Source of the DNA: Acetofilamentum sp.
Lineage (GTDB): Bacteria; Bacteroidota; Bacteroidia; Bacteroidales; DYOH01
Direction of reading: 5' to 3'
DNA: 54,778 bases
Assembly: GCA_020720625.1 (NCBI GenBank)
Contig: DYOH01000004.1
Location: 1-54,778 of the forward strand
The notes under the pieces were generated by a model. It saw only the letters and a list, made by a program, of their open reading frames with translations. It did no database searches and was not told the DNA's origin. Position numbers and translations under genes: made by a program. Positions 1 through 54,778 of the stretch are shown here, in pieces (within the stretch, counting starts at the first letter, position 1; each line of letters opens with the position of its first letter).

Positions 1-53
1 TTGCTGTAAAACCCCGTTTTTTTTGTGTAAATTGTGTTGTACGAAACTTTTTT

Positions 54-260
54 TTAGACTTGCGGATTTAAGGTATAACTAAAATCATCGGCAACAATCT
101 TATCGTACTTATTAGCATAATTTCGAACAGCCCCATCGCCATCTCTTTGAACTTCGGCAAAAACTTCAGCAATAAAATCTTTTAATTCCAACTTCTCCAG
201 CCTTGCCCGCTGCGCCAATTGAGGCCACTGAGATTTATTAATTTGATTATAAACTAGCAT
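54..260 (-). pseudogene. hisD: Histidinol dehydrogenase, N-terminal fragment (broken or cut at window edge)
   Basis: HisD oxidises L-histidinol to L-histidine in two NAD-dependent steps, the last reactions of histidine biosynthesis. Only 68 residues are readable, against a usual length of about 430. The visible part matches the HisD N-terminal helix region (a VFAEVQRDGDGAVRNYANKYDK stretch resembles the family's 'GDEAL..Y...FD'). The frame closes at 54-56, immediately next to a run of eight A on the coding strand; both other frames stay open to position 1, but neither gives convincing HisD sequence. It begins 2 bases after the hisG stop, as expected for the usual hisG-hisD order. Sequencing error at a homopolymer, assembly edge, or a real truncation are all possible, and the sequence alone does not decide. 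Confidence 0.7.
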
Positions 261-262
261 GC

Positions 263-1117
263 TTATATTATTTTTTCGATGTTCGTAACTAAAATACCTT
301 CGGCCCCTAAGGCTTTTATCTGTGAGATTAATGTCCAGAAATCGTCTTCATTGACCACAGAGTGCACCGAACTCCAGCCCTTCTCAGCCAATGGCATCAC
401 CGTTGGACTTTTTAAACCCGGCAAAATTTTGATAATTTCGGGCAAATTTACATCCGGAGCATTAAGTAAAATATACTTCTTGCCACGGGCATTGAGTACT
501 GCTTCTATTCTGAATAACAAATCGTTGAGTAAATAATTAGCTTCCTTGCTCAATTGCTTGTTGGCAATAAGCACGGCCTCGCTTTTAAGCAAAACTTCTA
601 CTTCTTTTAGCCCATTACTCATCAATGTGGATCCGGTACTTACAATATCGCAAATAGCATCGGACAGTCCAATATTAGGGGCTATTTCTACGCTCCCGGA
701 AATTTGCTCAATATAGGCTTCCACCTTAGATTCATCGAGATATTTTCTTAAAATATTAGGATAACTAGTGGCTATTCTCATATTCTGAAGAGATTGTACA
801 CCTTTATAATCGTCTTGTTTTGGAACCGCAATGGATAGGCGACATTTAGAAAATCCGAGCTTTTTAATAATCTCTAGCTGCTTATTCTCTTCCAAAACAG
901 TATTAAGTCCCACAATTCCAATGTCGGCTACACCTTCTTCTACATATTTTGGAATATCATCGTCGCGAAGAAAAAACAGTTCACAGGGAAAATTCTGTGC
1001 AGCAAGCTTTAAAGTGTCTGTCCCATTATCGAATCTAATGCCACATTCGTAGATTAACTGAATGCTTTTTTCGTAAAGTCGTCCTTTTTTTTGAATCGCA
1101 ATTTTAAGTTTATTCAT
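263..1117 (-). CDS. hisG: ATP phosphoribosyltransferase, long form
   Basis: HisG condenses ATP with PRPP to phosphoribosyl-ATP, the first and feedback-inhibited step of histidine synthesis. The 284-residue length fits the long (HisG-L) form, with a catalytic domain (about 1-210) and an ACT-like C-terminal histidine-binding domain (about 212-284, containing SPTVMPLAEKGWSSVHSVV). Catalytic features include ADIGIVGLN near residue 64 and the PRPP-binding loop DIVSTGSTLMSNGL near residue 158. The ATG at 1115-1117 follows an attenuator (terminator at 1168-1199) and is the first structural gene of the operon; hisD follows after 2 bases. The long form does not need the HisZ subunit. Assignment is secure. 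Confidence 0.96.
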   Translation of the reverse strand: MNKLKIAIQKKGRLYEKSIQLIYECGIRFDNGTDTLKLAAQNFPCELFFLRDDDIPKYVEEGVADIGIVGLNTVLEENKQLEIIKKLGFSKCRLSIAVPKQDDYKGVQSLQNMRIATSYPNILRKYLDESKVEAYIEQISGSVEIAPNIGLSDAICDIVSTGSTLMSNGLKEVEVLLKSEAVLIANKQLSKEANYLLNDLLFRIEAVLNARGKKYILLNAPDVNLPEIIKILPGLKSPTVMPLAEKGWSSVHSVVNEDDFWTLISQIKALGAEGILVTNIEKII

Positions 1118-1167
1118 TTTATTTAGATTTTTTTGTCTGAATAAACCCCGGTACTTTGTGCAAGAAT

Positions 1168-1199
1168 AAAAAAAACCCGCCTGATTTACTCAGACGGGT
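1168..1199 (-). terminator. his operon attenuator terminator
   Basis: On the minus strand the sequence ACCCGTCTGA-GTAAA-TCAGGCGGGT forms a 10-bp hairpin (one G-U pair) followed directly by eight T. It sits between the His-rich leader ORF and hisG, so it would stop transcription before the structural genes. Its 5' arm (1190-1199) can alternatively pair with CAGGCG inside the leader ORF (1241-1246), a copy of the same six bases in the terminator's 3' arm. That gives two mutually exclusive structures, as in classical ribosome-mediated attenuation. Confidence 0.85.
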
Positions 1200-1231
1200 G
1201 AATGATTTATTGTTAAGCCACAAACATCAAA

Positions 1232-1294
1232 CTACACGCTCGCCTGGATGACAAGATGAAGATGATGATGCAGATGGAAAAAATTTCTATTCAT
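1232..1294 (-). CDS. hisL: Histidine leader peptide (attenuator)
   Basis: A 20-codon ORF upstream of hisG on the minus strand encodes MNRNFFHLHHHLHLVIQASV. Five of seven residues from 7 to 13 are His (HLHHHLH). Ribosome stalling there when charged tRNA-His is scarce would leave CAGGCG (codons 17-18, positions 1241-1246) free to pair with the 5' arm of the terminator at 1168-1199 and allow hisG transcription; complete translation to the TAG would cover CAGGCG and favour termination. The last His of the HHH run lies 15 bases before CAG, consistent with this geometry. It is too short for usual gene calling. There is no Shine-Dalgarno, and the promoter at 1300-1331 places transcription start at or next to the ATG, so translation may be leaderless. 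The role is inferred from layout and composition. Confidence 0.85.
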   Translation of the reverse strand: MNRNFFHLHHHLHLVIQASV

Positions 1295-1299
1295 GGACA

Positions 1300-1331
1300 C
1301 AAACATATAAAAGCTTTTTTATAAAACAAAA
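1300..1331 (-). promoter_or_regulatory. his operon promoter, Bacteroidota type
   Basis: On the minus strand TTTTG (1327-1331) is followed, after 19 bases, by TATGTTTG (1300-1307). This fits the Bacteroidota housekeeping consensus (-33 TTTG, -7 TAnnTTTG). Predicted initiation is about 5 bases downstream, near 1294-1295, right at the leader peptide ATG. Confidence 0.65.
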
Positions 1332-1365
1332 TTTAATGCTACTTTTAACTTTTAAATCTACAAAA

Positions 1366-2556
1366 ATGTCCGAAATAAGTAAACACTACAAAGAACGTCA
1401 GGAAAAACTTGTACCATTTGCCATCAAAATACTGGAAATGAGTGAACTAAGCAAAGCTGTTAACGAGAATCAGGATATAATTGAATCCATTGATTATAAA
1501 GACATTATATATCTCGTACATAAGCTTAGTGTTTCAGAAATTCCTATGGAACAATTAAAAACAGGTATCAACAAAATTTTGAACCTGTTTTACAAATCGC
1601 TTAACTCAAGAGAATGGCCTGAGCTTAAAGAAAATGAGTTTTTTAAATCGCTTTTGTTAAACAACAGTATTTTAGATAAAAAGCTAAAAGAGATACGAGA
1701 GTACATCAAAAAAATAAACAAAACTGGCATCACAACCGAACTAAAAAATACCCTAAAAATACGTTTTAGGCATTTGCTCAAATACGATACTTACTATCAA
1801 TTAAAAGAAAATGTGATATTTCCGGTTTTGGAGAAAAACTTTGAAGAAATGGGCTGTTTGCCAATTATGTGGTCTTTTCATGATGATATAAGAAGGCACA
1901 ATAAAATAATATTGGAAATTTTAGAGGAGGAAAATTTTGATTTAGAAAAATTTAATAAAACCAGTGGTAAATTTTTCTTCAACACTTATGCCATCAAATT
2001 TCGAGAAGAAAAAATACTGTACCCCTTTTTATTATTACACCTAAAAGACAATGAATTAGCAAAAATGCAAGCAGATTTTATTGATTTTAAGCTGCCTTTT
2101 GCAAAAATTCCGGGCTCCCGGAAACAAAAAAATCTTAACGAGGATGAAGAAATAAATCTTGGAAGCGGATACCTTACAGCCAAACAAATAAGTCTGGTAT
2201 TTAACCATTTACCAGTAGATATAACCTATGTGGACGAGAACAATAAAGTACGCTATTTCTCCACACCCAAAAAACGCTTTTTTATGCGCACAAATGCCAT
2301 TATTGGGCGAGATGTAAAAAATTGTCATCCGCAAGAAAGTGTTCATGTTGTAGAAAAAATAGTGGAAGCCTTTCGAAAAGGAGAAAAAGACAGAGCTACT
2401 TTCTGGATAAATATAAAGGGTATCTATCTGTTTATTCAGTACTTTGCTGTGCGCGACGAACAAAATACTTTCCGTGGCGTTGTGGAAGTTACCCAGGAAA
2501 TAAACGAAATTCAGGAAATAAAAGGCGAAAGAAAATTACTATCGTGGGATGAATAA
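1366..2556 (+). CDS. DUF438-like / hemerythrin-like / PAS domain protein
   Basis: Predicted cytoplasmic sensor or redox-related protein of 396 residues; the precise role is unknown. The N-terminal ~80 residues are helical and resemble DUF438. A central helical region (about 125-235) has the hemerythrin-like pattern (KENVIFPVLEK, then MWSFHDDIRRHN, then FREEKILYPFLLL). The C-terminal PAS domain (about 270-385) has LPVDITYVDENNKVRYFS, IGRDVKNCHPQESVHVVEKI and FAVRDEQNTFRGVVEVTQ, typical of the PAS type fused to DUF438/hemerythrin proteins. One position usually His in 'KHYxRKEN' is Tyr here (DTYYQLKEN), so metal binding is uncertain. I chose the ATG at 1366 over 1336 because a near-consensus -7 box (TACTTTTA, 1340-1347) lies between them. 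It is divergent from the his operon. Confidence 0.75.
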   Translation: MSEISKHYKERQEKLVPFAIKILEMSELSKAVNENQDIIESIDYKDIIYLVHKLSVSEIPMEQLKTGINKILNLFYKSLNSREWPELKENEFFKSLLLNNSILDKKLKEIREYIKKINKTGITTELKNTLKIRFRHLLKYDTYYQLKENVIFPVLEKNFEEMGCLPIMWSFHDDIRRHNKIILEILEEENFDLEKFNKTSGKFFFNTYAIKFREEKILYPFLLLHLKDNELAKMQADFIDFKLPFAKIPGSRKQKNLNEDEEINLGSGYLTAKQISLVFNHLPVDITYVDENNKVRYFSTPKKRFFMRTNAIIGRDVKNCHPQESVHVVEKIVEAFRKGEKDRATFWINIKGIYLFIQYFAVRDEQNTFRGVVEVTQEINEIQEIKGERKLLSWDE

Positions 2557-2620
2557 TCCCATAAATACATAAATACGCATTCAACAATTTAATAACCAGG
2601 TAACTGCAAAACTATACAAT

Positions 2621-4375
2621 ATGAAAAAATCATCATTTTTGCTCGCATTTCTACTTATATATTTAAACCTGCAATCGCAAATACCTACTATTTATCAACA
2701 AAACCAGAGCTTTGATTATTACCAAATAATCAAGTACTACAAAACACTGGACTCCTTGCATGATGAAGCCAAACTGATTGAATATGGACTTACGGATGTG
2801 GGAAAACCCTTGCATTTGTTTGTAATCTCACCCGAAAAAGAATTTGATGCAGCGAAATTACATGCACAAAACAAAACCATTATTCTAATAAATAACGGCA
2901 TTCACCCGGGTGAACCGGAAGGAATTGATGCATCGGTTTTAATGGCCCTAAAACTGCTTTCTGATGCAAAAAAGCTCAAAAAGGAACTCGGAAACGTGGT
3001 TTTATGTATTATTCCGGTATATAATATCGGCGGACATTTAAACCGCTCGGCATATCATCGGGCTAATCAGCAAACACCCGAATTGCATGGCTATAGAGGA
3101 AATGCCCGAAATTTGGATTTGAACCGTGATTTTGCCAAACTCAAATCGCAAAATGCCCAAAGTTTTGTAAGTATTTTTCAGGAATGGAAACCACAAATTT
3201 TTCTCGATACACACACTACCGATGGCTCAGACCATCAATATGTAAATACCCTGATTGCCACACATCCGGTAAAACTAGAAAAGCCAATGAAGCAGTTTCT
3301 AAACGAAAAATTTGTGCCTTATTTATACGATGAACTTAAAAAAACGCCCTACGAAATATGCCCTTATGTAGAAACCATGGATTGGAACAAAGGCCCTGAA
3401 ACAGGAATTGTTGGCTTTTTAGACATGCCCAAATTTTCGACTGGTTATACTTCCTTATTTCATTCCTATAGTTTTATGACTGAAAATCACATATTTAAAG
3501 ATTACAAAGACCGTGTTTTATCGGTTTGGCTGTTTATGGAAACTTTGATAAAATTCGCTAACGAAAATAACCCAAGCATAAATAAAACGCAAAAGGAAGC
3601 CATTGAACTTACAAAGCAGAAGACAGTATATGTAACAGATTATGAGATGGATACAACTAAATTTGAATGGTTTAATTTCAAAGGCTACGAATCGGAAATC
3701 AGCAAAAGTCCATTAACCGGTTTAGAAAGAGTGGTTTATAATCAAAATAAAAAATATCAAAAAAATATACCCTACTTAAACCAATTTATAGCTACCAAAA
3801 GTATTCGTGCACCATACGCTTACCTTTTATCTCAGGCTTATCCGGAAGTAATCCATCGACTTAAGCTAAATGGTGTAAAAATGAATAGATTAGCCTGCGA
3901 TACCACAATTGAACTAAACGCCTACTATATAGACAATTACAAAAAAACAACAAGACCACAACAAGGTCAGTTTCCAAATTATGACCTAAATATTAGCATT
4001 GAGAAAATGCCAATTCAATGTTTTGAAGGTGATTATATTATTGAACTAAATCAACATGCAAACGAGTATATAGTGCAAATGCTTGAACCCGATGGAATGG
4101 ATTCGTTTTTTAAATGGAATTTTTTCGATGAGATTCTGGAGCATCGCGAGTATTTCTCTCCCATCGGATTTGAAGAAAATGCCATTGCCTATTTGTTGAA
4201 ACATCCCGAATTAAAACAACAACTTGACCAAGCAGTGCAAAATGACACAACATTGGCTCAATCGCATTATTTACAGTTAAAATTTATTTACGATAACTCA
4301 GAATTTGCCGAAAAAAAATACCGGCGATTGCCAGTATACAGAATAGAAACAAAAATAAAACTACCTGTAAAATAA
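2621..4375 (+). CDS. Secreted M14 family zinc carboxypeptidase
   Basis: Zinc metallocarboxypeptidase expected to trim C-terminal residues from peptides outside the cytoplasm. A signal peptide spans about 1-20 (MKKSSFLLAFLLIYLNLQSQ). The zinc motif HxxE is H95/E98 in GIHPGEPEG, and the third ligand is H198 in DTHTTDG. The substrate-binding block RNLDLNRDF is at about 163-171. TENHIFKDYKDRV near residue 297 resembles the family segment carrying the catalytic Glu. The domain occupies roughly residues 30-320; the remaining ~260 residues are an extension of unknown function seen in many Bacteroidota members. It follows the PAS protein in the same direction after 64 bases. The specific substrate cannot be told from sequence. 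Confidence 0.88.
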   Translation: MKKSSFLLAFLLIYLNLQSQIPTIYQQNQSFDYYQIIKYYKTLDSLHDEAKLIEYGLTDVGKPLHLFVISPEKEFDAAKLHAQNKTIILINNGIHPGEPEGIDASVLMALKLLSDAKKLKKELGNVVLCIIPVYNIGGHLNRSAYHRANQQTPELHGYRGNARNLDLNRDFAKLKSQNAQSFVSIFQEWKPQIFLDTHTTDGSDHQYVNTLIATHPVKLEKPMKQFLNEKFVPYLYDELKKTPYEICPYVETMDWNKGPETGIVGFLDMPKFSTGYTSLFHSYSFMTENHIFKDYKDRVLSVWLFMETLIKFANENNPSINKTQKEAIELTKQKTVYVTDYEMDTTKFEWFNFKGYESEISKSPLTGLERVVYNQNKKYQKNIPYLNQFIATKSIRAPYAYLLSQAYPEVIHRLKLNGVKMNRLACDTTIELNAYYIDNYKKTTRPQQGQFPNYDLNISIEKMPIQCFEGDYIIELNQHANEYIVQMLEPDGMDSFFKWNFFDEILEHREYFSPIGFEENAIAYLLKHPELKQQLDQAVQNDTTLAQSHYLQLKFIYDNSEFAEKKYRRLPVYRIETKIKLPVK

Positions 4376-4382
4376 CTTATTA

Positions 4383-4445
4383 GCAAGGAGAACGGCATGC
4401 TCCATAGGGGGAGAACAGAGCCGCAACAATACTCCTTGCACTTTT
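4383..4445. other. Nested three-stem hairpin, possible terminator or structured RNA
   Basis: Three nested inverted repeats share one axis: GCAAGGAG (4383-4390) with CTCCTTGC (4432-4439), CGGC (4393-4396) with GCCG (4420-4423), and CTCC (4400-4403) with GGAG (4410-4413). The hairpin is symmetric for both strands. On the plus strand it ends in CACTTTTT just after the M14 stop codon, so it could terminate that gene. It is longer and more GC-rich than other terminators in this window, so a small RNA or a mobile repeat is also possible. Confidence 0.5.
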
Positions 4446-4564
4446 TAAGTAAAAAAAACAATTGAATTATTTTTTATTTTGAATGATTATGCTGCAATTT
4501 ACACGGAAATTTTCAGAAGATTGCAGCTTTTCTGCATTATTATCAAAATATATACCAAAACTCC

Positions 4565-4834
4565 TTATAAACAATCACTTGATATTTTACGCAATACCAA
4601 ATCTAAATCATCCATAAGTGCCTGGGCGGATATAGTAGCTCCAGCAACAGCATCAATATCTTTTCCATATTTTAATTTTTGAGTGCCATCGTATCCGACA
4701 AAATGTCTTAGCCAGAATTTATTCATCACTTCATGACCATGTGTAGCCTGATAATGGAATCTTAAAATCCCTATTTCTAGGGATACTATATGCTGCGAAG
4801 CATAAAAGTTAGATGCAAATAAATTATAAGCCAA
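4565..4834 (-). pseudogene. FMN-binding domain protein, 5'-truncated remnant
   Basis: About 65 residues resemble the C-terminal half of an FMN-binding (RnfG/NqrC-like) domain: a HGHEVMNKFWLRHFVG stretch followed by GKDIDAVAGATISAQAL, the segment that carries the covalent-flavin Thr in related proteins (SGAT motif). No ATG is available in frame. The frame is open from a stop at 4889-4891 but only non-standard or TTG starts occur (TTG at 4832-4834), and there is no signal peptide or N-terminal strand. The upstream end butts against the start of the GT39-like gene on the other strand, so the 5' part is absent. Most likely a decayed remnant; a very short functional protein from TTG cannot be excluded. 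Confidence 0.55.
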
Positions 4835-4861
4835 AGAATGTTTATATTCAATGAAAAAAAT

Positions 4862-4869
4862 TACTTTTG
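4862..4869 (+). promoter_or_regulatory. -7 box of GT39-like gene
   Basis: TACTTTTG is an exact TAnnTTTG match 21 bases before the ATG at 4891. The upstream TTTATA region is only a weak -33 candidate. It argues against an upstream TTG start at 4867, which would lie within the box. Confidence 0.4.
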
Positions 4870-4890
4870 AAAAAACTATGGCGGCATATT

Positions 4891-6906
4891 ATGGCAACTG
4901 AAAATAAAAAAAAACAAACCAAACAAAACACAACAAACCCACAGAATAAGCAAAAGGCGACCAAAAATGCCCCAAAACCAGATTTTTTGAGCCTTTGGAG
5001 CAATTGGGCAGCAGCAAACAATAACAAATTGCTTCTTTTGATTTTGCTTATTGCTTTAATTTTTAGCTTATTGCTTTTCGATATCAAAGTAAGTCTTGGC
5101 GGCGACGATGCCAGCTATATTATCAGAGCCTACGATTTTTGGAACAACCTTGATTATCCGTCTTTTCAGGGTCCCTTATACCCTATGGTGCTTAGCCCAT
5201 TAATCGGTTTTTCCGGAATAAATCTGCCCATATTAAAATTTAGCTCTATGATTTTTTTGTTGCTAAGTATCTATTTTATGTATCTTAGCTATAAAGGAAA
5301 AATTAATGCGCTTGTGCTGTTTATAGGCCTTTTTATTCTCAGTGGAAATGCATATTTACTATATTTCTCGGTGCACACCTATTCCGAAGCTTTTTATATG
5401 ATGCTTCAGGCCATGCTATTTTGGGCAGTTTTTAAAACCTGCAATAATTCTAAAAAAAACCAACACACGCACTTTGCCACTATTGGCCTGATACTTATCT
5501 CACTATTTCTAACAAAAAGCGTTGGATTAGCAGCATTTATGGCTGTTTTGACATACTACTTAATACAAAAAGAATATAAGTCGGTTCTCTTTTCTTCTGC
5601 CTATTTTGGCGGATTTATGATTCTTTGGGAAATTATTAAACGCTTGGTATGGAAAACATCCGAAGTGCAATTCTCCTCTCAAGCTTCCACCCTAATGCTC
5701 AAACATCCTTATGATACCACTAAAGGAATGGAAGATTTTGCCGGCTACTTTATCCGTTTTATTGATAATTCAAACATTTACCTTTCAAAACACCTATTTA
5801 CTTTCCTAGGCTTTAGACCCGAAATATCAGATATTCAACCGATATTAACCATTCTGCTATATACGCTCTTTGTTGCAACATTTATACTTATTTTTCATAA
5901 AAACAAATATCTCTTATTTACAGGCATTTACCTTATTTTCTTATTGGGAGTTACTTTTGTTGCCTTACAAACCATTTGGGATGGTCGCAGATTAATTGCT
6001 CCATTTTATCCATTCATTTTAATATTTTTGCTTTCCGGAATTTACGAATTGTTTCAGTTGAAAAAAGTTAAAATGTTTTTATTCCTTTTTCCACTGATTG
6101 CCATTATTCTGCTAGTTGCCACTTACAAAATTAGCTTTGAAAAAATTGATGATAACAGCACCACTTTGCAAGAGAACCTGAAAGGTAATGTGGTATTTGG
6201 ATTAACGCCCGACTGGCAAAATTTTATAAATATGAGCAAATGGGCGGCTGCAAACACCGACAAAAATGTGATGATTGCTTCCAGAAAACCATCTATTTCT
6301 TTTGTTTACACCGGCAGAAGATTTTATGGCATTTATTCTGTACCATCTTTGCCTGTGGATAGCTTAAAGTCCAAATGCGAACGCCTTCCACACAATTACA
6401 CCATAATAGATGCCTCTCAATGGGAGCAAAAAACACATCTTCAATCGCTTTATCTCAACATTCAACGATACAACATTGGATATATAACCGAATTTTGGAA
6501 AAGAGCAGAAGCCACGTCGGCCGAAACCTCAATAATTTTCGAAGTTTATGAAATGCCAGATTCTGCCATAGCTTTATTCGATTTGCTAAAACAAAATGCA
6601 CTTTCACAAGAATTTTCTTTCGACAAGTTTTTCAGCAACAGAAATTTGAATTTGCAGAAAAATCCGGGATGGACAATCGATTACGTAGTTACAGATCCGG
6701 ACAATTTGCTGCAAAACCTGTATGAAAATAAGGTTAAATATCTAGTAATGGCTAATTTAAGAAAATACGAACAACAGAAAACCCAATTTACAATAAATAC
6801 TGTAAGAAGATACTTATTTTATATTCAAAGAAAATACCCTTCCAAAGTAAAACTCATACATACAATTGGCCACGACGAGCAAGCGTACTTATTCGAGATT
6901 TTATAA
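4891..6906 (+). CDS. Polytopic membrane protein, GT39/ArnT-like glycosyltransferase
   Basis: A 671-residue integral membrane protein resembling lipid-linked-sugar glycosyltransferases of the GT39/GT-C type, which transfer sugar from a polyprenyl carrier on the outer face of the inner membrane. The first ~40 residues are Lys/Gln/Asn-rich and cytoplasmic. A membrane segment at about 46-63 is followed by GGDDASYIIRAYDFW, whose Asp pair (D72/D73) fits the first-loop acidic motif of GT-C enzymes. Roughly ten more hydrophobic segments follow to about residue 415, then a soluble C-terminal domain of about 250 residues. The start is ATG 4891, downstream of a -7 box. The CAP-domain gene follows after 22 bases. 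Family placement is moderately sure; donor and acceptor are unknown. Confidence 0.65.
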   Translation: MATENKKKQTKQNTTNPQNKQKATKNAPKPDFLSLWSNWAAANNNKLLLLILLIALIFSLLLFDIKVSLGGDDASYIIRAYDFWNNLDYPSFQGPLYPMVLSPLIGFSGINLPILKFSSMIFLLLSIYFMYLSYKGKINALVLFIGLFILSGNAYLLYFSVHTYSEAFYMMLQAMLFWAVFKTCNNSKKNQHTHFATIGLILISLFLTKSVGLAAFMAVLTYYLIQKEYKSVLFSSAYFGGFMILWEIIKRLVWKTSEVQFSSQASTLMLKHPYDTTKGMEDFAGYFIRFIDNSNIYLSKHLFTFLGFRPEISDIQPILTILLYTLFVATFILIFHKNKYLLFTGIYLIFLLGVTFVALQTIWDGRRLIAPFYPFILIFLLSGIYELFQLKKVKMFLFLFPLIAIILLVATYKISFEKIDDNSTTLQENLKGNVVFGLTPDWQNFINMSKWAAANTDKNVMIASRKPSISFVYTGRRFYGIYSVPSLPVDSLKSKCERLPHNYTIIDASQWEQKTHLQSLYLNIQRYNIGYITEFWKRAEATSAETSIIFEVYEMPDSAIALFDLLKQNALSQEFSFDKFFSNRNLNLQKNPGWTIDYVVTDPDNLLQNLYENKVKYLVMANLRKYEQQKTQFTINTVRRYLFYIQRKYPSKVKLIHTIGHDEQAYLFEIL

Positions 6907-6928
6907 ACAATTTTTAAAACTAAAACTT

Positions 6929-7549
6929 ATGAAAAAAAATACAATCCTGCCAACACTCATATTTATTACACTTTCGGTTATCGCAAACGCACAAGCATGG
7001 ACAAACGAAATGTACGCAAACCATACCTTCAAAAGCTTTGAAAAGCTAAAGCAGGCAAATCAGGAAATTGATTTCAAAAACATTGACCTTAAACTACTCA
7101 ATGCAGCCATCCTTTTTGAAACAAACCGTCAAAGAGAAATCAATGGTTTTGAACGTTTTGGACATTCAATAGTATTAGAAAAATCGGCGGCTATGCACTC
7201 CAAAGATATGGTAGAAAAAAAATTTTTTAGTCATACCAGCAAAATAAAATCACGAAAAACCTTGTTAATGAGATTGAGCATGAGCGGTTTAAAAGATTAT
7301 TCGGCCATTGGCGAAAATATTGCCATGACCAGCAAAACATCGACAAGCTATTTATTGCTGGCGAAGGAATTAGTAGATATTTGGATGAAATCGCCCGGAC
7401 ATCGGGCTAATATTCTAAATGCCGAATTTAATTATCTCGGTTGTGGTGCATTTTTCGACAAAAATAACTATGTTTATGCCACACAAGCATTTGCCGACCG
7501 ACGAGGCCAAAACGACCAGACTTATAAACTACCAGTTGAACATCGCTAA
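6929..7549 (+). CDS. Secreted CAP (SCP/PR1-like) domain protein
   Basis: A 206-residue exported protein with a signal peptide at about 1-23 (MKKNTILPTLIFITLSVIANAQ) and one CAP domain over most of the rest. Visible CAP signatures are FETNRQREINGFERFGHS (helix 1), MHSKDMVEKKFFSHTS (containing the conserved His), YSAIGENIAM and WMKSPGHRANILNAEFNYLGCG with the second His. Bacterial CAP proteins are secreted and mostly of unknown activity. The ATG at 6929 starts the signal peptide; the frame extends upstream into the preceding gene without a better start. It is 22 bases behind the GT39-like gene and 13 ahead of the SDR gene, so probably co-transcribed. Confidence 0.88.
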   Translation: MKKNTILPTLIFITLSVIANAQAWTNEMYANHTFKSFEKLKQANQEIDFKNIDLKLLNAAILFETNRQREINGFERFGHSIVLEKSAAMHSKDMVEKKFFSHTSKIKSRKTLLMRLSMSGLKDYSAIGENIAMTSKTSTSYLLLAKELVDIWMKSPGHRANILNAEFNYLGCGAFFDKNNYVYATQAFADRRGQNDQTYKLPVEHR

Positions 7550-7562
7550 TTAATAAACAAAT

Positions 7563-8360
7563 ATGATGAATAATTTAGAAAACAAAGTAATATGGATTAC
7601 TGGGGCTTCATCGGGCATTGGCGAAGCGCTGGCTTATGCTTTTAACCGTGAAAAAGCCAAAATTATTATTTCTGCACGCCGCACAGATGAACTTACCAGA
7701 GTAAAAAAAAATTGCCAAAATCCAGAGTTGGTGAGCATCTTACAACTTGACCTTTCGAAGCACCAAGAGTTAGAATTTAAAGCGAAGGAAGCACTGAGTA
7801 TTTTCAACGGAATTGATGTTCTTATCAATAATGGAGGTATTAGTCAGAGAGCATTAGCCGCCGAAACAAAAATAGACATAGACAAACGTATTATGGACAT
7901 CAATTATTTTGGAAGTATAATACTTACCAAAAATATTCTTCCTACAATGTTGGAAAAAAAATCGGGAAGTATTGTAAGTATAACAAGCCTTCTTGGAAAA
8001 TTTGGAACCGCCTATCGTTCTGCTTATGCCGCATCAAAACATGCTTTACACGGATTTTTTGACTCTCTGCGTTCGGAAGTTTATCAACAGCAAATTCAAA
8101 TATTGCTGGTTGTGCCAGGTTTTATAAAAACAAATGTTTCGATAAATGCATTGAGCGCCGATGGAAGTCCAACAAATACAATGGATCCAGGTCAGGAAAA
8201 CGGCATGCTGCCCGAAAAACTTGCCTACAAAATTATAGAGGCGATTAAAACAAATAAAGAAGAAATAACCGTTGGAGGAAAAGAAACAATGGGTGTTCTT
8301 CTGAAACGCTTTGTACCTGGTTTGTTTTCGGGTATGATACGAAAACAAAAAGTAAGATAA
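7563..8360 (+). CDS. Short-chain dehydrogenase/reductase (first paralogue)
   Basis: Classical SDR oxidoreductase of 265 residues with a Rossmann fold. The NAD(P)-binding motif is TGASSGIGEALA near residue 13, the NNGG motif (usual NNAG) near 90, the catalytic Ser in SITSLLG near 140, and YAASK (catalytic Tyr and Lys) near 157. The C-terminal part includes a substrate-lid region (SADGSPTNTMDPGQENG). A second, similar SDR lies at 53068-53892; both keep 'YAASKHA..GF..SLR.E' and a similar lid. The substrate is unknown. ATG at 7563 or 7566 are both possible. A strong terminator follows 17 bases after the stop. Confidence 0.9.
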   Translation: MMNNLENKVIWITGASSGIGEALAYAFNREKAKIIISARRTDELTRVKKNCQNPELVSILQLDLSKHQELEFKAKEALSIFNGIDVLINNGGISQRALAAETKIDIDKRIMDINYFGSIILTKNILPTMLEKKSGSIVSITSLLGKFGTAYRSAYAASKHALHGFFDSLRSEVYQQQIQILLVVPGFIKTNVSINALSADGSPTNTMDPGQENGMLPEKLAYKIIEAIKTNKEEITVGGKETMGVLLKRFVPGLFSGMIRKQKVR

Positions 8361-8377
8361 TGAGAAATAATTCCATT

Positions 8378-8415
8378 AAAAAAGGTCTTTGAATAATGCT
8401 CAAAGACCTTTTTTT
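8378..8415. terminator. Bidirectional intrinsic terminator
   Basis: A 15-bp perfect stem (AAAAAAGGTCTTTGA at 8378-8392 with TCAAAGACCTTTTTT at 8400-8414, loop ATAATGC) with A and T tracts on both sides. It lies between the convergent SDR and acyltransferase genes and can serve both. Confidence 0.9.
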
Positions 8416-8435
8416 AATAAATCAAACAAGTATCA

Positions 8436-9020
8436 TTAGGCAACTTTTGCCGCCTCTACCATTGCATCTTCTAAGTTATCCAGAGTAAAACGCTCCGGAA
8501 ATTTTGGATTAATATCCTTATAAAAGTTATTTACTTGCTTCATTACCTGTAGCAAGTCCTGATTACTATCAATTACCCCTTTAATTTGCATTTCCTTAAA
8601 TTTAAAATCAAGTGCCACAACAATTATTGGTATTCCGGCTTCTTTGGCAATATGATAAAATCCTTTTTTCCATCTGTCAACCTTTTTTCTTGTTCCTTCC
8701 GGAGAAAGCAGGATATGAATATTTTCGTGTTTATCTAAAATGTTTATCACTTGCCTGGAAATACTTACATGTTTATTTTTTCTATCTACCGGTATAGCAT
8801 GCAATAATCGCATAATAATATTAAAGGGAAAAGCAAACAGTTCTTTTTTAGCTAAAACCCTGTATTTTTGTCCAATAATATTGATAAACAACTTTCCTAA
8901 AACCGAATCGAAATTACTTGTATGCGCTGCAAAAATGATAACCGATTTCTTAATCGAAGGAAAATTTCCATTAATTTTCCAACCCAACAAATAAAAAATC
9001 AACACAGAAAACCATCTCAT
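8436..9020 (-). CDS. Lysophospholipid acyltransferase family protein (PlsC-like)
   Basis: A 194-residue membrane-associated acyltransferase that would move a fatty acyl chain to a glycerophospholipid or related acceptor. It has the two family motifs: H-x4-D at H33/D38 in AAHTSNFDS, and SPEGTRKK with the phosphate-binding Arg near residue 108. The N-terminal hydrophobic segment (1-14) would anchor it. At 194 residues it is shorter than typical PlsC (about 240) and lacks a C-terminal extension, like the small Bacteroidota acyltransferases that are often called 1-acyl-glycerol-3-phosphate acyltransferases. It could instead acylate an aminolipid. A TAATTTTG box lies 28 bases upstream. Confidence 0.82.
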   Translation of the reverse strand: MRWFSVLIFYLLGWKINGNFPSIKKSVIIFAAHTSNFDSVLGKLFINIIGQKYRVLAKKELFAFPFNIIMRLLHAIPVDRKNKHVSISRQVINILDKHENIHILLSPEGTRKKVDRWKKGFYHIAKEAGIPIIVVALDFKFKEMQIKGVIDSNQDLLQVMKQVNNFYKDINPKFPERFTLDNLEDAMVEAAKVA

Positions 9021-9312
9021 ATCTCAAAGCTTTTATAAATTACAAATCAAAATTAACGATAATTTAAAAGCGCGATAAAATTATGGGACAAACAACCAAA
9101 AAATGGGGCTAAATTGAGTTCTCAGGGACTAAATACATTCACAAAAATCTAAATAATAATAAACTAATAAATTAATAAGCCATTAGCTCAGGGACGAATT
9201 GCAAACCACTAAACAATAAACATTCTTAGTGGAGTAATTACCAAGCATCAAAGTTGAAAAGTATTTTACTTAAAAATGATAATCTAATAAATAACTATAC
9301 AACGAATTAAAA
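9021..9312 (-). promoter_or_regulatory. Gene-free stretch with acyltransferase -7 box
   Basis: This 292-base gap holds TAATTTTG on the minus strand (9048-9055), a candidate -7 box for the acyltransferase without a good -33 element. It also has two CTCAGGGAC copies (9121-9129, 9187-9195) and a 7-bp inverted repeat CCACTAA/TTAGTGG (9206-9212, 9226-9232) without a T tract. No gene was seen. Confidence 0.35.
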
Positions 9313-10164
9313 CTAAATTAGCTGTTTTAGCTGATTAATGTAATTGCGCGAAACAGGAACAGAGAATTCCAGATCTTCTAAATGCACTTTTACTCCTTGA
9401 GAATTACCTTCTACCTCGTCGATAAACTTTACATTTATGATACTTGTTCTATGACATTTAAACATAAAACTATATTCTTTAACAATTTCTTCAGCTTTTT
9501 TTAAACTGCATCTAATAAGCTTATGCTGCAATTTTTCATTCTCAACCCAAAAAATTTCGATGTAATTATTGGCCGATTTAATTAATCTCAGCGAATGCAC
9601 ATCCAATTCAAGATTCTCCTGCTGATATTCGGATTCGAACATAACCAAGGTTTTTTGAAAATTCATTTTTTGCATCAATTTGTTGTTTAACTCCAAAGCG
9701 CTTTGCAAATTATGTTTCAAAAGCCGGTTCTGATTTATAACAATCAATAAGGAAATCGGAATTACGCTAAACAAAAAGATTTTTCCTATTTGAAAATAGT
9801 GAATATCCACTAAATCAATGTATTGAAAATAAATAGAATAGCCAAAAGCCACGGTAAATAATATCCATATATTCCAAAAAATTTCCTTCATAATATTCCA
9901 CTGCATATTGGTTAACCTTTTTTGCATAAATGAAGGAAGAACAAGGAGATTAAAACTTAGGGTAACAAAAGTAACCAACATGATTCCAACAATAAATTTT
10001 ACCTTTTCGTCGAAAATAAGACTTTTTATTTCGAAAGGTTGAAAAGCAAATAAAAAAAGTGCAACTATACCACTGATAAACGAAACAATCTTGGCATTGT
10101 GCATCAAATCGCTATTGAACAAATAGGGCTTATTCAAATACTTTATTATTGCGGATATTTTCAT
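9313..10164 (-). CDS. Membrane-anchored LytTR-family transcription regulator
   Basis: A 283-residue regulator with four predicted membrane segments (about 25-43, 54-76, 90-112 and 120-140), a short coiled linker (145-175) and a C-terminal LytTR DNA-binding domain (about 183-283). LytTR features include IKSANNYIEIFW, a CSLKKAEEIV segment and FKCHRTSIINVKFIDEVEG. Most LytTR proteins are response regulators; this class carries its own membrane sensor and no receiver domain. It would bind DNA at the inner face of the membrane. It is divergent from the secreted trio beginning at 10323, and the two promoters overlap at 10171-10188, so it may control that trio or itself. The signal sensed is unknown. 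Confidence 0.87.
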   Translation of the reverse strand: MKISAIIKYLNKPYLFNSDLMHNAKIVSFISGIVALFLFAFQPFEIKSLIFDEKVKFIVGIMLVTFVTLSFNLLVLPSFMQKRLTNMQWNIMKEIFWNIWILFTVAFGYSIYFQYIDLVDIHYFQIGKIFLFSVIPISLLIVINQNRLLKHNLQSALELNNKLMQKMNFQKTLVMFESEYQQENLELDVHSLRLIKSANNYIEIFWVENEKLQHKLIRCSLKKAEEIVKEYSFMFKCHRTSIINVKFIDEVEGNSQGVKVHLEDLEFSVPVSRNYINQLKQLI

Positions 10165-10170
10165 AATTTA

Positions 10171-10188
10171 GCAAAATTATAGTTTTGC
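10171..10188. promoter_or_regulatory. Overlapping divergent -7 boxes in a palindrome
   Basis: GCAAAA-TTATAG-TTTTGC is an inverted repeat that contains TAATTTTG on the minus strand (10172-10179) and TAGTTTTG on the plus strand (10180-10187), both exact TAnnTTTG matches. The minus one would start transcription within a few bases of the LytTR ATG; the plus one would serve the 10323 gene with a ~130-base leader. Confidence 0.4.
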
Positions 10189-10322
10189 TTCGAATAATAA
10201 AACTTAATTATTCATTTGAAAAAAATGCTGGTTTTCTTTTATTTAGTGATATATGCTTTAAATTTGAGTACTTAAGAGAAATCAGTATGTATAATTGGTT
10301 GATAATAATTTTTTTATTTTAT

Positions 10323-11996
10323 ATGATAAGAGAAAAAAAAATTACGCTATTGGTAGTTATTTGCATTGTTTTTATCTTTGAGCTTCATGCTCAACCCAAA
10401 TTTCCGCCTGAAAAACCCAAACTCGTTGTAGGTATAATTGTGGATGGATTTAAAGCCGACTATATTCAAAGGTACTGGGAAAAATATAGCGAAAACGGAT
10501 TTAAGAAAATCATCAACAGCGGCACTCATTTTCAAAACCATGTAAATAAGCAATTAATCAACGAAAGTATTGTCTGCTATGCTAATATCAGCACAGGATC
10601 TTATGCCTCATCGCACGGCATTATTGATACAGAATATTTCGACAGATTAACCGAAAATATGGTTCATTGCAGTTACAGTGAGAAACAAAAGAGTCTGAAT
10701 AACGAGAATACACGCCAGAAATACAATAGCATTCAAATGCTTGCCTCTGCATTAAGCGATGAATTAAAATATACGACCAACAAGCAATCAAAAATTGTAT
10801 CAATAGCCATGGATGCGCCGGCAGCCTCAATTATGGCCGGGCATAAAAGCGGAATAGCACTGTGGATGGATTACAGCTCAGGTAAATGGACAAGTTCGGC
10901 TTATTTTAACGATAGTTTGCCCAAATGGCTCGATGCTTTTAACCAAAAAAATTTGGCTGATATTTATCTCAATAAACAATGGACAAGCTTGCTTTCGCTA
11001 GAAAAATACACAGAAAGCTTGGCAGATAATGATGAATATGAAAGAGGATTCGGTCGATTTCACAAAGAATTTCCGTATGATTTGTCGAAAATAAGCCTGG
11101 GAAAAGATAAATATGCTATTTTAAATGAAACCCCTTTTGGCATAAGCTTTTCGAAAGATTTGGCCATTCAGGCCATCATTGAAGAAAATATGGGAAAAGA
11201 TGAAATCCCTGATTTGCTTTATCTATCCATTACATCGGGCGAAGGAATTTCGGCACGTTTTCATCCATTATCGGTGGAAACGGAAGATTTTTTTCTGAGA
11301 TTGGATCAGGAAATTGCGCATTTAATCACCTTTATCGAGTCGGAAATAGGCATTGAAAATACCTTAATATTTCTTACCGGAACGCATGGAATGGCTCTTC
11401 CGCCCGAATATATGGCAAAACAAGGCTTTGATGTGGACTATTTTGACCCATCGAAGATTATTGGTATACTAACAAGCTATTTAAAAGCTATTTACGGGAA
11501 AGGCGACTGGATACAATATTACAATCATCAGCAAATGTATCTAAACAGGGAATTAATAAGAAAAAGTGGTTTCAGTTTAGGCGATTTTCAACAAAGTATC
11601 ACCGATTTTCTTGTTCAGGTATCAGGCATTTCGCAAGCGGTTGGTTCACTATCGCTCGAGAATGGTTCAGCCACTGGCGAATATTTTAGGAACCTACAAA
11701 ATTCTTATCACCAAAAACGTTCTGCCGACATTTTTATCAATTTATCGCCAGGATGGGTTGAAAGACCTTATTTCAAAGATGAACAAAGAATGTATGCCCA
11801 TAATTCAAGCTATATGTACAACGCCCATATACCGCTAATCTGGTATGGATGGAAAATCAAGCGCAAAAAAATTAATTCGCTTTCGCAGCCCATAGACATA
11901 GCTCCAACAATAGCCAATTTCTTAATGCTATCACAACCCAATGCCAGTCAGGGTACTCCACTAAATGATATCATCTTACAAGAAAAACCAAAATAA
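10323..11996 (+). CDS. PafA-like alkaline phosphatase superfamily protein, probably inactive
   Basis: Exported protein of 557 residues with signal peptide 1-24 and the overall fold signature of PafA-type alkaline phosphatases (VVGIIVDGFKADYI, then a STGSYASSHGIID segment, SVETEDFFLRLDQEIA, HIPLIWYGW). One metal Asp (D41), and two metal His (H355, H502) remain. The expected nucleophile Thr is Asn80/Glu81, the Lys-Asp-Arg motif is Met163-Asp164-Ala165, the Asp and His of 'STDYVGH' are Glu307 and Ala311, and the Asp of 'ADHG' is Thr354. Together these suggest a catalytically dead relative used for binding or scaffolding. The start at 10323 gives a standard signal peptide; the frame extends upstream to 10185 without one. 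The subtilase gene follows with no gap. Confidence 0.8.
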   Translation: MIREKKITLLVVICIVFIFELHAQPKFPPEKPKLVVGIIVDGFKADYIQRYWEKYSENGFKKIINSGTHFQNHVNKQLINESIVCYANISTGSYASSHGIIDTEYFDRLTENMVHCSYSEKQKSLNNENTRQKYNSIQMLASALSDELKYTTNKQSKIVSIAMDAPAASIMAGHKSGIALWMDYSSGKWTSSAYFNDSLPKWLDAFNQKNLADIYLNKQWTSLLSLEKYTESLADNDEYERGFGRFHKEFPYDLSKISLGKDKYAILNETPFGISFSKDLAIQAIIEENMGKDEIPDLLYLSITSGEGISARFHPLSVETEDFFLRLDQEIAHLITFIESEIGIENTLIFLTGTHGMALPPEYMAKQGFDVDYFDPSKIIGILTSYLKAIYGKGDWIQYYNHQQMYLNRELIRKSGFSLGDFQQSITDFLVQVSGISQAVGSLSLENGSATGEYFRNLQNSYHQKRSADIFINLSPGWVERPYFKDEQRMYAHNSSYMYNAHIPLIWYGWKIKRKKINSLSQPIDIAPTIANFLMLSQPNASQGTPLNDIILQEKPK

Positions 11997-13577
11997 ATGA
12001 ATTGCACTCAAAAATGCTATTTTTCGCTACTTTTCATAACTTTACTATTTTCGGAAAGTATTTTTTCGCAAGAATGGAACTGGATTTATTATGCAGATAA
12101 AACAGGCAGTAGCTTCAATCCCACAGAATATTTCGATATCAAAGCCATTGAAAGGCGAATAAATACGGGCATAAGTTTAATAGACAGTAGCGATTTTCCA
12201 ATAAATGAGCAATATATCAAGATTATTACAGAAAATACTGACTCAAGCCTTTATCATTCAAGATGGCTAAATGCTAGTGCTGTATTAATAACCAAGGCAC
12301 AAGCAGATTATTTAAAAACTTTGCCATTTGTAAAAAAAATTGCTCCAATAGCGGTATTCGCAAATCCTTGTCAGAATGAATACGACACAACGCTCTCGGC
12401 AATAGATAAATCAATATTAAATAAACAGTTAAACAATATGGAGGGGTCTATCTTTTCCTCAGGACAAATCTGTGGAACGGGTATTAGAATAGCAATATTC
12501 GATACAGGATTTCCATTTTTAAATGATATTCCAGTATTTGAGCATCTTGTAAAGAATAAAAGAATTATTAAAACCTACGATTTTGCCAAAAATAAGGAAT
12601 TGGTATACGATTTTAACCCCCATGGAACCTCGGTTTTGTCTTGTATAACAGGCAAAATTGGGAGTATACGGCTAGGATTAGCTACTGATGCCGAATTTTT
12701 ACTGGCAAGAACAGAAACAAACCGCGAAATTGCCCAGGAGGAAGTCTATTGGGTAGCTGCCTTAGAGTGGGCCGATAAAAATGGTGCGCAAATAGTAAAT
12801 AGTTCACTTGGTTACACTTATCACAGATATTTTCCGGAAGAAATGGACGGAAAAACCAGCGTAGTTGCCCAAGCTGCGCAAATAGCCGCACGCAAGGGTA
12901 TACTTATTGTAAATTCTATGGGAAACGACGGAAATAACGAATGGAAAGTTCTAGCCACGCCTGCCGATGCCGACAGTATTTTAAGCGTTGGAGCGGTAGA
13001 AGCTGCAAGTATGTTACATAGTAATTTCAGTTCGTTTGGCCCCACTGCCGATTTTCGGTTAAAACCAAATATTGTGGCCAACGGTAAAGTAGTTGCTGCC
13101 GGAACTAAATCACTACAAACACTTTCGGGAACAAGTTTTGCAGCACCTTTAATAACAGGTTTTGCAGCCTGCGTTTGGCAACTGTTTCCGCATTATTCAA
13201 ACATGGATATCATCAACGAAATACAAAAATCCGCATCGCTCTACCCCTATTTCGATTATGCTCATGGATACGGCATTCCAAAAGCAGGCTACTTTTTTGG
13301 GGAAAAGAATCCCCATCCCAAAGAAAGCTTCCAAATTGAAATTCAAGATCAAAAAATATACTTGATTTTTAGTTCTACGCAAAATTTTAAAGGTATAGGC
13401 TCTAATTATCTATACTTTCATCTGGCCGACGAAAATAATAAAATAATAGAATACTGGGTGGTTGAATTAGAAAACACTTCACAATACCAACTACCGATCG
13501 AAAAAATTGATGATAATCAAAATATTAGAGTATTTTTCAGAGGAACAATGAAAACGATAAATAAAATCGACTTATGA
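11997..13577 (+). CDS. Secreted subtilisin-family (S8) serine peptidase
   Basis: A 526-residue exported peptidase with signal peptide 1-25, an N-terminal prodomain region (about 26-150), and an S8 catalytic domain (about 160-430). The triad is D169 in IAIFDTGF, H209 in NPHGTSV and S380 in SGTSFAAPL. The oxyanion Asn is probably in IVNSMGND. The last ~85 residues form an extension, with no obvious type IX sorting domain. The ATG begins one base after the TAA of the phosphatase-like gene, and the stop overlaps the next ATG by 4 bases (ATGA), so the three genes look translationally coupled. Substrates are unknown; a partner in the same operon is an obvious candidate for processing. Confidence 0.9.
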   Translation: MNCTQKCYFSLLFITLLFSESIFSQEWNWIYYADKTGSSFNPTEYFDIKAIERRINTGISLIDSSDFPINEQYIKIITENTDSSLYHSRWLNASAVLITKAQADYLKTLPFVKKIAPIAVFANPCQNEYDTTLSAIDKSILNKQLNNMEGSIFSSGQICGTGIRIAIFDTGFPFLNDIPVFEHLVKNKRIIKTYDFAKNKELVYDFNPHGTSVLSCITGKIGSIRLGLATDAEFLLARTETNREIAQEEVYWVAALEWADKNGAQIVNSSLGYTYHRYFPEEMDGKTSVVAQAAQIAARKGILIVNSMGNDGNNEWKVLATPADADSILSVGAVEAASMLHSNFSSFGPTADFRLKPNIVANGKVVAAGTKSLQTLSGTSFAAPLITGFAACVWQLFPHYSNMDIINEIQKSASLYPYFDYAHGYGIPKAGYFFGEKNPHPKESFQIEIQDQKIYLIFSSTQNFKGIGSNYLYFHLADENNKIIEYWVVELENTSQYQLPIEKIDDNQNIRVFFRGTMKTINKIDL

Positions 13578-14293
13578 AATCCATTAAACATATTAGCATT
13601 GTTTTAGCAGTAATGCTATTTTCAGCACCTATTCGAGCTCAAAAAATAGTTATAAACGAGAAAACCGGTAGCTTATTTGAACAAAAAAATGATTTTGGTC
13701 CTGCCCAAAAAAGATTTAAACACTTGTATCTGGGTTATGGATTAATGCTGGATAACCCAAATTTTCAAAATATAAGACTCGAAGCCTGGAGGTCGAACAG
13801 TATCACCACCGGGTGGCGAACTCAGTATAAAATCTGGAAGTTTTATAGTTTGGGAACTGATTTATTTTACAACTACAGCGATTTTGCCATTAAACAATAC
13901 GATGGAAAAACTTTTCCGGATTTAGAAATTCATCAAAAAGAAAAGCTAAGTTTTCATAATGCCGGAACAGAAATTTATCAGCGAATTACTTTCTTTAAAC
14001 GAGGGAAACTCATGGGAACATTTCTCGATGCCGGAATTTATGGAAGCTATGTATTTTTGAGCAAATATACAGAAAAAGACAAATTCGACGAATATAATAA
14101 TAATGCAAAAATAAGAGTAATTACCTACAGAAGACTAAATTATACAGAGAATTATCAATACGGAGTGCATGCCAGGCTTGGATTTAACAAATGGGCAATT
14201 GCCAGTGGATACAGGCTCTCGAATTTACTAAAAAATACGAATGTTTGTCTGCCACCTATCTGGTTCGAATTACAACTTGGATTGCATAAGTAG
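13574..14293 (+). CDS. Small exported protein, probable outer-membrane beta barrel
   Basis: I do not recognise the family. It has 239 residues, with a signal peptide at about 1-22 (MKSIKHISIVLAVMLFSAPIRA), no lipobox, and alternating aromatic/polar stretches (FYSLGTDLFYNYSDFAI, GTFLDAGIYGSYVFLSK, YGVHARLGFNKWAIASGYRL, LPPIWFELQLGL), which suggest beta strands of a small barrel of about eight to ten strands. It starts within the stop codon of the subtilase gene and ends 8 bases from the convergent aspartase, so it closes the trio. A surface anchor or substrate of the peptidase is possible; this is inference. Confidence 0.6.
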   Translation: MKSIKHISIVLAVMLFSAPIRAQKIVINEKTGSLFEQKNDFGPAQKRFKHLYLGYGLMLDNPNFQNIRLEAWRSNSITTGWRTQYKIWKFYSLGTDLFYNYSDFAIKQYDGKTFPDLEIHQKEKLSFHNAGTEIYQRITFFKRGKLMGTFLDAGIYGSYVFLSKYTEKDKFDEYNNNAKIRVITYRRLNYTENYQYGVHARLGFNKWAIASGYRLSNLLKNTNVCLPPIWFELQLGLHK

Positions 14294-14300
14294 TTTTTGG

Positions 14301-15731
14301 TTAAATGTCTTTCACAGAATAACCCTGTTTAAGCAAATTTTGATGTTCCAAAAGTTCACGCAATTTATTTTCATCAATCAAATTAAGATCTTCATTCGCT
14401 TGAAAAATATCAATCCCATTCTGTTTCATGATTGCCGATAGTTTTTCGGCTTTATGGTAACCTATATATGGAATCAAGCTTGTGCAAATAGTTGGATGAC
14501 AGAATAACTGCAAAGCCGATTTTTTTACGTCAACCAAAAGGCCGACAATTAAATTATGCGTTACAGTTTCGTTTGCAGAAATAAGTAAATCAATACTTTG
14601 AAGTAAAGCATGACCAATTAGCGGCAAATAAGCATTTAACTCAAAATTACCCATCGCAGCCAAACCCGAAATCAACATATCATTGGCGTATACCTGATGT
14701 GCCACACTAATGGCAAATTCTGCAATCACCGGATTTACCTTGCCAGGCATAATGCTGCTGCCCACTTGCTTTTGTGGTATAGAAATGATATTACCCCCAA
14801 AATCTGATGCAAAAAGCCTGATATCTGCTACCATTTTTTCCAAATTCACGGCATGAGCCTTCAAAATGGCGTGCACTTCAACAAAAGCATCGAGATTTGA
14901 TGTTGCATCGAACATATTTTCAGCTCTTGTAATAGGCAAATTTGTAAGTTCGAGCAGTGTTGGCACAATTTGCATGATATAAAAACGCGGTAACGATATT
15001 CCATTTCCAATAGCACCACCACCCAAATTAATTAGTTTAATTCTTTCGAATACTTTAGAAACCCGCCACCAATCGCGCGAAAGAGCATCGTTGAAAGCAC
15101 TAAAAAATGCACCCCACGAAGATGGCACGGCTGCTTGCAACTGTGTATAGGCTATACGAATATCGTTTCTATAGTTTTGTTCAAGATGTTCGATGTTTTT
15201 TCGCAAATTGTTTATTTTCTCTTCCAGCAACAACAAATTCTGCATTATTGCAAGTTTAAGAGCCGATGGAATTACATCGTTGGTTGATTGATAAATATTT
15301 GCATCTTCGATAGGATCAACTTTTTGGTAATCACCCGGAGATTCGCCCAGAACCTGAAGCGCTCTATTTGCAATTATTTCGTTAATATTTAAATTAATAC
15401 TCGTACCTGCACCTCCCTGAAGCGGAGGAATAATAAAGTATTGAAAATGTAAACCATTTGCAACTTCCTCTGCCGCCAAAATCAGCGCTGCAATTTTTTT
15501 TTGATCCATCAAGTACATTGTTTTTGGAATATTTTTTTCCTTGCTAACGGCTATAAACAACTGTTTATGAGTTAAATAAACAGCTTTCTTAACCAATCCG
15601 ATGGCTTTATACCAATGTATGGAGAAGTATCCGTCCGATAGAAAATTCTGCCTCGCTCTAAAGGCATTAATTCCATATAAAACATCATCCGGAAGTTCAA
15701 TTGCACCTAAAAAATCTTTTTCAACTCTCAT
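14301..15731 (-). CDS. aspA: Aspartate ammonia-lyase
   Basis: Aspartase reversibly deaminates L-aspartate to fumarate and ammonia. The 476-residue length is usual. Visible superfamily motifs are RVEKDFLGAIELPDDVLYGI (N-terminus), YQSTNDVIPSALKLA, and the flexible catalytic loop signature GSSIMPGKVNPVIAEF, which carries the catalytic Ser. The segment YTQLQAAVP has Gln where fumarases have His (THLQDA), as in E. coli aspartase, supporting aspartase over class II fumarase. The N-terminal region INAFRARQNF departs somewhat from the usual 'QTLRAVENF', so some substrate uncertainty stays. A TAGCTTTG box lies upstream at 15777-15784. Confidence 0.85.
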   Translation of the reverse strand: MRVEKDFLGAIELPDDVLYGINAFRARQNFLSDGYFSIHWYKAIGLVKKAVYLTHKQLFIAVSKEKNIPKTMYLMDQKKIAALILAAEEVANGLHFQYFIIPPLQGGAGTSINLNINEIIANRALQVLGESPGDYQKVDPIEDANIYQSTNDVIPSALKLAIMQNLLLLEEKINNLRKNIEHLEQNYRNDIRIAYTQLQAAVPSSWGAFFSAFNDALSRDWWRVSKVFERIKLINLGGGAIGNGISLPRFYIMQIVPTLLELTNLPITRAENMFDATSNLDAFVEVHAILKAHAVNLEKMVADIRLFASDFGGNIISIPQKQVGSSIMPGKVNPVIAEFAISVAHQVYANDMLISGLAAMGNFELNAYLPLIGHALLQSIDLLISANETVTHNLIVGLLVDVKKSALQLFCHPTICTSLIPYIGYHKAEKLSAIMKQNGIDIFQANEDLNLIDENKLRELLEHQNLLKQGYSVKDI

Positions 15732-16033
15732 AAATATTGTATATAAATTGCTAAATTACAAATATCTGATTTAGCGCAAAGCTAAAGTTTTTCGCATCCT
15801 AAAAATCAAGATAATCAAACAAATTTAGTTTGTAAATTGATGTTTAAGGAAACTGTCAAAAAAAAACAAATAAATGATTTTTCAAAAAAAAGGATATCAT
15901 TGAGAAAAACTGCATCAATATTATAATCTGCATTCGTATATTCTCAAAAAAAATGAAATAAAATTTAAAAAAAGAATTTTTCAGGCTTCAAAAAAAATAA
16001 TCTATCTTTGCAATTTAGAATCAGTTTAAATAA
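15732..16033. promoter_or_regulatory. Divergent intergenic region with aspartase and ruvX promoters
   Basis: On the minus strand TAGCTTTG (15777-15784) follows a TTGA about 20 bases earlier and is a fair aspA promoter; it lies within a small inverted repeat TTTAGC-GCAAA-GCTAAA (15770-15786). On the plus strand TATCTTTG (16003-16010) is an exact -7 box 24 bases before the ruvX ATG, with a weak T-rich -33. The rest is A/T-rich with no gene seen. Confidence 0.5.
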
Positions 16034-16468
16034 ATGGGCAGAATTTTAGCTATCGATTATGGGAAAAAACGCACCGGTTTAGCGGTAACCGATAGTTTAC
16101 AAATTATCGCCAATAGCCTTACTACAGTTGAAAGTAAAAATATTTACAATTTTCTGGCAGATTATTTATCAAAAGAAAAAACAGATAAAATAATTGTTGG
16201 TTATGCTCGCCAAACAAATGGAGATGACTCCGATTCCATGAAATATATTCAACCATTTGTCAACCGGCTTAAAAAATTATATTCCAACATTCCAATCGAA
16301 TTTTTTGATGAAAGATATACATCCAAAATGGCAGAATTCTCTCTAAGAGAGATGGGACTGGGGAAAAAAATGAAAACTGATAAAGGTTTGGTTGATAAAA
16401 TGAGCGCAACCATACTTTTACAAAGTTATATGGAATTTAGTAAAAATTTTAGAAACTTAAATACATGA
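16034..16468 (+). CDS. ruvX: RuvX/YqgF family nuclease (putative Holliday junction resolvase)
   Basis: RuvX (YqgF) has an RNase H-like fold and is linked to pre-16S rRNA 5'-end processing and to Holliday junction resolution. The 144-residue length is typical. Motifs: ILAIDYGKKRTGLAVTD with catalytic Asp7, IIVGYARQTNGDDSD near 54-68 (usual 'VGLP...G'), and FFDERYTSKMAE with the second acidic residue near 95. The final DKMSATILLQSYME segment supplies the third acidic position. The last bases overlap the def start by 4 (ATGA). Confidence 0.93.
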   Translation: MGRILAIDYGKKRTGLAVTDSLQIIANSLTTVESKNIYNFLADYLSKEKTDKIIVGYARQTNGDDSDSMKYIQPFVNRLKKLYSNIPIEFFDERYTSKMAEFSLREMGLGKKMKTDKGLVDKMSATILLQSYMEFSKNFRNLNT

Positions 16469-17031
16469 TATTACCAATTACAGTATACGGGAATCCGGTA
16501 CTTCGAAAAGTATGTACCGAAATAAAAAAAGATGACGAAGGAATTCAGGAACTGATACAAAATATGTTTGAAACAATGTATGCCGCTGATGGTGTAGGTT
16601 TGGCAGCGCCTCAAATAGACAGAGCCATTCGCTTGTTTGTTATGGATGCAAGCCCAATGGCCGAAGACGACCCTAGTTTAGAAGGTTTTAAACGTGTTTT
16701 TATCAATGCAAAAATTATTAGCGAAGAAGGCAAAGAGTGGTCTTTTAACGAAGGCTGCTTAAGTATACCCGGTATTAGAGAAGACGTGATTCGTCCGGAA
16801 AAAATTCATATTCAGTATTACGATGAAAATTTTGAATTTCATGATGAATTTTTGGAGGGCATAAAAGCCCGAATTGTGCAGCACGAATATGACCATATTG
16901 ATGGAATTCTGTTTACAGATAAAATTGCTCCGATTCGTAAACGCCTAATAAAAGGCAAATTAACTGCCATGTCCAAAGGGAAAGTAGATGCTGATTATAA
17001 AATTAAGTTTCCACGAAAAAAAATGGCCTGA
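16465..17031 (+). CDS. def: Peptide deformylase
   Basis: Removes the formyl group from the N-terminal Met of new proteins using a metal ion. At 188 residues it has all three family motifs: GVGLAAPQ (43-50), EGCLSIPG (96-103; metal ligand C98), and QHEYDHIDG (139-147; ligands H140 and H144, catalytic E141). It is translationally coupled to ruvX through a 4-base overlap, a common arrangement in Bacteroidota. A strong terminator follows. Confidence 0.97.
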   Translation: MILPITVYGNPVLRKVCTEIKKDDEGIQELIQNMFETMYAADGVGLAAPQIDRAIRLFVMDASPMAEDDPSLEGFKRVFINAKIISEEGKEWSFNEGCLSIPGIREDVIRPEKIHIQYYDENFEFHDEFLEGIKARIVQHEYDHIDGILFTDKIAPIRKRLIKGKLTAMSKGKVDADYKIKFPRKKMA

Positions 17032-17052
17032 TTAAAAACAAAATAAAAGTTT

Positions 17053-17092
17053 AAAAAAAAATGCCAAAGTAAAATACTTTGGCATTTTTTTT
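17053..17092. terminator. Bidirectional intrinsic terminator after def
   Basis: An 11-bp perfect stem ATGCCAAAGTA / TACTTTGGCAT (17061-17071 and 17075-17085) with a 3-base loop, flanked by A8 on the left and T8 on the right. It ends the ruvX-def unit and, in the reverse direction, may stop the BNR-protein transcript. Confidence 0.9.
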
Positions 17093-17229
17093 CTAAATAT
17101 ATAAAGTCTGTTCAAATGCTATAAATGGAATATTATTTCATACTTCATAATCATAATTATCCAATAAAATTTGCCAAGTTGCAGAAATCAGCCATATTTT
17201 GCCGAAAACTCCAACCTGGCTTCATTTAG

Positions 17230-20200
17230 TTAGTATTTCCACTCCGGCAATCTACCAGGAGTATAAGGCGCTTTTGCTTTTTCAAGTTCAGCCTCAATTT
17301 GCGGAATCGTATTTTCCATAATTGCTTTAATTTCGTTGTAAACAGGTTTAAAGTTCTTGATTACGATATCGTAAGCATCGGTTTGAACTTTAGTAACAGC
17401 CGAAGTAGACTCCCAATGCGGAAGAATAATGCTGCTTAACCTATCGGAAAGAGGCATTATTTGTGGTGGAATTTCTTCCGATGAAGCTTTAGCTTCAGGT
17501 CCATCGAGTTTATATTTTATTTCGGTAAGTTGTTTTTCCAGCGCCACAATTTTTTTCATCACATCGGCAGAAACCAAAGGAGAATTTAATGCGGCTTGTT
17601 TTAGGTAAGCAGTTTTTTCTGTTAGTTCGCTAGCTACAACCATAGCCCCTTGAACAACCCTTGCTAATTCGCTCACTTTTAACTGAAAATCGACTAATGC
17701 TTTTCTGTCGGGAGCCGGAAGTGTAGTATTATTTAAAGATTTAGCTGTAAATTCTATCGGCCCAGCCAATTCTTTGTATTCTTCGTTTACCACCATTGCC
17801 ATAGAAACCTTATATTTTCCGGGCATTACGAGCATTCCGCCTCTACCACCGCTGGCAGTAGGATTAAATTCTTTTCCTTGCAATCTAACAGGATAAGGAG
17901 AAGCGTAACGCAAATCCCAGTTTACACGATTTATTCCGGCAGAGGCAGATTTCGAAATTTTTCTAATCACGTTTCCTTGCTCATCGGTTATGATGAAAAC
18001 CAAATATGGACTAAGTTCCTTTTCTTGTAATTCGGCTTCTTTCCAAGTAGGCTGCGGAATAGCTTCGCTATTTTTAAAAAGTTCCTTTTCTTTTTCTTTT
18101 CTGAGTTGTAATGCCGTTTTGGGGACCTCTTTAACGAAATAGGTAAATGTAGCACCAAATTCGGGGTTTTCGGCATAATAACGTGTAGAGCCTTGTCCGT
18201 AGCGAGCTTCGGTCTGAATAAACATCAATGCGTCTTTTACAGGAAACAATTTGGCTTCCACACCTAATTGCGACTCAGAAACTTCTCTCAGTGGGCTATA
18301 ATCGTCGAGAATGTAAAAACCCCGGCCAAAAGTAGCCAGCACCAAATCGCTTTCGCGTTTTTGTATGGTCATATCAAAAACAGCAATTGTTGGCAATCCG
18401 GCTTTAAACTGAATCCAGTTTGCTCCACCATCTACACTAAAATAAGCACCAAATTCGGTTCCGCAGAAGAGCAGATTTTCGTTTTTGAAATCTTGTTCAA
18501 TGGTATGCACTGTTCCGTTTACCGGTAAGCCATTTGTTATAGCAGTCCATGATTTTCCTTTATCGGTACTTTTGAGTAAATAGGGTTTAAAATCGTCTCT
18601 TTTTAAATTACTGAAAGAGGCAAAAACCACATTCTCGTTGAATTTAGAAGGTAAAATATCGCTAACATAGCTAAATTCAGGCACTCCAGGGAAGGAAGAT
18701 GTTTTTCTCCAACTTGGGTTTGCTTCTGCGGTATTCTCACAAACCTGAATCAAACCATCATCTGTACCTGCATACAGTAGATTTTCTTTCACACTTGATT
18801 CGGCCAAAGATACGATAGTGCCATATTGTGAAGAAGATACGTCTTTTGCCACAGCATCAGCCGGCCAATATTTTCCCATCACTTTCCATGTGTTTGTGCG
18901 GTCTATGTTTGCTGTAAGGTCTTCGCTGATAACAGTCCATGACTGCCCCCGGTCGTTGGACATAAATACCTTGTTTGCCCCCATATACAGTCTTTGATTA
19001 TTGAAAGGACTTAATAAGAAAGGCGTATTCCAATTCCATTTGTAGGTAAGTTCGTTTTCGCGGGGCTGAGGTTTAATGTATAAGGACTCGCCACTCTTCT
19101 TATCATATCGGTAAATATTTCCGTATTGGTATTCAGAATAAACGATATTGGGGTCTTTGGGGTCAATTTGTTGAAAGAAACCATCGCCACCTATGGTTAC
19201 AATCCATTCGTCGCTGGCTACACCGGCAGAATTTGTATTTGCAGAAGGCCCACCCATGCTATTATTGTCTTGTGTTCCACCATAAACCCAATAGAATGGT
19301 TCGGAATTATCTACAGCCACTCTATAATACTGAGTAACAGGCAAGTTAGAGATAAATCGATAGTTTTCGCCAGCATCGTAGGTAATGTATAATCCACCAT
19401 CTCCTCCAATAATAAAATTGCCTGTATTTTGGGGATTTATCCACATTGCATGGTCGTCAACATGTCGGCCTTTAAGTCCAATCGCTTTCCATGTTTTACC
19501 ACCATCGATGGTAACTTGGGTAACTGTTTCGGTAGAATAAATTTTATCGATATCTGTAGGGTCACAATAAATTTCATTGTAATACTGGCCACTAGATGCA
19601 TAACTGCTCATTTTCGACCATGATTCGCCTCTATCTGTTGAACGGAAAAAACCACCGCTTTTATCCTGAGCTTCAACAATCAGGAAAATGTAATCCGTAT
19701 TTACAGGAGAAATGGCAATTCCCATACCACCGATATCGTCGGATGGTAAACCTTTCATGATTTTACGCCATGTTTCGCCGCCATCTTCCGATTTATAAAC
19801 AGCAGATTCTGGTCCACCACCAATTTTTGTATGGAAATGGCGACGACGTTGCTCGCTTGTAGCATACATAATGTTTGGGTTTTTGTGGTCGATTATCACA
19901 TTGTTTACGCCAGTATTTTCGCTTATTTCGAGTACTTTTTTCCAGGTTTTTCCACCATCGGTAGTTTTATACAGTCCCCTATCGCCACCTGGGCCCCATA
20001 CTGAACCTTCTGCAGCCACTAAAACGGTATTTGTATTTTCGGGATGAATGGCTATCATACCAATCTGGCGCGATTCTTTTAATCCCAGATTTTGCCAACT
20101 TTTACCGCCATCCACACTTTTATAAACGCCATCGCCATAGCCCAAAGCACGTTGGTGATTGTTTTCGCCTGTACCGAGCCATATCACATTGGCATTTTTT

Positions 20201-20547
20201 GGATCCATGGCTAAAGCGCCTATGGAGTATGCTCCGTAATTATCGAAAATGGGAGAAAAAGTATGTCCGTTGTTGGTGGTTTTCCATACATTTCCACTGG
20301 CAACGCCAACATACCAGATACTAGTATTATTGGGGTCTACCAAAATATCGGCAATTCTGCCACTGGTAAATGCCGGCCCTATGCTTCTAAACTTAAGTCC
20401 CCCAAAAGTGCCCGATTCCATTACAGATTTGGGCTTTTCCGGAGTAGCTTCCGGTTTCTTCTTCTGGGCCAATAGCAAAGTAGTATTGCCAGCCATAAAC
20501 AGAAGAATCAATAAATAAATAATTTCTTTAGATAAATGTTTTTTCAT
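17230..20547 (-). CDS. Secreted BNR/VPS10-like beta-propeller protein
   Basis: A very large exported protein (1105 residues) with a signal peptide at about 1-27 and repeated Asp-box/BNR motifs of the type 'S.DGG.TW' (for example KSVDGGKSW, KTTDGGKTW, KSEDGGETW, RSTDRGESW, KSTDKGKSW). These build one or two seven-bladed propellers over about 50-760, like sortilin/VPS10 and the Bacteroidota proteins often labelled 'glycosyl hydrolase'. No glycosidase catalytic residues can be assigned, so that label is not supported. The C-terminal ~330 residues include a beta domain (LVFIITDEQGNVIRKISKS) and a helical end. It stands alone between the PIF1 gene (136 bases away) and def. Function unknown; probably peptide or polysaccharide binding at the cell surface. 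Confidence 0.78.
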   Translation of the reverse strand: MKKHLSKEIIYLLILLFMAGNTTLLLAQKKKPEATPEKPKSVMESGTFGGLKFRSIGPAFTSGRIADILVDPNNTSIWYVGVASGNVWKTTNNGHTFSPIFDNYGAYSIGALAMDPKNANVIWLGTGENNHQRALGYGDGVYKSVDGGKSWQNLGLKESRQIGMIAIHPENTNTVLVAAEGSVWGPGGDRGLYKTTDGGKTWKKVLEISENTGVNNVIIDHKNPNIMYATSEQRRRHFHTKIGGGPESAVYKSEDGGETWRKIMKGLPSDDIGGMGIAISPVNTDYIFLIVEAQDKSGGFFRSTDRGESWSKMSSYASSGQYYNEIYCDPTDIDKIYSTETVTQVTIDGGKTWKAIGLKGRHVDDHAMWINPQNTGNFIIGGDGGLYITYDAGENYRFISNLPVTQYYRVAVDNSEPFYWVYGGTQDNNSMGGPSANTNSAGVASDEWIVTIGGDGFFQQIDPKDPNIVYSEYQYGNIYRYDKKSGESLYIKPQPRENELTYKWNWNTPFLLSPFNNQRLYMGANKVFMSNDRGQSWTVISEDLTANIDRTNTWKVMGKYWPADAVAKDVSSSQYGTIVSLAESSVKENLLYAGTDDGLIQVCENTAEANPSWRKTSSFPGVPEFSYVSDILPSKFNENVVFASFSNLKRDDFKPYLLKSTDKGKSWTAITNGLPVNGTVHTIEQDFKNENLLFCGTEFGAYFSVDGGANWIQFKAGLPTIAVFDMTIQKRESDLVLATFGRGFYILDDYSPLREVSESQLGVEAKLFPVKDALMFIQTEARYGQGSTRYYAENPEFGATFTYFVKEVPKTALQLRKEKEKELFKNSEAIPQPTWKEAELQEKELSPYLVFIITDEQGNVIRKISKSASAGINRVNWDLRYASPYPVRLQGKEFNPTASGGRGGMLVMPGKYKVSMAMVVNEEYKELAGPIEFTAKSLNNTTLPAPDRKALVDFQLKVSELARVVQGAMVVASELTEKTAYLKQAALNSPLVSADVMKKIVALEKQLTEIKYKLDGPEAKASSEEIPPQIMPLSDRLSSIILPHWESTSAVTKVQTDAYDIVIKNFKPVYNEIKAIMENTIPQIEAELEKAKAPYTPGRLPEWKY

Positions 20548-20683
20548 ATCGTTAATCTTTAAAAAGGAAAGGTATCAATATATTTTGTGATTAGAAAGAT
20601 TTTTAGGATGTTTTACCATTTTTGAATGACAAAAAGCAGAAAATTATAAGAATAATCAAAATAATGCATCAATAAAACAAAAA

Positions 20684-22921
20684 TTACTGTTGATTTAGAC
20701 TGTTCAGGAACCTATACTCTGCTAGTACAAACAAAATTTCGTCGTAGCTGCAATAGTTGGGCTCCAAATTTTCAATAATTGGTTTTGCCGACAAAGTATT
20801 AAGTTGTTCTCTCAAGACCAAAATCTTATCTATCTTCTCCTTACTCACTAATTCTTTGGCACTTATTTCTCCTTGAGCGATATACTCACGCAAATGCTTG
20901 TTTATGGTGCTCAGCGCTAAAACTCTGTTACTAGCAATCTCACTTGGAGAAAGGCCCTCACGAAACATATTATAAGTAAGTACTTTGGTGGGAATTTTCT
21001 CTTTCTTATCCTGGCCATCCCATTTTTTAGTTTCGGTAATTGCATCGCCTTCTATCCCAATCATCTGAACTTGTAAGTTTTTATCCAGAGATTTATTTTG
21101 CATAACACTTTCAATAATTGCTAAAGCTTTCTCAAATTTTTGTAACTGCATATTAAAAACCAAATCGATGGTTTTTAATTCTTTAATATAAGCTTTAGTG
21201 CCCGTTTCGGATTTCACTCTGTTTATTTGATCCAGTATCAAACCCGAAAAATTGGCAAAAATAGGCTTGAAATAGTCAATCGCAGATTTAGTTCTCAAAT
21301 TCAGCATTTCCATTCGAACATCGGCAGGAGAAACGCGTATTTTTTTTATTTGTAGCTTGAATTTATCTGCCACCTCAAGCTGCTGAATTAAATTACTTTT
21401 TAAGGCACTTGCCCATTTTTTAAAACTTTGCTTTTTTGATTTTGTTTCGTCTTTATCGTAAGAGTTTATGTGCGCTTGCCATTCGTCGACCAAAGCTTGA
21501 AAAGAAAATGTAGATTCAACAAAATCAAAAGCATATACTTTATTGGCTTCCTGATAGGCCATCTCCAATTCTGTGGAGTCTTGCTTAGATTCGGAGAAAC
21601 TTAAAATTTCGGGTTCTATGCTCAAATTGCTGAAAGAAACGGGGCTTTTAAGTATAAGTCCGTTGAGCGATGTAAGTCGGCTAAGCGCCACATATACTTG
21701 CCCTTGAGCAAAAGAATCGTTAATATCTATAATCGCTTTTTGAAAAGTAAGACCCTGGCTTTTATGAACGGTAATTGCCCAAGCCAGTTTTAAGGGGAAA
21801 TGCGCAAAAGTACCAATTATTTCTTCTTCAATCTCACCGGTTTGATTGTTTATTGAGTATCGTTTATTTTCCCAGGTATATCGCTCTACGTAAACAGACT
21901 CGGCCGAATCGTCAAATTCCACTTCAATTTCGTTGTCGCTAAGAGAAGCCACATGACCAATTTTACCGTTAAAAAATTGTTGCTTTCCAGATGGGTCGTT
22001 CTTAATAAACATAACCTGAGCGCCCTTTTTTAGGGATAATACTTTATCCACAGGATATGCATTCTCAAAGAAATCGCGTTTTACCTGAGCCTCGAAATGG
22101 AATAATTTAGCTTTTAATTTTTGCAGTTCTTGTGCGTTTATTTTATCGGCTTTGTAATTGTGTGTAGTAAGCTGTATTACCCCTTTGGTATCATTTTCAA
22201 CAAGTTCCGGTTTATAATATTTATTTAAAGCCTGTATATCTAACGACGAAACTTTGTTTTCACGGAAATGATTAAGTATATCAATAAAGTATTGATCCGA
22301 TTGTCGAAAAACTTTATCAAATTCAATATGAACTAATTTAACTTGCTGTATGGCAATAGCTTCGAAGAAAAAACCGGTTTTATAAAACCTGGCAAGCAAT
22401 TCCTTTTCGGGTCTTTTAATCACCGGAGGCAATTGAAATAAGTCTCCGATAAACAAAATCTGTACGCCCCCAAATACCTGATTTTTATTCTTTCGCACTG
22501 TTCTAAGCACCAAATCGATAGCATCGAGCATATCTGCCCTGAGCATACTCACTTCATCAATAATAAGCAACTCCATTTCGCGAATAAGCGCCCTTTTGGA
22601 GTTGTGCATGTGAAAAGATTTTAGAAAGGATTTGGGTGTCGAAAACGAAACATCAGATGGAATATAGTCGAAATTAATATCAACTGGAACAAAAGAGCCA
22701 AAAGGTAATTGAAATAAGGAATGTAAAGTAACTCCCCCTGCATTTATTGCTGCAATACCTGTTGGAGCTGCCAACATTACTTTTTTGTGTGTAGTTTTAA
22801 TCAGTTTTTTCAAGAATGTAGTTTTCCCTGTGCCAGCTTTCCCTGTAAGAAAAATACACTGATTTGTACTGTTTACAAACCTTTCGGTTAAAAGAGATAG
22901 CGGAGTTTCTTCAAGCTTCAT
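20684..22921 (-). CDS. PIF1-like DNA helicase with C-terminal HTH domain
   Basis: SF1B helicase of 745 residues. Walker A is GKAGTGKTTF (27-36), Walker B is LLIIDEVSML (near 113), motif III is GVQILFIGDLFQLPPV (near 145), and the C-terminal helicase motifs are WAITVHKSQGLTFQKAIID (near 380) and GQVYVALSRLTSLNGLILK (near 410). A region of about 150 residues follows, then a helix-turn-helix 'HTH_40' type module (TYNMFREGLSPSEIASNRVLALSTINKHLREYI, near 640-675), as found in Bacteroidota PIF1/RecQ-associated proteins. It would unwind DNA 5'-3', perhaps at G-quadruplexes or stalled forks. Predicted role follows the family. Confidence 0.9.
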   Translation of the reverse strand: MKLEETPLSLLTERFVNSTNQCIFLTGKAGTGKTTFLKKLIKTTHKKVMLAAPTGIAAINAGGVTLHSLFQLPFGSFVPVDINFDYIPSDVSFSTPKSFLKSFHMHNSKRALIREMELLIIDEVSMLRADMLDAIDLVLRTVRKNKNQVFGGVQILFIGDLFQLPPVIKRPEKELLARFYKTGFFFEAIAIQQVKLVHIEFDKVFRQSDQYFIDILNHFRENKVSSLDIQALNKYYKPELVENDTKGVIQLTTHNYKADKINAQELQKLKAKLFHFEAQVKRDFFENAYPVDKVLSLKKGAQVMFIKNDPSGKQQFFNGKIGHVASLSDNEIEVEFDDSAESVYVERYTWENKRYSINNQTGEIEEEIIGTFAHFPLKLAWAITVHKSQGLTFQKAIIDINDSFAQGQVYVALSRLTSLNGLILKSPVSFSNLSIEPEILSFSESKQDSTELEMAYQEANKVYAFDFVESTFSFQALVDEWQAHINSYDKDETKSKKQSFKKWASALKSNLIQQLEVADKFKLQIKKIRVSPADVRMEMLNLRTKSAIDYFKPIFANFSGLILDQINRVKSETGTKAYIKELKTIDLVFNMQLQKFEKALAIIESVMQNKSLDKNLQVQMIGIEGDAITETKKWDGQDKKEKIPTKVLTYNMFREGLSPSEIASNRVLALSTINKHLREYIAQGEISAKELVSKEKIDKILVLREQLNTLSAKPIIENLEPNYCSYDEILFVLAEYRFLNSLNQQ

Positions 22922-22962
22922 TGCTGCAATTAATCTGATTAAATTTTTAAAAAAACATCAAC

Positions 22963-23012
22963 AAAAAATCTAAAGTCTTTACTATTGCAATAAAATCAAG
23001 GCTTTAGATTTT
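22963..23012 (-). terminator. Possible terminator of SMP-30-like gene
   Basis: On the minus strand AAAATCTAAAG and CTTTAGATTTT (23002-23012, 22965-22975) form an 11-bp stem with a ~26-base loop and a short T run after the last arm. It lies just after the SMP-30-like gene and before the PIF1 gene. Confidence 0.55.
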
Positions 23013-23018
23013 AGTAAT

Positions 23019-23891
23019 TTAGTTAATTTTATAAGACATTACGCGATGGTCGAAAAAAGTAGGCACATATAGTGTTTTTGTTTGATGATTAAAATCAATG
23101 TCGGCGGCATTAATGTTATCGGCTGAAGTATCGAAAATGAGTGTTGATTCTTTTCCTGGCTCAATCAAATGCACAGCACCCGACCAATCGGAAACTAAAA
23201 ATTGTTCGTTCCGAACCCATTCCAAACCATCAATTCCCCCAAGATGTTCAATAAACAACGTAGCTTTTCCGGATTCTTGAATCTTATAAACCCCGCTTGC
23301 ACATCCGGCAAGTAAATGGTCATTATAAAAGTACAAACCATTCACATTTTTTAGGGCAGTATCTTGCCAAAAAACACTTAAAACACCATTCTGCAAAAGA
23401 TGAATTGTAGATTTGGCCATATCCGAAACAAAAACACGTTTGGTGGTCTCATCCACATCAATATCATTTAAAAAACGTGCATTTTGAACCTTAAAGCGAT
23501 TCAGTATTTTAGCTTCGGAAAGGCTAATTTCCACTATTTCGTCGATATTTGTAACAAATAGACTATTCCCCAAAATGCCCATTCCTTTGGGAGCATCCAG
23601 TCCATCAACAAAATGCAAATTTTTTATGCTCCCGTCGGCAGCCAGTTCCGAAATAAATCCATTAGCATCCTTGTCCGAAGGATTTCCGTTGATGTTGGCA
23701 ACAAAAATGCGGTTTGCTTTAGCATCGTATTTTACCGATTCGGGCACACGAAGCAGCGTGTCTGTTTCCCAAACTTTTTCGAATAAACCCAATGCACTAA
23801 GTTGCTCTTTTTGCTTTGGCTCAGCGGGTTTGGAATTACAGGCTGCGAAAGCAAACAGCAAAAAAGCAAAGAATATTAATCCATTTCTCAT
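23019..23891 (-). CDS. SMP-30/NHL-like beta-propeller lipoprotein
   Basis: A 290-residue predicted lipoprotein: hydrophobic signal followed by a lipobox at LFAFAAC (Cys18). The body is a six-bladed-like propeller with repeated segments (VKYDAKANRIFVANINGN, MGILGNSLFVTNIDEIVEIS, VDVDETTKRVFVSDMAK-like repeats, VLLQNGVLSVFWQDTALKNVNGLYFYNDHLLAGC, IDGLEWVRNEQFLVSDWSG, ADIDFNHQTKTLYVPTFFDHRVMSY), resembling SMP-30/gluconolactonase. The metal-binding residues of active gluconolactonases cannot be located with confidence, so binding rather than catalysis is plausible. It follows the TonB receptor gene after 70 bases, so may be in the same unit, in which case it could sit on the outer membrane beside the receptor. 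Confidence 0.7.
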   Translation of the reverse strand: MRNGLIFFAFLLFAFAACNSKPAEPKQKEQLSALGLFEKVWETDTLLRVPESVKYDAKANRIFVANINGNPSDKDANGFISELAADGSIKNLHFVDGLDAPKGMGILGNSLFVTNIDEIVEISLSEAKILNRFKVQNARFLNDIDVDETTKRVFVSDMAKSTIHLLQNGVLSVFWQDTALKNVNGLYFYNDHLLAGCASGVYKIQESGKATLFIEHLGGIDGLEWVRNEQFLVSDWSGAVHLIEPGKESTLIFDTSADNINAADIDFNHQTKTLYVPTFFDHRVMSYKIN

Positions 23892-23961
23892 TGTTCAGTT
23901 CATTTTTGTGGTTAATTGAAAAACGAAACTAACCAAAAAAAATGAAAAAATGCAATAGATA

Positions 23962-25803
23962 TCAATATTTATCGTGGGAACTTAAAAAAACCGAAAAACT
24001 AAAATTTCGCGGCGCTAAAGGATATCCGGGCATTTGCTCTGCTTTATAATTCAGAATATTATTTATTCCGAAGGAAAAATTAAGATTAAATCTTTGAAAA
24101 TCAACAGACCTAACAAATTGTGCTGTAAGATAATGTAATGGCAGCAAATAGTTTTCCTCGTATATGAATCTTTTCCCGGAAAATTGGTAATTTACAGATA
24201 ATTTGCTCTTTTTTATACCAAAATCAGCATTGGAAGAGAAATGGTGCTTTGGAATAAACCTTTGAAAAAAAATCTCGTTGTTTTCTAAGACCAGAGAATG
24301 AGAAAAACGATAAAGCAAAGAAAAATGAAACTGATATTTGGCTTTAGACCAATCATAAGTAAACTCGTTTTCTATTCCTTTTGAATTTATCTGTTGATAA
24401 TTCACAGGCTTCCACAAACCATTATCAGATGGAATCCAGGTAATTTGCTGCTCGATTTTGGATAAATAGGCAGTAATTTCGATGTGAAAATTATTGTTTG
24501 AAAAAAGTTGTGCCATTTCGGTACTAAAACCACTCTCAGGCAACAAATCCGGATTTCCCAGAGGCTGCCAAAATAAATCGTTGAAAGTTGGCAATCTAAA
24601 ATTTCGGGATACAGAAAATTTGGTAAACCAATTTAACCAATCAAGATTTCTAAATTCAATTCCGAACGAAGGTTGAAAAGGTAGTTTAATCGCAAACAAA
24701 AAGCTTTCCTTTAGTAATATATAGCTTTTTAGCCGAGATTTATATTGCCAGTTAATTCCGGTAAAAATGGATGAAATAAGCTGATTTTGCTCACCAGAAT
24801 AATTGTTGCTTTTTACACTTACATATTCAGCTGCCATACCTGCAATAAACTGTAAATCATCAGTAAAAGAGAAAAACAAATGCGTTTTATTTTGCCACGA
24901 AAGGCTTTTGTTTATAGAATTAATTTCTGCAAAATTGTTTTTATATTGATAATTGTTTTGCACTATTCCTGTTTGAAAACTAATAATGGCTTTAGAAAAA
25001 TTCCATTTATAATTTAAATTCATATTATTCAGCAAATTTATTGTAGTTTCGTTATCGACTCCTGCAGCAGGCAAAATGGTATGGTTTGATAAATGCAATA
25101 AGTTAATTTCGAAAAAATGTTCCTTTTGTTTGAAATAAATATTTTGCTGCACAATATTCTTTTTAAAACGGCTAAAGCGATATTGGTTTGCAATATCGGC
25201 TTTATTAAACTGTGATGACGAAAAATAAGTTGCTGAACTTATATTATTGAATTTAAAATCCAAAGAAGCCAAAAAATTTTTATCGGCAAAAGAACCAGAA
25301 GAAAATCCGACCCGCATTTTGTGCTGACTATGCCAATCGGGTCTGTTTTCGAGTGAGATAGTTCCGGCAACTCCCCCCATGCTTTCGGCTTGCGATGAAG
25401 ATGCCGGCATAATGCGAATTTCGTTAGCCACAGCCAATGGCAGCAAGGCCAAATCTGCCTGCCCCAACATGGGCGAATTAATGCGCAAACCATTCCACAA
25501 AACTTCTGTTTGAGCAGCATTTCCACCTCTCATGGCCAAACTGGCTATTCCGCCAAATCCATAGTTTTTTATGTACAATCCCCCGCGGCTTTTCAATAGT
25601 TCGTCTATCGATTGGGATGAATTTTGAATAAATGAATCAGCTGAAAATACAAACGACTTAAAACCAAATGTTTGTAATCGGTTTTCCAGAATTTCAATTT
25701 CGTCAATTTCCACGCTGTCCGATAACATCATTTGTGCTTTGGCAGCGATATTAATAAAGAGAAAACACAGGCTTAGTACGAAATATTTTGCCACGATCGT
25801 CAT
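23962..25803 (-). CDS. TonB-dependent outer-membrane receptor, BtuB-like
   Basis: A 613-residue receptor for energy-dependent import, with signal peptide at about 1-23 (MTIVAKYFVLSLCFLFINIAAK), a plug domain (about 30-165) including IDELLKSRGGLYIKNYG, LAMRGGNAAQTEVLWNG and INSPMLGQADLALLPL (BtuB-like segment), and a barrel to the C-terminus. It lacks an N-terminal carboxypeptidase-like domain and any SusD partner, so it is a stand-alone receptor rather than a SusC type. Similarity to vitamin B12 or siderophore receptors is at family level only; no cobalamin riboswitch was seen upstream. The start is ATG 25803; the frame continues to a TTG at 25815. It lies 8 bases after the TrmH-family gene and before the SMP-30-like lipoprotein. 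Confidence 0.83.
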   Translation of the reverse strand: MTIVAKYFVLSLCFLFINIAAKAQMMLSDSVEIDEIEILENRLQTFGFKSFVFSADSFIQNSSQSIDELLKSRGGLYIKNYGFGGIASLAMRGGNAAQTEVLWNGLRINSPMLGQADLALLPLAVANEIRIMPASSSQAESMGGVAGTISLENRPDWHSQHKMRVGFSSGSFADKNFLASLDFKFNNISSATYFSSSQFNKADIANQYRFSRFKKNIVQQNIYFKQKEHFFEINLLHLSNHTILPAAGVDNETTINLLNNMNLNYKWNFSKAIISFQTGIVQNNYQYKNNFAEINSINKSLSWQNKTHLFFSFTDDLQFIAGMAAEYVSVKSNNYSGEQNQLISSIFTGINWQYKSRLKSYILLKESFLFAIKLPFQPSFGIEFRNLDWLNWFTKFSVSRNFRLPTFNDLFWQPLGNPDLLPESGFSTEMAQLFSNNNFHIEITAYLSKIEQQITWIPSDNGLWKPVNYQQINSKGIENEFTYDWSKAKYQFHFSLLYRFSHSLVLENNEIFFQRFIPKHHFSSNADFGIKKSKLSVNYQFSGKRFIYEENYLLPLHYLTAQFVRSVDFQRFNLNFSFGINNILNYKAEQMPGYPLAPRNFSFSVFLSSHDKY

Positions 25804-25811
25804 AAATAAAA

Positions 25812-26570
25812 TCAATTAATAAAGTTTGTACGACGGAACTCGCTCAAAATAATAGATGCAGCCATTGAAACATTTAATGAATCGACTTTAGCGCTACCAA
25901 GCGGAAAATCGGGAATAGAAATTGGGTGCGAAACATAGGTCAGAAGCTCGTTACTAATTCCTTTTCCTTCGTTTCCAAGCAAAATTATACCGTTTGATTT
26001 AATTTTAGATTGATAAATATTCTGTCCATTCATGAGAGCACCATAAACAGGACATTGCTGCCAATATTTCTTCAAATAATCCACTAGTGGGATATAATGC
26101 AAATTTACAAAAGCTATTGCCCCCATAGAGGCTTGCACAACTTTAGGGTTGTAAACATCGGCACATGTTTCAGAGCATACAATTTCCGAAATTCCGAACC
26201 AATGCGCCAAACGAACAATAGTACCCAAATTTCCTGGATCCTGTATACCGTCGAGAGCTATAACAAACTGATTTATTGGCTCGGGGTGCGGCAAATCTTC
26301 AGGAATTTTTAGCAAAGCCAATACCCCTTGTGGATGTTCGAGAAAAGAAATTTTTTGAAAATCACTTTCATCAAGCAACATTGTTTTCTCCGAAAATGCA
26401 GCAAATTGACTACTATATTCTTGATTAACAAACAATTCTACTAATTCGAACGTTCCACCTAAAATATCTTTAACCAATTTTGGACTTTCGGCCACAAACA
26501 AATTATTTTGCTTGCGGTATTTTTTTTGCGCTAAAGATTTAATTAATTTGATAGTCGATTTTGAAATCAT
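25812..26570 (-). CDS. TrmH (SpoU)-family RNA 2'-O-methyltransferase
   Basis: A 252-residue SpoU-class enzyme that would methylate a ribose 2'-OH in tRNA or rRNA using SAM. Motif 1 is LDGIQDPGNLGTIVRLA (near 96), motif 2 is IILLGNEGKGIS (near 196), and motif 3 is KVDSLNVSMAASIILSEF (near 224), forming the knot typical of the family. An N-terminal substrate-binding domain (about 1-85) resembles the TrmH/RlmB-type auxiliary domain. Start is the ATG at 26570; an upstream in-frame TTG at 26594 is less likely because a TATATTTG box lies there. TamL is divergent; the TonB receptor follows after 8 bases. The exact target site is unknown. Confidence 0.9.
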   Translation of the reverse strand: MISKSTIKLIKSLAQKKYRKQNNLFVAESPKLVKDILGGTFELVELFVNQEYSSQFAAFSEKTMLLDESDFQKISFLEHPQGVLALLKIPEDLPHPEPINQFVIALDGIQDPGNLGTIVRLAHWFGISEIVCSETCADVYNPKVVQASMGAIAFVNLHYIPLVDYLKKYWQQCPVYGALMNGQNIYQSKIKSNGIILLGNEGKGISNELLTYVSHPISIPDFPLGSAKVDSLNVSMAASIILSEFRRTNFIN

Positions 26571-26591
26571 AAATTTGGCAAAAAATTGGGT

Positions 26592-26599
26592 CAAATATA
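26592..26599 (-). promoter_or_regulatory. -7 box of TrmH-family gene
   Basis: TATATTTG on the minus strand is an exact TAnnTTTG match about 22 bases upstream of the ATG at 26570. No clear -33 is visible. The divergent tamL start is only 28 bases away. Confidence 0.4.
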
Positions 26600-26627
26600 G
26601 TCAATCTGTAACCAATAGTCTAAAAAA

Positions 26628-29168
26628 ATGCGCAGCATATTCAAATATTTACTGTTTCTGGGTGGTATAGCATTGTTGATGAGCTCATGCTATCCGGTAC
26701 AATTTATGGCCGAAGACGAACATTTGCTGCATTCTTATACTATCGAATTCAAAGAAGAGCCTGTAAAAGACCTTGATGGGGTAAACGACTATATTTATCA
26801 AAAACCCAACAGAACGATTCTTGGATTTATAAAGTTTTATTTGGGGATGTATGCCATTTTTGAAATGGGAAGTTTCGAAAAAGATTGTGGCTCATATATC
26901 GAAGCCCACGAAAGACAGTTCGTTTTGGATGAATTGCGCAAGCAACGTGGCGAGAAAACATTTAAAGATAAATTAGCAAGCATTAAAAAAGAACCAAAAG
27001 ATTGGATAAAAACAGAGGCCTGTAAAACAAGACAATGGTTTATGAAAACCATGGGCGAAGAACCCGTGATTTACGATAAAACGAAAATAGGAAAATCAAA
27101 AGAAGCTATAAGACTATATCTCAATAACGAAGGTTTCTACAGAGCCACAGTAGATACGCTCGTAAATTACAAATCCAGAAAAAGGGCAGTTGTAACTTAT
27201 TCGGTTACACTCAATCAACCGTACTATCTCAAAACCATAAGTTTTGCTGCGAATAATAAAACCATGGACTCGCTCATTGAGCTAAACAAAAGTAAAACAA
27301 AGCTAAAAAGTGGTCAGATTTTCGATTTGGACGACTTAAAACAAGAGAGAGAAAGGTTAAGCCGGATTTTTTCGGATAACGGATATTATAAGTTTTCCAC
27401 AGATTATATTGTTTATAAAGCAGATACAGGTTTCGAGAATGGAAAATACTACGTGAACCTTAGATTAGAAGTACTTAAGAAAAAAGAGCAGATAAAAATT
27501 GGAGAATACTACAAAATGGAAGATAAAGAGCATCAAAGATTTATCATCCGAAAAATTTATATCAATCCTGACTATGATTTAAGAGCATCTATCAACTCAA
27601 CAATCAATAACAGCGACACAATACCATACGAAAATTATCGCTTTATCTTTCAAAACGAATTTGTATCGGCACAATATAACGACCCCGAATTTTTACTTAA
27701 AACCATGGCCATAAAGCCGGAAAAATTAATCAAAAATATTTACCTAAAAGATAGTATAAATAGTCTTTACCGAATCGGAAATATTGAACAAACCTATAAG
27801 CATCTAAACTCGCTGCGAATTTTTAGATTAAATACGATTGATTTTGCACCGGTAAAACAAAAAAACGAAAAGAAAGAATTTCAGGAACTAGATGCGTATG
27901 TATTACTTAAACCAGCAACTCCACAAGCATTTACAGTTGAATTAGAAGGTAGTAATTTTTCGACAAACTTTGGCATTGCCGGAAATTTTCTTTACGAGCA
28001 TCGCAATGTATTGCGCTCAGCCACAAAATTTTCAATGAAAATAAAAGGAGCCAGAGAAAAACGACTCGATGTTTTAGATGATAACTTAAAATCTTTTAAT
28101 GCACAGGAATATCAAACAGAATTTCGATTTACTTTTCCACAGCTATCGCCCGATTTTTTGCTCAGAACAAGAACTGAGCAATTCCGAAGGGTATATAACC
28201 CCAAAACAAGCATTTCGTTTTCCTATTTGTACAGGCAACACCCCAATTATACCCTGGATAATATTAGTATTTTATACGGATACTACTGGTTGAAAGGCGA
28301 CGAAATTACCCATTACTTTAATCCCTTTGAACTTAGCAGGGTTACGCTTACCAATATCAGCGATGATTTTAGAGAGTTTCTAAACCTTAACCCGCAATTA
28401 CAGGCCAGCTACGAAGACCATTTTATTTCGGAAATAAACTACGCTATTGTATATAACCCTATTAATCAGCAGCGTAGAAAAAGATTTCAGTATATACGCT
28501 TTTCGGTTGAAAGTGCCGGAAATACTTTGGGTTTATATAATATGCTCGAAGGCAGCCCAAAACCCGAAGGAGGCTATACGATATTTAATAAACCATTTGC
28601 GCAATTCCTAAAATTTGATTTCGATTATCGATATTTTATCAACATAAATAAAAGAAATAAACTTGCACTAAGAAGTTACTCAGCAGTAGGATATGCCTTT
28701 GGAAACAGCACAAGTATGCCATTTGGCAAAAAATTCTACAGTGGCGGAGCCAACAGCCTAAGAGCATGGCAAATAAGATCATTAGGGCCGGGAGCATATC
28801 GCGATACTATTAGCTTAATACCCAATCAAACAGGCGACATTAGACTGGAATTGAATATGGAATACCGCACCAAACTTTTTTGGATGCTGGAATCGGCCGT
28901 ATTTTTAGATATGGGAAACATCTGGAATATGTACAAAAGCGAGCAAGTTCCGAATGGCCATTTTCTGCTCAAAGAATTTTATAAGCAATTTGCTGTAGGA
29001 ACAGGATTTGGGCTACGATTCGATTTCTCGTTTTTCATTTTCAGAGCCGACATTGGACTAAAATTACGAGACCCATCGCTTGCAGATGGCAATAAATGGA
29101 TCTTTAGCCAACGATTTTTTAATAAAGATGATTTAAACGTGAGCTTAAGCATAGGATATCCATTCTAA
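26628..29168 (+). CDS. tamL: TamL, BamA/Omp85-superfamily outer-membrane lipoprotein
   Basis: An Omp85-type barrel protein of 846 residues. It has a lipoprotein signal with lipobox at LLMSSC (C21), which is the hallmark of Bacteroidota TamL; ordinary BamA and TamA lack it. Several POTRA-like segments (about 60-430) precede a C-terminal barrel (about 450-846) ending in Phe (SIGYPF). The conserved barrel loop is recognisable around KKFYSGGANSLRAWQIRSLGPG (residue ~706). With a TamB partner it would support export or lipid transport across the periplasm. TamB is not in this window. It is divergent from the TrmH-family gene. Confidence 0.88.
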   Translation: MRSIFKYLLFLGGIALLMSSCYPVQFMAEDEHLLHSYTIEFKEEPVKDLDGVNDYIYQKPNRTILGFIKFYLGMYAIFEMGSFEKDCGSYIEAHERQFVLDELRKQRGEKTFKDKLASIKKEPKDWIKTEACKTRQWFMKTMGEEPVIYDKTKIGKSKEAIRLYLNNEGFYRATVDTLVNYKSRKRAVVTYSVTLNQPYYLKTISFAANNKTMDSLIELNKSKTKLKSGQIFDLDDLKQERERLSRIFSDNGYYKFSTDYIVYKADTGFENGKYYVNLRLEVLKKKEQIKIGEYYKMEDKEHQRFIIRKIYINPDYDLRASINSTINNSDTIPYENYRFIFQNEFVSAQYNDPEFLLKTMAIKPEKLIKNIYLKDSINSLYRIGNIEQTYKHLNSLRIFRLNTIDFAPVKQKNEKKEFQELDAYVLLKPATPQAFTVELEGSNFSTNFGIAGNFLYEHRNVLRSATKFSMKIKGAREKRLDVLDDNLKSFNAQEYQTEFRFTFPQLSPDFLLRTRTEQFRRVYNPKTSISFSYLYRQHPNYTLDNISILYGYYWLKGDEITHYFNPFELSRVTLTNISDDFREFLNLNPQLQASYEDHFISEINYAIVYNPINQQRRKRFQYIRFSVESAGNTLGLYNMLEGSPKPEGGYTIFNKPFAQFLKFDFDYRYFININKRNKLALRSYSAVGYAFGNSTSMPFGKKFYSGGANSLRAWQIRSLGPGAYRDTISLIPNQTGDIRLELNMEYRTKLFWMLESAVFLDMGNIWNMYKSEQVPNGHFLLKEFYKQFAVGTGFGLRFDFSFFIFRADIGLKLRDPSLADGNKWIFSQRFFNKDDLNVSLSIGYPF

Positions 29169-29186
29169 AAGGATTCTATTTTAGCC

Positions 29187-29206
29187 CTTGTAAATTTACA
29201 AGCTTT
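29187..29206 (+). terminator. Weak terminator after tamL
   Basis: CTTGTAAATTTACAAG (29187-29202) is a perfect palindrome that can form a 6-bp stem with a 4-base loop, followed by CTTTT. It lies 19 bases after the tamL stop. Confidence 0.4.
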
Positions 29207-29240
29207 TAACAAATATTGATGTCAATTAGAGTTTTATTTA

Positions 29241-29248
29241 TACATTTG
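29241..29248 (+). promoter_or_regulatory. -7 box of accD operon
   Basis: TACATTTG is an exact TAnnTTTG match, 24 bases before the accD ATG at 29272. A TTGATG ends about 19-20 bases upstream and may act as the -33 element. Confidence 0.5.
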
Positions 29249-29271
29249 CCGGTAAATTAAAATGAAAAGCT

Positions 29272-30117
29272 ATGAGTTGGTTTTCGCGTCTTACCAAAGG
29301 TGTTCAAACAGATACAAAGGATAAAAAAGAGATTAAAGAGGGCTTGTGGTACAAATGCCCTAAATGTAAACAAATTGTAACTAGCGAAGAACACAAGCAA
29401 AATCTATATGTTTGCAACGGCTGTGGTCACCACGAAAGAATATCTTCGAAAGAATACTTTAAAATTCTTTACGATAACGACGATTACGATGAATTATTTT
29501 CCAAAATAAAATCGGCCGATCCACTTCAATTTAAAGACACAAAAAAATATACCGATAGATTAAAGCAAAGCTACGAAAACACTAGGCTTAACGATGCCAT
29601 AACTACAGTAATCGGAAAAATTAATGAAATGGACTTGGCAACCGCTTCTATGAATTTTGAATTTATTGGTGGTTCAATGGGGTCGGTTGTAGGAGAAAAA
29701 ATCTCTCGACTAATTGATTATTGCATTGAACATAAAACACCTCTGCTGATAATATCCAAATCGGGAGGTGCCCGCATGATGGAGGCCGGGCACTCGCTTA
29801 TGCAGATGGCCAAAACATCGGCCAAATTACGCTTACTCGGCCAAGCCGGCTTACCCTTTATTTCGCTAATGACCGATCCAACCACAGGTGGTGTAACTGC
29901 ATCTTTTGCCATGCTGGGCGATTTAAATATTGCTGAACCCGATGCCTTAATCGGATTTGCAGGGCCACGTGTTATCAAAGAAACCATTGGGAAAGACCTT
30001 CCTGAAGGATTCCAGCGTTCGGAGTTTTTACTCGAACACGGTTTTCTGGATTATATTGTTAAACGACAATATCTTAAAGACACCATATCTAAACAATTAA
30101 AATTATTAGCAAATTAG
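29272..30117 (+). CDS. accD: Acetyl-CoA carboxylase carboxyltransferase subunit beta
   Basis: AccD, with AccA, transfers CO2 from carboxybiotin to acetyl-CoA to make malonyl-CoA, the first step of fatty-acid synthesis. The 281-residue protein starts with the Cys4 zinc ribbon C29/C32/C48/C51 (CPKC...CNGC) and continues with the crotonase-like domain containing GSMGSVVGEKI, SKSGGARMMEAGHSLMQMAKT and TDPTTGGVTASFAMLGDLNIAEPDALIGFAGPRVI. All are typical AccD segments. The transporter gene starts 1 base after its stop. Confidence 0.97.
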   Translation: MSWFSRLTKGVQTDTKDKKEIKEGLWYKCPKCKQIVTSEEHKQNLYVCNGCGHHERISSKEYFKILYDNDDYDELFSKIKSADPLQFKDTKKYTDRLKQSYENTRLNDAITTVIGKINEMDLATASMNFEFIGGSMGSVVGEKISRLIDYCIEHKTPLLIISKSGGARMMEAGHSLMQMAKTSAKLRLLGQAGLPFISLMTDPTTGGVTASFAMLGDLNIAEPDALIGFAGPRVIKETIGKDLPEGFQRSEFLLEHGFLDYIVKRQYLKDTISKQLKLLAN

Positions 30118-30118
30118 T

Positions 30119-31480
30119 ATGAGTAATATTCCACAAGGTAAAAGAGATAGTTTTGGCAGTTCGTTTGGCGTTTTTGCAGCGGCTGTTGGGTCGGCTGTAG
30201 GTTTGGGCAACATTTGGCGTTTCCCTTATATTACCGGGCAAAATGGAGGTGCCGCTTTTTTATTGGTATACTTAGCCATAGTATTGCTCATAGGCATACC
30301 TTTAATGCTCTCCGAATTATCCATCGGACGACATGCGCAAAAGAACCCAATTGGTGCTTTTCTGCAGATTGCCCCCGGAAAACCTTGGTTTTTAATTGGT
30401 ATTGTTGGCGTAGCCGCTGCATTTATGATTTCATCTTTTTATAGCACCGTGGCCGGATGGACTCTGCATTACACCTATCTTTCGGTGCTCGACAAAATAA
30501 ATACAAGCAATGCTTCTGAATTAGAAACCCTTTTTAATGAGTTTCATACCAGCCAGTTTATGCCCTTGTTTTGGCAATTTGTATTTATGCTGTTTACAGG
30601 GCTTATTGTAATTGCAGGTGTTCGCGATGGAATTGAAAAATACACCAAAATTCTGATGCCGCTCTTATTTATTATTCTCATTATTTTAAGCATTAGATCA
30701 GTAACTTTAGAAGGAGCAAAAGGCGGATTAGAGTTTTTATTCTATCCCGATTTTTCAAAAATTCATTCTAAAACCGTATTAGATGCCTTAGGTCAGGCTT
30801 TTTTTAGTTTAAGTATTGGCATGGGGACACTTATCACTTATGGCTCATATATTCAGAAAAATGCTAATCTATCGAGGATTAGTTTGCAGGTTGCGCTGGC
30901 GGATTCGTTTGTAGCAATTTTGGCCGGTATTGCCATTTTTCCCGCCGTATTTGCCTTCGGAATAGCCCCATCATCAGGCCCAGGCCTTGTATTTTTAACC
31001 CTTCCGGGCATTTTCGAACAAATGACAGGCGGATATTTTTTCTCTATTCTATTCTTTGTATTATTGGTTATTGCTGCGCTTACATCTAGTGTTTCAATTC
31101 TCGAAGTTGTAGTTGCTTATTTAACCGAAGAGCTTAAAATAAAAAGAAAGCAAGCCACCATTTTGGCAACCGCCGGTATTCTTGTTATTGGGTCTTTGGC
31201 CACACTCTCTTTTAGCACTTTAAAAGATGCACATATTTTCTCAAAAACCATTTTTGATTTTCTCGACTATGTATCTGCAAATTTGATGCTACCCTTAGGT
31301 GGATTTTTTATCGTTATTTTTGTAGGATGGGCTTATGGAAAAAAATTCTTTAGCGCAGAAATTACCAACGATGGCAACTTGGTTGTAAGATTATTTCCTG
31401 TATTTAATTTGGTTATAAAATACATTGCTCCCATAGCTATTGCGCTGGTTTTTCTTAACGAACTGGGCATATTGGGTTAA
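30119..31480 (+). CDS. Sodium-dependent transporter (NSS/SNF family)
   Basis: A 453-residue inner-membrane symporter in the LeuT-like NSS family, which uses the sodium gradient to import amino acids or related solutes. The family signature is at 24-50: AVGSAVGLGNIWRFPYITG followed by NGGAAFLLVYL, which contains the sodium-site unwound TM1 region. About 11-12 hydrophobic segments follow, consistent with the fold. TM6 (GQAFFSLSIGMGTLITYGSYI) carries the typical Ser/Gly motif. The transported substrate cannot be determined. It is probably co-transcribed with accD (1 base gap) and the HhH gene (15 bases). Confidence 0.92.
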   Translation: MSNIPQGKRDSFGSSFGVFAAAVGSAVGLGNIWRFPYITGQNGGAAFLLVYLAIVLLIGIPLMLSELSIGRHAQKNPIGAFLQIAPGKPWFLIGIVGVAAAFMISSFYSTVAGWTLHYTYLSVLDKINTSNASELETLFNEFHTSQFMPLFWQFVFMLFTGLIVIAGVRDGIEKYTKILMPLLFIILIILSIRSVTLEGAKGGLEFLFYPDFSKIHSKTVLDALGQAFFSLSIGMGTLITYGSYIQKNANLSRISLQVALADSFVAILAGIAIFPAVFAFGIAPSSGPGLVFLTLPGIFEQMTGGYFFSILFFVLLVIAALTSSVSILEVVVAYLTEELKIKRKQATILATAGILVIGSLATLSFSTLKDAHIFSKTIFDFLDYVSANLMLPLGGFFIVIFVGWAYGKKFFSAEITNDGNLVVRLFPVFNLVIKYIAPIAIALVFLNELGILG

Positions 31481-31495
31481 TTTTAAGCATACTGG

Positions 31496-32605
31496 ATGAA
31501 ACTTAGAAACATCATTCGTGAATATTTTACCTTAAATAAGCGAGAGACCAAAGAAATTTTGGTTCTCGCTTTTATTATTTTGTCTACAATCGTTTTTAGT
31601 CTGCTTACTGATTTTTTCATCAAAGAAAAACCCATCAATCTATCAACCGCCGATAGTATGGAGATTCAGCAATTTTTGGCAAATCTGGAACAAGGGCAAG
31701 AGGAACCCTATTTAAACAGACTCGACCAGTTTATTATAAAAATGTACGATACCATACAATTATTTGAGTTCGACCCTAATACTACTACTTTAAGCGATTT
31801 GAAAAAACTCGGTTTAACAGAAAAACAAGCTGGGAATGTAATTTCATATAGAGAGAAAGGCGGGAAATTTTTTGAAAAAGATGATTTCCGAAAGATTTAC
31901 TCCATTCGACATAAACAATATCAAATATTAGAACCATATATCAAATTAAACATATCAAAACAAATTTCAACATCAAATGCTGTCCAAAATATAGAAAAAT
32001 TCGCCTTTAACCCAAACACCATTTCAATAGATAGCCTAAAACTGCTTGGTTTAACTGATTACCAAGCCAGAAATGTGATTAATTACCGTGAAAAAGTAAA
32101 ATCATTTAAAAAGAAAAGCGATTTACAAAAAGTTTATGGTATAGATTCAGCAAAATACTTGAGTTTAGAAAATTACATTAATTTACCAGAAAATATTGAT
32201 GAAAAGCCAAAAACAAACGAAATAAACCAAATAGAAGCCTCTGAACTTATAAAATTCTTTGAAGTAGAAACCAAATTGGCATTCAGAATAATCAATTTTA
32301 GAAATAATTTAGGTGGATTTTTCACCAAGCAACAGTTATTCGAAGTTTATGAAGCAGATAGTATTCAAATTTCGAAATTAATTAACCTCATCTCCATCAA
32401 TCCGAGTTACATAAAAAAAATAAATATAAACGATTCATCTGCTGTATTAAAACGTCATCCCTACATAAAGTACAAAAATATTAATAGAATAGAACAATAC
32501 AAGTTACAACACAAAAGATTTAATTCTTTAGAAGAAATTAAAGGCAGCGGCGTTTTCCTTCCTTCGGAGTGGAGCAAAATTCAACCTTACCTAAACATCA
32601 AATAA
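31496..32605 (+). CDS. Helix-hairpin-helix protein with ComEA-like repeats
   Basis: A 369-residue protein with one N-terminal membrane segment (about 22-43) and several HhH repeats of the ComEA type: 'FDPNTTTLSDLKKLGLTEKQ..NVISYREKGGKF' (near 88), 'FNPNTISIDSLKLLGLTDYQ..NVINYREK' (near 169), a weaker third at 235-270 (LIKFFEVETKLAFRIINFRN) and a fourth at the C-terminus (LKRHPYIKYKNINRIEQYKLQ). Such repeats bind DNA non-specifically; in ComEA they act in DNA uptake. This protein is anchored in the inner membrane with the repeats facing either the periplasm or cytoplasm. It is a candidate competence or envelope DNA-binding protein. Confidence 0.8.
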   Translation: MKLRNIIREYFTLNKRETKEILVLAFIILSTIVFSLLTDFFIKEKPINLSTADSMEIQQFLANLEQGQEEPYLNRLDQFIIKMYDTIQLFEFDPNTTTLSDLKKLGLTEKQAGNVISYREKGGKFFEKDDFRKIYSIRHKQYQILEPYIKLNISKQISTSNAVQNIEKFAFNPNTISIDSLKLLGLTDYQARNVINYREKVKSFKKKSDLQKVYGIDSAKYLSLENYINLPENIDEKPKTNEINQIEASELIKFFEVETKLAFRIINFRNNLGGFFTKQQLFEVYEADSIQISKLINLISINPSYIKKININDSSAVLKRHPYIKYKNINRIEQYKLQHKRFNSLEEIKGSGVFLPSEWSKIQPYLNIK

Positions 32606-32654
32606 TAGGCAAAAAAGCAACTAAAAAATTCAACATTGTTTAATGTTGGCTTAA

Positions 32655-32684
32655 TTTGAACAGGCGCAAAAGGGTTTACTTTTG
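32655..32684 (+). promoter_or_regulatory. Promoter of SpoIIE-type phosphatase gene
   Basis: TTTG (32655-32658) and TACTTTTG (32677-32684), separated by 18 bases, match the Bacteroidota -33/-7 consensus. Predicted start of transcription is near 32690, 14 bases before the ATG at 32704, and it rules out the upstream TTG. Confidence 0.6.
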
Positions 32685-32703
32685 CTTTGTCAAAAAACTA
32701 AAT

Positions 32704-35151
32704 ATGCATTTTTTCAGAAGCATTCGCAGCGGAATTATAACCCTTTTTTCAATTCTTGTATTTATTACATTTTTTACCATAATTGCCTTTTTTATTTACG
32801 AAAGACAGATTAGAAAAGTAGAAATTAATCTCAATACAATAAACCAGATTAACGAAAGCATAATTAAACTAAGTGCATTGGAACGAGATTTATTCATCTT
32901 TGAGGCCATTAATCCAGATTTTTACAAGAATAATTCGGATAACTTTTTACTCGAAAAAAAAATATACTTCAAAAACTTAATTTCGCAGATAAACCTGCTA
33001 AAAAATCAATCAAACTTTTTGGGCGAAAAAAACCAAAATGTTTTAACCCTTGAATCAAATTTAGAAAAATACAGGATATTATACGATAGCACTGCATCGG
33101 TAATAAAACAAAAGGGCTGGAAAGATTATGGCGTTGAAGGCATAATGCGTTCTTTAATTCACAGCATTGAAAATACCACATGCAAAATAGATATGCGACT
33201 GGTGTTGATGATAAGACGACACGAAAAAGACTTTCTATTGAGAAAGCAAGAGCGATATGTAGAGTTATTAATCCAGGTAAACGAGGAACTAAAAGAAAAC
33301 ATCGTACAAAGTTGCTCTGATAAAAATAAAAGAGAAACACTTCTCAACTGGCAATCTGATTACGAAAATGCATTCTTAATGCTTGTTGAATTAGAGAAAA
33401 ATATTGGATATACCAATATTGATGGATTAAAAGGCGAACTTTCTAAACAAATTGAAACGCTAAATACAAACTTAAAATACTTAAATAGCGAATATTTAAA
33501 CGAGGCAGAAAAAATAAGAAAACTGGCGCGTGCTTTTATGTTGAGTGTGCTTTTTCTTGCTCTTATTCTCAATATTTTTGTAGTTTCGTTTCTGATAAGA
33601 AAACTCGGAAATCCAATAAAAAAGCTTACATTATCGATTATCAATAGCGTAAATAATAATTTTGACAAAAACTTCGAAATTGAAAAAATTCAATCGAACG
33701 ATGAAATTGGAAAATTATCGGCATCTTTCGAATATATGCTCAAAAACGTGCACGAAAGAACTGATTTGATTATGCAAAAAAATGATCAAATTGAAAAATC
33801 ATTCGAAGAATTGAAACGATTGAGCAAACTTGGTAGAGAAATTGCTTCAAAATTGGAATCCGATGCTGTAATACAAAAGGCTTTTAAGGCTGTAAATAAA
33901 TTAATTTCGTTTGATTTTTTCACCGTTGGCCTGATTGACAAAGATGAGCAAAAACTAAATTTTGTGCACTACGAGAAATCTGTTGATTTATTCAGCAGCA
34001 CCACTTTCAGACAATTATCAGACCATAATAGTCTTACAGTGTATAGTTATATTCATCAAAAAAGAATAATTATAAACGATATTTCATTGGAATATGTTAA
34101 TTACCTTCAAAATATGCCAAACGATGACGGTGATGAATTGTTTCATTCCCTGATATATTTGCCCCTTACTTATCTGGATACCAAATTGGGAGTTATGATT
34201 ATCAAAAAAAGAGAAAAATACTTTTTTAGCCAATTTGATTATAACTTACTTAAAAACCTGGCTTTATATATAAGCTTAGCTCTCCAAAACTCCGATACTT
34301 ATAAAACACTACAAACACAAACAAGCCAAATTGAAAAGCAAAAAAGCGAAATGCAGTTGCAAAACGACCAAATTACGGCCAGTATTAGACAAGCACGAAC
34401 CATGCAACTTGCCATTTTACCTACAAAAGAACATTTGGAAAAAGGATTCGACTTTTCACTTCTTTACAGACCAAAAGATATTGTTTCGGGCGATTTTTAC
34501 TGGTTTAAAAAAATTGAGCCTAATGAAACTAATCCGGAAAATGCATGGATTTATGCTGTTGTGGATTGCACCGGACATGGTGTTCCGGGTGCCTTATTAA
34601 CTCTTATCGGTACCAATTTGCTCGAGGAAATAGTAAACAAAGAACAAAACTATAATCCGGCTTCGATACTAGAAATGATGGACGAACGAATACGAATTAT
34701 TTTTAAGCAAGAAGAAAATTTTGAAAGTAAAGATGGAATGGATGTGGCCTTATGTAAAATAACACCAAAATCTTTTGACAAATACCATGTAATTTTTTCA
34801 GGTGCAAAACGACCATTGTATTTTTTCAAACACAAAACCAATGAAATAGTTTCGATTAAAGGAAGTAGAAGAACCATTGGCGGAACCGCAAAAATATCGA
34901 AAGATTACTTTATAAACCAAAGCGCCGAATTAACAAAAGGAGATGTAATATTTTTAACTACAGATGGTTATGTAGATCAGCACGACATAGCCAGAAAAAG
35001 ATTTGGAACAGGGAAATTCATCAAACTTATAGAAGAAATTGCTCCTTTATCAACCGAAATACAGCATAGGGCAATGGAAAAAATTCTTGAAACCTATATT
35101 CAAAACGAAGAACAGCGCGACGATATCACCGTGCTGTCCTTAAAACTCTAA
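32704..35151 (+). CDS. Membrane sensor with HAMP, GAF and SpoIIE-type phosphatase
   Basis: An 815-residue signal transducer. TM1 is at about 8-31, an extracytoplasmic helical sensor at 32-275, TM2 at about 280-302, HAMP at about 300-355, GAF at about 375-530, a short coiled coil (about 535-575), and a PP2C/SpoIIE phosphatase domain to the end. Phosphatase motifs: SGDFYWFK, AVVDCTGHGVPGALLTLIG, SKDGMDVALCKI, LTTDGYVDQHD, DDITVLSL, which include the metal-binding Asp residues. Proteins of this design act on anti-sigma-antagonist type partners. Those partners are not in this window. It ends overlapping the convergent rlmN stop by 4 bases. Start chosen by promoter position. Confidence 0.88.
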   Translation: MHFFRSIRSGIITLFSILVFITFFTIIAFFIYERQIRKVEINLNTINQINESIIKLSALERDLFIFEAINPDFYKNNSDNFLLEKKIYFKNLISQINLLKNQSNFLGEKNQNVLTLESNLEKYRILYDSTASVIKQKGWKDYGVEGIMRSLIHSIENTTCKIDMRLVLMIRRHEKDFLLRKQERYVELLIQVNEELKENIVQSCSDKNKRETLLNWQSDYENAFLMLVELEKNIGYTNIDGLKGELSKQIETLNTNLKYLNSEYLNEAEKIRKLARAFMLSVLFLALILNIFVVSFLIRKLGNPIKKLTLSIINSVNNNFDKNFEIEKIQSNDEIGKLSASFEYMLKNVHERTDLIMQKNDQIEKSFEELKRLSKLGREIASKLESDAVIQKAFKAVNKLISFDFFTVGLIDKDEQKLNFVHYEKSVDLFSSTTFRQLSDHNSLTVYSYIHQKRIIINDISLEYVNYLQNMPNDDGDELFHSLIYLPLTYLDTKLGVMIIKKREKYFFSQFDYNLLKNLALYISLALQNSDTYKTLQTQTSQIEKQKSEMQLQNDQITASIRQARTMQLAILPTKEHLEKGFDFSLLYRPKDIVSGDFYWFKKIEPNETNPENAWIYAVVDCTGHGVPGALLTLIGTNLLEEIVNKEQNYNPASILEMMDERIRIIFKQEENFESKDGMDVALCKITPKSFDKYHVIFSGAKRPLYFFKHKTNEIVSIKGSRRTIGGTAKISKDYFINQSAELTKGDVIFLTTDGYVDQHDIARKRFGTGKFIKLIEEIAPLSTEIQHRAMEKILETYIQNEEQRDDITVLSLKL

Positions 35152-36200
35152 TTCTCGTCGCGCATTACAGCCCTGGTTGATAAAAGGCCACATGCAGCAT
35201 AAATATCTTGCCCGCGCGAGGCCCTGATAGTAGTTAAAATGCCTTTTTGCTTTAGTTCTTGCTGAAAATCGAGCAAACGCCTTTCGTTGGTACTTTTTAA
35301 TTGCGTAGCCGGAATTTCGTGAAAGCGAATAAGGTTTATTCTGCAGCGCAATCCGTTAAGGATTTTGGCCAATTCTTTTACATGTCTTGGTGTGTCGTTT
35401 AAACCTTCGAAAACAATATACTCAAAAGAAACTCGCCTTTGTCGGCCAAAATCGTAGGACCTGATTTCATCAATTACTTCAGCCAAAGGATATTTGCGTT
35501 CGACAGGCATCAATGCTTGTCGTTCTTCTTCGAAAGGTGTGTGCAAACTTATGGCCAAATGGGCCTCTGTGCGCTTGAGAAACTCTTTCATTCCCGGAAT
35601 AATACCAATCGTAGAAACAGTTATTCTTCTGGGACTCATGGCAAAGCCCCAATCGGAAGTGAGCACTTCAATGCTCTTTATTACTTCCTCGGTATTGTCG
35701 AAAGGCTCTCCCATGCCCATATATACAATATTAGATATGGATTCGAATTCGGGTAAACTTTTTAGCTGATTAATAATTTCGCCGGAGGTTAGGTTTCCTT
35801 GCAAGCCCTGCCTTCCTGTCATACAAAAAATACAGCCCATTTTGCACCCTACCTGCGATGAGACACACAAAGTACTTCTCTCTTTTTCAGGAATATAGGC
35901 CGTTTCTATAAATTTTCCGAAAAGGGTAGTGTATAAATATTTTTTTGTTCCGTCCTTAGATTCTTGCACCGATACCGGTTTGGCCAATCCAATATCATAT
36001 TTTTGAGCTAAAATATCACGATTTTTCTGCGAAATATTGGTCATATCGGCAATTGATGCAATATTTTTTTTATAGAGCCAATCAGCAATTTGCTTGGCAG
36101 TAAAACCGGGCAATTGCAGCTCTCCTACCACTTTCTTTAATTCGTCGAATGTTTTTCCGAAAAGAAATTCCTTTTCCGGTTTTTTAGTTAAGTCAATCAT
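35148..36200 (-). CDS. rlmN: 23S rRNA (adenine2503-C2)/tRNA (A37) methyltransferase
   Basis: Radical-SAM methyltransferase that methylates C2 of A2503 in 23S rRNA and A37 of some tRNAs. At 350 residues it is normal length. The cluster motif CxxxCxxC is C119/C123/C126 in GCKMGCIFCMTGRQG; other blocks include YMGMGEPFDN, STIGIIPGM, AISLHTPFEEERQALMPVERKYP and FEYIVFEGLNDTP. The C-terminal IRASRGQDIYAACGLL supplies the catalytic Cys. It is last in a run of four minus-strand genes and overlaps hemH by 4 bases. Confidence 0.97.
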   Translation of the reverse strand: MIDLTKKPEKEFLFGKTFDELKKVVGELQLPGFTAKQIADWLYKKNIASIADMTNISQKNRDILAQKYDIGLAKPVSVQESKDGTKKYLYTTLFGKFIETAYIPEKERSTLCVSSQVGCKMGCIFCMTGRQGLQGNLTSGEIINQLKSLPEFESISNIVYMGMGEPFDNTEEVIKSIEVLTSDWGFAMSPRRITVSTIGIIPGMKEFLKRTEAHLAISLHTPFEEERQALMPVERKYPLAEVIDEIRSYDFGRQRRVSFEYIVFEGLNDTPRHVKELAKILNGLRCRINLIRFHEIPATQLKSTNERRLLDFQQELKQKGILTTIRASRGQDIYAACGLLSTRAVMRDEN

Positions 36201-37165
36201 TGGGCAATGGTATTAATTTTCTCTTCTACATCTGCAAACACAAATTTCGTTGAAAGTATCTTTAGTTGTTCAATATAAACAGGAGAAAAAGGGGGCAATT
36301 TTGCCCTCATTACCTTATTAAACCCAAGTTCTTTCTCTCCATAAGGCACAAGCACCATGTCCATATCGTAAAGCGTTTCCAGATTCTCGTTTACAAAGCT
36401 TATTGGCACCAAAACCAAATTATCAATTCCATCTTTTTTTAGTTGAACCATTATTTTGTCGGTCTCCGGGCCAAGCCATTTCTGCCCTTTTATCTGGCTT
36501 TGGAAGCTAACGCTATGTTTTAATCCCAATTTTTGAGAAATTAACTGCGCAGATATAGCAATTTGCTGCCCGTAAGTATCACCTTTCTTGATAAAGCTCA
36601 TGGGAATAGAATGCCCGCTAAAAACCAAATGAGCATCTTTTATGTTGTGTTTATCCAATTCCTGCTGAATAAGTTCTACCCAATGCTGAATAAACTGATT
36701 ATTATCGTAATAGCATGGCGAATACAGTGCCTTTAATCCGTTTTTTGAGGCCGCAGCAACACTATAATCTATTACAGATTGAAAGGTGGTGATGCTGTAA
36801 TGCGGATAAAGCGGAAGAATAAAAATTTCTGTAACTCCCTGTTTTTTAAGTTCCTTAATTTTTTGGGGGATATATGGTGGGGAATACGAAAATGCGGTTT
36901 CTACTCTAAACCCGCCTAATTGCATGGAAAGCTCTTTGGCAGTATCATTTGTATGCTGAATAATGGGCGTACCCCCAATTAGCATGTATTTGGACCAGGA
37001 TTTTTTATATCTTACATTGGTTATAATGGCAGCTAAAGCATACCGAAAGACTAGTGGAAAAGGAAGAATGTGGGAGTCTGTAAACATTCTCCACAAAAAA
37101 TCTTTCATTTCGGCTTTACTAAGGGGGCCACCCATTTGCACCAATACAATAGCTTTATTTTTCAT
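36197..37165 (-). CDS. hemH: Ferrochelatase
   Basis: HemH inserts Fe2+ into protoporphyrin IX to form heme, at the inner membrane. The 322-residue protein begins VLVQMGGPLSKAEMKDFLWRMFTD, near the family 'NLGTP....V..FL...L.D' start, with the active-site block LVFSGHSIPMSFIKKGDTYG (His near 165) and VPISFVNENLETLYDMD (catalytic Glu region near 246), as in other ferrochelatases. The protein overlaps rlmN by 4 bases and follows the M3 peptidase gene after 17 bases. No other heme-pathway genes are nearby. Confidence 0.93.
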   Translation of the reverse strand: MKNKAIVLVQMGGPLSKAEMKDFLWRMFTDSHILPFPLVFRYALAAIITNVRYKKSWSKYMLIGGTPIIQHTNDTAKELSMQLGGFRVETAFSYSPPYIPQKIKELKKQGVTEIFILPLYPHYSITTFQSVIDYSVAAASKNGLKALYSPCYYDNNQFIQHWVELIQQELDKHNIKDAHLVFSGHSIPMSFIKKGDTYGQQIAISAQLISQKLGLKHSVSFQSQIKGQKWLGPETDKIMVQLKKDGIDNLVLVPISFVNENLETLYDMDMVLVPYGEKELGFNKVMRAKLPPFSPVYIEQLKILSTKFVFADVEEKINTIAQ

Positions 37166-37182
37166 TAATCTTAACGAATCAT

Positions 37183-39156
37183 TTAATTTGAACTAATTTC
37201 TAAACCAATTGACTTCAAAAATGCATTATTCCGGGGTTCGCGACCTAAAAATGCCTTCAATAGTTCAAATTCTTCTGCCGTAGAGCCTTTCGAAAGAATA
37301 GTATCGGCTAATCTCCTGCCGGTTTCTTTATCCAGCACTCCATTTTCTTCAAATACCGAAAAAATATCTTCCGCAAAAACCAAAGCCCAAAGGTAGCTGT
37401 AATACCCAGCAGCATAACCCATTAAGTGTCCAAAGGAAGCTTCAAAATGGGTTCCTTTTATGTATGGATAGTAAGTTATCTGATTTTGCAATTTCTCAAC
37501 CACTTCGCTAGTGCTTTCTTTATTAGCATCGAACAAATCATGATAGTACATATCCAATTGCCCATAAAAAATTTGTTGCAAAATATGCAAACCTGAACCC
37601 ACATTTCTGGCAGCCCACATTTTGTCGTATAATTCTTTTGGTAAAATTTCGTTGGTTTGGTAATGCCTTGCAAAAAGTTTCAAAGAATCGAAATTCCATG
37701 CCCAATTCTCGAACAATTGCGAAGGTGTTTCCACAAAATCAAGCGCTACTGATGTTCCGGAAATACTTCCCAAAGGCGATTCGGTTAATAAACCATGCAA
37801 CAAATGGCCAAATTCGTGAAAAAATGTAATTACATCATTGTGTGGCAATAATGAAGGTTTCTCGGCAGATGGTTTCGGAAAATTGGTTACTAATGCTGCC
37901 ACCGGAATTTGGTACACTTCTTTTAATTGCATTCCGCTTACCAAGGGAAACATAGCGGCATGGTTGTATTTTTTGGGTCGTGGATATAAATCAAGATAAA
38001 ATCTGCCTTTCAGATTTCCATGTCTAATTACTTCAAAAACCTGAACATCGGAATGCCATGCTTTTTCATTATCAAGCTTATTAAACTTAATATCAAACAA
38101 TTGCTCACTAATAAACAATAATCCGGAAAGTACATTTTCTAAAGAGAAGTATTGTTTTACAACTTCTTGGTCAACGGCATATTTCTCGCGCATTAGTTTT
38201 TCGGTGTAATAGGCCGCATCATAGGTTTCGATGGTTTCTAGTCCACTGATCATTTGTAATTCTGCTAAATCAGATTTGGCTTTCTTTCGCACATCCATTT
38301 CCAGCTTTGTTTCAAAAGCCCATACCTTAGAAGCATCTTTGGCCATCTTGTCTTCGATACCGTAATGGGCGTAACTTTTAAAACCTAGCAGTAATGCCTT
38401 ATTTTTACGCTCTATGAGTACATTTTTTAAAATCTCAGTATTCTTGTCCGCAGCCCGATTATTATACAAAAACTGCAACTTAAAGCGAGCTTCCCGCGAA
38501 TGCGCATATTTCATAAATGGTTTAAAACTAGGATAATCAAGCGATATTTTATAATTACCATCATCTTGCTTTCTTTCTGCTTTATAATCTTCGGGCAATC
38601 CATTAAGCTGGTCTTCTGAAAAAATAAGATAATCCTCGTTTTCTGCAATATTGGTATCAAAAGCCAAACCTAATTCTGAAAGTTTATCTTTAATCACCTT
38701 TAATTCATTGCGTTTCTCTTTAGGCAGTGCAAAACCATTTCGTTCAAAATCGCGCAGATTTTTTTCTGTAAATAATTTCTTATAAGAATTTAGTTGCGAT
38801 GCTTCGGCAGTTTGCGAATATTGCTTCACACTATTATAAATATCCTCGTTAAGACTCAAAGCGTTAGCATATTTGTCGAGCACAGCAATTTGTTTTTGTG
38901 CTTCCTCGCGCACATCATCATCCAACAATACATAAGCTAAAAGATAAACTGTAGAAAACACCTGTCCAAAACGACTAAAAAGCTCATCAGTAGCTTTCAT
39001 GGTGTTTTCAAAAGTTCTTTCTGATGCATTTATCGCCCGTATTTCATCAATTCGCAAGTCGGTTTCACGGATAATCTTTCCCGACTGTTCTTTTAATCCT
39101 TCGGCTGTAATATCTCTAAAATCAAATTCCTCGTTTTGTAGTATTTCAATATGCAT
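37183..39156 (-). CDS. M3 family oligopeptidase
   Basis: A cytoplasmic zinc metallopeptidase of 657 residues in the thimet-oligopeptidase/Dcp/OpdA clan, cleaving short peptides. There is no signal peptide. The zinc motif is FFHEFGHLLHGLL (near residue 443), followed by the family Glu in an 'LDFVETPSQLFENW' segment. N-terminal helical region 1-200 covers the active site as in thimet proteases. The length (~650) fits. Gene order (DUF3820, M3 peptidase, hemH, rlmN on the minus strand) suggests a single transcript. Confidence 0.93.
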   Translation of the reverse strand: MHIEILQNEEFDFRDITAEGLKEQSGKIIRETDLRIDEIRAINASERTFENTMKATDELFSRFGQVFSTVYLLAYVLLDDDVREEAQKQIAVLDKYANALSLNEDIYNSVKQYSQTAEASQLNSYKKLFTEKNLRDFERNGFALPKEKRNELKVIKDKLSELGLAFDTNIAENEDYLIFSEDQLNGLPEDYKAERKQDDGNYKISLDYPSFKPFMKYAHSREARFKLQFLYNNRAADKNTEILKNVLIERKNKALLLGFKSYAHYGIEDKMAKDASKVWAFETKLEMDVRKKAKSDLAELQMISGLETIETYDAAYYTEKLMREKYAVDQEVVKQYFSLENVLSGLLFISEQLFDIKFNKLDNEKAWHSDVQVFEVIRHGNLKGRFYLDLYPRPKKYNHAAMFPLVSGMQLKEVYQIPVAALVTNFPKPSAEKPSLLPHNDVITFFHEFGHLLHGLLTESPLGSISGTSVALDFVETPSQLFENWAWNFDSLKLFARHYQTNEILPKELYDKMWAARNVGSGLHILQQIFYGQLDMYYHDLFDANKESTSEVVEKLQNQITYYPYIKGTHFEASFGHLMGYAAGYYSYLWALVFAEDIFSVFEENGVLDKETGRRLADTILSKGSTAEEFELLKAFLGREPRNNAFLKSIGLEISSN

Positions 39157-39169
39157 TTTCCGTTTTTTT

Positions 39170-39397
39170 TTACATTTTACTAATTTTTCTTATAATGGGC
39201 TCTAAACCATTCATTTTAATCTCGAACATAAGCCTAAGCATTTCGCCTAACTCGCCTTTAGGAAATCCTTTTTTCGAGAACCAAACGTAATATGCTTCCG
39301 GAATATCTACCAATAGTTTATCTTTGTATTTGCCGAAAGGCATTTTTGTTTTCGATAATTTTAATAAATATGCTCTATCTTCTAGTTTTGAATCCAT
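39170..39397 (-). CDS. DUF3820 family small protein
   Basis: A 75-residue cytoplasmic protein with the DUF3820 core: MPFGKYKDKLLVDIPEAYYVW, then FSKKGFPKGELGEMLRLMFEI, matching the 'PFGK..G..L.D.P..YL.W' pattern. This family is widespread but uncharacterised; the 'quorum-sensing-regulated virulence factor' label attached to some members is not evidence of that role here. It is 13 bases ahead of the M3 peptidase gene, so likely co-transcribed. A TAAATTTG box lies upstream. Confidence 0.8.
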   Translation of the reverse strand: MDSKLEDRAYLLKLSKTKMPFGKYKDKLLVDIPEAYYVWFSKKGFPKGELGEMLRLMFEIKMNGLEPIIRKISKM

Positions 39398-39417
39398 TTT
39401 TTCTTCTTTTGAAAGAG

Positions 39418-39425
39418 CAAATTTA
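39418..39425 (-). promoter_or_regulatory. -7 box of DUF3820-M3-hemH-rlmN operon
   Basis: TAAATTTG on the minus strand is an exact TAnnTTTG match 21 bases before the ATG at 39397; a TTG about 20 bases further upstream (inside the divergent HD gene) fits the -33 position. Confidence 0.5.
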
Positions 39426-39440
39426 GATTAATTTTAAATA

Positions 39441-40106
39441 ATGAACAATTTAAAGATACTTAAAAAAACAAGCGAATTCGTTCAGGAAACCTTAAAACAA
39501 GCCGAAAAAGGTCACGATTGGTGGCATATTCTCAGGGTAAGAAATATGGCGCTCTTTCTGGCAGAAAAGGAAGGTGGAGATAAAACTATTATTGAACTTG
39601 CTGCCTTATTGCACGATATTTCGGATGCCAAATTCAATGGCGGTGATTTATTGAAAGGCCCGCAACTCGCCAGCAGTTTTTTAATCAAATCTGGCTTGGA
39701 TGATAATTCTGTTTCCAGAATTGAAAGAATAATTGCGCATATTTCGTTCAAAGGTGGTATAAAAAACGAGAAACCCAATTGCATTGAATTTGCCATTGTG
39801 CAAGACGCCGATCGCATAGATGCCATTGGAGCAATTGGTATTGCACGCACTTTCCAGTATGGCGGATTTAAAAACAGAGAAATTTACAATCCCGGTATTG
39901 CAGTAATGCAATATTCAAATCCGGACGAATACTATCGGAGTACTGCTCCTACGATTAATCATTTTTATGAGAAATTGCTTCTGCTCAAAGATTTAATGAA
40001 TACCGAAACTGCAAAAAAAATAGCAGCAGAAAGACATCGATTTATGGAGCAATTTCTGAATCAATTTTATTCTGAATGGAATTTTGGCTCCGAAAAAATG
40101 GAATAA
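39441..40106 (+). CDS. HD-domain hydrolase (YedJ/YpgQ-like)
   Basis: A 221-residue metal-dependent phosphohydrolase. HD signatures: GHDWWHILRV with H25/H29, LAALLHDISD with H58/D59, and VQDADRIDAIGAIGIART with the last Asp near 131. The arrangement matches small HD proteins such as YedJ and YpgQ, the latter characterised as nucleotide pyrophosphatase; the substrate here is unproven. It is divergent from the DUF3820 operon and ends 47 bases ahead of a bidirectional terminator. Confidence 0.88.
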   Translation: MNNLKILKKTSEFVQETLKQAEKGHDWWHILRVRNMALFLAEKEGGDKTIIELAALLHDISDAKFNGGDLLKGPQLASSFLIKSGLDDNSVSRIERIIAHISFKGGIKNEKPNCIEFAIVQDADRIDAIGAIGIARTFQYGGFKNREIYNPGIAVMQYSNPDEYYRSTAPTINHFYEKLLLLKDLMNTETAKKIAAERHRFMEQFLNQFYSEWNFGSEKME

Positions 40107-40154
40107 TAAAACAAATTATAACTTATAATAAGCATGTTAAATGATTGACCAATT

Positions 40155-40190
40155 AAAAAATGCCGCAAAATTAGGCTGCGGCATTTTTTT
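40155..40190. terminator. Bidirectional intrinsic terminator
   Basis: A stem of at least 7 G/C-rich base pairs TGCCGCA/TGCGGCA (40161-40167 and 40177-40183), flanked by A6 and T7, between the convergent HD and isochorismatase genes. It can work in both directions. Confidence 0.88.
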
Positions 40191-40197
40191 TATTGAT

Positions 40198-40740
40198 TTA
40201 TTTCACCAATTTTGAAATTGCTTTAAAATACTCCGAATCTGAGCTGCGAGCTAATTCAAAGAGGATAGACTCATAAGTAGAAATAATTGCTCCTTCTTGA
40301 CGCATGCGTGAAATTGCCACTGCCTTATCCGAAAGCTTACGCGATGATACACAGTCTTCTATTACTACCGGTTGATAGCCCAAATTTATAAGATCAACAA
40401 CAGTTTGCAGAACGCATACATGCGTTTCAATTCCGGCAATAATTACATAATGCTTGTTTAATAAACTAAGCTGCAAATCGAACGAGGGGTCGTCGCAGCA
40501 ACTAAACGCTCTTTTTTCGATATAGCTCGATTCTCCCACAGCAAGTTTAATTGACTCCACTGTGTATCCAAGGCCTTTGGTATATTGCTCCGAAAGTATC
40601 AACGGAATGCCCAAAACTTTTAATCCTTCAATCAGAATTTGGGTATTTTTCATCAATTCGTTACTATCGAAAATATGCGGAAACAATTTTTCCTGAATAT
40701 CAATAATCAAGCCCAGGCTTCTATCTTTTAAAATTCTCAT
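40198..40740 (-). CDS. Isochorismatase-fold cysteine hydrolase
   Basis: A 180-residue cysteine hydrolase of the isochorismatase superfamily. The triad candidates are D14 in LIIDIQEKLF, K76 in EKRAFSCC and C109 in GIETHVCVLQTV, and a cis-peptide region (AGIETHV) is as in YcaC-like and nicotinamidase-like enzymes. The substrate is unknown. It is 28 bases behind the S9 peptidase gene, on the same strand. Confidence 0.86.
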   Translation of the reverse strand: MRILKDRSLGLIIDIQEKLFPHIFDSNELMKNTQILIEGLKVLGIPLILSEQYTKGLGYTVESIKLAVGESSYIEKRAFSCCDDPSFDLQLSLLNKHYVIIAGIETHVCVLQTVVDLINLGYQPVVIEDCVSSRKLSDKAVAISRMRQEGAIISTYESILFELARSSDSEYFKAISKLVK

Positions 40741-40767
40741 AATAAATATATTTTGCTGATTATCCTA

Positions 40768-43590
40768 TTATTTATTTTGATTCAATTCATAACCAAGAGT
40801 CTTTCCTTTCATTTCGGCAGGAATTCCATTTGTCATCCAAACAGGACTTGGGGCATCTTTCAAATATACATCAAAAAATTGCTTTAGTCTGATGCTTAAA
40901 TCCTTTCTACCAGAACTATTGCCTCTCAAATTATGTGGTTCGCCATTATAACTAAGCATCCACGCCGGTTTATTCAAACGGCGCATGGCCACAAATAATT
41001 CAATTCCCTGATACCAAGGCACTGCACCATCCTCGTCGTTATGCATAATAAGCAGCGGAGTTGTAATTTTGGGGACAAAGAAAATAGGGCTGTTTTCTAT
41101 ATATTGAAAAGGTTTTTCCCACAAAGTGCCACCAATACGACTTTGGGTATGTTCGTACTGAAACATTCGGCTCATACCCGACTCCCAGCGTATACCTCCA
41201 TAGGCGCTTGTCATGTTGGAAACAGGTGCACCAGCGGAAGCAGCAGCAAACATATTGGTTTGAGTAACAATATACGCAACCTGATATCCACCCCAGCTTT
41301 GACCTTGCAAACCTAGCCGGTTTTTATCGATATATTGGCGGCTATTAAGCAGTGCCAGGGTGCCACTAAGCACATAATTATAAGCACTCATACCCGGATA
41401 ACCTTCTTTATAGCGGATATTGGGAATAAAAACCAAATATTCGTTTGACGCATAAAAGGTAAAATTTATAGTCGAACGACTTGGACTTGGAATATAATGA
41501 TAGTGAATTTCGTCGGAATATAATTCGTAGAAGTATACAATCATTGGATATTTTTTGTTTGGATCAAAATTTTCTGGTTTATATAAAAGCCCTTCTTCCT
41601 CCGTTCCGTCGGGTGTTATCCATTTCACCAATTCCACGGTAGCCCAATTGTAGTTTTCCTGCTGAGGGTTTGCAGCCGATATTTTCCGAGGATTTTGCAT
41701 TTGCAAATTACTTAGCCATACATCCGGATAATCTTTAACTGTTTGCTGCTGAAACAAAATAGCATCAGCATCTTTGGCTTTCTTCCATGTATTTAAAGCA
41801 AAATCGCCTTTATACAACTCTTTAGGTGCCGATGGTTTAGATAAACTCAGTTCGTAATATCCGGCTTGCTTTGATGTTTCGTTAAATCCATCCAAATAAA
41901 TAGTCTCGTTGTTCGTAAAATGCTCTTTTTCTGCATCAAGTCGCATATAATGTAATCGAATTTTATTGTTTCGTCCATAGGAGGCTGTAAGGTTCACTGC
42001 CGCAAAATCTTTTTCAGCATTTATTTTCCAAATATCAAAACGGTCGTATATAAGCACAAATTTTCCGTTCTCTTCCCAACCTGCAAATCCATAAGGAGAT
42101 GCCAGCATGGGCATATCATTATACTCGTCGTGAAAGGCCACATCGATTTTGGCAGTAAGATTATGTAAGCTATTGGTTAGTAAGTTTTTTACATACCACT
42201 CTTGCTCCAGATAATTAAAAAACAACAATTTATCACCATTTGGGGATAAGGATGCCCAGCTAGGCTGAGCTTCGAGAATTAACAGGCGCTCACCTGTATT
42301 TACATCAATTCGATAAAAATCTCTGCGCGAGGGCGATTCCCAGGAAGATGCTTTTTGATACTTGATATCAGAAGATGCCAAAAAATAATTCTGATTGGCT
42401 TTAAACCCTGTTTGAATATCTTCAATATCTTTATCTGCAAGTAAAACGAGCTTCTGCTTTTCTACAATAAAGGTGGCTAAATAAGTTTTGTTCTTCTCTT
42501 TCTTTAATTGAGCTTTTTGCTGTGGCTGAAGTAAATAATCTGTCCACGACCATAAATCGAGCTGCACTTTTTCTTCCGCAAGCATAGTATCTTCAGGCTC
42601 TTGTTCGGGTCTAATAGATGCTCCAAAAAATAATTTCTTATCGTTTTCCGAGAAAAAGATTGTTCCGTGCTCAGAAACAGTCCATTTTTTTGGCAATTCG
42701 GTACTTAATGTATCCACAATCTTTTTCAATACATTTTTTGCGCCATCCCAAAAATAGAGCGAATAGGTTTTTTCTTTAACTGTGTCGGCACTAAAGATAA
42801 ATGCCAATTGCTTGCCCAAATGGTCGAATTCCACTTTTTTAACAAGTCCCTCCTGCTGAAAAATACTATCTATTCTGGATGTTTTGGTATTAAATATATA
42901 AACAGTAGATTTAAGCAAAGAATCGTTCTGTATTTTCACAAAAGCAATTGCCGAGCCATTATCAGCCATATCTGCTTCCGAAATTTGCTGATAAACAAAC
43001 TGATTATTTGTAATGGGATTTAACAATGATAAATGGCTGGTTTTGGGTGCATTTTTATCTTTAACTTCCACTTTCTTTTTCTTTATTTCGGCGGTAGCAG
43101 CAGAGTCCGGCTTTTCTTCTTTCTTTTCTGCTTCATCGTACAAAAAAAACATCCAATCCGATTCTTTTTTAGCGATTTGGAATGATTTTAATCCTGCAAA
43201 TTTTACTTGTTGTTGATTTGCCAAAATAATAATGCCAATTGAATCTTTAGGCAATTTCTCACTTTTTACTTTTTTAAGCTTTAGTTGGCGAACAGAATCA
43301 GCGTCGGGTTGAATTCTAAAGACCACAAAGTTATTATTCGGACTAAATTGAGCATATCTGGCTCTGGGAAAAACATGTTTCTGTTTCTTTTGAGCATCAA
43401 AAATCTCTAATTCTGAATTACCTTTAAATGGAACTAATTCGTAGCTTAAAAAAATGCCATTATTTGAAATTTCGGTATTGCTAACGCTCTGCCATTGGTC
43501 GTATACCGAAAAGTCGAGTGTTTTTTTCTCATTTTGTGTAAATACTATCGTGGGTAGAAATAATAGGAAAATGGATAGTAGTTTTTTCAT
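40768..43590 (-). CDS. Secreted S9 family prolyl-oligopeptidase-like peptidase
   Basis: A 940-residue exported serine peptidase with signal peptide at about 1-19 (MKKLLSIFLLFLPTIVFTQ). The N-terminal ~630 residues form a beta propeller, the C-terminal ~280 an alpha/beta hydrolase. Catalytic Ser765 is in GLQGQSWGGYQVA, Asp854 in NDEDGAVPW, and His886 in GEPHNLRG. Unusually long for the family because of a Lys/Glu-rich insert (about 150-185, KKKVEVKDKNAPK) in the propeller. Probable periplasmic or secreted peptidase degrading oligopeptides. Confidence 0.9.
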   Translation of the reverse strand: MKKLLSIFLLFLPTIVFTQNEKKTLDFSVYDQWQSVSNTEISNNGIFLSYELVPFKGNSELEIFDAQKKQKHVFPRARYAQFSPNNNFVVFRIQPDADSVRQLKLKKVKSEKLPKDSIGIIILANQQQVKFAGLKSFQIAKKESDWMFFLYDEAEKKEEKPDSAATAEIKKKKVEVKDKNAPKTSHLSLLNPITNNQFVYQQISEADMADNGSAIAFVKIQNDSLLKSTVYIFNTKTSRIDSIFQQEGLVKKVEFDHLGKQLAFIFSADTVKEKTYSLYFWDGAKNVLKKIVDTLSTELPKKWTVSEHGTIFFSENDKKLFFGASIRPEQEPEDTMLAEEKVQLDLWSWTDYLLQPQQKAQLKKEKNKTYLATFIVEKQKLVLLADKDIEDIQTGFKANQNYFLASSDIKYQKASSWESPSRRDFYRIDVNTGERLLILEAQPSWASLSPNGDKLLFFNYLEQEWYVKNLLTNSLHNLTAKIDVAFHDEYNDMPMLASPYGFAGWEENGKFVLIYDRFDIWKINAEKDFAAVNLTASYGRNNKIRLHYMRLDAEKEHFTNNETIYLDGFNETSKQAGYYELSLSKPSAPKELYKGDFALNTWKKAKDADAILFQQQTVKDYPDVWLSNLQMQNPRKISAANPQQENYNWATVELVKWITPDGTEEEGLLYKPENFDPNKKYPMIVYFYELYSDEIHYHYIPSPSRSTINFTFYASNEYLVFIPNIRYKEGYPGMSAYNYVLSGTLALLNSRQYIDKNRLGLQGQSWGGYQVAYIVTQTNMFAAASAGAPVSNMTSAYGGIRWESGMSRMFQYEHTQSRIGGTLWEKPFQYIENSPIFFVPKITTPLLIMHNDEDGAVPWYQGIELFVAMRRLNKPAWMLSYNGEPHNLRGNSSGRKDLSIRLKQFFDVYLKDAPSPVWMTNGIPAEMKGKTLGYELNQNK

Positions 43591-43890
43591 AAAATTTGAT
43601 TTTTAGTGTGCTTATTTAAAATTGTTTCTTTAAACAGTTTAGCTAATATAGGTATTATAAATATTCCTGCAAAAGTTATTTACATTGTTTTCAACTTAAT
43701 AATAAATGCAACGCTTAACTCGAAATAATAAAATTATAAATACCTTAGTGAAATCATATATCAAAATTTAATCCAAATGAGTATAATATTCTTTTGAAAA
43801 AAACAGTTTTTATATTGTGGCAGAACCTAAAAAAAATGAGAATATAACAAAACTTAACTATAAAATTAATTATAAACTAATTACACAAAT
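43591..43890. other. Gene-free divergent spacer
   Basis: A 300-base very AT-rich gap between the S9 peptidase (minus) and the thioredoxin-OmpA gene (plus). It must hold both promoters, but no exact TAnnTTTG box with a good -33 was found in either direction, and no gene, repeat or hairpin stands out. Confidence 0.3.
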
Positions 43891-46641
43891 ATGCGGAACA
43901 AAATCGTTAAGGTTCTAATATTTAGCCTGATTTTCCCAATGGCCTTACATGCGCAAATTAATTTCTCGCAAGAAAATATGAGCGTAATTCAATCCAAAGC
44001 ATTATCAGAAAAAAAACTAATTTTTATTTTTGCTTACACGCCATCGAATAGTACATCCAGATTCATGACCAACAATGTGCTTAACGACGAGGTGCTAGGT
44101 CTTTTTTACAATCAGGCATTTATTTGCACCAATATAAATTTGGAATCGGAAGAAGGAAAAGTGCTAAAACAACTTTATAACATACAACAATATCCAAGTT
44201 TATTGTTTATTAAAGATAATGGCGAATTGTTTTACAAACACAATGGTTCCATTGGAGTAGCCGACCTCATGGATTTAGGACAACAAGTTTTGAATGCATT
44301 TAAAGTTAATAAACCCATTTATCAACAAAACTACAATCAAAAGTTTGAAGTGTTAAATACAGACGGAAGATTTACACTTGGAGCTCAAGGACAAAGGCTT
44401 ATGTATGGCTATCCGTATCCTAACTCTACATCATACTTTGTGGTACGGGTAAATAAAAAATTTGCCAGCAACGCGCCTCGTTTTCAATTAGGTAATCCTT
44501 TTCAACTACACGAAATTCCTAATTATGGTCTTGGTTTTTGGCGCAAATTCAAAAGCATCTTCAATTATTTTCTAAGGAGTAAAAATATTTATAATCAAAA
44601 TGTTTACAAAAACGTTCATTACCTAAAGGACACCTTATTAATCGAATTCAATAACCATCTCTCCCTTTCGTCAAATATTAGCTATGATTTTGAAAATGTT
44701 AGCATTACACAAAAGCTTATTCCGCTCAATAGTCAGATGCTCGAACTAGCGCCAGATGATACTGCATCGTACTACAAAATACATTATACTTTTGAAAACA
44801 AAGGAAATACGCAGGTAAATTTTGGCCTATTATCCTTATTCGACACCATGATTGACGACAATGATGCAGCCAAGATGGATGCTTTCAAAGATGCAGAATT
44901 AAAAAATGGCGAAAAAATATCGCTAAAAAATAAACAACTCAGAGGCAAACAGGTTATATACAATAATGCGGATATACCAGAAAGAGTGCTTGTATATAGA
45001 ACTACGGCCAAAAGAACAAACGATTTAACCGGCGATTTTCATTTTATCAATCCTCCGGACGAACTTCACATTGGGTCGTGGCCATTATATTATAGTGTTC
45101 TTTGGAATACGCCAATGAAATACGATGGACAAAAATATTTCGATAGTGCAATTTTAGCCAAATGGGACGACGAGATTTTAGAAATTGGCCAGAAAAAAGA
45201 GATTTCAATTATTTACGGCTTGTTCAATAAAGGTATACTGGAAGTTATTCCGGCGGGAACAAAATATACCGGTATGAATAAAAATGGGGTGGCTTATGAA
45301 TTCGACTTTCCTAAATTTGAAGTAAGTGCCGACACAATTAGAAAAGGCGATACCATTACCATTTCGTGGTTAACAAAAAATCCTCAGCAGGCCGAGATTT
45401 TTATTAATCCATTAAGCAGAAAAAAATTGGAAAATAATGGAAGCATAAAAAAAGTACCAGCAAAAACCACTACCTACAATTTTTTGATGCGCAAAGACGG
45501 TAAATACCTGGCCAATATTTCTAAAACTGTGGTAGTATTGCCAAAACTCGAATACGAAGAGCTTAACGGCAGGCTTACTTTTGGCAACGATAACCAAGCC
45601 CTGAGCTATGGATTTCCACTTCCGTTTTCGAATAATTTATTTCAGATACAAATCGGTGAAAAGGATTTTTCAAATGCAGCTTTTGATGATGGGGCACAAA
45701 AAATAAAGGCAAATAGAGTTATCAATGGCGGCGATGAAGCACTTAACTACCTGTTTTACAAAACAGAAAATGCAATAATTGAACAAAACATAAAGCAATT
45801 AAAGAGAAATCCTTATGAATTGCTTTGTCCAGATACAAACTTTATTTTGCTGTCGTTCAAAATTAAGAATATATCACCTGATACTTTAAACGGAGAATTT
45901 TCCTACTTTATAAACTTGATAGATAAAAATGAATCCATTGAATTAAGTGCAAACGACTCAATCCAGATTGAATTAAGAAATGAAATCGGAAATGATGATA
46001 TTCCATCCCGAATAAATATAAAAGATACTATATCAGGCGAATTACTAAGACTATATTATAAAAAAAATAAAATACCAACAACAATTATTTTCAACGAATG
46101 GCCTCAATACTGGAGTTCGAATAAAAACACGATAAAAAATGCCTACTGCAAAGATTTCATTTTAAAAACCAATTGGCAATACACTCAAATCTGTCCAAAT
46201 GATTCTTGTCAATTTGAAATTCTGCTCCATTCTCCTGATAATAAATTAGACTGGACATACGACAATCGAGAATTTGTTGACAGTACCAACATTTATTTTA
46301 ATTCTAATGATTCATTGCTTTTTACCGAATCCAGAACAAAAATTATTGAATTTTTAAAGAAAAACAACAAAAAATACAACATAATTGAAATAGAAGGTCA
46401 TACCGACAATACAGGCAGTATTTCAAAAAATTATCAGCTTTCAAAATCGCGCATAGAAGCGGTAAAAATCTTCATCACTGAAAAACTGGGCATTTCATCA
46501 AACAAAATTTTATTGAAAGCACATGGCGAATATGATGCGAATCTGGAAACAAATAAAGAAACCGCTGATATTAGCCACAGGAAAGTGGTAATCTTGCTTT
46601 ACAAGACCAAACCAGAAGAGCAAAGCACAATTAAAAAATGA
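43891..46641 (+). CDS. Exported thioredoxin-fold/OmpA fusion with duplicated middle module
   Basis: A 916-residue protein with signal peptide at about 1-22. Residues 25-125 have a thioredoxin-like fold (KALSEKKLIFIFAYTPSNS, YNIQQYPSLLFIKDNGEL with cis-Pro), but the usual CxxC is TPSNS, so it lacks redox activity. Two related ~250-residue modules follow (about 145-410 and 555-780); both have 'GRF/LTFG....L.YGYP/FP', then a helical/beta part ending in 'DIPxRV..Y...WP.YWS'. A C-terminal OmpA domain (about 800-910; IIEIEGHTDNTGSISKNYQLSKSRIEAV) binds peptidoglycan. A separate Ig-like part links the modules. No defined function; probably a periplasmic scaffold or cell-wall-anchored chaperone. Confidence 0.75.
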   Translation: MRNKIVKVLIFSLIFPMALHAQINFSQENMSVIQSKALSEKKLIFIFAYTPSNSTSRFMTNNVLNDEVLGLFYNQAFICTNINLESEEGKVLKQLYNIQQYPSLLFIKDNGELFYKHNGSIGVADLMDLGQQVLNAFKVNKPIYQQNYNQKFEVLNTDGRFTLGAQGQRLMYGYPYPNSTSYFVVRVNKKFASNAPRFQLGNPFQLHEIPNYGLGFWRKFKSIFNYFLRSKNIYNQNVYKNVHYLKDTLLIEFNNHLSLSSNISYDFENVSITQKLIPLNSQMLELAPDDTASYYKIHYTFENKGNTQVNFGLLSLFDTMIDDNDAAKMDAFKDAELKNGEKISLKNKQLRGKQVIYNNADIPERVLVYRTTAKRTNDLTGDFHFINPPDELHIGSWPLYYSVLWNTPMKYDGQKYFDSAILAKWDDEILEIGQKKEISIIYGLFNKGILEVIPAGTKYTGMNKNGVAYEFDFPKFEVSADTIRKGDTITISWLTKNPQQAEIFINPLSRKKLENNGSIKKVPAKTTTYNFLMRKDGKYLANISKTVVVLPKLEYEELNGRLTFGNDNQALSYGFPLPFSNNLFQIQIGEKDFSNAAFDDGAQKIKANRVINGGDEALNYLFYKTENAIIEQNIKQLKRNPYELLCPDTNFILLSFKIKNISPDTLNGEFSYFINLIDKNESIELSANDSIQIELRNEIGNDDIPSRINIKDTISGELLRLYYKKNKIPTTIIFNEWPQYWSSNKNTIKNAYCKDFILKTNWQYTQICPNDSCQFEILLHSPDNKLDWTYDNREFVDSTNIYFNSNDSLLFTESRTKIIEFLKKNNKKYNIIEIEGHTDNTGSISKNYQLSKSRIEAVKIFITEKLGISSNKILLKAHGEYDANLETNKETADISHRKVVILLYKTKPEEQSTIKK

Positions 46642-46690
46642 ATAATTTTAAAGATTATGAAAACTATAAGCCTATTTTCGGCATTCAAAT

Positions 46691-46749
46691 GCTCTCTCTC
46701 AAGGACTTGAACCTTGGCCCCTTCCGATTGGCATCGGAATGCATTATGC
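46691..46749 (-). pseudogene. Decayed tRNA remnant A
   Basis: On the minus strand it keeps a T-arm (CAAGGTTCAAGTCCTTG) and 3' acceptor half (AGAGAGAGC) close to those of the adjacent tRNA-Asn, with an anticodon-like hairpin TTCCGATGCCAATCGGAA whose loop has one base too many, and no D-arm or 5' acceptor. Not expected to be functional. Confidence 0.55.
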
Positions 46750-46763
46750 AAATGTGCTAAAAC

Positions 46764-46794
46764 AAAAAACCGGAAATTCTTATCGAAAATCCGG
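46764..46794 (-). terminator. Terminator-like hairpin after tRNA-Asn
   Basis: On the minus strand CCGGATTTTC and GAATTTCCGG form a stem with two mismatches, followed by six T. It lies 10 bases beyond the 3' end of the left tRNA-Asn and can end the tRNA transcript. Confidence 0.55.
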
Positions 46795-46804
46795 CTTTCT
46801 TTTG

Positions 46805-46878
46805 CTCTCCCTCAAGGACTTGAACCTTGGACCCTCTGATTAACAGTCAGATGCTCTAACCAACTGAGCTAAGGGAGA
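46805..46878 (-). tRNA. tRNA-Asn (GTT), copy 1
   Basis: A 74-base tRNA on the minus strand. Acceptor stem TCTCCCT/AGGGAGA, D-arm AGCTCAGTTGGTTAGAGC, anticodon arm TCTGA-CTGTTAA-TCAGA with anticodon GTT at the usual place, T-arm CAAGG-TTCAAGT-CCTTG, discriminator G. The CCA end is not encoded. Identical in sequence to copy 2, 19 bases away. Confidence 0.95.
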
Positions 46879-46897
46879 ATTATTTACTAAAACGATG

Positions 46898-46971
46898 CTC
46901 TCCCTCAAGGACTTGAACCTTGGACCCTCTGATTAACAGTCAGATGCTCTAACCAACTGAGCTAAGGGAGA
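46898..46971 (-). tRNA. tRNA-Asn (GTT), copy 2
   Basis: Same 74-base cloverleaf as copy 1 with anticodon GTT and no encoded CCA. It is upstream in the transcript, so both copies are probably processed from one precursor. Confidence 0.95.
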
Positions 46972-47006
46972 ATATTGTATTTTTTTATTTCATTTTATTT
47001 TATTTT

Positions 47007-47065
47007 CAAGGTCTTTTCCTTGAACCCTTCCGATTTGCATCGCAAATGCTTTAACCAACTGAGAA
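47007..47065 (-). pseudogene. Decayed tRNA remnant B
   Basis: On the minus strand a D-arm-like CTCAGTTGGTTAAAG is followed by a distorted anticodon arm and a T-arm that has lost the TTCAA loop. It shares an AATCGGAAGG block with remnant A on the other side of the tRNA-Asn pair. It does not fold as a tRNA. Confidence 0.5.
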
Positions 47066-47203
47066 TTTTAATACCTTAATCAGCTTAATTAAATCTCAAC
47101 GCCAATGCAAACTCACATTTGAAAATTGCAGGGCAAAAGTAATAGCATTTTTTAAATTTGCAAACAGTTTTTTTATTTTTTTTCTTCTTTCAAATGGGCA
47201 ATT

Positions 47204-47767
47204 TTATTGATTATTGTAAATCAAATTATTATTCAGATACTCCTCTTTTAAAATCGCCAAATAATTTATATCAATCAGTCTATTATTCTTTAAAGCATCA
47301 TTATGGAAAATACAAATATTCCGAAACCCAGCATTAAGCAAAGCCTTTTCCGATGCTTTATTATATTCAAATGTTCTGGCTTCAATTTTTTCGAGATTTA
47401 AATAGTTGAATCCATAATGCAGAATAAGTTTTATGGCATCTGTAGAGATACCTTTTCCCCAAAATGGTTCGCCAATCCAATAACCAATTTCGGCCTTTAT
47501 TCGATGCATTCCCTTGCGTGGTTCAATTGAAATAACACCGATAGCCTGATTTTCAAACTCAATGGCAAAATGCAAAGGTGGTGAGATCTTAGAAACAGCT
47601 TTTACAAATTCCAAACCATGAATATCGGTATAGGGATGTGGAAACTCATCTGATACATTATCCCAAATTTTTTTATTATCAGCAAGCTCCGAAATGCTTT
47701 TTACATCGTCGAAATTCAAAGCCCTAATAAGACATTTCTCAGCTTTAAAAACAAATTTGCTGTTCAT
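47204..47767 (-). CDS. GNAT N-acetyltransferase (RimJ/RimL-like)
   Basis: A 187-residue acetyltransferase using acetyl-CoA. The N-terminus CLIRALNFDDVKSISELADN and the core IGYWIGEPFWGKGISTDAI (acetyl-CoA pyrophosphate-binding loop, near 95-110) followed by LNLEKIEARTFEYNKASEKALLNAGF are typical of RimJ/RimL or ribosomal-protein-type GNATs. The acceptor cannot be told. It is 11 bases behind the large propeller-barrel gene on the same strand, so probably co-transcribed. Confidence 0.88.
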   Translation of the reverse strand: MNSKFVFKAEKCLIRALNFDDVKSISELADNKKIWDNVSDEFPHPYTDIHGLEFVKAVSKISPPLHFAIEFENQAIGVISIEPRKGMHRIKAEIGYWIGEPFWGKGISTDAIKLILHYGFNYLNLEKIEARTFEYNKASEKALLNAGFRNICIFHNDALKNNRLIDINYLAILKEEYLNNNLIYNNQ

Positions 47768-47778
47768 GATTAGCGTAA

Positions 47779-50700
47779 TTAGAAATCTGTTGATAAAGAT
47801 AGATAAAATACTCTGGGCAAAATAACATTATGATCTATTCCCCATGCCCAGTCGGTTCGCAAATAATAACCAAATAATCTGGCTCTAAAACCAAAACCGT
47901 AACCAAAAATTACGGGCGAGCGTTGAGCATCTATGGTAACTGTAATAGAATTTCTGTTCACAATTTTATTAAGGTAATAGTTTTGATCAGATAAGGGAGA
48001 AAATCCTGTCCAAGCCGAACCAGCATCAAAAAATCCGACTAACTGAAAGGTATTTAAAAAATCTGAATTTAACGGTCTATTAGCCAAGTAGCTAAACACT
48101 GGCCAGCGTAGTTCGGAATTAAGCACAAGAAAAGCATCGCCGTTTCTGGCATTCTGTATAAATCCTCTCATATTGGTTGCCAAGGCCTGATATACCCAAT
48201 TTACATCATTATTAATACGCACTTCCGAAGTATCGTTAAAAGTTGGATTTAGCAGCGAAAAATTTACCCAATTATCTACTGCACCCAAATAATAAAGTAA
48301 TCTCGACTGCCCAAAAGATTTACTTCCGGCAATTCTGTTGGCCCATGTTAAAGACCTATGTAATGGCACATAACTTCTAAAATCAAATCCGGCAACAAAT
48401 AAATCGGTTTTCTTACCATCAAGCTGCTTGTAAGCTTCAAACCAAGCTTTCCCTCTAATTCCATCGTATATGTTGATGCTTCTTTTAATGGTATTATCAA
48501 AAATATATTCTGCTTTTAAGCCTGCAAATGTGCGCATCTCGGATGGGTAATCCAGCGATAGATAGTCTAACGATAGCAATGTACTATAATCGTTACGAAG
48601 ACTTGTTGTCAATTTTAACGAAGAAACCTGATCGAAAGGAAAACTAGTAATATACATTAATTCATGAGAACGTACTTTGGCTATAAATTCACCAGAGGTC
48701 TGAAATACTTGCCTGTGAAAAATAAACTGTTTGTCGACTCTGCCTTCTAAATTTTCCAGAGAAAGCAAATACTCGTTGCTGTCAAAATTTCCGGCAAACC
48801 TCACGCCGCCAACTAGTTTATAATCTTCGAAAAGCTCGTTTGCGCCCACTTTGGTTAGGGCATTCATTCCTGGGTTAAAATAAACAGCTCCACCTGTAAA
48901 GCTCTGGTATGATGCATTTAAAAACCCAAAATCAACCTGACTTACAATATCATTAATATAAAAAGAACGTCGATAAATCATTCTATCAGGCAAGCTATCA
49001 GCATCGTAGAAGTTCATTAGCGTTTTTCGGGCAAGCATTTCGGATACCTGCTTTTTAGGCACATTTTTCAAACTATCAGTTTCTGATGGATTCACGCTGA
49101 ATTCATAATTATTTATGTCAATTTCATTTTGCGAAGAGCTATCTTTGGGTGTTTTTTCTGATTGTTTTTCTTGGAGAGCTTTCTCCTCTTTTTCCTTTAT
49201 CTCTCTAATCTTTTTCAAGTATTCCTCTTGTTGTTTTCGCAGGTTTTCGGCATATTGTTGCTGACTTTTTTGTATAGATCGGTATATTACACTATTCGCA
49301 CCTGCAATTTCTTCGTTTAAATTGATAGGTGTTTTGGTAATATGATACTTATTATTGTATAAATAGCTCAATACAATAAAATTACCTACTGCGGAAAAAT
49401 CGTATTGTTGAAAAGATGTTTGAAAATTTGTAAGCTGCTTGTTCCTGCTAAAATACCGGTAATGGGTGCTTGTATCAATAAAGCTGATGGCACTGTCGTA
49501 GGCACTCAGATAAAGATTATTTATTCCAATTCTATCTGAATTAAAGAGGTACTTGTTGTTGCCAAGCACCATTGGGTTAATTTCGTTGGAAATTTTCCAT
49601 TCGCTTAATTGTTCGAGCAAACTATCTGTTCTAAATGGATTTAATATAAAAACATCGAAATCATTTTTTATACTATCGTTTTTTATGCGCGTACTTGTTC
49701 TATTCGATTGAAATATAACCCGTTTACCATCAAAAGCAAATTCAGGATTTAAATCGTCGGCAAAATCATCGGTCAAATTTTTACTAGTGCCCGATGCTAA
49801 ATCAAAAACTGAAATATTTGTATGCCCCTTTTGCACTCCCGAAAGCACCATCTGCAAACCATTAGGCGAATAACTATAATTTAGTATCTTATCAAAATAG
49901 AGCATCTGTCTTCGATTAAGTTCTTTTTCTTCCATTGAATAAAAATATAGCTGAATTTGCCCCTTTTCTTCAATCATAAAAGACAAAATTTTACTATTCG
50001 GATTCCATTTTACAATTGGATAAGAATAATCGATAATTTGCTCCAAACTTTCTCCCCTTTTAAAAATCCGCCTTACTTTATCGTTTTCAATATCATATAT
50101 ATATATCTTATACTTGCCCATTTTATTGCTTGTAAACGACAAATATTTTCCATCAGGACTCACTTGTATATTTTGATAAAAATGATTCTTTTTTGTTTTA
50201 ACAGGATGCTCCTCTTCCCAGGGTTTCCTTTCTCTCATATCTACTTCATAGCGCATCTGATAATACTGATACCAATCATTGGTAAGTTCTTTTAAACCCA
50301 GACCGGTTGAACCAAGAAATCCGCTTTCTACATTCTTATATATTTTTGAGAGATAAAGTATATCTGTAATTATTGTAGGCGAATACTGTAACGCAATATA
50401 GTTCCAAAAAGAATGACCGGCCATTGTTGCCTCATCGCCGCTGAGTCTGTTGAACTTTTTGTATCGGCCGGTAGTAATGCCATCTTTTACCTTGTTTTCG
50501 ATTTCGGGATTCCAATCCATGGAGATATAGCTTACAAGCCCATTCAAATACCATTCGGGTAAATTAATGAGGGTTGAGTTAGTTACCTTATCTTTGAACT
50601 TACCCCCATAAAAGATTTCGTTTACAAGCACTTCGGCAATAGATGCCCTTATTTGCTGACGAAGTTTCAAATGGTCGCCCTCGTAATAAACAAAAACTTT

Positions 50701-51069
50701 GTTGTTGAGAATACGTGTAACCCCGCCAGTATTATATTGCTCGTCGCCCGAAATTAACCCCAAATTGGATTGTCGAAAGTGAGATAAACGATTGTATGTG
50801 ATGAAAATAATTCGACGGGAGAGTGAATAGGAAAACAAACGCTGAATATTATTCAACTCTTCGAAAGCTATTTCAGAAACATATTTTGCCAATTCATGCC
50901 CGCCAATACTAAAGTAAACATCAAATGGCTGATAGCGATAATAATTCCAGTAAAAATCGTTGTACTGAACCCTGTTTTTTCCAAATGTCATTTGCATTCC
51001 ATTATAAAACTGGGCATTAACACCTAAGTACAAGCATAGAAATATCAAAAATACGAGTATCCTTTTCAT
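47779..51069 (-). CDS. TolB-like propeller fused to outer-membrane barrel
   Basis: A 1096-residue exported protein with signal peptide at about 1-19. Residues 30-270 resemble the peptidase-MA-like domain (LSRRIIFITYNRLSHFRQ, VFVYYEGDHLKLRQQI, LPEWYLNGLVSYIS), but the expected HExxH is absent. Residues about 295-600 form a TolB/PD40 propeller (KIYIYDIENDKVRRIF, YFYSMEEKELNRRQMLYFD, PEFAFDGKRVIFQSN). A charged coiled coil (about 605-650) leads to a BamA-like barrel ending in Phe (LSLSTDF). Such proteins occur in Bacteroidota, but the activity is unproven. The combination suggests an outer-membrane protein with a periplasmic propeller. Confidence 0.8.
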   Translation of the reverse strand: MKRILVFLIFLCLYLGVNAQFYNGMQMTFGKNRVQYNDFYWNYYRYQPFDVYFSIGGHELAKYVSEIAFEELNNIQRLFSYSLSRRIIFITYNRLSHFRQSNLGLISGDEQYNTGGVTRILNNKVFVYYEGDHLKLRQQIRASIAEVLVNEIFYGGKFKDKVTNSTLINLPEWYLNGLVSYISMDWNPEIENKVKDGITTGRYKKFNRLSGDEATMAGHSFWNYIALQYSPTIITDILYLSKIYKNVESGFLGSTGLGLKELTNDWYQYYQMRYEVDMRERKPWEEEHPVKTKKNHFYQNIQVSPDGKYLSFTSNKMGKYKIYIYDIENDKVRRIFKRGESLEQIIDYSYPIVKWNPNSKILSFMIEEKGQIQLYFYSMEEKELNRRQMLYFDKILNYSYSPNGLQMVLSGVQKGHTNISVFDLASGTSKNLTDDFADDLNPEFAFDGKRVIFQSNRTSTRIKNDSIKNDFDVFILNPFRTDSLLEQLSEWKISNEINPMVLGNNKYLFNSDRIGINNLYLSAYDSAISFIDTSTHYRYFSRNKQLTNFQTSFQQYDFSAVGNFIVLSYLYNNKYHITKTPINLNEEIAGANSVIYRSIQKSQQQYAENLRKQQEEYLKKIREIKEKEEKALQEKQSEKTPKDSSSQNEIDINNYEFSVNPSETDSLKNVPKKQVSEMLARKTLMNFYDADSLPDRMIYRRSFYINDIVSQVDFGFLNASYQSFTGGAVYFNPGMNALTKVGANELFEDYKLVGGVRFAGNFDSNEYLLSLENLEGRVDKQFIFHRQVFQTSGEFIAKVRSHELMYITSFPFDQVSSLKLTTSLRNDYSTLLSLDYLSLDYPSEMRTFAGLKAEYIFDNTIKRSINIYDGIRGKAWFEAYKQLDGKKTDLFVAGFDFRSYVPLHRSLTWANRIAGSKSFGQSRLLYYLGAVDNWVNFSLLNPTFNDTSEVRINNDVNWVYQALATNMRGFIQNARNGDAFLVLNSELRWPVFSYLANRPLNSDFLNTFQLVGFFDAGSAWTGFSPLSDQNYYLNKIVNRNSITVTIDAQRSPVIFGYGFGFRARLFGYYLRTDWAWGIDHNVILPRVFYLSLSTDF

Positions 51070-51252
51070 TCTGCATTACATAAGAATCAGTAAAAATAAT
51101 AAATTCCTTAATTTGTAATCAATTTTATAGAAAATTAAGTTCTTTAGTTAGGCTTATAGCACTTTATTCAGCCAAATAAATATATATAAATCAGAAACAT
51201 AGACAACATAAATGATATTTTACATACTTTGGGAAAATTGTTTAACTCTTTT

Positions 51253-51274
51253 TAATAGCTTTATCATGCTATTA
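51253..51274 (+). promoter_or_regulatory. Candidate TetR operator
   Basis: TAATAGC-TTTATCAT-GCTATTA is a perfect 7-bp inverted repeat with an 8-base spacer (22 bases overall), the size and symmetry typical of TetR-family operators. It lies 50 bases before the TetR-family ATG at 51325 and would overlap the -33 region of the putative promoter at 51289-51296 (TATTTTTG). Autoregulation is inferred from position. Confidence 0.45.
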
Positions 51275-51288
51275 TTGTTTTCTATGAT

Positions 51289-51296
51289 TATTTTTG
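51289..51296 (+). promoter_or_regulatory. -7 box of TetR-GNAT-SDR operon
   Basis: TATTTTTG is an exact TAnnTTTG match 28 bases before the ATG at 51325. No good -33 is seen; the candidate operator occupies that position. Confidence 0.35.
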
Positions 51297-51324
51297 TACT
51301 AAATACAAAAAATAGTCAAAAAAA

Positions 51325-51909
51325 ATGAGCAAAACGCGTGAAAGAATATTATTGGCAGCCCGCAAAAGGTTTAGTGTATTGGGTTTTTACATAACTTCCG
51401 TAGACGAAATTGCAGCGTATGCAAAAAAAGCTAAAGGTTCTGTTTATTACTATTTTACAAGCAAGGAAATTCTATTTATTGAAGTGGTGAAAGCAGATTT
51501 ACATTTGATGCAGAAAGAACTGGAAAATGTGCTCAAATTGGACACTAATCCGCAAAACCAATTAATTCACTACATCAAATGTCGTTTTCATCTCCTACCC
51601 GAACTTAAAAACTATTTTCAAGCATTAAAAATGAATACATTCGAAGAATCATCTTTTCTGAATGCAATATTTGATGATTTCAGACTATACGAAAAAAAGA
51701 CAATTGCAAAATTACTGAGCAATATTAAAGACAATTCTACTTCATTTCAGAATAATATTGAATTGCTTACTGAAACAATATACCTCTTAATAAATTCTTT
51801 AGAACTTCAGATAAAAGAGAATAAATCGATTCCGGAGCGGACGAATATATTAGAAAATTCTGCTGTTCTGCTTCTTCAAGGTGCAAATTTTAACTTGAAA
51901 AATCAATGA
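51325..51909 (+). CDS. TetR/AcrR-family transcription regulator
   Basis: A 194-residue repressor-type protein with an N-terminal TetR HTH: RERILLAARKRFSVLGFYITSVDEIAAYAKKAKGSVYYYFTSKEILF (residues 4-50), where the last block is the recognition helix and following turn. The C-terminal helical domain (about 60-190) would bind an unknown ligand. The stop overlaps the GNAT ATG by 4 bases, so the regulator, the GNAT and the SDR form a unit and the ligand may relate to their substrate (a lipid or small metabolite). A palindromic operator candidate lies upstream. Confidence 0.9.
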   Translation: MSKTRERILLAARKRFSVLGFYITSVDEIAAYAKKAKGSVYYYFTSKEILFIEVVKADLHLMQKELENVLKLDTNPQNQLIHYIKCRFHLLPELKNYFQALKMNTFEESSFLNAIFDDFRLYEKKTIAKLLSNIKDNSTSFQNNIELLTETIYLLINSLELQIKENKSIPERTNILENSAVLLLQGANFNLKNQ

Positions 51910-53036
51910 ATATCAAAATAATAGAAGTATCAACCCAAAAAGAACTAAAGCAATTTACTGCTTTTACGAACAAACTTTATCGCAACGAAAAAAATTATAT
52001 TCCGGTGCTTGAAAATAAAGAATTGGAAACCCTGAATCCAAAGAAAAATGCCGCATCCGAATATTGCCAATCTAAACTATGGCTTGCAATGCGCAATAAT
52101 GAAGTACTAGGACGCATTGCCGGAATTATCAACACCAAATACAACAAAAAAACAAATACTAATTATGCTCGTTTTGGATGGTTCGATTTTATCAACGACC
52201 AAGATGTGGCGCATGCATTATTAGCTACAGCAGAAAACTGGGCACGAGAAAATAAAATGGATGTAATGCACGGTCCACTTGGATTTACATCTTTCGATGC
52301 TTCGGGAGTTTTGGTAGATGGTTTCGAAGAAATGCCTACATCTTTCGGGCATTATAATTATTCATATTACATGGATATTCTTGAAAAAGAAGGATATGAA
52401 AAAGAAGTTGACTGGATTGAATTCCGTATAAAAGTTCCGGCACAGATACCAGAAAAAATTATAAAATTTTCCGAATACATAAAGCAGAGGTATCAGGTAC
52501 ACGAAATTGAACTAAAATCGAAAAAACAAATGCTCGATTATGTAGACGATTTTTTTGCGATTCTGAATAAATCTTATGCTCATTTATTCGCATTTAACGA
52601 ACTAAGTGTAAAACAAAAAGAACAAATAAAAAAGGAGTTTTTCGGCATCTTACAAACGGAGTACGTTTGCTTTATTGATGATAATAATAACCAACTTGTT
52701 GCCTTTGGCATATCGACTCCATCATTGGCCAAAGCATTGAAAAAAGCAAATGGCCGAATTTTTCCTTTTGGATTTTATCACCTTATAAAAGCACTAAAAC
52801 AAAATGATACCGCCGAGCTTTTGCTTGTTGGTGTTGACAACAAATATAAAAATAAAGGATTAACAGCCATTATTTTCAATAAAATTATGCATACTTTTAT
52901 TCAAAAAGGGATAAAAAACGTGGAAACAACACGCGAATTGGAAGAAAATTCTAGCGTGCAGCAACTTTGGAGCAAATATGATTTCCGTCAGCACAAAAGA
53001 GCCAGATGTTACATCAAAAAATTAGACACTTATTAA
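51906..53036 (+). CDS. GNAT-fold acetyltransferase-like protein, 376 residues
   Basis: A 376-residue protein resembling a Bacteroidota family annotated as GNAT N-acetyltransferase, with a long N-terminal half (KLYRNEKNYIPVLENKELETLNPKKNAA, then LGRIAGIINTKYNKKTNTNYARFGWFDFIND and MDVMHGPLGFTSFDASGVLVDGFEEMPT) and a GNAT-like C-terminal half ending in 'GLTAIIFNKIMHTFIQKGIKNVETTRELEENSSVQQLWSKYDF'. The half-domains may both be GNAT-like. Substrate unknown. Translationally coupled to the TetR gene (4-base overlap) and 31 bases ahead of the SDR gene. Confidence 0.75.
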   Translation: MNIKIIEVSTQKELKQFTAFTNKLYRNEKNYIPVLENKELETLNPKKNAASEYCQSKLWLAMRNNEVLGRIAGIINTKYNKKTNTNYARFGWFDFINDQDVAHALLATAENWARENKMDVMHGPLGFTSFDASGVLVDGFEEMPTSFGHYNYSYYMDILEKEGYEKEVDWIEFRIKVPAQIPEKIIKFSEYIKQRYQVHEIELKSKKQMLDYVDDFFAILNKSYAHLFAFNELSVKQKEQIKKEFFGILQTEYVCFIDDNNNQLVAFGISTPSLAKALKKANGRIFPFGFYHLIKALKQNDTAELLLVGVDNKYKNKGLTAIIFNKIMHTFIQKGIKNVETTRELEENSSVQQLWSKYDFRQHKRARCYIKKLDTY

Positions 53037-53067
53037 AATCATTCAAATATTATCAAAATAAAATGTT

Positions 53068-53892
53068 ATGAACAAAGTTGAACTTCCTTTTTTCGATAAA
53101 GTAGTTATTATTACAGGTGCTTCGTCGGGCATAGGAAAAGCCACAGCCATTGAATTTGCCAAGCAAGGTGCAAAAGTTGTTTTAGCTGCCCGAAGCATAG
53201 AAAAACTTAACGAAATTAGCCAAACACTTAAATCAATACAAGCCGATTTCTTGATTCAAGAAACTGATGTGAGACAGGTAGAGCAATGCAAGCTGTTAAT
53301 TGACAACACTATAGCAAAATTTGGCAAAATCGATGTACTAATAAATAATGCAGGCTTATCCATGCGCGCAGGTTTTGCAGATTTACAGCTAGATGTGCTG
53401 GAGGAATTAATGCAAACCAACTTTTGGGGTGCTGTATATTGCAGCAAATTTGCCTTTCCCTACCTGATAAAAAATAAAGGTAGCATTGTGGCCGTTTCAT
53501 CTATTTCGGGACTTACTCCTTTGCCCGGACGCACCGGCTATGCTGCATCTAAACATGCCATGGATGGTTTTTTTAATTCTTTACGTGTGGAATCTATTCC
53601 CAAATATTTGCATATATTGGTTATTCACCCAAGTTTTACACAATCGAATATAAGAAATGCCGCCCTGAATAAGGATGGACAGGCACAACATGAGACTCCA
53701 CGCGATGAGAAAAAAATGATGAGTTCTGAAGAAGTGGCTGTAATTTTGGTGAAAGCCGTACAAAGAAGAACAAAACATCTCGTACTCGGAAAAGGTGGAA
53801 AGGCATTGGTTTGGTTTTATAAACATTTTCCGAATTTTACAGAAAAATTCATTTATAATCAGATGTCGAAAGAGCCTAATGCTCCGTTTTAA
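53068..53892 (+). CDS. Short-chain dehydrogenase/reductase (second paralogue)
   Basis: A classical 274-residue SDR with NAD(P)-binding TGASSGIGKATA (near 16), NNAGLSMRAG near 93, catalytic Ser in AVSSISGLTPLPG near 146 and YAASK near 159. It is related to the first SDR (7563-8360) along the whole length, including the YAASKHA..GF..SLR.E segment and the lid (NKDGQAQHETPRDEKKM). It closes the TetR-GNAT-SDR operon, so the TetR ligand may be its substrate or product. Substrate unknown. Confidence 0.9.
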   Translation: MNKVELPFFDKVVIITGASSGIGKATAIEFAKQGAKVVLAARSIEKLNEISQTLKSIQADFLIQETDVRQVEQCKLLIDNTIAKFGKIDVLINNAGLSMRAGFADLQLDVLEELMQTNFWGAVYCSKFAFPYLIKNKGSIVAVSSISGLTPLPGRTGYAASKHAMDGFFNSLRVESIPKYLHILVIHPSFTQSNIRNAALNKDGQAQHETPRDEKKMMSSEEVAVILVKAVQRRTKHLVLGKGGKALVWFYKHFPNFTEKFIYNQMSKEPNAPF

Positions 53893-54054
53893 AATCCATC
53901 TTTTCAATAATTCTTAGTTGCCTTTGAAATAAAAAAATTACGCAAGAATTTTCAAATTGAAGTAGCATACAATTTAATACTACTCCAGTTTATAAATAAA
54001 ATCTAGCGCTATATTATTCCGTTTTGAAAAATTAAGTTACTTCGGAAAAATGTT

Positions 54055-54778
54055 TTACCAAACAATATTGCAATTGGGTAGAATACTTTTTAATTTATTT
54101 TTTTCGTCTAAAGATAAATTATTTCCACTTAATTTTAGTAATTGAAGAGACTTACAATTCTGTATTGAGTTGGGAATATATTCTAAATTTAAATTTTCAA
54201 GGTACAATTCATTTAGTTCTATTAAATTTCCAATTTCTTGACTTATTTCATTAAAGTTGTTGTTGCTCAAGCTTAATATCTTAAGTTGCTTGAGATATGT
54301 AATCTCTTGCGGGAATTTTTTTAATTGATTGTTTTTTAAGTTTAGTGATTCAAGATTCTTTAACTCAATAAATGATCTTGGAAGTATTTCCAATTTGTTG
54401 TTGTTAATATACAATTGTGATAAATTTTGAAGATTTGAAATTTTTAAAGGCAATGTAGATATTGCATTATAGCTCAAAACTAAAACTAATAATTCTGTAA
54501 AACTGCATATTGTATCAATTTTCGAAATTTTATTATTGGCTAAATATAATTCAGTAAGCTGTTTATTAATTATTTGTTTCACAGGTATATCTATTAAATC
54601 ATGATTTGATAAGTTAATAGAGTCATTTTTTTGATTGATGTGTAATTTTTTATTTAAAGATACTTCATAATTATTAGTATCTAAATCATTTTGCTGTGAT
54701 TGTGTTTTTGGTGTGATTGAATATTGATTCTCTTGTTTTGTCTGATTTAACTGATTTTCAATATTATTCTTTTCTTGC
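54055..54778 (-). CDS. Leucine-rich-repeat protein, partial (5' end outside window)
   Basis: The minus-strand frame is open from position 54778 to the stop at 54055-54057, 240 residues visible, with no proper start inside the window; a GTG at 54580-54582 is internal, because repeat-like sequence (SINLSNHDLIDIP) continues upstream of it. The edge part is Gln/Asn-rich (QEKNNIENQLNQTKQENQ). Then about seven LRRs of the 'L..L.L.NN.L..LP..I..L..L' type, about 23 residues each (LTELYLANNKISKI, LSQLYINNNKLEILP, LESLNLKNNQLKKFP, LKILSLSNNNFNEIS, LNELYLENLNLEYIP, LQLLKLSGNNLSLDE). A binding surface role is likely; nothing more can be said without the N-terminal part. Confidence 0.8.
   Translation of the reverse strand, partial: QEKNNIENQLNQTKQENQYSITPKTQSQQNDLDTNNYEVSLNKKLHINQKNDSINLSNHDLIDIPVKQIINKQLTELYLANNKISKIDTICSFTELLVLVLSYNAISTLPLKISNLQNLSQLYINNNKLEILPRSFIELKNLESLNLKNNQLKKFPQEITYLKQLKILSLSNNNFNEISQEIGNLIELNELYLENLNLEYIPNSIQNCKSLQLLKLSGNNLSLDEKNKLKSILPNCNIVW

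Follow-up and report, generated by a model that had tools for sequence, protein, structure and literature searches.

Introduction

The enterobacterial his attenuator (hisL, RF00514) combines a short leader peptide containing clustered His codons with alternative hairpins and an intrinsic terminator. The hisL peptide is reported to carry seven His in a row (PMC3896937). A leader-peptide attenuator is also catalogued for the Bacteroidota (Bacteroid-trp, RF01692), which resembles the element described here but is built on Trp rather than His. Sinorhizobium meliloti belongs to the Alphaproteobacteria. The RNA of its trpL attenuator was reported to start at the leader AUG (PMC7298713), as is predicted for our element; trpL differs in being a Trp leader and in having a reported rather than a predicted 5′ end.

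In Flavobacterium psychrophilum, strong clues for leader-peptide attenuation were described upstream of amino-acid operons, and an element 5′ of hisG was described as conserved in other Flavobacteriaceae (PMC9723704). That element has the phylum and the gene in common with ours, with attenuation proposed there for amino-acid operons. Moreover, a comparative attenuator survey cited in PMC4833913 may already predict his attenuators of Bacteroidota. Ribosome-mediated attenuation had been called little studied in this phylum by a first-pass annotation of the DNA analyzed here, which is a fair statement but not an absolute one, given the F. psychrophilum clues (PMC9723704) and Bacteroid-trp in Rfam. 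In this study, we analyzed the window, a stretch of 54,778 nt from Acetofilamentum sp. (Bacteroidales), which contains a putative his attenuator upstream of hisG. Compared with hisL, the window element has hardly any predicted 5′ UTR and a promoter of Bacteroidota type.

A putative attenuator between a divergent PAS-domain gene and hisG

The attenuator elements lie on the minus strand, run from 1331 to 1168, and point toward hisG (263..1117, minus strand; PF01634, PF08029, TIGR00070), which encodes ATP phosphoribosyltransferase and would be the first gene controlled. On their other side is a divergent PAS-domain gene (plus strand, PF13596), which extends to 2556 and has its first ATG at 1336 and another in-frame ATG at 1366. 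Directly after hisG, a 68-codon ORF (54-260, minus strand) was noted that by eye resembles the start of hisD; its stop is followed by an A run and the end of the contig is near, and an assembly or homopolymer error is possible.

The promoter that had been claimed ahead of the leader is present (1300..1331, minus strand). It reads TTTTG-N19-TATGTTTG, with TTTTG at 1331-1327, a 19-nt spacer, and the -7 box TATGTTTG at 1307-1300, and is of the Bacteroidota -33/-7 type (TAnnTTTG); a sigma-70 promoter was rejected on the basis of these boxes. When the 700 nt upstream of hisG were searched with the strict pattern TTG-N17..23-TAnnTTTG, the window promoter was the sole match. When the 248-nt stretch 1118-1365 was dinucleotide-shuffled 2000 times, a promoter with a spacer of 17-22 nt also arose in 60 of the shuffles; the window promoter taken alone is not beyond chance, and its position ahead of the leader ORF is what counts.

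The leader ORF (MNRNFFHLHHHLHLVIQASV*; 1232..1294, minus strand) has 20 codons and begins with an ATG 5 nt past the -7 box. As had been annotated, it contains five His within seven codons (the corresponding run in hisL being uninterrupted). These codons, His 7, 9, 10, 11, and 13 (1256..1276, minus strand), are the candidate sensing codons and would also supply the 5′ side of a protecting hairpin. A second in-frame ATG, upstream of the leader ATG, overlaps the -7 box and therefore would not be transcribed from the window promoter. In 454,778 bp of the organism's own genome (the window and 20 further stretches), only one other ATG ORF of 8-45 amino acids contained at least five His in seven codons. 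Folding of the RNA spanning 1295-1160 gave -40.9 kcal/mol (z = -4.85), and an equally good energy was reached by none of 200 shuffles. As in a classical attenuator, a short ORF rich in codons for the amino acid of the pathway stands directly upstream of the cognate gene, hisG.

The terminator hairpin and its T8 tract, also claimed at first pass, were recovered at 1199-1175 and 1175-1168, respectively. The hairpin, ACCCGTCTGA-GTAAA-TCAGGCGGGT (1175..1199, minus strand; -16.8 kcal/mol), begins 32 nt past the leader stop and is placed as an intrinsic terminator of the classical type would be, between leader and hisG; the T8 tract (1168..1175, minus strand) is evident from the sequence. Inside the leader, at 1246-1241, is the CAGGCG copy of the terminator's 3′ arm on which the proposed antiterminator had been based. 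It belongs to the candidate antiterminator strand CCAGGCGA (1240..1247, minus strand), which lies near the 3′ end of the leader ORF and whose partner would be the terminator 5′ arm. Past the leader stop, TGATGT and GTGG (1218..1229, minus strand) are predicted by folding to form hairpin 1:2 with the His-codon region in the absence of a ribosome.

Predicted switching between terminator and antiterminator

In the mechanism that we propose, RNA polymerase would start at about 1295, and a ribosome would enter at the AUG, at or a few bases from the 5′ end of the RNA, and translate the His-rich leader. With charged His-tRNA in ample supply, the ribosome would reach the stop codon and cover CAGGCG, and the terminator (1199-1175) would form before hisG. 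With His-tRNA scarce, the ribosome would stall at a His codon, and the free CAGGCG would pair with CGUCUG of the terminator 5′ arm; once this antiterminator had formed, transcription would continue into hisG. In the case of no ribosome, the His codons would pair with UGAUGU past the stop, and the terminator would form.

Folding calculations were consistent with each of these states. The downstream edge of the ribosome was assumed to lie 12 nt downstream of the first nucleotide in the A-site codon. With a ribosome at His 7, 9, 10, 11, or 13, the transcript as far as the terminator loop folded into the CAGGCG:CGUCUG antiterminator, at -15.9 to -16.3 kcal/mol. When the ribosome was placed at the stop codon, the antiterminator was lost (-2.3 kcal/mol left) and the terminator formed. 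Folding without a ribosome gave pairing of the His codons with the UGAUGU that follows the stop, together with the terminator. In these computations (folding and pairing counts, with modest covariation, see below), the antiterminator strand is free upon a His stall and covered at the stop. Once the 3′ arm of the terminator is present, equilibrium energies favour this hairpin in every case, and hence the decision of the switch would have to be kinetic and co-transcriptional. Kinetic, co-transcriptional folding also decides known attenuators.

Predicted position of the transcription start

For comparison with other loci, two sets of DNA upstream of hisG were assembled. The named set comprised upstream DNA from 80 loci, taken as the best 80 of the 205 relatives found for the window HisG, a capped selection that is weighted toward near relatives and contains many Pontibacter and Roseivirga. 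The HisG matches listed bear Bacteroidota names apart from one record titled simply 'bacterium', and together with the promoter they place the genome in this phylum. The same-order set comprised 129 other genomes out of 144 with a HisG match (the window's own included); the remaining 14 were excluded because they were partial, contained stops, or scored lowest. Of 210 upstream regions, 3 were shorter than 150 nt and were discarded, which left 207, window included.

In F. psychrophilum, the TAnnTTTG box was reported at -12 to -5 from the transcription start (PMC9723704). This spacing places the predicted start of the window leader near 1295 (minus strand), one base ahead of the ATG, and a near-leaderless transcript with a 5′ UTR of about 1 nt is plausible on this promoter geometry. 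The main alternative is that the attenuator is genuine and transcription starts farther upstream, giving an ordinary 5′ UTR. In its favour, the distance from box to leader ATG (gap) was 16-23 nt in 55 of the 69 same-order loci with a strict box (window included), and most 5′ UTRs of F. psychrophilum and Bacteroides thetaiotaomicron are described as leadered (PMC9723704, PMC7366714), with leaderless mRNAs given as 5.5% in the former (PMC9723704) and 5′ UTRs below 10 nt as about 3.7% in the latter (PMC7366714). A promoter-signal survey, which sees only Pribnow-like promoters, listed leaderless genes for 1 genome among 37 from the Bacteroidetes/Chlorobi (PMC3160421). Against an upstream start, there is no second strict promoter within the 700 nt, the -7 and -33 elements fit well, and a gap of 5 nt recurs at the Trp leader nearest the promoter in this genome and at the same-order locus L132. 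We consider an upstream start unlikely, though it retains appreciable weight.

The near-leaderless start predicted for the window is seldom shared by same-order loci. The first-pass annotation had called the leader ORF nearly leaderless; promoter geometry agrees with this at the window locus, but at the other 23 loci of its terminator class (class A, see below) the nearest strict box is 12-25 nt from the leader ATG, so that leaderlessness appears to be no part of the conserved element. Only two of the 69 same-order strict-box loci had a gap of 5, the window and L132, with the one gap nearest to 20 counted at loci with several, a rule that favours the leadered reading (L151 also has a gap of 1, L182 also one of 11). 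Short gaps were also rare in the organism's own genome: around the ATGs of 209 genes (454 kb), 46 -7 boxes lay at 13-31 nt and 4 at 0-12 nt, and near-leaderless starts as a genome-wide habit were rejected on such counts. Strict promoter-ATG pairs, of which 4 of 32 had a gap of 12 nt or less, are too few per single genome. Since a gap of 5 is uncommon in this genome and likewise in His leaders of the same order, the short start looks lineage-specific. The first His codon is codon 7 in the window and codon 6, 7, or 8 in L085, L193, and L016; the window leader ATG is probably the old one, and this similar position suggests that the promoter has moved closer.

Bacteroidota mRNAs are described as lacking Shine-Dalgarno sequences (PMC6847099). 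A near-leaderless attenuator would skip the recruitment of a ribosome to a 5′ UTR altogether, and loading of the first ribosome on the emerging 5′ end becomes testable.

Putative His leaders and their terminators upstream of hisG in other Bacteroidota

A His ORF was defined as an ATG ORF with at least three His in eight codons, located in the last 350 nt before hisG. Such an ORF was found in 174 of the 207 regions, compared with 6 on the opposite strand and 3-9 in ten dinucleotide-shuffled sets; the other 33 regions had no such leader. When at least five His were demanded, 110 regions matched, and neither the opposite strand nor the shuffled sets gave any. By set, His ORFs preceded hisG in 105 of 127 same-order regions and in 68 of 79 named Bacteroidota regions (from the best 80 of 205), and the conservation of the His codons, on which the first-pass annotation had made its proposal depend, is borne out.

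Past the leader stop, a terminator-like hairpin was present at 135 of the 174 loci, with an energy of -10 kcal/mol or better at 118. In 96 of these 118 loci, the best antiterminator site lay between -22 and +18 relative to the leader stop, compared with a mean of 57.7 (range 46-68) after shuffling. These counts bear on the possibility that a terminator independent of His codons is accompanied by a chance, untranslated small ORF. Low-complexity CAT runs do arise easily, and translation of the leader is a prediction, but a frame with a His cluster in 174 of 207 regions, scarce on the opposite strand and in shuffles, and an antiterminator site concentrated at the leader stop make a chance ORF very unlikely.

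By their 5′ arms, the 118 terminators were classed as CCGYCTG-like (class A, 24 loci, including the window), GGCTTRCC-like (class B, 44), GGYYTGCA-like (class C, 24), and other (26). A CAGGCGA-like motif stood at the leader end in 14 of 24 class A loci, in none of the 44 of class B or the 24 of class C, and in 1 of 26 others, while a GGTNRGC-like motif stood there in 33 of 44 class B loci, 1 of 24 of class A, 1 of 24 of class C, and 6 of 26 others. Accordingly, class A arms paired best with class A leader ends (mean -7.3 kcal/mol, versus -6.6 with class B and -5.5 with class C), and class B arms with class B leader ends (-10.3, versus -7.5 with class A and -6.7 with class C). The class-matched motifs and pairing indicate that terminator and antiterminator strand change in step from class A to class B. 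Class C (24 of 118) gave no antiterminator signal, its arm preferences being flat (-6.9, -7.0, and -6.7) and its best site lying near the stop in 12 of 24 loci.

A point against the attenuator reading is that each leader, compared with others at its own terminator arm, paired better than 95% of 60 shuffles at 51 of 118 loci and better than 95% of 60 foreign leaders at only 18 of 118; in the case of the window, leaders that did equally well or better made up 0.03 of the shuffles and 0.17 of the foreign leaders. Leader swaps separate own from foreign antiterminators poorly because the motifs are common to loci.

Covariation was assessed in a hand-picked alignment of 20 rows (A2), which holds 16 of the 24 class A loci and 4 others sharing the motif and leaves out 8 class A loci of Flavobacteriales. 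In the terminator, 94.4% of cells were paired, both sides had changed in 6 of 10 pairs, and the covariation score was matched by 0 of 500 shuffles. In the antiterminator, 89.4% were paired and both sides had changed in 3 of 8 pairs; among 500 shuffles, the paired share was matched by 1 and the covariation score by 3, and the count of pairs changed on both sides was matched by 39 and the number of pair types by 138. Covariation support for the antiterminator thus appears real but modest. Both alternative pairings, whose conservation the first-pass annotation had likewise made decisive, are kept with compensatory changes across these loci, the terminator strongly and the antiterminator modestly. 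RNAalifold on the aligned loci recovered the terminator alone, as is expected where a second structure competes; hairpin 1:2 was absent from it as a consensus helix and is predicted from the window RNA alone.

Taken together, the parts, their conservation and covariation, and folding that agrees with each state suggest that the window element is very probably a ribosome-mediated transcription attenuator of the his operon of the classical type, in which start, translation, stalling, and regulation would follow the predicted course. The textbook his attenuator, best known from Enterobacteria, is suggested before hisG in most Bacteroidota regions sampled, and this wider pattern deserves more attention than the single window locus.

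A possible second kind of His leader in the Cytophagales

Among the named loci with a strict box (n = 47, from the best 80 of 205), the gap was 12 nt or less in 35, and 31 of these 35 are by record title Roseivirga, Pontibacter, Rufibacter, or Adhaeribacter. A strong terminator was found at 1 of the 35 short-gap named loci. Where the gap was longer, one was present at 10 of 12 named loci and at 59 of 64 same-order loci, and the short-gap same-order loci had one in 4 of 4. Another feature was common in the short-gap named loci, namely a leader stop lying in the loop of a hairpin with at least six Watson-Crick pairs. Of the 35, 26 had this stop-in-loop hairpin, as did 13 of the 21 named loci lacking a strict box; it was seen in none of the 12 leadered named loci or the 105 same-order loci, and is absent in the window. 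Shuffling the bases past the stop gave it in 0.8-5% by group. Its stem is ATTCCTC/GAGGAAT in Hymenobacteraceae and CATCTCTC/GAGAGATG in Roseivirga, with the pairing kept. When 49 loci (the 68 named with a His ORF minus 19 left out by name) were compared, 10 lacked a six-pair stop hairpin. Many loci in the short-gap and stop-hairpin counts are related, and these are not independent events. Examples of this type are L017, L018, L024, L040, L063, L077, and L079. Clustering at short gaps was not seen for ordinary genes in one Roseivirga genome (103 genes; 5 boxes at 13-31 nt and 1 at 0-12 nt before the ATG) or one Pontibacter genome (129 genes; 9 and 2, respectively), with few boxes in either. In L034, L047, L008, and L027 (Rufibacter, Adhaeribacter), an extra TATCTTTG box was noticed by eye between leader and hisG, possibly a second promoter.

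A tentative reading, which we rate as somewhat short of evenly balanced, is that Bacteroidota have two kinds of His leader, a leadered one with an intrinsic terminator and the helices of the window, and a near-leaderless one in the Cytophagales, with the window as a mixed form. On the same reading, and with the same reservation that it may well prove wrong, the Cytophagales kind would be marked by His codons just before the stop, a conserved stop hairpin, and the lack of a strong terminator. Intrinsic termination would play no part in its action; one possibility is that a ribosome held up at the terminal His codons shields the RNA beside the stop, and that its release at the stop exposes that RNA to Rho or a nuclease. 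Such a Rho- or nuclease-based output is something that we only infer. The window, as a mixed form, would combine a near-leaderless start with a classical terminator, and its first ribosome would load as the RNA emerges. With a stop in a hairpin loop and no strong terminator, the Cytophagales type points to another form of amino-acid control.

The relationship of the window to these loci was examined in a quick HisG tree of 110 rows. The window fell in a fork of 30 rows (support 85, not starred) that comprises every one of the 18 class A loci in the tree and 11 further rows, including Fulvivirga, and that stands apart from the Roseivirga and Hymenobacteraceae rows; the window was in no starred set. 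Horizontal gain of hisG from a Roseivirga or Hymenobacteraceae clade is rejected by this tree, weakly, the window row being a long branch (0.97) in a quick tree without bootstrap. No HisG match was found in the two other genomes of the window's family (78% and 91% complete), so that the hisG comparisons are with loci outside this family. It is highly improbable that the window leader works in the Cytophagales manner, with its terminator a decayed remnant: the short promoter-ATG gap is common to both, but the window has a strong terminator and no stop-in-loop hairpin, and its HisG groups with the 18 class A loci rather than with the Roseivirga and Hymenobacteraceae rows.

Control by a T-box or another ligand- or tRNA-binding riboswitch in place of a ribosome, although a T-box has been proposed for Corynebacterium his genes (PMC3896937), is scarcely conceivable here, as the window holds no Rfam match to a T-box and only two tRNAs matching at gathering scores, and the best sub-threshold match in 1100-1400 is to His_leader (RF00514) itself, at 28.1 bits against a gathering score of 49, which leaves the window element outside that family too. 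Ribosome-mediated attenuation remains the preferred reading. When 12 hisG loci were searched against Rfam with a loose threshold, all leader matches were again sub-threshold, the best being Phe_leader at 37.1 of 55 bits (L004) and His_leader at 32.9 of 49 bits (L044).

Putative leaders upstream of other amino-acid genes

The upstream region of trpE in the organism's own genome (L283, -285 to -1), one of nine genomes inspected for leaders of this kind, contains two putative Trp leaders in series. The first, MKFISKNHIWWWLS, lies at a gap of 5 from a TAGGTTTG box and is followed by a terminator; then come MNKNNWWHWSNFFSPK and another terminator. Leader pairs resembling these were found in the same-order locus L284, where a Bacteroid-trp match fell below the cut-off (43 of 49 bits), and in Rufibacter L286. 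A published case of attenuators in tandem is that of Salmonella mgtCBR (PMC3641672).

In 56 trpE regions (30 loci, 20 of 25 other matching genomes, and 6 more), a Trp-rich ORF under a loose rule preceded trpE in 39, compared with 2 on the opposite strand and 3 after shuffling. Two or more such ORFs were found in 12 regions, versus 0 and 0; by eye, only five or six of these seem to be genuine leader pairs. When a strict box lay within 35 nt of the Trp ORF (15 regions), the gap was 4-8 nt in 4 and at least 13 nt in 11; in G002, a relative in the window's family, the Trp leader has a gap of 23 (L345). A scan of the own genome with a Trp-leader pattern was swamped by chance (151 matches versus 54 with the reversed pattern), and the rule used gave no leader ORF before homoserine dehydrogenase genes at 10 loci, four of which had <350 nt upstream.

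Short ORFs of similar kind were also noticed ahead of other genes. Two Phe/Tyr-rich leader ORFs in series precede pheA in L300, L301, and L304. Ahead of ilvD, short ORFs rich in Ile/Leu/Val were seen in L318, L319, L321, and L322; no box was found at L322, and where one was found, the gaps were 22-40 nt.
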